DNA of 33,133 nt from IMG/VR virus record IMGVR_UViG_3300007539_000092, positions 1 through 33,133 of that record; one strand, written 5' to 3'. Below the pieces are notes generated by a model. The model did not search any database, was not told the DNA's origin, and worked only from the letters and a program-made list of their open reading frames with translations. The DNA comes from a virus. The number at the start of each line of letters is the position of its first letter. Within the stretch, counting starts at the first letter, position 1. The translations under genes were made by a program, and so were the position numbers. Below, one piece after another: positions 1 through 33,133 of this stretch.

Positions 1-21
1 CGTTAGAGTGCGCGATTCCTG

Positions 22-40
22 TAGAAAACAAGCTTTTCTA
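22..40. other. AT-rich inverted repeat 3' of the primase gene
   Basis: TAGAAAA at 22-28 and TTTTCTA at 34-40 form a perfect 7-bp stem, extendable to 10 bp with one G-T pair (19-43). It lies just beyond the stop of the minus-strand primase gene. No T-run follows on the minus strand, so it is a poor intrinsic terminator. The only other content of positions 1-54 is unassigned sequence. Confidence 0.3.
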
Positions 41-54
41 TAGATAAGACCGAC

Positions 55-2247
55 CTACGAGAGTCGCGTTTTTCGCTCAGAAACATCGTATTCTCCCGTA
101 GAATGGCAGTAGATTACCTTGCCTGCATCGTTCAGTTCTTGCAACGCAGTGCGGTAGACCTTACTTGGAAACGCAAGTCCCTTCTGTGGTAGATACCCCG
201 GCTTGAGTGGTCCGTGGCGTTCTAGGATCTTTAGGATCTTAATTTGGCACTTAGCTTCGTCATGTGTGCCTAGTTCGTTCTGTATTTTGTCGTATACACG
301 ATAAGTCATCGCTTTGATCGTCGAAATCGCAAGATCGACAAAGAAACTGTTGATTAGACGGTCAGAGTTTGGACCTTTGACGCTTGCTGCTAGCAGAAGA
401 GCCAGTTTGCCGATCCTATCCTCGCATCTTTTCCACAATGCGGTACTTCGATCAGGAGATCGCACTGATTTACGGTCGATTTCCCGAAGGAACGTGTTAA
501 GTGACAGAAGACCACCCTTTGAGTAGGTCCAGTTGTCAGGATCGAACCCAGCAAGCCCGTGGAGGTCACTATCGCTCTTTGCCCACTCTGCTGCATAGCT
601 AATTAGCTTGGTGCTTGGCTGAATGGGCTTTCTAACATAGTCATCTGGTCGATCCCACATGACATACTTCCCCTCGAACACCAAAAGACGACCCAGTAGA
701 CCATCCTCGATGCTTTCGGGCGGAAACGAGTTCCAAAACCTTTCCGGTGTTGTGGTCATCAGGACCGTAGGGCATGGATATAGGATTTCTAGGTTTTTAT
801 CGATGTCCGCTCTGGCGTTTGGTTTCCAAGGTCTGCCTGACTTGCTGTAAGCCTCTTTGAGAAACTTAGCAGTCCTTTGGGCGACTGGGTTTTTGACGTT
901 CCCGATCTCCCCGATGAGTTCAGCAGCTTCATCTAGCTGAAACAACTGCACATTCCTCTGTGCAAGAGAGGAGACCAAACCTTCGCCTGACGATAGATGC
1001 TCAGGACCGATATTCTTGTCCAGTTTTGCAGCGATCAGAACTTTCTCAGTCAGATTTCTAGCATAGTCTTTACCTGCACCTGATGGTGCAAGGCTGACTA
1101 CAAAGATGTTTGGCGTAAGACCATCTAAGGAGATCCTGCCTGAAAGAATCGTGGCAAAAGATGTCAAAGCACCTGCAATGGCAAGCTCTGGTTGATATCC
1201 CGGTTGATTCTTCCGGCAGTAGCCAACGTACTCACCGATATATCCACCTAGCTCCTCGAACTTGTCGAACTTTATCCTCATTTTCTCCCCCGAAGCTGAC
1301 TGTTTGACAAAAGCAGAGACATCAAACTCAGCGTTTAGCTTTAGCTCATCCCAAGAATGTACCTGATAGGGACTCTGCGTATCTACCCGTCTTTGTCCGG
1401 CGTTAATACCATTGTTTGCACACCTAACTACCTCATATTCATCCAGCGGTGGGGACAAGCATGACTGATTGACACGTTTGGTCAATTCTAGAGTAGTTTC
1501 GAAGTTGTAGTCACACTTTTTGGCGATGTGACCAGCGATCTGAAACAGCCTTGTGTTCCTCTCACCTTCGGGTATCGGACCTCTCAAAATGATGCTTTCG
1601 GTGTAGGTCTCAGCGGGTGTATTCCCAGAGTAGATTTTGACCGGATCTGACCAGTTTTTAGCAGGCGTCACCGAACCCTTTTTGAAATAACGCTCACAGA
1701 GCCTCTGTACGGCCTCCTCTGAGGCTTTAAACACCTTATGCGACTCCAAGTCCATGTTTGCGCCCGTGACCGTTAGGAAGCGTCCTGAGCCGTAGAACTC
1801 CGCATAGGCATTTTCAGCGATTGATCTCTTGGATGTATACCCTTCGGGCTTGTCACACCAAAAAATGACATGCAATCCATCCGCGCTAGGGGACCATTCG
1901 GCGTACCCGCAACCTTCGAGGTCCGCCATGATCTGAAAAGCCTCGGGAATGAGATTTCCTCCTTCATCGACAACGTGATCGAGATCCAGACCTGACCATC
2001 CGTCACCGAGCATGAACCCAAGACCAAGATCATCATCCGGCAGAGCTACCGCATAGGCACAAGCGTCAGCGAAAGTCCCCCACGTTGCTGGGTCATTGCT
2101 TTTGGCTTTCCCAAGCCTTCCATCGCTTCGATGAAACGGAGCAATCGGAATCTTCGTTTTCGATGTCCCGCGAACCTGACTCTGCCAGCAAACCCATCTT
2201 CGCTCTTCCCGCATCTGTGCGGGGATATTTTCCAATAGCACTTTCAT
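55..2247 (-). CDS. Primase-polymerase (AEP) / helicase fusion replication protein
   Basis: This 730-residue protein probably starts DNA synthesis and unwinds DNA at the phage origin. The N-terminal part has the three archaeo-eukaryotic primase signatures: a DxD motif in GLDLDH (residues 86-91), an SxH-type motif in SADGLHVIF (121-129) and a third motif in GRFLTVTG (155-162). Residues about 225-285 look like a PriCT primase C-terminal domain (SPPLDEYEVVRCANN). The C-terminal half has a P-loop ATPase core: Walker A APSGAGKD (387-394) and Walker B VQLFQLDE (433-440), as in DUF3987/D5-like phage helicases. I chose the ATG at 2247 because GGAGG sits 7 bases upstream; an open frame runs 30 codons further but lacks a ribosome site. 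It is the only confident minus-strand gene and diverges from the rest across an origin-like region. Confidence 0.88.
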   Translation of the reverse strand: MKVLLENIPAQMREERRWVCWQSQVRGTSKTKIPIAPFHRSDGRLGKAKSNDPATWGTFADACAYAVALPDDDLGLGFMLGDGWSGLDLDHVVDEGGNLIPEAFQIMADLEGCGYAEWSPSADGLHVIFWCDKPEGYTSKRSIAENAYAEFYGSGRFLTVTGANMDLESHKVFKASEEAVQRLCERYFKKGSVTPAKNWSDPVKIYSGNTPAETYTESIILRGPIPEGERNTRLFQIAGHIAKKCDYNFETTLELTKRVNQSCLSPPLDEYEVVRCANNGINAGQRRVDTQSPYQVHSWDELKLNAEFDVSAFVKQSASGEKMRIKFDKFEELGGYIGEYVGYCRKNQPGYQPELAIAGALTSFATILSGRISLDGLTPNIFVVSLAPSGAGKDYARNLTEKVLIAAKLDKNIGPEHLSSGEGLVSSLAQRNVQLFQLDEAAELIGEIGNVKNPVAQRTAKFLKEAYSKSGRPWKPNARADIDKNLEILYPCPTVLMTTTPERFWNSFPPESIEDGLLGRLLVFEGKYVMWDRPDDYVRKPIQPSTKLISYAAEWAKSDSDLHGLAGFDPDNWTYSKGGLLSLNTFLREIDRKSVRSPDRSTALWKRCEDRIGKLALLLAASVKGPNSDRLINSFFVDLAISTIKAMTYRVYDKIQNELGTHDEAKCQIKILKILERHGPLKPGYLPQKGLAFPSKVYRTALQELNDAGKVIYCHSTGEYDVSERKTRLS

Positions 2248-2263
2248 CGAAATCCTCCAATCG

Positions 2264-2277
2264 ATGTTAGATGTTAG
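2264..2277. repeat. Tandem 7-bp repeat upstream of primase
   Basis: ATGTTAG occurs twice in tandem between the primase ribosome binding site and the AT-rich hairpin. It could be a pair of half-sites for a regulator of the primase gene, but this is inference from position only. Confidence 0.3.
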
Positions 2278-2335
2278 AATGTTACTAATAGATACACAAC
2301 TACATCTACTCCTAAATAAAGAAGAATAGATATAC

Positions 2336-2376
2336 ATACATACATAATAATAATAATAATAATAATATGTATGTAT
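2336..2376. repeat. AT-only hairpin with ATA repeat (probable unwinding element)
   Basis: ATACATACATA (2336-2346) is the exact reverse complement of TATGTATGTAT (2366-2376). The loop is part of an uninterrupted (ATA)8 tract at 2344-2367, and three TACA units precede it. The stretch is nearly pure A+T, in strong contrast to the surrounding genes. Easily melted, hairpin-forming DNA beside a primase-helicase gene and direct repeats is what is expected of a DNA unwinding element. Confidence 0.55.
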
Positions 2377-2471
2377 TTAGTAGTTTCTTTTATAAGGGAC
2401 TTTCTCTTTCTTTGTGTTTTTCGCAGATGAAATGTTACAGAAAACTGCCCCAAACCAGTCGATCTTCTCAA

Positions 2472-2566
2472 GAATAGATTGAGTGAGCATACGGGTCAAT
2501 AGCACTCAAAACCGGAATAGATTGGGTGTAAATCAGAATAGATTGACTTCTTTTTGGAATAGATGG
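2472..2566 (+). repeat. Four iteron-like direct repeats phased at 21 bp
   Basis: GAATAGATTG occurs exactly at 2472-2481, 2515-2524 and 2536-2545, and once with a single change (GAATAGATGG) at 2557-2566. Start-to-start distances are 43, 21 and 21 bp, so the sites sit on one helical face (two turns, or about four for the first gap). Similarity between the last two units extends over the full 21 bp. This arrangement is typical of iterons bound by a replication initiator or of a repressor array. Confidence 0.65.
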
Positions 2567-2575
2567 ACTTCTTTT

Positions 2576-2588
2576 GGTCAAATTGACC
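2576..2588. promoter_or_regulatory. 13-bp palindrome overlapping a possible -35 element
   Basis: GGTCAA-A-TTGACC is a perfect palindrome with a single central base, 9 bp after the last iteron. Its right arm is also a good -35 hexamer (TTGACC, 2583-2588), with a weak -10 (TTTTAT, 2607-2612) 18 bp on, facing the gene at 2673. It is a plausible operator for the early rightward transcript. The rest of 2248-2672 contains no gene I can support. Confidence 0.4.
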
Positions 2589-2672
2589 TGTCTTTTTCTG
2601 TCTATTTTTTATAGAAAAGCAGGTGACTCTTGGACGATAAGGGTTACAATTCAACCATCGGAGGAAATCACT

Positions 2673-3110
2673 GTGCCTGAGTTTATTAACCCACTTGTGC
2701 GAGTCACTGCACATTACTTTGTGGATGACATTGCTAACTCTGAGAGGATTAGCAGGTGGTACACACGGGAGATCGACCCTGATTACAACTCTCTTAGAGA
2801 GTTCATTGAGTTCAGTATTTATGAACCTGAACTGGGGGAAATCGATCACCTGACTCAGTTTCAGATATTTCTCAAAGGCATTGCAGTTGTGCCATCCGAA
2901 AGTTTGTGGTGGTCATCATTCATCAACGAGACATTCAAGGATCAGATCGAAGGAGATTACCTCGACTGGTTGATCTTGACGAATAAGAAGCTCAAGGAAT
3001 ATAGAAAGGGAGATAAGAAGAATCATGGCAAAGTCGGAATCACCTTTATCGCACTTAACGATGGTGAAAAAGTCGAGTTCACCGAAGAAGAAGAAGAAGA
3101 TTACGAATAA
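2673..3110 (+). CDS. Hypothetical acidic-tailed protein
   Basis: A 145-residue protein I do not recognise. I place the start at GTG 2673 because GGAGG lies 8 bases upstream; the open frame extends 33 codons further through the origin-like region without a ribosome site. It is rich in aromatic and acidic residues (ISRWYTREIDPDYN, SLWWSSF) with no membrane segment, and ends in a run of five glutamates followed by DYE. The last 86 bases overlap the next gene, which reads the same GAA repeat as lysines. As the first plus-strand gene beyond the repeats it is a candidate early gene, but no function can be given. Confidence 0.65.
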   Translation: MPEFINPLVRVTAHYFVDDIANSERISRWYTREIDPDYNSLREFIEFSIYEPELGEIDHLTQFQIFLKGIAVVPSESLWWSSFINETFKDQIEGDYLDWLILTNKKLKEYRKGDKKNHGKVGITFIALNDGEKVEFTEEEEEDYE

Positions 3111-3366
3111 GAAGATCCTTCTTAACGTACATGGAGAGCTAGAAGAAAGGCTACGTTTGACCCACGAACTGATTGGCGGAGGAACTTGCCGGGCAGGGAA
3201 GATGACCGCTTTGATACGCAAGGCACTCGACGACTTTCTTCCAAGCCTTAGTGAGATAGAAGGCATGATGGACAAGAAGGTATCTTCTCAGGAGGTCGAG
3301 AAGATGCTTGTAACAAAAGATGCAACGGTCATTGGTGAATCGTTTGCAGAAGTGAGGAACCCTTAA
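3025..3366 (+). CDS. Small basic protein, ribbon-helix-helix-like
   Basis: A 113-residue protein with a strongly basic N-terminus (five consecutive lysines near residues 21-25), then KILLNVHGELEERL and KMTALIRKALDDFLP. A short strand (about 31-35) followed by two helices (about 36-50 and 58-72) matches the ribbon-helix-helix pattern of small DNA-binding regulators. The C-terminus (about 80-105) is probably helical. ATG 3025 and ATG 3061 are both possible starts; neither has an ideal ribosome site. It overlaps the preceding gene by 86 or 50 bases. It could bind the repeats or palindrome at 2472-2588; this is inference from proximity and fold only. Confidence 0.55.
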   Translation: MAKSESPLSHLTMVKKSSSPKKKKKITNKKILLNVHGELEERLRLTHELIGGGTCRAGKMTALIRKALDDFLPSLSEIEGMMDKKVSSQEVEKMLVTKDATVIGESFAEVRNP

Positions 3367-3378
3367 AAGGAGCTAGAG

Positions 3379-3975
3379 ATGTTAGATGTAATAAATGCGA
3401 CCTACGAGAAAGCTACGCAGATCGCGAGAATCATGCACGAGATATCTAATAGTATGGAGTTAGGAATTTCAGTATCTCGCTTTGACGAACTCTGTGAAAT
3501 TCTAAAGCGTGATATTGTCGAATTTCAGTCGCTTTCAAGTAAGATTCAAAATCCGTACACGAGATTGGCCCTACGGGAAATCGAAATGGAGGAATATAGA
3601 TTATATAGGAATAATGATAAAAAATTCGAGCCTTTCAGCTTAGGCAATCCGGCTACTCAGGGTTCAGCAATCAGTTATCCAATGACAACAACTTGTGTTC
3701 AGCTTATTCAGTGGGCTAGTGAAGCCCGCTTTTGTTTGCAGAGCCCAGAAAAAGACAGGTCGCTGATTTCTAATGATTGCCCGTTCAAGGGTCAGTTCTA
3801 CATCCTGACAGATCGCATCTACACAGAGCATCACAAGTTGATTGGAGTGTGGCGACAACTAAATGATCTAGAACCTGAAGATGAAGTTCAGCCTGAGGAA
3901 AGGATATACAATTTGTATGTTGAGTTCTTAAACGATAAAGAAACATCAGTGGATTTAGTTGGAGAGATCGAGTGA
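3379..3975 (+). CDS. Hypothetical protein
   Basis: A 198-residue soluble protein, start ATG 3379 with AAGGAG upstream. It looks mostly helical, with MLDVINATYEKATQIARIMHEI at the N-terminus broken into amphipathic stretches and an acidic C-terminus (LEPEDEVQPEE). No catalytic motif or membrane segment is visible and I do not recognise the family. Its stop overlaps the GTG start of the next gene, so the two are probably translationally coupled. Confidence 0.65.
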   Translation: MLDVINATYEKATQIARIMHEISNSMELGISVSRFDELCEILKRDIVEFQSLSSKIQNPYTRLALREIEMEEYRLYRNNDKKFEPFSLGNPATQGSAISYPMTTTCVQLIQWASEARFCLQSPEKDRSLISNDCPFKGQFYILTDRIYTEHHKLIGVWRQLNDLEPEDEVQPEERIYNLYVEFLNDKETSVDLVGEIE

Positions 3976-4241
3976 AAGGACTAGCACTATTTCTTGCATC
4001 CATCTGGGGCGATGCCACAACGGACCAACAGAGATGCCAAGCGGAAGCTGACTTCATGGCGAAGCATCGATTTTACTCGCATGTAGGTCCGACCATTGGT
4101 AGATTCGAAGGTGTCGGATGGGGTAGATGTGAGAAGCCATCGACTTGCAGACCTGATCGAAGCAAAGGCTACCGGGTCACAGGCGATGCTTTTGCAAAAA
4201 CTAAAGATGGTGTGACCATACGTGTCACAAGCTGGAGGTAA
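3972..4241 (+). CDS. Small planctomycete-type protein (GRFEGVGWG motif)
   Basis: An 89-residue protein starting at GTG 3972, overlapping the previous stop (GTGA). It has a short hydrophobic start (LALFLASIWG), then QAEADFMAKH, HVGPTIGRFEGVGWG, a Cys pair in CEKPSTCRP, and a C-terminus ending GVTIRVTSWR. The pattern of His-Val-Gly, G-R-F-E-G-V-G-W, spaced cysteines, Gly-Asp-Ala and a closing R-V-x-x-W-R recalls a family of small proteins I associate with Rhodopirellula-like planctomycetes. Function is unknown. Its presence is the main hint to the host, and it may be host-derived. Confidence 0.6.
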   Translation: MKGLALFLASIWGDATTDQQRCQAEADFMAKHRFYSHVGPTIGRFEGVGWGRCEKPSTCRPDRSKGYRVTGDAFAKTKDGVTIRVTSWR

Positions 4242-4246
4242 GGGAG

Positions 4247-5119
4247 ATGTATACATTTGGGAGCTTATTCGCAGGGATCGGAGGAATTGACCTCGGGTTC
4301 GAGCGAGCAGGATTAAAGTGCAAATGGCAAGTGGAGATAGATGATTATGCAACTCAAGTTCTTGAGAAAAACTGGCCGAATGTTGCCCGCTGGCGTGACG
4401 TTAAGACGTTTCCCCCTCAAGTCGAAAAAAAGTGGGATGTCGATATTATTGCAGGAGGATTCCCATGTCAGGACATCAGCACAGCCGGAAGAGGAGAAGG
4501 ACTCCAAGGAGAAAGAAGCGGATTGTTCTATGAAATCATTCGCTTGGCTCGACAACTCAAACCCAGAGCAATCGTGTTGGAGAACGTGGCAGCGTTGCTT
4601 GCTAGAGGAATGGGAGATGTACTCGGAGAGTTGGCCAAGGTCGGGTATGACTCAGAATGGCACTGCATATCTGCTGCCTCCGTTGGTGCGCCGCATGTCA
4701 GGGACAGGGTGTTCATCATTGCAGTATTGGGCAACGCCAACTGCTCACCTATCCAAAGAAGCGGGTTATCCAGCGGAATACAAAAGAAATACCCCAACAT
4801 TAACTGCTACAGTTTTGGCCGAAGAAAACAAATATTGGCCGACTCCTACGGCGAGCGACAACCGGGACAGAGGTTGCATGGAGGACGAGTCAGTAAAGAG
4901 GAGAATCAAAGAAGGAAAGCAAATATCACTTTCTCAGGCCGTGAAAGAAAAGAGAACCACTGGTACATTGAACCCGATGTGGGTCGAGTGGCTAATGGGG
5001 TTCCCAGAAGGATGGACCGACTTAAATGCTTAGGCAATGCAGTCGTGCCACAAGTTGCGCAAGTAGTTGGGAATATATTGATCGAAAGGTTAAAAGAACA
5101 TGAAAAGACCTGCGCTTAA
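4247..5119 (+). CDS. dcm: DNA (cytosine-5-)-methyltransferase
   Basis: This 290-residue enzyme transfers a methyl group from S-adenosylmethionine to C5 of cytosine in a short DNA target, probably protecting phage DNA from host restriction. The ordered motifs are present: I, FAGIGGIDLGFERAG (residues 8-22); IV with catalytic Cys74 in GGFPCQDIS; VI, ENV (112-114); VIII, GAPHVRDRVFI (148-157); and X, LGNAVVPQVA (262-271). The region from about 160 to 250 is the variable target-recognition part and is short. GGGAG precedes ATG 4247. No restriction enzyme gene is adjacent, so it is an orphan methylase. A 230-codon frame in the +1 phase overlaps it almost completely (separate entry). Confidence 0.93.
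   Translation: MYTFGSLFAGIGGIDLGFERAGLKCKWQVEIDDYATQVLEKNWPNVARWRDVKTFPPQVEKKWDVDIIAGGFPCQDISTAGRGEGLQGERSGLFYEIIRLARQLKPRAIVLENVAALLARGMGDVLGELAKVGYDSEWHCISAASVGAPHVRDRVFIIAVLGNANCSPIQRSGLSSGIQKKYPNINCYSFGRRKQILADSYGERQPGQRLHGGRVSKEENQRRKANITFSGRERKENHWYIEPDVGRVANGVPRRMDRLKCLGNAVVPQVAQVVGNILIERLKEHEKTCA
4341..5033 (+). CDS. Overprinted +1 frame of the methyltransferase gene (PTPTA/EWLMGFP family)
   Basis: A 230-codon open frame lies wholly inside dcm in the +1 phase. It carries QEDSHVRTSA, WRTWQ, SWPRSGMTQNGTAY, LPPLVRRMSGT, WATPTA, WPTPTASDN and NPMWVEWLMGFPEGW, which match a protein type often annotated separately in phages. Each hallmark is the +1 reading of a conserved methylase element: EDSHVRTSA of GGFPCQDIS, LPPLVRRMSGT of VGAPHVRDR, WPTPTASD of LADSYGER, and EWLMGFPEGW of the EPDVGRVANGVPRRMD region. 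It may be a genuine overlapping gene or a recurrent shadow of conserved methylase codons. No start with a strong ribosome site is evident (4341 and 4530 are ATG options). Confidence 0.35.
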   Translation: MIMQLKFLRKTGRMLPAGVTLRRFPLKSKKSGMSILLQEDSHVRTSAQPEEEKDSKEKEADCSMKSFAWLDNSNPEQSCWRTWQRCLLEEWEMYSESWPRSGMTQNGTAYLLPPLVRRMSGTGCSSLQYWATPTAHLSKEAGYPAEYKRNTPTLTATVLAEENKYWPTPTASDNRDRGCMEDESVKRRIKEGKQISLSQAVKEKRTTGTLNPMWVEWLMGFPEGWTDLNA

Positions 5120-5336
5120 TTGTCCCGAAGCATATTACATCGAGTATCTGTATCACAGCGGATATGGGTGCTGGCGAATTGCGGAAATCGTAGGTCGATC
5201 TCGAAGCTACATGGAAAGGTCGCTTAGGGCCTGTCCTACTTCGCCTCGATTAGCGATGTTCGTTGGAAGGTTATCAAACGGTATACGACCTAAGCACAAG
5301 CTAGAGCCAGGATGGCATGTCGCCACTAAGTCGTGA
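5100..5336 (+). CDS. Small HTH-like protein
   Basis: A 78-residue protein whose start overlaps the end of the methylase by 20 bases. Residues about 18-45 (GYGCWRIAEIVGRSRSYMER) have helix-turn-helix character: a helix, a Gly-containing turn, then a helix with Arg and Ser. It could be a small DNA-binding regulator, but there is no clear family match and the ribosome site is weak. Its end overlaps the next gene. Confidence 0.5.
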   Translation: MKRPALNCPEAYYIEYLYHSGYGCWRIAEIVGRSRSYMERSLRACPTSPRLAMFVGRLSNGIRPKHKLEPGWHVATKS

Positions 5337-5625
5337 ATTTTTGTTGTCTCGTGGCAAATGCTGTAACTTCGGATGTCGAAACTGCCCTTGGAGATCATCA
5401 GTGAACACTGTCGAACTTGACCTGAGTACAACCATCTTGCAGGGAAAAGACGAATGGTGTGACGATCTTAGCGGGAAGTGGAGACCTATCCCATCTTCTA
5501 TGTTTGGAAAGCTTGCCAAAGACGTTCTTCCTCGATGTGCAAACCTTCGAGGATATGATGCCAGACTCTCTAACGCAGTGCATCCTTCTCGGTGGCCCGC
5601 TGTCTACGGGATGACCAAGCCCTGA
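5317..5625 (+). CDS. DUF5522-like Cys-rich protein
   Basis: A 102-residue protein starting at ATG 5317, 20 bases inside the previous gene. Residues about 11-25, LSRGKCCNFGCRNCPW, closely match the RGxCCxxGCRxCPY signature of the small DUF5522 family, whose cysteines probably bind metal or an Fe-S cluster. The rest (DEWCDDLSGKW, LSNAVHPSRWPAVYG) is unlike that family and ends in a basic stretch. Function is unknown. It is the last gene before the packaging genes. Confidence 0.55.
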   Translation: MSPLSREFLLSRGKCCNFGCRNCPWRSSVNTVELDLSTTILQGKDEWCDDLSGKWRPIPSSMFGKLAKDVLPRCANLRGYDARLSNAVHPSRWPAVYGMTKP

Positions 5626-5666
5626 CCTTCTGATTTGCATTTGCGTGCCTCGCGCGTTAAGTTCGT

Positions 5667-5679
5667 GCAACATAGTTGC
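5667..5679. promoter_or_regulatory. 13-bp palindrome upstream of the terminase genes
   Basis: GCAAC-ATA-GTTGC is a perfect inverted repeat 24 bp before the small terminase start, in the 78-bp gap before the late genes. It could be an operator for late transcription or part of a packaging (cos/pac) recognition site, which often lies beside terS. No clear promoter is visible around it. Confidence 0.3.
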
Positions 5680-5703
5680 CCGCAGATGCAAGAGGGAGAG
5701 CGT

Positions 5704-6186
5704 ATGGGTGGGAGCAAGCCACTAAGGCAAGAGTGTCAACAGCGTGAGGGGACAAACCGTTTGCACCCTGAGCGTAGGAAAGAGATCGTGCCGACGACTG
5801 ATAAAAGACCAGAGCCTCCGCTGCTGGTGCAGTCTGATGATCTTTGCCTAGCTCTGTGGAATGAAACCTGTGACATGCTGCAAAGCATGAGGTTTCTGGT
5901 CGCTGAAGATAGGCAGGTTCTTGAAGCCTACGTTCTTAATTACCGAGAGCTTTTAGTCTGCGCTGATGAAATGCGTCAGCAGGGTGCTACTGCGGAAACC
6001 TTGACAGGATCGAAATCGACGGGTGCTGCACAGAATTGGAGCAAGTTTATGGCTCTGCATCTGAAGCTACTCAATGAGTTAGGTCTGACTCCTTCTGCAA
6101 GAGCAAAGCTCGCTCCGCCGGAAAGCAGATCCAAGAACGAAAACAATTCTGTTGGCAAACTAATTAAGAAGCTTGGCGGTGGATGA
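5704..6186 (+). CDS. terS: Terminase small subunit
   Basis: A 160-residue protein that probably recognises the packaging site on phage DNA and recruits the large terminase. The basic N-terminus and the C-terminal part resemble P27-type small terminases: a helical central region (VLEAYVLNYRELLVC), then WSKFMALHLKLLNELGLTPSARAKL, the usual closing signature of the family. I start at ATG 5704 because GAGGGAG lies about 6 bases upstream; a TTG-started frame extends 23 codons further. It immediately precedes and overlaps the large terminase, the expected order. Confidence 0.8.
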   Translation: MGGSKPLRQECQQREGTNRLHPERRKEIVPTTDKRPEPPLLVQSDDLCLALWNETCDMLQSMRFLVAEDRQVLEAYVLNYRELLVCADEMRQQGATAETLTGSKSTGAAQNWSKFMALHLKLLNELGLTPSARAKLAPPESRSKNENNSVGKLIKKLGGG

Positions 6187-7909
6187 GTGGCAAGATCCCA
6201 TCGAAATGATGGAAGAATACGTTTCAAGTGTCATTGCAGGCGAGATCGTTGCTTGTAAGTCGATCACTGCTGCCTGCAAGCGTCACCGTAAAGACTTAGC
6301 AAGGCAAGGCGACGAAGATTTCCCGTACTACTTCGATGAGGAACATGCGAGAAATGTTTGCAACTTCTATCCTACCTGCATCAAGCACAGCATCGGTAAA
6401 GATGTTGGCAAGCCGTTTGTCTTACAGCCTTGGCAGGTCTTTGCAGTCGCTTCTATCTTCGGATGGAAATCGAACGACAATGACTGCCGCAGATATCGTA
6501 AGGCATACATCTCCGTTGCAAGGAAAAACGGTAAATCAACACTTGCTGCTGCCATGTGTCTCTACTGTGCAGGGTTCGACTACAACCCAGTAAGCAAAGG
6601 ATTCGAGAACGTAGCTCAGGTCGTCTTAGCAGCATCTAAAAAAGAACAGGCGGATCGTGTAACGATGGCCGAGTGTGTCAGGATGCGAGGACAGAGTGAA
6701 GTCCTGACAGAAATGAGCAGCTTCAAAAATCGTCAGATTACCTTTCAGCACAACAGTGGTCATATCATCACAGTAGGCTCAGATAAAGCTTTCGATGGGC
6801 TGAGTCCGCACGTTTGTAACATCGACGAAATGCACAGTTTCCGATCAGCAGGAAACCAGAAAGAGTTCCTCGATACGATGAAAACAGGGTCAGGTGCTAG
6901 AACACAAAGCATCTTCCTTGTGACCACTACAGCAGGCTCTACGTCCTCTGAGCTATGGAAGTCGGAATGGAACTACGCTACAGGTGTTGTCACCGGAGAG
7001 TACGACGATGAGTCATACTTTACTCTTAGCTATGAACTCGATGAGGATGACGATCCTCTCGATCCTGATAATTGGATTAAGGCAAACCCATGCTTGGGTG
7101 TGACGCTTACCAAAGAGTTCCTCGAAGATCAGGCTAAACCGGCAGCAGCGGATAGCTTGGCTTTGAATCGATTTACTCGGTATCACGGCAACCGACTGGT
7201 CAGCAACCTTGATACTGCTTTTGACCTCGACCAATGGGACAAGTGCGAAGGTGAGCTTTCTGACTGGCAAGATGCAGACGCTATAGGAGCGGCGATTGAC
7301 CTTGGAGCGAGAGACGACCTTGCCAGCCTATGCCTGTGTGCCAGATTCCCAACAGACGACTTTGTTGAAGACGCAGAAGGCAATCAAAAAGTAATCTATA
7401 GATATGAAGTTAAGTCCTACTCGTACCTAGCAATGGATAGCGTCAGGGACATCTCGGTAAAGCCTTTCTGCGACTTTATAGAAGATGGACTTCTGATACG
7501 ATCTCGGTTTCCGCTGAGTGAACTTGAGCGTGATTGTGTCAAGTATTGCAGGGAGACTGGGTGCTATCAGGTAGCCTTCGATCCGTACAACGCTCAGCAG
7601 GCAGGCGAAAGAATTTCGCAAGAAGGGATAGAAGCTGTTACGATGGCGCAAACAACTAGGCACTTTAACGAGCCAATAGGGGAGATTCGAGCGGCAATCA
7701 GTGATGGTCGCTTGAAACATGACGGAAACAAACTGCTCCGATGGGCGGTTGGTAATGCGATTATCGTCACAGATCGTCAAGATCGAATGATGTACGCAAA
7801 AAACGAGTGTGAACCCGGAAAGAAAATTGACCCCGTAGTTGCGATGACGATGGCTTTTGCGAGAGCAGTAGCAATGCCAAGTCGTAGCGAAGGCTACTTT
7901 ACCTACTGA
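6173..7909 (+). CDS. terL: Terminase large subunit (ATPase/nuclease)
   Basis: The motor that pumps DNA into the prohead and cuts it. At about 578 residues it has the normal length of Terminase_1/HK97-type enzymes. Visible parts: the adenine/Q region LQPWQ (about 84-88), Walker A ARKNGKST (116-123), Walker B VCNIDEMH (214-221), and the coupling motif TTTAGST (251-257). The C-terminal RNase H-like nuclease shows GAAIDLGARDDLASL, VAFDPYNAQ and DPVVAMTMAFARA with acidic residues in place. The start is TTG 6173 or GTG 6179, overlapping terS by 14 or 8 bases; neither choice is decided by a clear ribosome site. Confidence 0.93.
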   Translation: MAVDEWQDPIEMMEEYVSSVIAGEIVACKSITAACKRHRKDLARQGDEDFPYYFDEEHARNVCNFYPTCIKHSIGKDVGKPFVLQPWQVFAVASIFGWKSNDNDCRRYRKAYISVARKNGKSTLAAAMCLYCAGFDYNPVSKGFENVAQVVLAASKKEQADRVTMAECVRMRGQSEVLTEMSSFKNRQITFQHNSGHIITVGSDKAFDGLSPHVCNIDEMHSFRSAGNQKEFLDTMKTGSGARTQSIFLVTTTAGSTSSELWKSEWNYATGVVTGEYDDESYFTLSYELDEDDDPLDPDNWIKANPCLGVTLTKEFLEDQAKPAAADSLALNRFTRYHGNRLVSNLDTAFDLDQWDKCEGELSDWQDADAIGAAIDLGARDDLASLCLCARFPTDDFVEDAEGNQKVIYRYEVKSYSYLAMDSVRDISVKPFCDFIEDGLLIRSRFPLSELERDCVKYCRETGCYQVAFDPYNAQQAGERISQEGIEAVTMAQTTRHFNEPIGEIRAAISDGRLKHDGNKLLRWAVGNAIIVTDRQDRMMYAKNECEPGKKIDPVVAMTMAFARAVAMPSRSEGYFTY

Positions 7910-7917
7910 GTAAAAAT

Positions 7918-9255
7918 ATGTTCAAAAGTCTAGTTGGAACTCTGTTCAATCAGCAGACAAGCACTGCTGCGAATCCCGCTGCATGGCTCTTGCAGTCCCT
8001 TGGACTAAGCGGCAAGTCATCAAGCGGTATCAATGTCTCAATCAACTCTGTACTCGGCATCCCTGAAGTGTGGATGGCTGTCAGCAAAATCTCAGGTCAT
8101 CTAGCTCAGATGCCTATCGATTGCCACAAGTACGAAGGTGATGACCGCAACTACACTGAGCGTGTCTACAACGATGCCGGGGCAAGAATCCTAGCAGAAC
8201 CAAGTGAGTTCTTTACACACTCGACGATCATCGAAAAGTGGGTAGTCGATGGTCTGCTCTATGGCAACGGTCGTCTATACGTCGAGAGAGCCGCTAATGG
8301 TCAACCGATTGGCTTGTATCCTCTCCAAGCTGAGAACTGTACTACTGTCGTGGCTGACGGTGAACGGTGGCACACTGTCTCCATTGACAGTGCGTCCGCC
8401 GTTTCTTCATTAGAAAGAAAAGAAAATCAAGAATCGACAATGTATAAGATCCCTGATCGGGACATCCTCTACCTTATAGGTCTTTCGAGAAACGGATGGT
8501 GGGGCGAGAACCCAATCGAGATCCTCAAAGATACCTTTGGTTTGTCGATTGCCGGTCGTGAAGCATCAGGATCTACTTTCCGAAATGCAGGTCGTCCCGG
8601 TCTACTACTCGAAGCTCCACGAGGTGCTTTCCGTACTGCTAAAGAAGCCAGCGAGTTCCTGTCTCAGTTTAACGAAGCACATGAAGGACTCGACAAGTCT
8701 GGTAAGACCGGAATGATCCGAGAAGGTATGAAGGCTCAGGTGCTACCTAACGATGGCAACACCGGAGGATATGTCCAGCAGCGTCAGTTCCAGCGTGAGT
8801 CTGCTGCGATGATCTTCCTGCTTGAGTCAATCTTCGGTGACAACACTGGCTCAACTTACAAAAGTGTGACTGAGCGAAATGCTGCATACATCACTAACTG
8901 CTTAGGCAGATGGATCAACAAGATTCAAGATGAATGTGACAAAAAGCTACTTAGTGGTCGCCAAAAGGCAGCAGGTAGCTACTGCTACAAGATGGATACT
9001 TCATCGCTCTACAAACATGACAAGATCAGCTTGGCTCAATACACAAGCAACCTGCGTCAGCAAATGATGATCTCAGGAAACGAAGTAAGAGAGCTACATG
9101 GCATGAAGCCAGTCGATGAACTGACCGACGATTACAACCCTCATGCGAACATGCAATCTCAACAGCCATCCGAGCCAGTAGAGGAGATCGAAGAGTACGA
9201 AACCGTTCCTGAACCGGATGACGGTACAGAGATCGATGCTGCTGAGAAAGAATAA
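7918..9255 (+). CDS. Portal protein (HK97 family)
   Basis: This 445-residue protein forms the dodecameric ring at the head vertex through which DNA passes. Typical HK97 portal elements are present: PEVWMAVSKISGHLAQMPI near residues 50-70, WVVDGLLYGNGRLYVER, the stem region with RNAGRPGLLLEAPRG, and the C-terminal ISGNEVRELHGMKPVD. The last 40 residues are very acidic and probably disordered. The gene follows the large terminase by 8 bases. The ribosome site before ATG 7918 is weak, suggesting translation coupled to the gene upstream. Confidence 0.92.
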   Translation: MFKSLVGTLFNQQTSTAANPAAWLLQSLGLSGKSSSGINVSINSVLGIPEVWMAVSKISGHLAQMPIDCHKYEGDDRNYTERVYNDAGARILAEPSEFFTHSTIIEKWVVDGLLYGNGRLYVERAANGQPIGLYPLQAENCTTVVADGERWHTVSIDSASAVSSLERKENQESTMYKIPDRDILYLIGLSRNGWWGENPIEILKDTFGLSIAGREASGSTFRNAGRPGLLLEAPRGAFRTAKEASEFLSQFNEAHEGLDKSGKTGMIREGMKAQVLPNDGNTGGYVQQRQFQRESAAMIFLLESIFGDNTGSTYKSVTERNAAYITNCLGRWINKIQDECDKKLLSGRQKAAGSYCYKMDTSSLYKHDKISLAQYTSNLRQQMMISGNEVRELHGMKPVDELTDDYNPHANMQSQQPSEPVEEIEEYETVPEPDDGTEIDAAEKE

Positions 9256-9281
9256 CCAACCCTAATGAAGAGAGTTTAACA

Positions 9282-9905
9282 ATGAAGTTCGAGACCTCCC
9301 CTGAAGAAAAGACCATCACCATGCGCGGTGGCATCGGTGACTTTGATGGCCACATCTCTGCCGATGATTTTATTGATGCACTCAATCAGCATGAAGGTGA
9401 TATCACTATCCACCTAGACTCTCCCGGTGGGTCAGTCACCGATGGTCTTGCTATTCATAACGCAATACTAAATTACGATGGGAAGATCGACATACATATT
9501 GATACTTTATGCGCGTCGATTAGCACTGTGATTGCCTGTGCTGCAAGCGGAAAAGTTCTGATGAATAGCAACGCTAAATATATGATCCACCGAGCTTGGA
9601 CGGTTGCGATGGGTAACGCCAAAGACTTCCGAGGCATGGCGGATATTATGGAAATGATGGACAAGGATATCGCAGAAACCTATGTCGCTAAAGCAGGTGG
9701 CGAGTCTGATGACTGGCTTGCGATGATGGACAAGGAGACTTGGTTTGACGCAGAAAAAGCGTTAGAAATCGGTCTTGTCGATGAAATCGTTGATATGAAG
9801 AGGAAGTACAAAGATGAGGAACCGAAGGCATCGGTGATCTCACCTAACGTGCAGATCCTAGCAAGAGAGACTGCTAGAAGGATCAAGCTCAGGACTACGA
9901 TTTAG
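9282..9905 (+). CDS. ClpP-like head maturation protease
   Basis: A 207-residue serine protease of the ClpP/crotonase fold that processes the capsid during prohead maturation. Evidence: HLDSPGGSVTDGLAIHNAI (oxyanion Gly-Gly near 49-50), CASISTVIACAASG with Ser79 the likely nucleophile, MIHRAW with His103, and ETWFDAEKALEIGLVDEI near 152-169. It lies between portal and capsid genes as expected. The glycine normally preceding the nucleophile block (GxAAS) is replaced (TLCAS), a minor oddity. Confidence 0.9.
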   Translation: MKFETSPEEKTITMRGGIGDFDGHISADDFIDALNQHEGDITIHLDSPGGSVTDGLAIHNAILNYDGKIDIHIDTLCASISTVIACAASGKVLMNSNAKYMIHRAWTVAMGNAKDFRGMADIMEMMDKDIAETYVAKAGGESDDWLAMMDKETWFDAEKALEIGLVDEIVDMKRKYKDEEPKASVISPNVQILARETARRIKLRTTI

Positions 9906-9913
9906 TGCAAAGT

Positions 9914-9942
9914 TTGACACATTTTTTGAGTATTGATAACCT
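9914..9942 (+). promoter_or_regulatory. Possible sigma70-like promoter for the capsid gene
   Basis: TTGACA (9914-9919) is a consensus -35, and 17 bp later TAACCT (9937-9942) is a poor -10. It lies in the 81-bp gap between protease and capsid genes and would let the capsid be transcribed more strongly than its neighbours. Confidence 0.4.
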
Positions 9943-9986
9943 CTACTACTCATTGTGAAGCAATGACCCAAACGAAAAGGAAACCA

Positions 9987-11240
9987 ATGGTCAGGCGAAA
10001 TCAAAACGACATCAAAGCTGAGTTGAGCGAAGTTTCGCTTGAACTAGAGGCTTTGGCAAAATCGGAATCAGCTTCGATTGAGGAACTTCAAGAGCTACAA
10101 GCGAAAGCTGATGTGCTTGAGAAGGAGTTCGATCAAGCTGTTGAACTAGAAAAGATCAAGGCTGAAATCTTAGCGAAGCGTGAGTCAGAAGCTCAGGCAG
10201 CGGTACAGCCAGCAGTTTTTGAAGCAACGCAACCCGCCCTAAAGGAAGTCAAAGAAGTGATTCCAGCAACCGCAAAGTCCCAGAAGTCGAAGATTTTCGC
10301 ATCGAGCGAAGATGCTTACACCGCAGGCATGTACCTTGCCGCTCTCGGTGGAGACCACAAAGCAAAAGAGTTCATGGCAGCACAGTCTGGCGGAACTGAC
10401 AACAAGGGCGGTTTTGCCGTGCCTTCCGTTTTGTCGAATCAACTTATTAACCTAGTTGAAGAATTTGGCGTTGCCCGTCAATACTGTCAGCGAATTGTGA
10501 TGAGCAGCGACAACTGGTCAGTACCGAAGGTCACTGCACAAGCATCGATTTCGTACCCGGACGAGGCAGCAGCGATCTCCGACTCAGATGTGACCTTCAG
10601 TCAAATTTCTTTAAGCGCAAAGAAAATGGCTTCAATGGTAAAGATGTCTACCGAGATCAGCGAAGATGCTGTGATCTCAATGGTTGACACCATCACTCAG
10701 AGCTTGGCTTTGTCCTTGGCAACTGCTGAAGATGACAACCTGTTCAACGGTGTTGCATCTGCAATCAACGCAAACGGCATTGCTGGTGACTCAAGTGTTG
10801 ATGACACCAATGTTGCTTCTCTTGCTGCCCTTGCATTGACTGACATCACTGCATGTGCAACAGGTATCGGCAACCCTGTTCGTGGCGCACAGAACGCATT
10901 TTTCCTATCACCAACGGTCTATCACGGGGCTGTAAGGGATTTGGTCAACGCTGCCGGTGGTAACACCATTGCAGACCTTGAAGGTGGTCAGCGTCCATTG
11001 TTGATGGGCTACCCAGTAGTTCTTACCAATATCCTGCCATCGGCTCCTGCTTCCGGCGAACTGGTTGCAGTGTTCGGTGACTTGCGACTTGGTTGCTACT
11101 TTGGTGATCGTCGTTCCGTAAACTTCAAAGTTCTTAACGAACTGTTTGCTGCTAACGATCAGGTCGGTATTCAATGCACCAGCCGAATCGACATCAAGGT
11201 TGCTAACCCAGAAGTTCTTAGCAAAATCACCATCACTTGA
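9987..11240 (+). CDS. Major capsid protein (HK97 fold)
   Basis: The main shell protein, about 417 residues. Residues about 5-70 are a charged coiled coil (IKAELSEVSLELEALAKSE onward), the delta/scaffold domain normally removed by the protease encoded just upstream. The body starts with SGGTDNKGGFAVPSVLSNQL and contains ISLSAKKMASMVKMSTEIS, the P-domain and spine signatures of HK97 capsids. The likely cleavage site is between the coiled coil and that body, near residues 95-110. ATG 9987 is preferred because AAAAGGAAA precedes it; ATG 9963 would add eight residues. Confidence 0.92.
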   Translation: MVRRNQNDIKAELSEVSLELEALAKSESASIEELQELQAKADVLEKEFDQAVELEKIKAEILAKRESEAQAAVQPAVFEATQPALKEVKEVIPATAKSQKSKIFASSEDAYTAGMYLAALGGDHKAKEFMAAQSGGTDNKGGFAVPSVLSNQLINLVEEFGVARQYCQRIVMSSDNWSVPKVTAQASISYPDEAAAISDSDVTFSQISLSAKKMASMVKMSTEISEDAVISMVDTITQSLALSLATAEDDNLFNGVASAINANGIAGDSSVDDTNVASLAALALTDITACATGIGNPVRGAQNAFFLSPTVYHGAVRDLVNAAGGNTIADLEGGQRPLLMGYPVVLTNILPSAPASGELVAVFGDLRLGCYFGDRRSVNFKVLNELFAANDQVGIQCTSRIDIKVANPEVLSKITIT

Positions 11241-11242
11241 TA

Positions 11243-11467
11243 ATGGCTAAGGTTAAATTTAAGACTGCCCGTATGGGATTTCCTGCGGGCAGTATCGTGG
11301 ATGAGTCTGCGATAAAAGAAGGAGTGTTGAAAACACTTTGGGCGTTTGGTGTACTTGAGAAGGTTAAAGATGACCGCAAACTGGACGATAAACCGAACGA
11401 CAAGCCCATCAAGCCTAGTCGTAAGCGTAGCTCAAGCAAAAAGCCACCTGCGTCTAAGTCCGAGTGA
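11243..11467 (+). CDS. Small basic-tailed head-region protein
   Basis: A 74-residue protein starting at ATG 11243 just after the capsid stop. The N-terminal half (VKFKTARMGFPAGSIVDESA, then a short helix) is compact; the C-terminal 25 residues are lysine, serine and proline rich (RKRSSSKKPPASKSE) and likely disordered or DNA-binding. Position between capsid and connector genes suggests a head accessory or completion role. The last 98 bases overlap the next gene in another frame. Confidence 0.6.
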   Translation: MAKVKFKTARMGFPAGSIVDESAIKEGVLKTLWAFGVLEKVKDDRKLDDKPNDKPIKPSRKRSSSKKPPASKSE

Positions 11468-11972
11468 TACAACACATGATGACCAGTTGCAGCTTCTTAT
11501 CGAGGCTGCGACTGAGCGTCTTGAGCAAGACCTCGACCGTCAGATCATGACTGCAACTTATGAGCAGACACAGTTTGACTGGAACGAGAATGACCCACTG
11601 AAAGGTGAGGTCAAGCTTTACAAAAAAGCAATCACCAACATACAGTCTGTCAAATACTTTGACGAAGATGGTGTCGAGAACACTATGGCATCGAGTGCCT
11701 ACATCTTCGATTCTGGCAGAGGATCACTCTTCGTAGATCCCGGCGAGGATTGGCCGACTGTTGAGCCAAACAATCCTAACGCAGTCAAAGTGACCTTCAG
11801 TGCAGGCTATGGCACTGATGCGTCTTGTGCGCCGAGGACGATGAAAACAGCGATCCTACTGTGTGTAGGCAAATGGTTCTTCGACCCTGCACAAGAAGGC
11901 AGTGCATTGCACTCTCAGGAAGTCGCCTATGAGCGTCTCGTTTCTACGCTGATGAGGAGTAGCTACCCATGA
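11370..11972 (+). CDS. Head-tail connector (gp6-like adaptor)
   Basis: A 200-residue protein that probably sits under the portal as the adaptor ring. VSVAQAKSHLRLSPSDTTHDDQL followed by LLIEAATERLEQDLDRQI is the standard opening of gp6-like connectors, and the C-terminus (MKTAILLCVGKWFFDP) also fits. ATG 11370 has GAGAAGG 7 bases upstream, and places its first 33 codons inside the preceding gene. Its stop overlaps the next start (ATGA). Confidence 0.8.
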   Translation: MTANWTINRTTSPSSLVVSVAQAKSHLRLSPSDTTHDDQLQLLIEAATERLEQDLDRQIMTATYEQTQFDWNENDPLKGEVKLYKKAITNIQSVKYFDEDGVENTMASSAYIFDSGRGSLFVDPGEDWPTVEPNNPNAVKVTFSAGYGTDASCAPRTMKTAILLCVGKWFFDPAQEGSALHSQEVAYERLVSTLMRSSYP

Positions 11973-12319
11973 GCATTAGAAAACGAATCGGGATGCGTAG
12001 GTGGACTGCTACCTTCACACGGCATGACGGCAACACTGACAGTTATGGTCAACCAACGTACAAGACAGACGCAGATTGGGATGTCGTTACGCAGGCTTGG
12101 CCATGCGAGCTAATCACAACAGTTGGTGGCGAGATCGTCAGGGGACGAATGACACACGAAAAAACGACTCATGTTGCTTACGGCGAGTTCTACGGAACTG
12201 GCGAACTGACAACAAAAGACCGATGTGTGATCGATGGAAAGAACTACGGCATCTCAGCAATCATCGATACCGATGGTTTGCAGATGGAAAGACGGATTGA
12301 ACTCAGAGGGGAGTTCTGA
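11969..12319 (+). CDS. Head closure / head-tail joining protein
   Basis: A 116-residue protein of the head-tail joining type (SPP1 gp16/HK97 gp9-like), which closes the head after packaging. Typical features are the opening RWTATFTRHDGNTDSYGQPTY, an internal conserved G(E)IVRG, and THVAYGEFYGTGELTTKDR followed by GKNYGI. Overlaps the previous gene by ATGA and is followed directly by the tail completion gene (TGATG), matching the usual connector order. Confidence 0.78.
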   Translation: MSIRKRIGMRRWTATFTRHDGNTDSYGQPTYKTDADWDVVTQAWPCELITTVGGEIVRGRMTHEKTTHVAYGEFYGTGELTTKDRCVIDGKNYGISAIIDTDGLQMERRIELRGEF

Positions 12320-12741
12320 TGCCTAACGTATTGCCTACGCTTATCTCTGTGACGAAAGCATACCAGAGGGTGCATGATCTCTGCTCAGGTAGAGTGTATG
12401 CAGACTTTATACCCGAGGGTTCAGCGAAACCTGCTGCTATACTTTTCTCGACGTATGAGGAACCCTTTGATTGCCTAATCGAATTTATGCCGATCTCGAT
12501 TGCTACAGTGCGATTTGAGGCATACGGTGAGACAAGAGAAGAGGCTAACGACTTGTCAGAAGCTATCGAACAATCGCTAAGTGGGTACACAGGTCAGCTA
12601 GCGGGAGACGATGTATTTATAAACGGTGTGTCTCGGCAGACTGGTCAAATTCATTTGGTTGATATTCCCAACGATGGGACTGATAATTGGCAGTTCAGGA
12701 CCGCTCAAAGCTTTGAAGTTTCGTATACGAAAAGGATTTAA
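12319..12741 (+). CDS. Tail completion / terminator protein (DUF3168-like)
   Basis: A 140-residue protein likely to cap the tail tube and join it to the head. PTLISVTKAYQRVHDLC at the start, VRFEAYGETREEANDLSEAIEQSLSGYTG in the middle and FRTAQSFEVSYT at the end fit the DUF3168/tail terminator pattern, with the conserved helix that counts off element lengths and a closing beta strand. Position between the joining protein and the tube protein supports the call. Confidence 0.72.
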   Translation: MPNVLPTLISVTKAYQRVHDLCSGRVYADFIPEGSAKPAAILFSTYEEPFDCLIEFMPISIATVRFEAYGETREEANDLSEAIEQSLSGYTGQLAGDDVFINGVSRQTGQIHLVDIPNDGTDNWQFRTAQSFEVSYTKRI

Positions 12742-12743
12742 CA

Positions 12744-13151
12744 ATGGCGTATTATATTGGTAAAGGTGCAACATTCTCAGCACCCGGTGTAACTAGCGCG
12801 TGTGCTAGAAGCATTAGCATCTCTGGTTTTTCGCGAGATAAGATTGAAACCACTTGCCTCGACGAAGCAGGTGATTTCCGAACTTATGTTCCATCCGCTT
12901 TTACCGATGCTGGTGAAGTTACTGCTACAATTGCTGCTGAGGCTGCAATGCCTATTGGTTCCGTAGGAGACATTGGAACCATTACTGTTAGCTTCGGTAC
13001 ATCTGCTGAAGCAACGCCATCGAACGGACCATCTCTAACGGGTAGCGGTTTTATTACCGATATATCAAGCTCTGAGATCAACGGCACAAGCTTGGTTGAA
13101 TACACCATCACTTGTTGCTTTGATGGTGAAACAGAACCAACCTTCTCATAA
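12744..13151 (+). CDS. Major tail tube protein
   Basis: A 135-residue, mainly beta protein that would stack as hexamer rings to form the tail tube. The opening MAYYIGKGATFSAPGV, the internal IETTCLDEAGDFRTYVPS (a typical tube-protein loop) and the closing EYTITCCFDGE fit small tube proteins. AAAAGGATTTAACA precedes ATG 12744. Position after the tail completion gene and before the chaperone genes is the expected place. Confidence 0.75.
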   Translation: MAYYIGKGATFSAPGVTSACARSISISGFSRDKIETTCLDEAGDFRTYVPSAFTDAGEVTATIAAEAAMPIGSVGDIGTITVSFGTSAEATPSNGPSLTGSGFITDISSSEINGTSLVEYTITCCFDGETEPTFS

Positions 13152-13163
13152 TGAGGGTGAATA

Positions 13164-13472
13164 GTGGGACGAGTTGAATTAGAAAAAGAAATCGGACTTG
13201 GCTTGATGTCAGGCAAGGAAATCGACCTTAAACGATACAGGGTCAAGTTCGATGGTCATCATGTAGCTTTCAAAAACCAGAAGTTCGGAAGTCCGATCAA
13301 CTTGATAGTAAAGCTCAATGATGAGGATATTCAACTCGTCGCACGAGAGGTCAACGATATTCTGCACGATGATCCACAAGTCAATCGACTGATTGGCGTT
13401 TGGGAACACGAGCAGTCAGGACAAGAAGAAGATCAGGGAGAAATTGAATATGACATCTTTGACGAGGGATAA
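13164..13472 (+). CDS. Hypothetical tail-region protein
   Basis: A 102-residue protein starting at GTG 13164, preceded by GAGGGTGA. It has a basic start (LKRYRVKFDGHHVAFKNQKFGS) and a strongly acidic end (HEQSGQEEDQGEIEYDIFDEG). It is not clearly related to a known family. It lies between the tube gene and the tail assembly chaperone and overlaps the latter by 23 bases, suggesting coupled translation and a role in tail assembly. Confidence 0.6.
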   Translation: MGRVELEKEIGLGLMSGKEIDLKRYRVKFDGHHVAFKNQKFGSPINLIVKLNDEDIQLVAREVNDILHDDPQVNRLIGVWEHEQSGQEEDQGEIEYDIFDEG

Positions 13473-13803
13473 GCTTTTTTCGCTCAAACCAGAGCCAAAG
13501 AAGCATGAGGTTGAGGGATTCGGTGTCGTCTATATCAAGCCATTGACTGAATTGATGCGGTCAAGAAGGATTTCAGAGTTGTTAAACGACAAAGGAAAGC
13601 CGGACAAGGCTACGCAAGAAAAGCGTCGAGCAAACAGTATTATCGACCAAGTTTGTGACGAAAACGGAAAAGCGTTGTTCGAGCCTTCTGACCTGAAGCA
13701 GATACTTGAGCTTGATGGTGCAAAGCTAGATGAACTTTGCCATGCGATTTCTGAGTTCAATATAAAACAGGAAAAAAAAGAAGAGGGCGAGTTGAAAAGC
13801 TAG
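13450..13803 (+). CDS. Tail assembly chaperone, short form (gpG-like)
   Basis: A 117-residue protein in the position of lambda G, which coats the tape measure protein during tail assembly. ATG 13450 has GGGAG about 10 bases upstream, overlapping the previous gene. The body (EGFGVVYIKPLTELMRSRRI, LFEPSDLKQILELDGAKLDEL) is helical and charged as expected. The reading frame ends at 13801-13803, but shortly before that it contains a slippery AAAAAAA (13773-13779) that allows a -1 shift into the downstream frame (separate entry). Confidence 0.75.
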   Translation: MTSLTRDKLFSLKPEPKKHEVEGFGVVYIKPLTELMRSRRISELLNDKGKPDKATQEKRRANSIIDQVCDENGKALFEPSDLKQILELDGAKLDELCHAISEFNIKQEKKEEGELKS

Positions 13804-14027
13804 TTAAGCATTTCAAGAGAAATCATCGATTGAGATGGGCTTTTATCGTTTGTCAAAAATTAAAGATAGATGACCCAGTTCATTGGATGAATACTGTAAG
13901 CCCCACATTACTAGATCAATGGATAGCTTTCGAGATTGTAGAAAGAGAGTCGGGTAACTCAAACTCTGGTGATCCAGAGGACGCAAGAGCAAAAATAGAG
14001 GCAATGGCGAACCAATGGCAAAAATGA
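13450..14027 (+). CDS. Tail assembly chaperone, frameshifted long form (gpGT-like)
   Basis: Reading from 13450 to the slippery heptamer A-AAA-AAA (13773-13779) and slipping back one base joins 110 codons to an 82-codon extension ending at 14027, giving 192 residues. The -1 frame is open throughout after the slip, and begins RRGRVEKLVKHFKRNHRLRWAF. LRWAFIVCQKLKIDDPVHW and SPTLLDQWIAFEIVE have the usual look of the T half of gpGT (tryptophan in the closing helix). The downstream half has no convincing start of its own (TTG at 13830 only). Expected ratio of short to long form is unknown here. Confidence 0.75.
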
Positions 14028-14533
14028 GAATGGGAATCGACCTTAGTGACTTGTTTGCAAAGGCACTAGAAGGAGTCAGAGCCGACATCCAACTTGCGGT
14101 ACACAAAGAAGTCGGCAACAAGGTAGGTCAAATATCTGCTAGCACAATACAGCAGCAAATGAGAAACAAAGGAATAAAAAGAGCAAAAGCAACAGGAACT
14201 CATAACAAACGATCTAGGAAGGAAAAGGCTGCGGCAAACCAATACGGTTCGATGCTAGACACCTACTACAAGGTCTGGAGGAGTAAAGACCTCAACAAAG
14301 ACATAGTTTTTGCCGGTACAACTGACGCATCGTATAAGGCAAGATTCCGAAATGACGGATGGACTAATCATCATTACTGGGGGGAAAACTCTGGCAACAA
14401 CGTCAGCGGTAAAGGCTTTATTGAAGATAGTCAAAAAATATTAGAGAGACAGATCCCAGCCGTAGTTAATTCGACTATGAAGCGAGTTCTGGCGAACCCT
14501 GCAAAATATAAACGTAAGTACAAAATTAGCTAG
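14015..14533 (+). CDS. HK97 gp10-like tail/neck component
   Basis: A 172-residue basic protein, start ATG 14015 overlapping the end of the chaperone frame (ATG 14024 is an alternative). It has a helical start (DLFAKALEGVRADIQLAVHK), a lysine-rich middle (RAKATGTHNKRSRKEKAAAN), then YKARFRNDGWTNHHYWGE and GKGFIEDSQKILE, resembling HK97 gp10-type neck proteins (conserved aromatic/His patch and a closing helix). Such genes usually lie before the tube gene; here it lies between chaperone and tape measure. Confidence 0.55.
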   Translation: MAKMRMGIDLSDLFAKALEGVRADIQLAVHKEVGNKVGQISASTIQQQMRNKGIKRAKATGTHNKRSRKEKAAANQYGSMLDTYYKVWRSKDLNKDIVFAGTTDASYKARFRNDGWTNHHYWGENSGNNVSGKGFIEDSQKILERQIPAVVNSTMKRVLANPAKYKRKYKIS

Positions 14534-14541
14534 GTGTTACG

Positions 14542-16581
14542 ATGGCAAAAAAGACAACCAAGCTAGTTGGTTACGGCATTAGCTTTGACATGAGTTTAGT
14601 TGGTGGTGTAAAAACCGCTGACGACTTTAACAAAGCGGCTAAATCTATCGAAAAAAGCATTAACAAGTCTAGTAATGCAGTGAAGCAACATGAGTTGCAG
14701 GTAGATATCCTCAGTCAAGCATATAGCAAAGGTGCTATAAGCACTAAAGAATATGAGCAGCAGCAAACGAGTTTAGCGTACAAAGAGCTAAAAAGAACTG
14801 AAAGGCTAGAAAAACAGAGACGAGCCGTTCTTGGCTTAGACAAGCAAGAGTCAAAGTTAGCGAAAGCTAGACAGCAACGAGCTAGATTTGCTGGAATGTC
14901 CGCCGCTGGTGTATCTGGCTTAGGCATGGGAGGTCGTGCTGCTGGTGCTGCCCGATTTCTCGGTGGTGCATCGACAATGGCTACCGGCGTGGGTCTAGCT
15001 GGTGGCTTCGCAGCAGCAACAGTCGTTAAAGAGTCGATAGAGGCTTTTACGGAACTTGAAACGCAAGTCACTGCGATGAAGTCTCTATTCGGAGAGGAAA
15101 TAGCAGGCAAGCTAAATCAAGAGTTTCGTAACTTAGCCAAAACGACGATCCTCACTAACTCTCAGCTAATCGAAAATGCAAAGACATGGGCATCATACGG
15201 TCTAACGACTGACGGTCTAACTGATAGGCTAAAAAGGCTGGGGACCGTTGCTGGTGGTAACTCCGAAAAGTTCAGAGCATTGACTATTGCATTTGCTCAG
15301 GTCAATGCTCAGGGCAAGCTGATGGGACAAGAAAAGAACCAGTTAATTAACGCTGGATTTTCTTTGCAAGCCGTTGCAGATGCAGCAGGCATCAGCATGG
15401 AAGATTTTGCGGATGCAATGAAAAACGGAGAGATACAAGCAGAACATCTAAACAAAGCACTTATCAATGTGACAAGCGAAGGTGGCTTGTTTGCGGACTA
15501 CTTAGAAAAACAAGCTGAGACGATACAAGGAAAGTTGACCATTCTTGCTGCTTCTTGGAACGAGTTTCTCGTTGCACTCGGTGGTTCAGAAAAAGGTCCA
15601 GTAATGACAGTAGTAGATGCTTTGACTCGTGCTTCAGATGTTTTGAAGCAGGCTGTTGACGCATGGAATAGGGCAAAAGGTTTTACCGAGCCCGGCGTGC
15701 CTGATCCGATGGTAGGCCAATATGGCGTAGTTCAGGCAGGTGGCGTGACTAGCTCAGAATTGCTTTCTGCCGCTGGAGGTGCTGCAATCGTTGACTTCGG
15801 TGGAGAGGATGTCGGAAAGACAGCAAGATCAGCATACGACGAAAGATTTTTCGATGAAGCTAATGCTGCCTTGGTACAAACCATTCAGGACTTAGATAAA
15901 GTTTACGCTTTCGACAAAGAGACTGCTAAGATCAAACGTGACAAAGAAAAGATTGCCATCGAAGCGAGAGAGCAAAGAGAAAGAAATCAGATAGATCGTC
16001 TGTTCAAAAAGAAAGTTTCGATTGAAGATTATATGCTTCAATATAATGCTACGCAGTCTGAGGCTTTACGGAAAAACATGGAGGAAAGGTATGCAAAGCA
16101 AATAGAAAACTATGTTGATCCATATCGGGGTGAGCAAAGCTTTGTAGGTCCATTGCCTGCATCAGAAAAGCAAAGAGCAATGCTGGAAAAAGAAGAAAAA
16201 GACAAAGAGGAGCTTCGCATGAAACAAGAGGCACTAATCGAAGCACAAAAAGGACATGCTAATGTGGTATTTGAGAGAGAAATGGAGCGTCTCAAACAAG
16301 ATGAGAAGCAGGTCGCAGAAAGGTTAAAAGCCGACAAGTCACTCGCAAAAGATCCATCTCAGCGAGACGCCTATTTCGAAGGCGGTTCTGTAGAAGAGTT
16401 TCAGTTTTTGAGGAAAAGCAAGCAGGAAAACGAAACTGCGAAAGCTATACGAGAAGCAGAGGAACGAGCGCGTCAGCAAAGAGACGAAATTGCAAGGCAA
16501 AGAAAAGACGCAGAAACTAAGCGAGAACAACAACTACAGGAACTGACATTAGCACAGTCAGAAATCGGGATTTCAGATTAA
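14542..16581 (+). CDS. Tail tape measure protein
   Basis: A 679-residue protein that sets tail length and enters the cell during DNA ejection. A Gly/Ala-rich hydrophobic stretch (about 115-165, including GLGMGGRAAGAARFLGG and ATGVGLAGGFAAATV) is followed by the TIGR02675-type tape measure domain: VTAMKSLFG, FAQVNAQGKLMGQEKNQLINAGF, and SLQAVADAAGISMEDFADAM. The C-terminal 200 residues are highly charged coiled coil. Length predicts a tail of about 100 nm (at roughly 0.15 nm per residue). No lysozyme domain is seen. Confidence 0.92.
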   Translation: MAKKTTKLVGYGISFDMSLVGGVKTADDFNKAAKSIEKSINKSSNAVKQHELQVDILSQAYSKGAISTKEYEQQQTSLAYKELKRTERLEKQRRAVLGLDKQESKLAKARQQRARFAGMSAAGVSGLGMGGRAAGAARFLGGASTMATGVGLAGGFAAATVVKESIEAFTELETQVTAMKSLFGEEIAGKLNQEFRNLAKTTILTNSQLIENAKTWASYGLTTDGLTDRLKRLGTVAGGNSEKFRALTIAFAQVNAQGKLMGQEKNQLINAGFSLQAVADAAGISMEDFADAMKNGEIQAEHLNKALINVTSEGGLFADYLEKQAETIQGKLTILAASWNEFLVALGGSEKGPVMTVVDALTRASDVLKQAVDAWNRAKGFTEPGVPDPMVGQYGVVQAGGVTSSELLSAAGGAAIVDFGGEDVGKTARSAYDERFFDEANAALVQTIQDLDKVYAFDKETAKIKRDKEKIAIEAREQRERNQIDRLFKKKVSIEDYMLQYNATQSEALRKNMEERYAKQIENYVDPYRGEQSFVGPLPASEKQRAMLEKEEKDKEELRMKQEALIEAQKGHANVVFEREMERLKQDEKQVAERLKADKSLAKDPSQRDAYFEGGSVEEFQFLRKSKQENETAKAIREAEERARQQRDEIARQRKDAETKREQQLQELTLAQSEIGISD

Positions 16582-16600
16582 ACAATATTTAGGTGATTAA

Positions 16601-17116
16601 ATGGCAACGGTAACAGCAGCGGACTTCAGTGTATCTGCAAGAATCACAGCATCTAATAGTGCTGGTGCAGGGATTACGGTGACAAAGGCATTTCTTGAGA
16701 ACAACAAAAACTCAAGCGATGTGATGACACCTAACCGAGTGTTTTTCTTAGAGAAGGAAGCAATTACTTCCGGCAATAGTCTGTCAATCGATCTTTACGA
16801 TTTAGGCACACTGGATCTCGGTGTCGGTGCAGGCGATGACAACCTCGGTGAGTCACAGGCTAATAGTGCAATCAATAGCATCATCATTCAGAGCGATGCT
16901 GCATCCGCCGGAACTCTTCGCATCAATCAGACAGTCACTAATGCTTGGACTGGTCTTACAGGCGGAAGCACTTCAGTCGATCTACCAGCAGGCGGATTCT
17001 TCGCAGTGTCCTACGGTTCGACCGGAGATTCTGTCACCGATGCAAGTGATAACATGCTACAACTCGATGCAGTAAGTGGCGACTGCACTGCAACTGTAAT
17101 CTTCGTATCCAACTAG
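16601..17116 (+). CDS. Beta-rich tail or virion surface protein
   Basis: A 171-residue protein, Ser/Thr/Ala/Gly rich with almost no basic residues, predicted to be all-beta. Start ATG 16601 with AGGTGA upstream. Repeated patterns (SGNSLSIDLYDLGTLDLG, TVTNAWTGLTGGSTS) suggest a virion surface or minor tail protein. I do not recognise the family. It follows the tape measure gene and precedes other tail genes. Confidence 0.6.
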   Translation: MATVTAADFSVSARITASNSAGAGITVTKAFLENNKNSSDVMTPNRVFFLEKEAITSGNSLSIDLYDLGTLDLGVGAGDDNLGESQANSAINSIIIQSDAASAGTLRINQTVTNAWTGLTGGSTSVDLPAGGFFAVSYGSTGDSVTDASDNMLQLDAVSGDCTATVIFVSN

Positions 17117-17125
17117 GAAGTCGAT

Positions 17126-18112
17126 ATGAGCTTTACGTTTGATGTATGCAAAGTCGGTGACGACTCCTACCGAGTAAGCGGATCGACCGGCAAAGGCAAC
17201 AGTAGGAACTCAACTCAGAACTTCACGCAGACCTACCTAGTTAAAGTGCTAGGATCTGATGGCAACATCGCGACCGGCAACTTAGCAACTGTATCGACTG
17301 CACAAGTAGGTTACGCTCCCGGTCTGCCTATCGTGCAGAAGTCTGTCTACACTGATACTGATGCAGGTGTGTTCCATCCTTTCGCTATTTGTATGAGCAA
17401 GGATGTTAAGAGACGAAGAGAACAACCTGCACTGTTTGATGTCAGTTGTAGCTTCCAAGCTACGATGGAGTCTGAGTTCAACCCCATCGACGACATCCAA
17501 CAACCAGCAGATTTGAGTCCGCAGGTGGTTGTCTCCGTCGATGCGAAAGAGCGTGTGCTGTATCAGGATCTCGATACGAAAGAGCAGTCGTATCTTTTCC
17601 CCGGCATTGACCTGATGTACCCATCGCCAATCGTTACACAGGTTCCTCTGCTTACCTTAGACATCACTCAGTATGAGACCTATGTGAGCTATTCTCAGAT
17701 ACTCGAAAGGTCGTACCGAGTCAATGAAACCGAATGGAAGGGTTATCCAGCAGGTAGATGGCGTATCGTCGTCAAGAATGTTTCTGAGGTGACGGTTCCC
17801 ACCGCAGGAGGAGATCAAACATGGGCGAAGGTTCAGTACGAAGCAAAACTTAGTGCTGATGGTTTTTGGGATGAGGATGGAAATTGGGAATACACTGGAT
17901 GGAAACAACAGATCCCTTTAATTGCTCCTAAGTTCGTAGGTGTCGGACCCGGAAACCCTGTATATAAGTTCGTACACGAAAAAACCAGTGAGCCTAGAAT
18001 GGGTTTGATTGACGAGTTTGGCGCAAAGTACACTGCATCAGATAAACCTAAGTATTTGACGCACACGAGATACCTTCCGATTGAGTTCGATGACTTCATG
18101 CAGGACTTCTAA
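17126..18112 (+). CDS. Minor tail protein (distal tail region)
   Basis: A 328-residue protein with AGGAAG before ATG 17126. It is rich in beta-strand and aromatic residues (IDLMYPSPIVTQVPLLTLDI, SYSQILERSYRVNETEWKGY) with no enzyme motif. Its position three genes after the chaperones matches distal tail or baseplate-hub proteins of siphoviruses, but sequence alone does not settle this. Its stop TAA overlaps the next start (TAATG). Confidence 0.6.
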   Translation: MSFTFDVCKVGDDSYRVSGSTGKGNSRNSTQNFTQTYLVKVLGSDGNIATGNLATVSTAQVGYAPGLPIVQKSVYTDTDAGVFHPFAICMSKDVKRRREQPALFDVSCSFQATMESEFNPIDDIQQPADLSPQVVVSVDAKERVLYQDLDTKEQSYLFPGIDLMYPSPIVTQVPLLTLDITQYETYVSYSQILERSYRVNETEWKGYPAGRWRIVVKNVSEVTVPTAGGDQTWAKVQYEAKLSADGFWDEDGNWEYTGWKQQIPLIAPKFVGVGPGNPVYKFVHEKTSEPRMGLIDEFGAKYTASDKPKYLTHTRYLPIEFDDFMQDF

Positions 18113-18387
18113 TGCTCGATGGATACATACCTACCGATAGCTCTGGTCTCGAAGGCAGAATCGGGTACACCTCGACGGGTGGAATCCCTGCGAGGAGTGG
18201 ACTTGTTGCAGGAAAAGCTGATGATGTCAATTATTATCAGGTGGCAGACGATGGAACTCTTGTAGACACCGGATCAGATTTTACGGTCTACAACCCTTTT
18301 TCTCTTCCTGTTTCGGCATCTGTTTATGTGCTGTGTAAAAAAGTAGATGGTGTCTGGATCGTAGATGCCGAGGACTGTTCTTCATGA
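18112..18387 (+). CDS. Small tail-region protein
   Basis: A 91-residue protein coupled to both neighbours (TAATG before, ATGA after). It opens with DGYIPTDSSGLEGRIGYTS and is neutral to acidic, probably a small beta fold, with two cysteines (near 79 and 88) close to the C-terminus. No family recognised. Between tail genes, it may be a minor tail component or a chaperone for the following large protein. Confidence 0.6.
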   Translation: MLDGYIPTDSSGLEGRIGYTSTGGIPARSGLVAGKADDVNYYQVADDGTLVDTGSDFTVYNPFSLPVSASVYVLCKKVDGVWIVDAEDCSS

Positions 18388-21300
18388 CAATTTTGCGATC
18401 TCCCGGATGTAACTGCTCGTGTGAATGTCTGCTAATTGAAGAAACAGACTACAACACCAGCATCACAGCAGACACAGAACATGAGATTCCGCATACGATC
18501 CCGATCAATTGCGCAGTCGATCTGAGCAATCTTCTGCCAGAAAAATACTTCGAAGATGACACAAACATCTTCAAAGTACACATAAAAGACTCTAGCGGGA
18601 CGACCACACACAAGACGCTGACTTATCAGTCAGTTCGTGACACAACTGCTCTTGATAAAGGTAGTGATGAAGATGTCTTTCATCCCCGTGCCTATGATGT
18701 AGCAGGTTCGGACCTTTATCTCGATCCCGGTTATTCTCGAAAAATCTACAAGCGTTACGTCAAGCTAAACGACGAAGATTATGACTTTCAGTCATTCATA
18801 CAACATAAAAACCTAGCAGTTGGGGAGAAATACTTCAGGATTAAGTCTGTGTCTGCTGGTACATACGACGATAGCGAGGGTATAGCTACATCTCTAAAAG
18901 GTAGCTTCGGAAGCACATCAGCAGAGACACAGTGCGAAGATGAGCAAACGATCAGACAGAGGTGGGCTTTGCAGAAAAAGCGATACGCTTTTCCTGACGA
19001 CTCGACAAGCCAAGTTCTGAAAACGATTCGGTGGGACAGAACGGATCAGTGTGACAACCAAGTAGAAACCTTCGTCAGAATTGACTATAGCGGAGGGGCT
19101 ACAGAGTCGAGTCAGGGATTTTGGCCGAATGGAACTCAGGTAAAGTCAGCTTCGTTTGCCATAACGCTCACAGCCAATGAAGAGGCAGACGCTAGGCTAA
19201 GGGGAGAAAAAGCTCTGACATGCAGTCGAGAAACGGGAGTGATATCTAACACTGCCAAAGTTTTTGCTATACCGACTGCATCAGAGACAGGCGATGGGTA
19301 TTTCGAACTAGAAACTAAACGAGTTTTAGGAGAGGAGGGCGGCAGCACAGATGTTCGTGTGTACCGTACCGGCGGAAACAGCACAGCAGTTGATGTCGTT
19401 GTAGCTAACGGCAACTCAGATGTTACATTGAACTTCGCAGCAGGTGATGTCTACAAAGATTTCACAATTTCGCATGACTCTCATAATGGCAGCACATTTA
19501 CTGCTGGAATGGTTCCTAGTAACGATCTGATAAGGGACTTTCAGCAAAGACCTATAAACCTTGTCTTTCGCAAAAATACATTCGAGTATGGTCATGCTGA
19601 CAGTTACCCGAGAGCGATTAAGAACGGAGGCGGCAGCGAATATTGGGATCAGATGATTGCCTCGGAGCGAGATACTTGGGCGAACAGTTCCGTAAAAGTT
19701 TTTGTAGAGTCTAATGTCGATACAACATTGAAAGAGTACAAGCTTTTTGAGATTAAGCACGAGGCTAGTTGTGCGTTAGCTGTAGACAATGCAGACTGCC
19801 CTGAGTACGAAAGATGCGATGTCATTCCTGAGTATCATGAGCAGCAATTTGAAATCAGCCATGACTTCGGTTTAGCAAGCCAGTTCATGCCTGCAAGTTC
19901 TTATAGCATCAATGAAGGGTGTGGTTCTGAGTTCGGGTATTGGAATGATCCCCTGCCACTTCAAACACTAGGAAGGTCAGGAGAGGACGCAGATTATTTT
20001 GGTCAGACTGGGCTTTGGAACTTAGCTTTCAATATACTTGAGCTAGACATAAGGACAGCAGAGCGTACTGTTAATTGCTACGACGATGCGTATTGGGATG
20101 CTCAAGAGACATCGATCAACATTACACTGAGTTGCGGTACGTTTGTAAGTTCAACAGATTTTTCACAAATGCCGAGGGCTTGTGCTGCCTTTGGTACTAT
20201 TGACTACTGTTTTACTTATACATGCGGTGATGCTTACACAAACGGCACTGAGGATGGCGTAGCTTACCCAGTAGGCGACCTCCCTGACTACAATGCTCTG
20301 TGGACGGGCAAGTACATTACCACATGCCATGATCTTCACGAGTGCCAAACTCCCGATTACAGCACCAATGCAGGCATACATCAGGTCAAGACTAAAGCTG
20401 TCGCAATCAAAGCATCCGAAAGCAGCGGCACACCTTTTGATGAGCCGAGTTTCGGCAATCCTTCAAGAGCAGGACATCGGCAAGTCCTTGCTGACCTTGT
20501 TAACAATTACTGGCAAACCTATTGGCAGCACGATGGGACATCTTGGGGATATGTCGGACAAGGCAAAGTGCATCAGGTATTCACATCTGACAGTGTGGCA
20601 ACAGTAAAAGCAAACATCGACTTTCTACAGTCCGGTGGTGCGGACTATTGGTTTGAGTACACACATGACACAGACGCAACCAATGACGGTTTCTATCGTG
20701 TTCGATATCCGCAGACAATGACAGGTCCATTCACCTCTGCTGACGATGGCAGTGGCAATGTCTTTGCGAGCGTCTCGGAGGATGTTGGCATCTATGCTGA
20801 CCTAGACGTTTCTTACTTCCAAAGCTGGCTAAATCAGCCTGCCGGAACTAATCTCATAGGTTTTAGCGGAGCAGGAATTAGTCCTCAGTCTGGATACACG
20901 GTTGTTGATGGATCACTCAGCGCATCATTTGAAGGTTCTTTCAAGATCAGCGAGATCGACTACTACGCAGATTACGAATTGCCGTTAAGAGGTGCTGTAG
21001 ACGGTTCCGTTTTAGATATCGGTGAAACAATAAGAATTGACGGGTATTGGCCGCATAGCGACTATGTGAGTGATCCTCCTGTTGGTTACTGGGAAGAAGT
21101 TTCATTTACCGAAGGTGAAGGCACAGTTGCATGGCCGGACGAAGTTTACTTCTCCGATTGCAGACCAACTGTTACATCCGATATGACGCTTACTGTAGAC
21201 CCTTCTTTCCCCTCTGTACCGTCAGGTCAGTCTCGAAAGTTTGTGGACGATACGAATCAACCTTCACGCATACCGGGAACATGCGATGGAGAAACAGGGG

Positions 21301-21803
21301 GCTTGTCGGCAGTCTGTTGCGATGGAGATCCAGCAGGTAGCGAAACAATCTCTTGGCAGTATTGGGACTATGATTCGCTTTCGGACTGGAATGGGCAATG
21401 GACCGGCGATGGCGTAGGTAAAAAGATATCACAGGTTAGCTTCTACGATACGGGTCCGATTTCCAGCAACGCTTTTATCGGTTATCAGCTTGGGATAGGT
21501 TCGCTAGAACTTAAATCTGCTTCTTACGAGTTTCCTATCAAATGGGGGGACTGTTGGACTGAGCAGGATCAGAGAACAGAATCGTTCGACGGCTCTACGG
21601 ATGTAGTTACCGGGCCAGACAAGATATACCCATTTAGAGGAATGAACGCAGTAGGAGATCCACACTTTGAACAATTAGCCGGGACAGCAGACACAGATCC
21701 ATACTCACTAATGTTAGATATGCACGTTGATGCAAATGTCATCAGTAAGTCCAACATCACAATTACAGCACAAGCATACGCAACGCAATGGCAAAAGCAT
21801 TAA
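18384..21803 (+). CDS. Large tail / receptor-binding protein with Calx-beta-like segment
   Basis: A 1139-residue protein, the largest in the window, probably exposed at the tail tip and involved in host recognition. It opens with a Cys cluster (CNCSCEC, residues 9-15). Residues about 305-370 (FELETKRVLGEEGGSTDVRV, then YRTGGNSTAVDVVV and FAAGDVYKDFTI) resemble a Calx-beta calcium-binding repeat, with the glutamate and the R-T-G-G turn in place. Many further cysteines (for example CDGETGGLSAVCCDG) and aromatic residues suggest disulphide or metal-stabilised domains. No lysozyme or glycosidase motif is recognised. The start ATGA overlaps the preceding stop, and the end overlaps the next gene by 16 bases. 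Confidence 0.65.
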   Translation: MTILRSPGCNCSCECLLIEETDYNTSITADTEHEIPHTIPINCAVDLSNLLPEKYFEDDTNIFKVHIKDSSGTTTHKTLTYQSVRDTTALDKGSDEDVFHPRAYDVAGSDLYLDPGYSRKIYKRYVKLNDEDYDFQSFIQHKNLAVGEKYFRIKSVSAGTYDDSEGIATSLKGSFGSTSAETQCEDEQTIRQRWALQKKRYAFPDDSTSQVLKTIRWDRTDQCDNQVETFVRIDYSGGATESSQGFWPNGTQVKSASFAITLTANEEADARLRGEKALTCSRETGVISNTAKVFAIPTASETGDGYFELETKRVLGEEGGSTDVRVYRTGGNSTAVDVVVANGNSDVTLNFAAGDVYKDFTISHDSHNGSTFTAGMVPSNDLIRDFQQRPINLVFRKNTFEYGHADSYPRAIKNGGGSEYWDQMIASERDTWANSSVKVFVESNVDTTLKEYKLFEIKHEASCALAVDNADCPEYERCDVIPEYHEQQFEISHDFGLASQFMPASSYSINEGCGSEFGYWNDPLPLQTLGRSGEDADYFGQTGLWNLAFNILELDIRTAERTVNCYDDAYWDAQETSINITLSCGTFVSSTDFSQMPRACAAFGTIDYCFTYTCGDAYTNGTEDGVAYPVGDLPDYNALWTGKYITTCHDLHECQTPDYSTNAGIHQVKTKAVAIKASESSGTPFDEPSFGNPSRAGHRQVLADLVNNYWQTYWQHDGTSWGYVGQGKVHQVFTSDSVATVKANIDFLQSGGADYWFEYTHDTDATNDGFYRVRYPQTMTGPFTSADDGSGNVFASVSEDVGIYADLDVSYFQSWLNQPAGTNLIGFSGAGISPQSGYTVVDGSLSASFEGSFKISEIDYYADYELPLRGAVDGSVLDIGETIRIDGYWPHSDYVSDPPVGYWEEVSFTEGEGTVAWPDEVYFSDCRPTVTSDMTLTVDPSFPSVPSGQSRKFVDDTNQPSRIPGTCDGETGGLSAVCCDGDPAGSETISWQYWDYDSLSDWNGQWTGDGVGKKISQVSFYDTGPISSNAFIGYQLGIGSLELKSASYEFPIKWGDCWTEQDQRTESFDGSTDVVTGPDKIYPFRGMNAVGDPHFEQLAGTADTDPYSLMLDMHVDANVISKSNITITAQAYATQWQKH

Positions 21804-22909
21804 CGGTATCGTGTAAGTATTGTTTTTCGCCTACGCGAGTATTAGCGTCAGGTGGTAAGTCGAAATGCGTCTGGTGCGGACAGCCTAACGACAAAGACAG
21901 TTTCAGGGTCAAGCAATCAGACCGTTGCGAAAAGTGTGCGACTGAAATCGGCGATGGTCTGTGTCCAAGATGCTGCAAAGAGAAAAGTGGAAGCTATGCT
22001 GGCACAGAGACAAAAGGAAAGCACAACGTCGATTACCGCAAGCGTTCTGTCTTAATTGGCCCTTATATTTCATGGATGCAATTCAATCAGGACATCTTAG
22101 ATTTCTCTGACTCGATCAAGGGAAAAGGCTATGATGCAGTCATCGGCGTTCCCCGTTCAGGCATGGTCGTTGCCTCTCAAATGTCAATCAGGCTGGGAGT
22201 TCCTCTGTATAGTCTCGGTGAGTATGGACCTATCTACTTAGGCGGAGGCTTGCGAGTCAGGCGCAGGGACGAAACACCAGATCCGAGCAAGGCTTTGCTT
22301 GTTGAGGATTCGACAGCAAGTGGATATTCATTTAACGAGGCTTGCAACTGGATGGGAGAAGCGATGGATAGCTGGAATGTCCACAAAGCTGCAATCTACG
22401 CTACTTCAGAACAAGCAAAAAGCCTGCATGAGTTTCATCGAGAGCTAGAGTTGCCACATTGGTTCGAATGGAATCTGCTGTGGAACAAGTTTGTCATGGA
22501 TAACTGGAAAGTCGGCGTGGATTTCGATGGAATTTTGTGTCCAGACTTCACGCCTGAGCAAGACGACGATGGTTGGCGATATCTCGATGCAATGAAGAAG
22601 GCAAGATGCTTAGTACCTGCCGGGACACACATCTATGCGATTATTACTGCAAGACTAGAGAAGTACAGACCTTGGACAGAAGATTGGCTTAGGAAGCATG
22701 ACATCACTTACGACAACCTTATCATGGGACCGTGGATCGACTCCGATGACCGCAGGAAGTTTTGCTTAGGAAGTTATAAAGCAGAACATTGCGAGAAGCT
22801 TAATGTAGGCATGTTTGTCGAGTCTTGTCCTAATCAGTCGCATATCATCAAGTCTAAGCGATATCAGCCTGTACTGTGTCCTGCACTCGGAGGGAGTATT
22901 GCAAAATAA
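21788..22909 (+). CDS. Zinc-ribbon / phosphoribosyltransferase / HAD phosphatase fusion
   Basis: A 373-residue three-part protein. Residues 1-65 hold two Cys clusters (C9/C12/C27/C30 and C47/C50/C59/C62), probably two zinc ribbons. Residues about 90-215 are a type I phosphoribosyltransferase, with AVIGVPRSGMVVASQM and the PRPP-binding motif ALLVEDSTASGYS (169-181). Residues about 240-365 are a HAD phosphatase: nucleophile motif DFDGIL (245-250), motif II ITAR (286-289) and a late acidic FVES. It may make or recycle a phosphoribosyl or sugar intermediate and dephosphorylate it; the substrate is not evident. It overlaps the tail gene upstream and is coupled to the next gene (TAATG). Confidence 0.75.
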   Translation: MAKALTVSCKYCFSPTRVLASGGKSKCVWCGQPNDKDSFRVKQSDRCEKCATEIGDGLCPRCCKEKSGSYAGTETKGKHNVDYRKRSVLIGPYISWMQFNQDILDFSDSIKGKGYDAVIGVPRSGMVVASQMSIRLGVPLYSLGEYGPIYLGGGLRVRRRDETPDPSKALLVEDSTASGYSFNEACNWMGEAMDSWNVHKAAIYATSEQAKSLHEFHRELELPHWFEWNLLWNKFVMDNWKVGVDFDGILCPDFTPEQDDDGWRYLDAMKKARCLVPAGTHIYAIITARLEKYRPWTEDWLRKHDITYDNLIMGPWIDSDDRRKFCLGSYKAEHCEKLNVGMFVESCPNQSHIIKSKRYQPVLCPALGGSIAK

Positions 22910-23508
22910 TGCCGTCAATGATTTGTAAAGAACGAAACCTAGCCTTTTTGCATTTCAGCAAAACGGGAGGATGGTTTGTAACACGGATGCTCGAATCCAA
23001 AGGGTTTGTTGTAAGCGATATGCAAATATGTGGAGGTCATATCGGAGTCAATGGATATGATTCAAGTCTTATTAGGTTTGGGTTTATTCGTCATCCGATA
23101 AGCTGGTATCGTTCTCTCTTTAATTACTTCTCAAACCAAAACTGGAAAATAGTCGATTGCGACTTCTCATATTTGAGAAGTGACAACCTTGACGATTTTG
23201 TTGGACGATGCGTGGATAGTTTCGATTTAATGCAACTATACAAAGTGTTTTATGGAGTCGATACAGACAAAGAAGCTGACTTTATATTTAGATTCGAGGA
23301 CATGCACACGATTCTCCCAGAGTTCTTGAATAATCATGGGATAGATTGCTTCGATTACATCAGAAAAAACAAAGACAATCGAGTAAATAAGTCAGAAACG
23401 CAATTTGACGATTCGTGTTCAGAAAAAACTCAATCGTTTATTTACGATGCTTGTCATCCGATATTTGAAAGATTTAGATATGAAAAAAAAGACCCAAGAG
23501 ATTCGTGA
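22909..23508 (+). CDS. Sulfotransferase-like protein
   Basis: A 199-residue protein with the two PAPS-binding signatures of sulfotransferases: LAFLHFSKTGGWFV (residues 11-24, the 5'-phosphosulfate loop of the HxPKTGGT type) and FGFIRHPISWYRSLFNY (57-73, the 3'-phosphate motif with Arg61 and Ser69). It would transfer sulphate from PAPS to a sugar or protein acceptor. At 199 residues it is short for the family. ATG 22909 overlaps the previous stop and GGAGGG lies about 15 bases upstream; ATG 22918 is an alternative. The following methyltransferase overlaps it by 29 bases. Confidence 0.7.
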   Translation: MPSMICKERNLAFLHFSKTGGWFVTRMLESKGFVVSDMQICGGHIGVNGYDSSLIRFGFIRHPISWYRSLFNYFSNQNWKIVDCDFSYLRSDNLDDFVGRCVDSFDLMQLYKVFYGVDTDKEADFIFRFEDMHTILPEFLNNHGIDCFDYIRKNKDNRVNKSETQFDDSCSEKTQSFIYDACHPIFERFRYEKKDPRDS

Positions 23509-24043
23509 ATATCCAACGCGAGAGGAAATGTATTTGCATGAAATACCTCGCGATGGCATTGGCGCAGAGTTAGGTGCTTGCAAGGGATTGAACGCACAGC
23601 ATTTGTTTCATAGCTCAAGACCAAAAGCGATGTACTTGGTTGACCTCTGGGATCAGAAAAACTTTATAAAGCATCAAGAGCCACAACATTGGGCAGGCGA
23701 TAATGAGAGGCTTGTTCGTAAGTTTTTTGAAAAAGACAGCAATGTTCATTATTTCAAAGGCGGTACAGTTCAGTGGCTAAAATCGATAGACGATGACTTT
23801 TTAGATTGGGTTTACATTGACTCTGGGCATACCTATGACCACACAAAAACAGAAATTGACCTATGTATCACAAAAGTCAAAGAGGGTGGACTAATCATGG
23901 GCCACGATTTCTTTTCTGCACCAGCATTGTGGGGTACAGGGGTGCAGAGAGCGGTGATAGAAAGAATTAACAGTAGGGACTTGGAAATGACTGCCATTAC
24001 AAGTGAAAGGCTCTGTTCTTTTTGCTGTATGGTGAAACGATGA
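23480..24043 (+). CDS. Class I SAM-dependent methyltransferase
   Basis: A 187-residue protein with a Rossmann methyltransferase core: motif I GIGAELGACKG (residues 26-36), the acidic VDLW (54-57), and DWVYIDSGHTYDHTKTEIDL with GGLIMGHDF, the metal-containing FkbM/Methyltransf_24-type pattern. Likely substrates are sugars or small molecules rather than DNA. ATG 23480 has a weak GAAAG site and lies inside the sulfotransferase gene. It ends ATGA into the next gene. Together these genes look like a glycan-modifying set. Confidence 0.75.
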   Translation: MKKKTQEIREYPTREEMYLHEIPRDGIGAELGACKGLNAQHLFHSSRPKAMYLVDLWDQKNFIKHQEPQHWAGDNERLVRKFFEKDSNVHYFKGGTVQWLKSIDDDFLDWVYIDSGHTYDHTKTEIDLCITKVKEGGLIMGHDFFSAPALWGTGVQRAVIERINSRDLEMTAITSERLCSFCCMVKR

Positions 24044-24309
24044 GCTACTTCAATAAACCGGGTTCAGCTTTGGAGTCACTTATCCCTGACTGGGTGGTAC
24101 AGTTCAAAAGCGGTTGTGGGTGCAAGGACTACAAGAAAAAAATGGATAAGTGGGGGACCGAAGGATGCGAAGCAAGGGAAAACCAGATCGTTGGACATCT
24201 GTTGGAGCAGAACGATAAACTCATCCCGATGTTTAGAGGTGTTCCCATGTCACTCAAAAAAGTCGCTGCAAAGAAATTGCTGGCAAAAGCAATCAATATG
24301 TCGAAATAG
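24040..24309 (+). CDS. Small GCGC-motif protein
   Basis: A 89-residue protein coupled to the methyltransferase (ATGA). It contains GCGCKDYKKKMDKWGTEGC, then IVGHLLEQN and a basic helical C-terminus (KKVAAKKLLAKAI). The GCGC, then a Met-Asp and W-G-x-x-x-C, resembles a small conserved domain I remember from planctomycetes and their mobile elements beside glycan-modification genes. Function is unknown; the three cysteines could bind metal. Confidence 0.6.
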   Translation: MSYFNKPGSALESLIPDWVVQFKSGCGCKDYKKKMDKWGTEGCEARENQIVGHLLEQNDKLIPMFRGVPMSLKKVAAKKLLAKAINMSK

Positions 24310-24329
24310 CAACAAATTTTGCTTTTTGC

Positions 24330-24383
24330 GGGTCTCCGGTAGAATAACAGTGTTCCCCTCCCTGACACTGCTGCCGGAGACCC
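24330..24383 (+). promoter_or_regulatory. Nested hairpin that buries the ribosome site of the next gene
   Basis: GGGTCTCCGG (24330-24339) pairs perfectly with CCGGAGACCC (24374-24383), and inside it CAGTGT (24348-24353) pairs with ACACTG (24365-24370). The ribosome binding site GGAG (24376-24379), 7 bases before ATG 24387, lies within the 3' arm. The left part also contains TAGAAT (24340-24345), a possible -10 within the outer loop, though the -35 is poor. The remainder of the gap 24310-24386 holds only a weak AGCAA/TTGCT stem followed by T residues. Confidence 0.7.
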
Positions 24384-24386
24384 CTC

Positions 24387-24815
24387 ATGCAAACTCTTTT
24401 TGGCATGACGAGCAATTATAAAATCGTCATCGACCGTGAGTTGAAAAATGGAAACAACGGTCAAAGCAAACATTGGGGTACTTCTCACAAGGAGCGTGCA
24501 GCTTGGCTCAAGAAAGTCAAAGATGCTTACGTCATCGAGCCTAATGGAAACGAGTCAATGCTCGTCGATTTCCTCGACTGCTATCATCCACCACAGTATC
24601 AAGGACTTCTAATCACTCGTCATCTTGGCAAGAATCAACGATTTTTCGATCCTGATTCTGTGCTACGCGGTAATGGGAAACAAGCTGTAGATAGTCTCAT
24701 AGAAATCGGTGTTGCACCTGATGATTCGATTAAGCACCTAAAGTTTGTGATTGGATTGCAGTGCGATGAAAGCAGGGAGCTTGGACCTTATACTAGCGTC
24801 GAGGTGTTCTCATGA
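24387..24815 (+). CDS. RusA-like Holliday junction resolvase
   Basis: A 142-residue protein that would cut four-way DNA junctions during phage recombination. The C-terminal half has the RusA pattern of spaced acidic residues: RFFDPDSVLRGNGKQAVDSL (Asp88, Asp90, Asp102) followed by IGVAPDDS (Asp112, Asp113). Its N-terminus is somewhat longer than in classical RusA (about 120 residues). Translation is probably controlled by the hairpin just upstream. Its stop overlaps the next start (ATGA). Confidence 0.65.
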   Translation: MQTLFGMTSNYKIVIDRELKNGNNGQSKHWGTSHKERAAWLKKVKDAYVIEPNGNESMLVDFLDCYHPPQYQGLLITRHLGKNQRFFDPDSVLRGNGKQAVDSLIEIGVAPDDSIKHLKFVIGLQCDESRELGPYTSVEVFS

Positions 24816-25489
24816 GTTCCTACTTAATCATTGGCGATACACACGCTCCGACGATGTTGCCGCTCTATGTAGACTTCCTCAAGCAAATCCAGAAGAAGTA
24901 CAAGATTAAGCAAGATCATGTTATTCACATCGGAGACTTGGTAGACCTGCACTGTTTATCTTTCCACAAAAAGACTCCTGAGCATGTTGCTGCTGACTTC
25001 GAATACAAGAAAGCGTTGCAGCAGATCAAGACGATCACTAAGGCTTTTCCGAAGTGCCAGATGTTAATGGGCAACCATGATGCTTTACCAATGCGTCTTG
25101 CGATTGAGATTGGATTGCCTACTAACTATCTCAAGAACTTTAACGATGTGTTTCATCTGCCTAAAGGATGGAAGGTTTGGCCACGATACCACCAACTGAT
25201 AATCGATGATGTTATTTATCAACATGGAGATCGGGGAAGAAACTCTGCCATACTCAATGCAAAGAGTGAGTTTCGTTCAGTGGTTCAGGGACATCATCAC
25301 TCAAAGTTCGAGTGCTTCCACTTCGCAAATTCAAAGGAACGTATTTGGGCGATGCAAGTTGGGTGTGGTGTCGATAACAAGCATCAGCAGATGGAGTACG
25401 GTCTTAAATACACGCAGAAACCGATCATCGGATGTGGGGTCGTTTTAGAGAATGGTCAAACTCCCATTTGTGAACCGATGCTGCTATGA
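24812..25489 (+). CDS. Metallophosphoesterase
   Basis: A 225-residue calcineurin-like phosphoesterase with all five metal-binding blocks: GDTH (8-11), GDLVD (41-45), GNHD (87-90), HGD (138-140) and GHHH (160-163). It may act on DNA ends, nucleotides or RNA; substrate is not evident. Phage enzymes of this class include nucleases and 2',3'-cyclic phosphodiesterases. It lies between the resolvase and the SPFH gene with ATGA overlaps on both sides, so it is probably part of the same operon. Confidence 0.85.
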   Translation: MSSYLIIGDTHAPTMLPLYVDFLKQIQKKYKIKQDHVIHIGDLVDLHCLSFHKKTPEHVAADFEYKKALQQIKTITKAFPKCQMLMGNHDALPMRLAIEIGLPTNYLKNFNDVFHLPKGWKVWPRYHQLIIDDVIYQHGDRGRNSAILNAKSEFRSVVQGHHHSKFECFHFANSKERIWAMQVGCGVDNKHQQMEYGLKYTQKPIIGCGVVLENGQTPICEPMLL

Positions 25490-26001
25490 ATCTACTCGAT
25501 CTACTCAGTGCTTTTCTTGAGCCACTCTTTGATCTCGTGCCTCGGATAGCAAGGCGACCCGCGAGCAACGAATGGATGGTCGTTGACCGATGGTTTAAGG
25601 GTGTGAGAGTCAGAACATCTCCGGTCTTTCATCTTCCATTCATTACTCATGTTGAGTATCTACCGAAGCATGAAATACCGATTGACTGTGGACTGCAAAG
25701 AGTCACTTCAGCGGATAGTAAAAACATAGCGGTCAACGCTACAGCACTCGTTGAGATCAGTGACCCAGTGCTATGCAGAGATAGAGCAGGGGAAGAGTAT
25801 GAAGAGACTGCATCGCTGATTATCAGATCAGTCGTTTGCGATCTTATCAGCGGTCACAACTGGTCGCACATCCAAGACATGATGAGCGACGATGCAGGCT
25901 ATGAGGAGATCGAAGATTCTTTGTCTCGATTTGGCATCGACCTAATTCAGTTCAAGATCGAAGATTTGCAAGAGGTTTTTCCTATTTCTGTGCTGCAATA
26001 A
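25486..26001 (+). CDS. SPFH/band 7-like protein
   Basis: A 171-residue protein with a central stomatin/prohibitin-type segment: an N-terminal amphipathic or hydrophobic stretch (LLDLLSAFLEPLFDLVP), then VTSADSKNIAVNATALVEISDP (about 72-93), and the characteristic SPFH ending LSRFGIDLIQFKIEDLQ. SPFH proteins form ring- or cage-like assemblies on membranes. No full transmembrane helix is visible, so it would associate peripherally. The protein ends after the SPFH core and lacks the long coiled-coil tail. Coupled to the metallophosphoesterase gene. Confidence 0.6.
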   Translation: MNLLDLLSAFLEPLFDLVPRIARRPASNEWMVVDRWFKGVRVRTSPVFHLPFITHVEYLPKHEIPIDCGLQRVTSADSKNIAVNATALVEISDPVLCRDRAGEEYEETASLIIRSVVCDLISGHNWSHIQDMMSDDAGYEEIEDSLSRFGIDLIQFKIEDLQEVFPISVLQ

Positions 26002-26019
26002 TTTTATAGAAATAGGTAT

Positions 26020-26028
26020 TGCTATATT
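26020..26028 (+). promoter_or_regulatory. Extended -10 promoter
   Basis: TGC-TATATT is an extended -10 element 50 bp before ATG 26078; there is no good -35. Transcription would begin near 26035. It opens the next gene block after the SPFH stop. Confidence 0.45.
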
Positions 26029-26036
26029 ATTTGCCA

Positions 26037-26054
26037 ATGCGTAGAATCACGCAT
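26037..26054 (+). promoter_or_regulatory. Palindrome at the probable transcription start
   Basis: ATGCGT (26037-26042) and ACGCAT (26049-26054) form a perfect 6-bp inverted repeat around a 6-base loop, just downstream of the extended -10. It could be an operator or a 5' stem-loop. The strong ribosome site AAGGAGG follows at 26067-26073. Confidence 0.4.
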
Positions 26055-26077
26055 GTCTTGAACAAAAAGGAGGAAAA

Positions 26078-26266
26078 ATGAAACCTGAAGTTTATAAGAC
26101 AACGAAAGATGGAACGGTAAATTATTCGATAAAATGGAGGAATGAGTTTTATGAGTGTGAGCGAGCAACAAGTACGAGATTCAGAATTAAAGGTCATCCA
26201 AAATTCACAGGATCAATACGATTCCTTTCCAAGCTCATTCAGCAAGGTATTATCCATGCTGAGTGA
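26078..26266 (+). CDS. Small basic hypothetical protein
   Basis: A 62-residue protein with the strongest ribosome site in the window (AAGGAGG, 4-5 bases before ATG). Basic, with alternating strand-like segments (TVNYSIKWRNEFYECER, TRFRIKGHPKFTGS) and a closing helix. No family recognised. As the first gene after a promoter it is probably strongly expressed and may be a nucleic-acid-binding or early host-takeover protein; that is inference. Confidence 0.6.
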   Translation: MKPEVYKTTKDGTVNYSIKWRNEFYECERATSTRFRIKGHPKFTGSIRFLSKLIQQGIIHAE

Positions 26267-26471
26267 ACTGGGAGGAGTTACAAGAAACAAGGAGTCCGAT
26301 GAAGCGATAGGAGCGTATCACGCACTGTCTCAACTCAGAGATGATCTCGATGATATATTTCAGGCTCTCGATCTCCCGTTTGAGGAAAAGACTCTAGTAA
26401 TGGAAAAGCTTTATTTTCCGTTTATTTCAAAGATTGGAACGAAGATCAGGGAGTGTATTGCAAGGATGTAG
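26151..26471 (+). CDS. Hypothetical helical protein
   Basis: A 106-residue protein. GGAGG is 10 bases before ATG 26151, giving a 116-base overlap with the previous gene. An internal ATG at 26256 has AAGG about 8 bases upstream and would overlap only 11 bases; this shorter 71-residue form is equally possible. The C-terminal part (AIGAYHALSQLRDDLDDIFQ, LVMEKLYFPFISKIG) is helical and acidic. Function unknown. Confidence 0.55.
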   Translation: MSVSEQQVRDSELKVIQNSQDQYDSFPSSFSKVLSMLSELGGVTRNKESDEAIGAYHALSQLRDDLDDIFQALDLPFEEKTLVMEKLYFPFISKIGTKIRECIARM

Positions 26472-26474
26472 CCC

Positions 26475-26945
26475 ATGCTCGTAAACGGTGCTGAAGTTAA
26501 TGAAAAAGAGTTTGACGAGTTCTCAAGGCTACTTATCTCCGCAATCAGTCGCATTGGAAAAGACTCGAATGTAAGTCTTGAATTAAGGTGGTTGTCTCGA
26601 AAGATAAAAGGTTTTTTCGAGCGGCCACTCGATAGCTTTCATGACTCAGGGTTACGCAAAATTAAAAGGAGAATTGTATCGAGAAAGTGTTACATTTGGT
26701 GGGAAAAGAAACGACTTCACTGTGATCTTTTCTTAGTAGATGACGAGGGAGACTGTTACACGGAGGAAGAGGCGGGTTCGCCTAAGATTATTTTTACACA
26801 TAAAGAACTGGCAGATATTTGCCAGAGATATAAGGAGCGAAGAGATGAGTGTTTTAGAACGAGCGATTACTGGGAAACAGAAGAAGCCGAGGAGGATCAC
26901 GATTTATGGGAATCACGGGAATGGCAAATCGACGATAGCGAGTAA
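26475..26945 (+). CDS. Hypothetical protein with acidic tail
   Basis: A 156-residue protein starting at ATG 26475, 3 bases after the previous stop. The middle is basic and aromatic (RKIKRRIVSRKCYIWWEKKR with neighbouring residues), the end is strongly acidic (WETEEAEEDHDLWESREW). The last 101 bases overlap the ATPase gene. No motif identifies a function; the basic core followed by an acidic tail is seen in some DNA-mimic or nucleic-acid chaperone proteins but that is not evidence of one. Confidence 0.6.
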   Translation: MLVNGAEVNEKEFDEFSRLLISAISRIGKDSNVSLELRWLSRKIKGFFERPLDSFHDSGLRKIKRRIVSRKCYIWWEKKRLHCDLFLVDDEGDCYTEEEAGSPKIIFTHKELADICQRYKERRDECFRTSDYWETEEAEEDHDLWESREWQIDDSE

Positions 26946-27558
26946 GTTTCCAAAGTCACTTTTCCTCGCAACGGAAGATGGAACATCTAATATCGATTGC
27001 ACGAGAGTCGAGCTAGACTCTGCTATCGATACTCTGCAAGCTGCTAACGAGTGCATCAGCAGTGACTTTGAGACAGTCGTGCTAGACTCTGCTGATTGGT
27101 TTGAGAAGATGATCGAAGATGCCCTACATCAAGAGAACTTTAAAACTGACTATGGCAAGGGAGCCATCGAAGTAGATCGAAGGTTCGGCAAACTGCTCGA
27201 CCAGTTCGATGGGTGTATCGCAGCAGGAAAAACTGTCATTGTCATTTGCCATCAGGAGATCCGCAAAGCTGAAGATGTTGCAGGTAATACTTGGGACCAA
27301 ATCAAACCTAAGCTTTCCAAGCGTGTTTGCGAGCGACTACTTGAGTGGTCGGACATTGTTCTTCACATGAAGCGAGAGGACTTTATCCGAACCGAGGAAG
27401 GTGAGTTCGGAAGAAAGAAAGGTGTTGCGACGACAACCGGGCGGAGAATCCTTTGCTCTGAAAGTCACCCAAGCTTCGTAGCTAAAACCAGATATGAGCT
27501 TCCAGCGATCATGGACGCTTCCGATTCAGATACAATTACGTTAATTAAAGGAGAGTAG
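26845..27558 (+). CDS. RecA-fold ATPase, AAA_24/Sak4-like recombinase
   Basis: A 237-residue P-loop ATPase. Walker A is GNHGNGKST (22-30), followed by FPKSLFLATEDGT; a Walker B-like segment is FETVVLDSADWF (near 73-84), and KTVIVICHQEIRK follows as a sensor region. This is the AAA_24 (PF13479) layout of phage Sak4-type single-strand annealing or RecA-like recombinases. ATG 26845 is preferred because AAGGAG is 7 bases upstream. The gene directly precedes a DUF669 ssDNA-binding-like gene, the usual recombination pair. Confidence 0.82.
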   Translation: MSVLERAITGKQKKPRRITIYGNHGNGKSTIASKFPKSLFLATEDGTSNIDCTRVELDSAIDTLQAANECISSDFETVVLDSADWFEKMIEDALHQENFKTDYGKGAIEVDRRFGKLLDQFDGCIAAGKTVIVICHQEIRKAEDVAGNTWDQIKPKLSKRVCERLLEWSDIVLHMKREDFIRTEEGEFGRKKGVATTTGRRILCSESHPSFVAKTRYELPAIMDASDSDTITLIKGE

Positions 27559-27562
27559 AATT

Positions 27563-28018
27563 ATGGGAAATTTAACTACATTCACAGTCGGTCAGAACGA
27601 CATTGCCCAAGAGTCCGGTGGTGTAGCTGCACCCGGTGACTATCATCTTTCAGTGGTATCGGCAGAGGTAAAGACCTCCGCAAAGGGTAACGATTATGTT
27701 TCCGTTCAGTTCCGCATAGAGGACGAACAGCCTTTCAGCAACCTCCGAATCTTCGAGATTTACAGCCTAGAAGGGAACGAGACCGCTGTAAAGATCGGGC
27801 GAAGTAATATTGCAAAGCTTGGTAAAATCAATGGTCACGAGTCAGTGACGGATACTGCACAACTCATCGGTGCGCATGTCTACGCCGCAGTTGTCGTGGA
27901 GCAGAACGAAGGTTATAGTGACCGCAACAGAATTAGAAAGTTCGACGACTACCGAGGGCAAAAGGCGTCCTCCCCTTCATCATCGAGTAATCCTCCACTC
28001 GATGTCGCTTTCGGTTAG
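27563..28018 (+). CDS. DUF669-type ssDNA-binding-like protein
   Basis: A 151-residue protein of the DUF669 type found beside Sak4-like ATPases. The core (APGDYHLSVVSAEVKTSAKGN, YVSVQFRIED, LRIFEIYSL, GAHVYAAVVVE) is an OB-like beta fold; a Ser/Pro-rich linker (KASSPSSSSNPP) leads to a short acidic-hydrophobic tip LDVAFG, like the protein-binding tip of SSB. GGAGAGTAGAATT precedes ATG 27563. It probably coats ssDNA for the ATPase. Tandem terminators follow. Confidence 0.75.
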   Translation: MGNLTTFTVGQNDIAQESGGVAAPGDYHLSVVSAEVKTSAKGNDYVSVQFRIEDEQPFSNLRIFEIYSLEGNETAVKIGRSNIAKLGKINGHESVTDTAQLIGAHVYAAVVVEQNEGYSDRNRIRKFDDYRGQKASSPSSSSNPPLDVAFG

Positions 28019-28024
28019 TCTATT

Positions 28025-28071
28025 GCAGACGCATCTCACTAGCTCCGGGTGCGTCTGCTTTTCTTCTTTTC
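28025..28071 (+). terminator. Rho-independent terminator 1
   Basis: GCAGACGCA (28025-28033) pairs exactly with TGCGTCTGC (28050-28058), followed by a T-rich run TTTTCTTCTTTT. It closes the recombination operon just after the DUF669 stop. Confidence 0.8.
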
Positions 28072-28119
28072 GCCTGCCCTTTTGTTTTTACGGATCGAGC
28101 AAGAGGGTGGGCTTTTTTT
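28072..28119 (+). terminator. Rho-independent terminator 2
   Basis: GCCTGCCCT (28072-28080) pairs with AGGGTGGGC (28104-28112) over nine positions, two of them G-U in RNA, followed by seven T residues (28113-28119). It is immediately downstream of terminator 1 and just before the next gene. Confidence 0.65.
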
Positions 28120-28135
28120 CTGCATGGGGGTTGTC

Positions 28136-28333
28136 ATGGTGAAGTATCCACAGATCATTCGAATGTGGTTAGAGCTACAGGATGGAAAGCGTCCCATTGT
28201 CATTTGGTGGGAACCGATAGATCCTGATGAAACAATATTTCGAGTCGCTACAAGCTTCGGTATATTCGTCTTGAGGAATCATCAAGGAGATATTATTGCT
28301 AGTGAGGAAAAGTCATGGTCTCGATCAGACTGA
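28136..28333 (+). CDS. Small hypothetical protein
   Basis: A 65-residue protein, start ATG 28136 with GGGGG about 5 bases upstream (ATG 28124 is an alternative). It is rich in Trp and beta-strand residues (KRPIVIWWEPIDPDE, FGIFVLRNHQGDII). Function unknown. It is the first gene after the tandem terminators and the start of a three-gene set ending with the helicase. Confidence 0.55.
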   Translation: MVKYPQIIRMWLELQDGKRPIVIWWEPIDPDETIFRVATSFGIFVLRNHQGDIIASEEKSWSRSD

Positions 28334-28521
28334 GAGAAGCGGAGCAAATTCTAAACGTCTGCTTGTATTACGTGACCCACAAGGGCGAATACATTATTGC
28401 GACTGATAGTGGAGGAAATCAGCGATACCTCGTCGGTACGCTGGATGACGGATCTACTTTTGTTCAGAAGGTAGCTAAGGATAAGTTGAACTATTGCTAT
28501 GATTTGGAGGAACAACTATGA
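28315..28521 (+). CDS. Small hypothetical protein
   Basis: A 68-residue protein overlapping the previous gene by 19 bases and the helicase by ATGA. GAGGAAAAG precedes ATG 28315. Short beta-rich sequence (GEYIIATDSGGNQRYLVGTL). No family recognised; coupling suggests a partner of the helicase. Confidence 0.55.
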   Translation: MVSIRLREAEQILNVCLYYVTHKGEYIIATDSGGNQRYLVGTLDDGSTFVQKVAKDKLNYCYDLEEQL

Positions 28522-30377
28522 AGCTGATACCTTACGATTATCAGAGGGAAGCCGTTGATGCGATCATGAATTTCTGTACGAAGCATGAGCCGCATGAATC
28601 CTGTTATGTGGAAATGCCTACTGGCTCAGGGAAGTCAGTCGTCATCGCGTTGTTCTGTTCGATGCTTGCTAATAACCATAAGCGTGTGATTGTTCTTTGC
28701 AGGCAAAAAGAGTTAGTTGAGCAGAACGCTCAAAGGCTCAAGGATCTTGTTGGCGATAAGGTTAGCGTAGGGATATTCTGCGCAGGACTTAACAGGAAAG
28801 ACTATGACTGTGATGTGACCTTCGCAACGATTCAGTCAGTGAAAAGACATGCGTTAAAATTAGGTCAGGTCAACTGTATCCTCGTCGATGAAGCTCATCA
28901 AATACCTGCTAAATCTGATAGTCAGTATGGCGAGTTCCTGAGTGCGATTCAACAGTACAATCCAAAGTGCAGAATGGTGGGATTGACTGCAACTCCGTAT
29001 AGGATGCAAGGATCTAGTAAAAGCAAATTGATTCACGGCGAAGGTCAGATGTTCTACGGTTGTGCCTACGCTGTATCTCTAAACAGGATGTTATCCGAGG
29101 AGAAGATTACACCTTGGACTGTACCGGGTGTCACCGAAGTCGATGTCAGCGAAGTCCGCATTGTGGGTGGTGATTATGATCTTGGCGAAATGTCTGCGGA
29201 GTTCATCGACAAGTGTGAAAGCAATGTCGAAGAGATCCTCTCACTGTGTAAAGATCGCAACAAAGTCTTAGTCTTTGCGACAACGGTTTTGCACGCCGAA
29301 GCGATCAATAAGATGTTGCTGGCGTCAGGTGAAAGCTCACGCATACTGACAGGTCAAACCAACAGCAAAGAGCGTGAGGCTTGCATTTCTGAGTTCACAA
29401 GCGGAGGTCTCAAGTACCTCGTCAACGTTGGCGTGCTGACTACCGGGTTTGATGCTAAGTCTGTTGATGCGATCGCAGTGTGCAGGGCGACACAATCTCC
29501 CGGTCTGTTTTATCAGATCATCGGCAGAGGGATGCGTAAGCACGAAAGCAAAGAGGACTTTCTCGTGCTGGACTTTGGAGGCAACTTCGACCGACTAGGA
29601 GATCCAAAAGAGGTCAACTTCGGGAGACCCGAAAAGATCGAGGTCCGCCAAGAATGTCCTAATTGCCACGAGCTTTTGTTACACGAAGATGTACGATGTC
29701 CCAAGTGCAGCCTGATCCTTCGCTTTCGTAAATGCCCTGCGTGTCATGGCAAAGTGCCTATGGACACGAAGGTGTGCGATGAACTCGTCAATCCTGCTGA
29801 CCTGTTTAGTGATAAATGTGGCTTCGACTTTACCGAAAGGCGATGCTGGAATCCTTTGCCTACTGGTGAGAAATGCACAACGATTATTGCCGAAGGTGAG
29901 GTCATGTGTCCTACCTGTAACGCAGAAAAGGAGCGTAGGCTACACGGTGAGTTTGAAGCGAAGTGTGCGAAGAAGAAAGAAGAAGAGCCACCGTTCGTTA
30001 TGGAAGTTTTAGGTGTCGCTTACTCTTATCACCAGAGCAAAGATCCGATAAAACCTAGCTCAATGAAGGTGACTTATCATGTCGAGGACACACGAGAGGA
30101 TCAACAGGGAAATCTCTCGATGAAAAAGGTCTCCGAGTGGGTTTGCTTAATGCACGAAGGGTTTGCCAATAAGAAAGCTAGAGAATGGTGGGCAAAACGG
30201 AGCAAGCAGCTATGCCCCACAAGTATCGACGAGGCGTTACACATCGCCAATGAGGGTGGTCTCAGAGAGCCAGAGTTCATAACCGTGAAAAAGGAAGGTA
30301 AATACCATAGGATTACAGACTATCACGTTTTCCACGACTTTCCTGATACAGTCTATGTTGATGACGTTCCTTTCTAA
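28518..30377 (+). CDS. SF2 helicase with zinc-binding C-terminal region
   Basis: A 619-residue superfamily 2 DNA helicase. Walker A MPTGSGKS (33-40), motif II DEAH (124-127), motif III TATP (157-160), and motif VI YQIIGRGMRK (332-341) are all present, with FATTVLHAEAI and NVGVLTTGFD between. Residues about 380-470 hold three CxxC-based zinc ribbons (for example CPNC, CPKC, CPAC, CPTC). The C-terminal domain (SEWVCLMHEGFANKKAREWW) matches a segment seen in other phage helicases of this type. It may load or drive replication forks or recombination. Start ATGA overlaps the preceding gene. Confidence 0.9.
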   Translation: MKLIPYDYQREAVDAIMNFCTKHEPHESCYVEMPTGSGKSVVIALFCSMLANNHKRVIVLCRQKELVEQNAQRLKDLVGDKVSVGIFCAGLNRKDYDCDVTFATIQSVKRHALKLGQVNCILVDEAHQIPAKSDSQYGEFLSAIQQYNPKCRMVGLTATPYRMQGSSKSKLIHGEGQMFYGCAYAVSLNRMLSEEKITPWTVPGVTEVDVSEVRIVGGDYDLGEMSAEFIDKCESNVEEILSLCKDRNKVLVFATTVLHAEAINKMLLASGESSRILTGQTNSKEREACISEFTSGGLKYLVNVGVLTTGFDAKSVDAIAVCRATQSPGLFYQIIGRGMRKHESKEDFLVLDFGGNFDRLGDPKEVNFGRPEKIEVRQECPNCHELLLHEDVRCPKCSLILRFRKCPACHGKVPMDTKVCDELVNPADLFSDKCGFDFTERRCWNPLPTGEKCTTIIAEGEVMCPTCNAEKERRLHGEFEAKCAKKKEEEPPFVMEVLGVAYSYHQSKDPIKPSSMKVTYHVEDTREDQQGNLSMKKVSEWVCLMHEGFANKKAREWWAKRSKQLCPTSIDEALHIANEGGLREPEFITVKKEGKYHRITDYHVFHDFPDTVYVDDVPF

Positions 30378-30379
30378 GT

Positions 30380-30408
30380 TTGTCATTTCTTAGGAAAAAC
30401 CCTAGAAT
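30380..30408 (+). promoter_or_regulatory. Sigma70-like promoter for the lysis cassette
   Basis: TTGTCA (30380-30385), 17 bp spacer, TAGAAT (30403-30408): each hexamer differs from consensus at one base. Transcription would start near 30415, giving an untranslated leader of about 112 bases. An imperfect TTCTTAGG/CCTAGAA stem overlaps it. Confidence 0.65.
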
Positions 30409-30410
30409 TT

Positions 30411-30516
30411 CCGGTGAGCGATAACTCACGGTCGCTCATCGGTCGTGTGCCTTGCAGTGCTGAGTTCTGAGAGCAAGTGTGGCGACCGAGCTTAGGCTCA
30501 GTTCGTCAGCATTGCA
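30411..30516 (+). promoter_or_regulatory. Structured leader with two hairpins
   Basis: CCGGTGAGCG (30411-30420) pairs with CGCTCATCGG (30433-30442), ten pairs with one G-U. TGCAGTGCTGA (30453-30463) pairs with TCAGCATTGCA (30506-30516), eleven pairs with one G-U, enclosing a small GAGC/GCTC hairpin at 30488-30499. Both wobbles keep RNA but not DNA pairing, suggesting selection on the RNA. The ribosome site GGGAGCG follows at once, before ATG 30527. Together these make a candidate regulatory RNA or translational control element. Confidence 0.5.
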
Positions 30517-30526
30517 GGGAGCGAAA

Positions 30527-30820
30527 ATGAGATCAGAAAAATTTCTAAGCAAGCAGCAAAAAGCGACCTCTAAAAAGATTGCTGCACGCAACTGGAACCG
30601 CATTAACAAGCAGTTGCACACCGCATCCGATGACTTTAAGCGTAATGAAGTTCGTCGTCTCATCAAGCACGACCTCGACAACGAGGTAAAGTCTCGCAAG
30701 CGGTTCGGATCTATCTTCACTTCGATACTAATCTCAATCATGCTAAAGGTAGCAATGAAGTGGATCGAGCGATGGATCGAAGAGAGACTCTTCAGTGTAT
30801 CGGAGGCAAGCGATGAGTAA
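30527..30820 (+). CDS. Small basic membrane-associated protein
   Basis: A 97-residue protein; GGGAGCG precedes ATG 30527. The first 60 residues are strongly basic (KKIAARNWNRINKQ, KRNEVRRLIKHD), then GSIFTSILISIMLKVAMKWI (61-80) is a hydrophobic or amphipathic helix, followed by an acidic end. This could sit at or in the membrane. Its place at the head of the cassette with a peptidase and holin-like protein hints at lysis control, but no family is recognised. Overlaps the next gene. Confidence 0.6.
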   Translation: MRSEKFLSKQQKATSKKIAARNWNRINKQLHTASDDFKRNEVRRLIKHDLDNEVKSRKRFGSIFTSILISIMLKVAMKWIERWIEERLFSVSEASDE

Positions 30821-31553
30821 GTTAAAAGAAAACAAAGCGTTCCAAACCATCGTTGGTGCAGGAATGATCTACCTCATCTTTATTCTCTGGCGAGATGGCT
30901 GGTTTGAAGCAATCCTCAACCGGGACGAAGATCCCGAAGGCTTTGAAGGTCCAGAGGTATGGATCGCCGTGGGTCAAGCACTGCTTTCTTTCGTCCAACT
31001 CGTAGGCATCGTGACGATTGGGATTGTTTCAGGAATCTTGCCTCATGTTGAGTCGACGCTTGAGTTTCTTGGTAAGCAGATTAAAGCACTGCTAGAGCAA
31101 GCAAAAATCTTTGTAGCTAAAAACAAGGATGCAGAGCCGGGTGAGAAGTGGAACTGGAAGCCTCTGGCAGCAATCGTGCTTTCATGGGTGCTGTGGTCAA
31201 ACGGTGCTTTGACAGAGGTGTGGGATGTTATTAAAGACACGATCACTAATGAGGAAGTAATTCCTGCGGGAAAGCCGAAGGCGGTGGCGTTTCTGTTAAC
31301 GACCACCGCCAGCCAAAACCAACTCGACCTTGCATACAGCAAAAAGTTGGATCAGTTCTTCGAGTCGAAGAAGATCGAGAGACGGACAATACTGAGCAAT
31401 CAGGAAGTCGAGGCAGCAGAGCCTTGGATGGAGGAGATCGTAAAAAGCAACAGCGGAAGCGAATCTTCTCTGGCAATCTACTACGGCGAAACTGACATCA
31501 AATACATTGATATCCCTAACACGATTTCTGACGCGATGAGGCTCTTCGACTGA
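30813..31553 (+). CDS. Membrane protein with three hydrophobic segments
   Basis: A 246-residue protein with hydrophobic segments at about 9-26 (AFQTIVGAGMIYLIFILW), 50-76 and 117-130, and a soluble C-terminal domain (about 140-246). GGAGG is 7 bases before ATG 30813. The order (N-terminal membrane region, then a soluble domain) differs from simple holins; it could be a larger holin, spanin-like or inner-membrane regulator. No family recognised. Coupled to the peptidase gene (TGATG). Confidence 0.6.
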   Translation: MSKLKENKAFQTIVGAGMIYLIFILWRDGWFEAILNRDEDPEGFEGPEVWIAVGQALLSFVQLVGIVTIGIVSGILPHVESTLEFLGKQIKALLEQAKIFVAKNKDAEPGEKWNWKPLAAIVLSWVLWSNGALTEVWDVIKDTITNEEVIPAGKPKAVAFLLTTTASQNQLDLAYSKKLDQFFESKKIERRTILSNQEVEAAEPWMEEIVKSNSGSESSLAIYYGETDIKYIDIPNTISDAMRLFD

Positions 31554-32284
31554 TGCGAACCCGTGGCTACATCGACCGGAGTTACATCGACTTTCCTGAG
31601 TTCTCTGCTTACCCGGAGTATTCAGGAGGTCGCTTGGCAAAGTCGGAGTGGAAAGATCGAATCGACCATCTCAATGAGATTGGTGGTCAACCTTACCATT
31701 GGCATAAGGCAGAGGGTCGGAAGATCATTCACTCTCAGGGATCTTGGCCGTACTGTTGGCAATACGGGGTCGTGGCAGCAGTTCAGAACTGCTTGCTCCG
31801 TCAGGGTGTAGGCTACGTCAACCTCAATGCTTTTGCTACGGCATACCTCGGCAAACGAGGCAGGCGAAAAGGTGGGTTTGGAATCGAAGGGTGCAGGAAT
31901 ATTCAAGAGTACGGCATCACCGAAAAAGAATATTTGCCTGAGTTCCGCAGAACATTGAGATGGTCACAGAGTGCAAAAAACAATGCAAAAAAGCATAAGC
32001 TGGTGGATTTTGAAGAACTACCAAAAAATTCGCTAGAATCTGTGATTGACGCTATACTCGTCGAAAGATGTCCTGTCAGCGTAGCTTTTAGCTGGTGGAA
32101 GCATCTCGTTTGTGCTGTAGGGGTAGAGCGCAAGGGGAACGACTACGGACTCATTATCGTCAATTCATGGGGAACGAACTGGGGAAATAATGGATACGAA
32201 ACCCTGTGGGGAAAAAAAGCTGTGCCGTTCGAAGCAGTCGCAGTGCGGCAAGTGCGAAGTCGAGACGAAACAAACGACAAGTGA
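31553..32284 (+). CDS. Papain-like (C1-type) cysteine peptidase, candidate lysin
   Basis: A 243-residue protein with the papain triad: HSQGSWPYCWQYG (oxyanion Gln62, nucleophile Cys68), WWKHLVCAVG (His184) and IIVNSWGTNWGNNGY (Asn204). The last is nearly canonical for C1A peptidases. The first 60 residues are not a recognisable propeptide and there is no signal peptide. Its setting among membrane and holin-like genes suggests it cuts peptide cross-links of the host wall during lysis. Other options are processing of host or virion proteins. Its last 95 bases overlap the next gene. Confidence 0.75.
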   Translation: MRTRGYIDRSYIDFPEFSAYPEYSGGRLAKSEWKDRIDHLNEIGGQPYHWHKAEGRKIIHSQGSWPYCWQYGVVAAVQNCLLRQGVGYVNLNAFATAYLGKRGRRKGGFGIEGCRNIQEYGITEKEYLPEFRRTLRWSQSAKNNAKKHKLVDFEELPKNSLESVIDAILVERCPVSVAFSWWKHLVCAVGVERKGNDYGLIIVNSWGTNWGNNGYETLWGKKAVPFEAVAVRQVRSRDETNDK

Positions 32285-32384
32285 AAGCCTGACTGAGCTT
32301 GCTGAAAAGCTAGAAGAAAAAGTTCAAGGTTGCTCTAACCGCATCCTCAATTCGATTAACCTGTTAAACAAATACGATGTCTGA
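32190..32384 (+). CDS. Small Cys-containing helical protein
   Basis: A 64-residue protein starting at ATG 32190 (GGGGAAATA upstream), almost half within the peptidase gene. The basic N-terminus has cysteines at positions 6, 12, 19 and 22 (CGKC pair), the second half is an acidic helix (LTELAEKLEEKVQGCSNRI). It may be a small metal-binding or membrane-peripheral lysis accessory. Overlap and position are the only context; confidence is moderate. Confidence 0.45.
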   Translation: MDTKPCGEKKLCRSKQSQCGKCEVETKQTTSESLTELAEKLEEKVQGCSNRILNSINLLNKYDV

Positions 32385-32613
32385 AATCATAGCGAGCCTT
32401 GACCCCATGACGGTCACAACAGCACTTGTAGGGGCGATGGGTGCTTTATCAACAGCAGTCGTCCACCTATACCGCAGTCAGTTCACTTTGCAAAAAGATG
32501 TAAACGACAAGATCAGCAAAGAGCTTGCTGAGTGCAAAGATGACAGGCGTTCGCTATGGCAAGCCGTCCTGAAGATCGACCCAACCGCAGAAGAGCTAAG
32601 GAACATTAAATGA
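32377..32613 (+). CDS. Holin-like small membrane protein
   Basis: A 78-residue protein with one hydrophobic helix (about 11-32, TVTTALVGAMGALSTAVVHLY) followed by a charged coiled coil (SQFTLQKDVNDKISKELAEC). This is the layout of many small phage holins or membrane-anchored lysis accessories. It overlaps the previous gene by 8 bases and the next by ATGA, in the lysis cassette after the peptidase. Confidence 0.6.
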   Translation: MSEIIASLDPMTVTTALVGAMGALSTAVVHLYRSQFTLQKDVNDKISKELAECKDDRRSLWQAVLKIDPTAEELRNIK

Positions 32614-33133
32614 GTATCGACTACCCAAGTGAAATCAAACCGTTAGAAGATCAAGGCATCTCCGACGAGAACATTGCGGTACATCTCAATAGCAAGACTT
32701 TGTTCTCGATGTCCCCAGAGGAGTGCAAATACATCTTGCAGGACAACGCTGCTGTCTTGCTAGATGTAGTGAACGTCAATCAGCGGTCAGGAAGCCTGAT
32801 TGACTACTACCAATCACTCGAAGCAGGTGACGCGAAGGATCTCATCGCGTTCTTTCTCGGACGGATCTACGCAGATCAGCCTGTGGCAACAGATCAGTAT
32901 CCACGGTCAATTCAATTTGCATCAGTCGAAGCATCTTTGCCTGCTGACCTACAAGCAGTCGCGGCAAAGTTAGTCGAGGCGGCAGGTGGCAGACCTCATT
33001 CTGGTGTAAACGAGCAGGATGTAATCGACTGTCGAGCAGCATGGCAGCAAGCTGAAGCAGACCGTATTGCTGAAGAAGAACGTCAGCGTCAGATTGATGA
33101 GCAGTTACAAGCTAATGATGAGCAGTTTTGGAG
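32610..33133 (+). CDS. Partial hypothetical protein running off the window
   Basis: An open frame from ATG 32610 (ATGA with the previous stop) to the window end: 174 codons, no stop. It opens SIDYPSEIKPLEDQGISDEN, has a helical, acidic body (EECKYILQDNAAVLLDVVN, AKDLIAFFLGRIYAD) and becomes a Gln/Glu-rich coiled coil at the cut end (IAEEERQRQIDEQLQA). I do not recognise it. Translational coupling to the holin-like gene places it in the same transcript. Confidence 0.6.
   Translation, partial: MSIDYPSEIKPLEDQGISDENIAVHLNSKTLFSMSPEECKYILQDNAAVLLDVVNVNQRSGSLIDYYQSLEAGDAKDLIAFFLGRIYADQPVATDQYPRSIQFASVEASLPADLQAVAAKLVEAAGGRPHSGVNEQDVIDCRAAWQQAEADRIAEEERQRQIDEQLQANDEQFW

Follow-up and report, generated by a model that had tools for sequence, protein, structure and literature searches.

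Two reading frames nested on the same strand of a phage genome very probably specify a single C5-cytosine methylase divided into two subunits, in which the product of the +1 frame (beta) brings target recognition and conserved motif IX to the catalytic product of frame 0 (alpha). The window, i.e. the whole stretch of DNA analyzed in this work, is a virus record of 33,133 bases, and the alpha/beta pair is located in it just upstream of the terminase genes. The beta orf (4341-5033, + strand, 230 amino acids) lies wholly within the methylase orf alpha (4247-5119, + strand, 290 amino acids), as the first-pass annotation had proposed for a +1 orf inside a cytosine methylase; alpha matches PF00145 with E = 6.5e-49. 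Of the two explanations offered there, overprinting under dual selection or an annotation artefact, the former holds and the latter does not, the annotation trouble being real as a naming problem. We also consider it likely, with less assurance than the split itself, that the pair represents a phage-wide family of split methylases whose specificity resides in a combinatorial cassette of swappable modules placed in the +1 frame of the catalytic gene, each exchange rewriting a needed protein together with a tolerated linker.

In the proposed mechanism alpha would fold as the catalytic large domain, to which motifs I-VIII and the helix of motif X belong, and a long flexible linker would stand in place of the small domain of a normal enzyme. 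Beta would be translated separately and supply the target-recognition region, built of one or more exchangeable modules, while its motif IX would pack the small and the large domain together. We infer the expression of beta, the formation of a heterodimer that would bind DNA via beta and methylate it via alpha, and a biological role in the phage, which may be to shield phage DNA from restriction by the host or to mark that DNA.

Organization of the nested reading frames

Motifs I (LFAGIGG, 4265-4285), IV (GGFPCQDIS with the catalytic Cys, 4454-4480), VI (VLENV, 4574-4588) and VIII (HVRDRVFII, 4694-4720) have been mapped on the + strand in alpha, and motif X (CLGNAVVPQV, 5027-5056) has been placed by motif mapping and the AF2 model; motif IX is missing from this frame. 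P73 and C74 of motif IV are invariant in 97 alphas. Motifs VIII and X are separated by a linker (4742-5026). On the same strand, beta comprises an N-terminal region lying over alpha motifs IV-VIII (VRTSA...SWRTWQ...SETWPRSGMTxNGxAYxLPPL, 4440-4715), module 1 (WATPTAHLSKEAGYPAEYKRNTPTLTATVLAEENKY, 4728-4835), module 2 (WPTPTASDNRDRGCMEDESVKRRIKEGKQISLSQAV..., 4836-4967) and motif IX (LNPMWVEWLMGFPEGW, 4968-5015). The codon-for-codon correspondence noticed at first reading between strings of the two frames was reproduced: EDSHVRTSA lies over motif IV GGFPCQDIST (nt 4455-4481), WPRSGMT (4632-4652) and LPPLVR (4674-4691) fall between motifs VI and VIII, WPTPTASD covers LADSYGERQ (4836-4859) and LNPMWVEWLMGFPEGW covers IEPDVGRVANGVPRRMD (4968-5015).

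The start of beta is uncertain. The ATG at 4347-4349 (+ strand), with GGAG (4333-4336) 10 nt before it and a Shine-Dalgarno energy of -6.4 kcal/mol, is preferred over that at 4341, as ATG 4347 is retained in related loci and ATG 4341 is ACG in three of these; the support is only suggestive because the ATG 4347 site also falls in conserved alpha codons. Across loci, Shine-Dalgarno strength failed to distinguish beta from the third frame, which is counted against the split-methylase reading. The start of beta follows that of alpha by 4 nt in one clade (GTGAATG type; L462:972-976, L012:2296-2300), and there alpha and beta would use one common ribosome binding site.

Two further orfs of the window were recorded. 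A small orf with a match to DUF5522 (5317-5622; 3.7e-7) adjoins the methylase just before the terminase small subunit, and an orf of 1139 amino acids in the structural gene region (18384-21803) has no PHROG match at 0.001.

Dual coding in the +1 frame

Loci were gathered by a search with beta and, separately, by an alpha-only search. For each locus the alpha protein was kept fixed, its synonymous codons were permuted 100 times and the +1 translation was scored against a profile made from the betas of other loci. The median alpha-alpha amino acid identity was about 40%, and synonymous sites should therefore be saturated. The +1 frame of the window scored 265.9 against a shuffle mean of 84.9 and a maximum of 124.0 (100 reshuffles); it contains no stop codon, the 100 shuffles having 8.8 on average and never none. 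All 108 beta-found loci scored above all of their 100 shuffles (median 257 versus 92 bits), with zero stops against 5.8-8.8 expected, and when the roles were reversed, beta being held constant and alpha scored, 108/108 loci again exceeded all shuffles. Since loci found with beta could be biased, the test was repeated on alpha-only loci absent from the first set; 66/66 were above all shuffles, which brings the total to 174/174, compared with 0/6 for canonical Dcm controls. Reshuffling took the place of a fixed 40-bit cut-off for beta in the alpha-found loci, as shuffled alphas exceed 40 bits too. Stop depletion was seen in the +1 frame only. Conservation scores of the other frames were raised as well, because double coding fixes most bases, and the frame-specific evidence is limited to stop depletion and substitution classes.

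Substitutions in independent pairs of related loci were sorted by their effect in each frame. In the overlap NN/NS for beta was 0.45 (95% CI 0.38-0.53) and SN/SS was 0.38, whereas NN/NS reached 0.93 (0.81-1.07) in the part of alpha that precedes beta and 0.99 in canonical Dcm; these classes are simple counts without correction for multiple hits, and the contrasts with controls weigh more than the absolute values. Purifying selection acts on both frames, in agreement with the dual selection offered at first reading as one of two explanations, the +1 value lying well apart from the 0.93-0.99 of the controls.

The +1 frame is thus real dual coding. That its conservation should be an artefact, a mere shadow of the codon constraint of the methylase, is extremely improbable. 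Similarity to beta is in part such a shadow, shuffled alphas keeping about 85-92 bits against the beta profile, yet the real sequences lie above every shuffle in each of the 174 loci, and neither the absence of stops in the beta-found set nor the departure of NN/NS from the control value of about 1 agrees with it. This explanation, which the first-pass annotation had itself set against its claim, failed in every locus tested.

Distribution of constraint along the overlap

The alpha-dominated stretch ends at motif VIII. In 42 pairs NS/SS for alpha was 0.13 before motif VIII and 0.70 (CI 0.55-0.94) after it, NN/NS for beta was 0.67 (CI 0.59-0.75) before and 0.42 after, and NS/SN flipped at this motif from 0.37 to 1.87. 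Given this split of constraint, frame 0 hands the main coding role to frame +1 at motif VIII and resumes it at motif X.

Such an order would also fit a single chain, since the frame under the strongest constraint changes at VIII and frame 0 is used once more for motif X. Programmed frameshifting, with a +1 shift after motif VIII and a shift back before motif X, would give one long polypeptide and no separate beta. We regard this as very unlikely: it needs two opposite shifts per protein, and it would leave the beta frame upstream of motif VIII untranslated, yet that frame is open there in 192/192 loci, where 18 would be expected, and it is subject to the constraint given above. Moreover, the split-type relatives stop alpha after motif VIII, and their overlapping beta orf begins before that stop.

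Under the two-subunit reading the persistence of the overlap finds an explanation, strong constraint on one frame coinciding with relative freedom in the other. Beta is probably ancestral in its C-terminal part, because this part is sited where a canonical gene encodes the small domain, and the alpha linker would be the overprinted product. Over motifs IV-VIII alpha may be ancestral and the N-terminal region of beta overprinted; thus each protein would have overprinted the other.

Alpha as a probable catalytic subunit without motif IX

The PF00145 match of alpha covers only profile positions 2-195 of 324, and a full-length catalytic domain joined to a small domain in one chain was not found, as alpha matches this family partially and beta does not match it. 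When a profile of 97 alphas was aligned with the solved structure of HhaI, residues 7-178 (motifs I-VIII) were aligned and motif X (300-318) weakly so, and HhaI residues 179-299, the small domain, had no counterpart in this alignment. A pattern search for in-frame motif IX gave 0/66 in the new alpha loci. The AF2 model of alpha is confident at residues 1-165 and 261-290 (the motif X helix), with pLDDT of 40-59 for most of residues 171-260; Foldseek matched the model best with HhaI and HaeIII, along about 165 columns. The linker between motifs VIII and X is accordingly predicted by the model to be disordered, and it is nearly free of constraint. A comparison within 16 bacterial genomes showed PF00145 matches that reach about position 320 in canonical genes and stop near 165 in the alphas.

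The beta family and its motif IX

Beta of the window matched no Pfam family and matched PHROG 1008 ('DNA methyltransferase') at 3e-28, as did all of the 97 betas. This is the whole phage protein type recognized at first reading; PHROG 1008 is the beta family itself, and its name is misleading because beta has no catalytic motifs. A PF00145 match is absent from 96/97 betas, the sole beta with catalytic-motif sequence being that of L014, acquired via a frame change. In L052, L087, L014 and L323 a single frame change in the overlap has exchanged the alpha and beta halves of the two orfs, by either assembly error or natural mutation. The family phrog_1008 was present in 16/16 of the bacterial genomes compared above, which were chosen for carrying it, and in 0/14 control genomes.

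The C-terminal motif of beta, LNPxWVEWLMGFPxGWT, is nearly invariant in 97 sequences. The beta profile aligned with motif IX of 34 canonical methylases (hhalign p = 0.004, with 0/200 column-shuffled decoys as high), a set of six canonical sequences having been too weak. The match places motif IX in beta; it is short and statistically modest, and this is counted against the split reading. Betas of the split type, which reach through motif X, align with canonical motifs IX-X (p = 3e-4, 0/200 decoys) and are homologous to beta of the window (E = 1e-18). An AF2 model of beta alone (92 relatives) was poor, with pLDDT of 58.7, and beta matched no solved structure, both of which are counted against the split reading; a Foldseek search with this model found nothing, an outcome that we do not treat as evidence.

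Several other arrangements were observed among relatives. In L006, L002 and L407-L426, an actinobacteriophage-type split form, alpha ends after motif VIII and beta runs through motifs IX and X. L365 (2836-4627) has tandem betas, one nested in alpha and the second downstream (3719-4627), overlapping only the alpha end and covering a decayed remnant that resembles motif X, which shows that a beta can be maintained with most of its length outside an alpha. L310 has, directly upstream of its main pair, another pair of nested frames (1875-2828) that is arranged alike and is more divergent.

Dual coding by itself is silent on function, and beta, poorly modelled and without a Pfam match, might be a genuine product of overprinting that serves an unrelated function, e.g. 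as an anti-restriction protein or a regulator, accompanying an alpha that is a complete methylase alone. We think this unlikely, as alpha has neither motif IX nor a folded small domain, beta carries motif IX, beta was present in every new locus tested from the alpha-only searches, and M.EcoHK31I provides a precedent for a split enzyme (PMC3404938). Beta is most likely the target-recognition subunit and not a separate 'phage methyltransferase'.

The module cassette of beta

Between the N-terminal region and motif IX, betas contain 0-7 units of about 30-42 amino acids that start with [WLF]PTPxAxD, their boundaries being pattern-based. Beta of the window has two such modules. The first belongs to a recurring type with 22 copies; the second is of the commonest type, with 49 copies in divergent loci, invariably the last before motif IX. 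Units 65-83% identical were found in loci whose catalytic domains are merely 32-37% identical.

In 44 independent pairs with catalytic domains 80-99.9% identical, the median nucleotide identity was 88.2% over IV-VIII, 39.7% over VIII-IX (gaps counted) and 82.1% over IX-X, and in 42/44 pairs the VIII-IX middle was at least 10 points under both flanks. This analysis replaces a count of architectures (2211 different versus 24 same) that was rejected as inflated by non-independent pairs. L038 and L109 are 95% identical through motif VIII and in the upstream flank and have no unit in common; L139 and L156 differ by one inserted unit, and L094 and L096 by the last unit. The variation between motifs VIII and IX looks like an exchange of recognition units. 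The description of the middle of beta as a cassette of recurring modules is new in this analysis, and we infer that the modules would determine target specificity.

Annotation and significance of the family

In databases beta is called 'DNA methyltransferase', or one of the frames is missed. In Stenotrophomonas phage SOVA965 (L461:1186-1686) the GenBank entry 'DNA-cytosine methyltransferase' (Dcm) is a fragment of beta, and the true catalytic orf (984-1709) is unannotated. Alpha alone is annotated in Salmonella phage S9-5, the annotation in Paenibacillus phage Diva reads 'g49 internal gene', and in Bloom both frames are annotated as methyltransferases. Among culturable phages, Diva and Lacticaseibacillus phage R9.1 carry the pair. 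These cases are a warning that gene callers retain one frame and lose the other.

The proposed split would give a family that is named 'DNA methyltransferase' and has no catalytic motifs a clear identity as a subunit whose function can be tested, and the pair is a long, widespread same-strand gene overlap with selection seen on both frames. If the modules are recognition units, near-identical natural pairs differing only in modules could reveal the module-to-target code, and phage methylomes would be predictable from sequence. Searches of the literature, which reached only a minority of subscription papers, turned up no publication on the phage family and are not proof that none exists.

Comparison with known systems

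The window shares with M.EcoHK31I (YGGCCR) a layout of motifs I-VIII and X in the large subunit, from which motif IX is absent, and of motif IX in a second orf encoding a smaller predicted polypeptide, the comparison covering the published motif layout. The gene for the small subunit of M.EcoHK31I presumably also lies inside the large-subunit gene in another frame. The large subunit of M.EcoHK31I contains motifs I-VIII and X, and motif IX is found in the smaller polypeptide (PMC3404938). The family described here differs in occurring in phages and bacterial genomes and in having a variable module cassette in beta. A target-recognition domain has been predicted in the large subunit of M.EcoHK31I (PMC3404938), which is counted against placing recognition in beta; our assignment of recognition to beta follows from an alpha linker that is predicted to be unfolded and is nearly free of constraint.

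M.AquI (CYCGRG) consists of two polypeptides, the break between them falling in the variable region that follows motif VIII, and its small subunit contains motifs IX-X (PMC3404938). The pair in the window is unlike it in this respect, its motif X being located in alpha. The split-type phage relatives L006 and L407-L426, with motifs IX and X together in beta, resemble M.AquI.

In Bacillus phage methylases the target-recognition domains are situated between motifs VIII and IX. The multispecific C5 methylases of Bacillus phages carry arrayed target-recognition domains in one polypeptide and protect against many restriction systems (PMC12707154). Several exchangeable units of about 40 amino acids between motifs VIII and IX are found here as well, but the multispecific enzymes are single polypeptides read in a single frame, whereas here the units are placed in the +1 frame, in what would be a separate subunit, and the modules recur across distant methylases.
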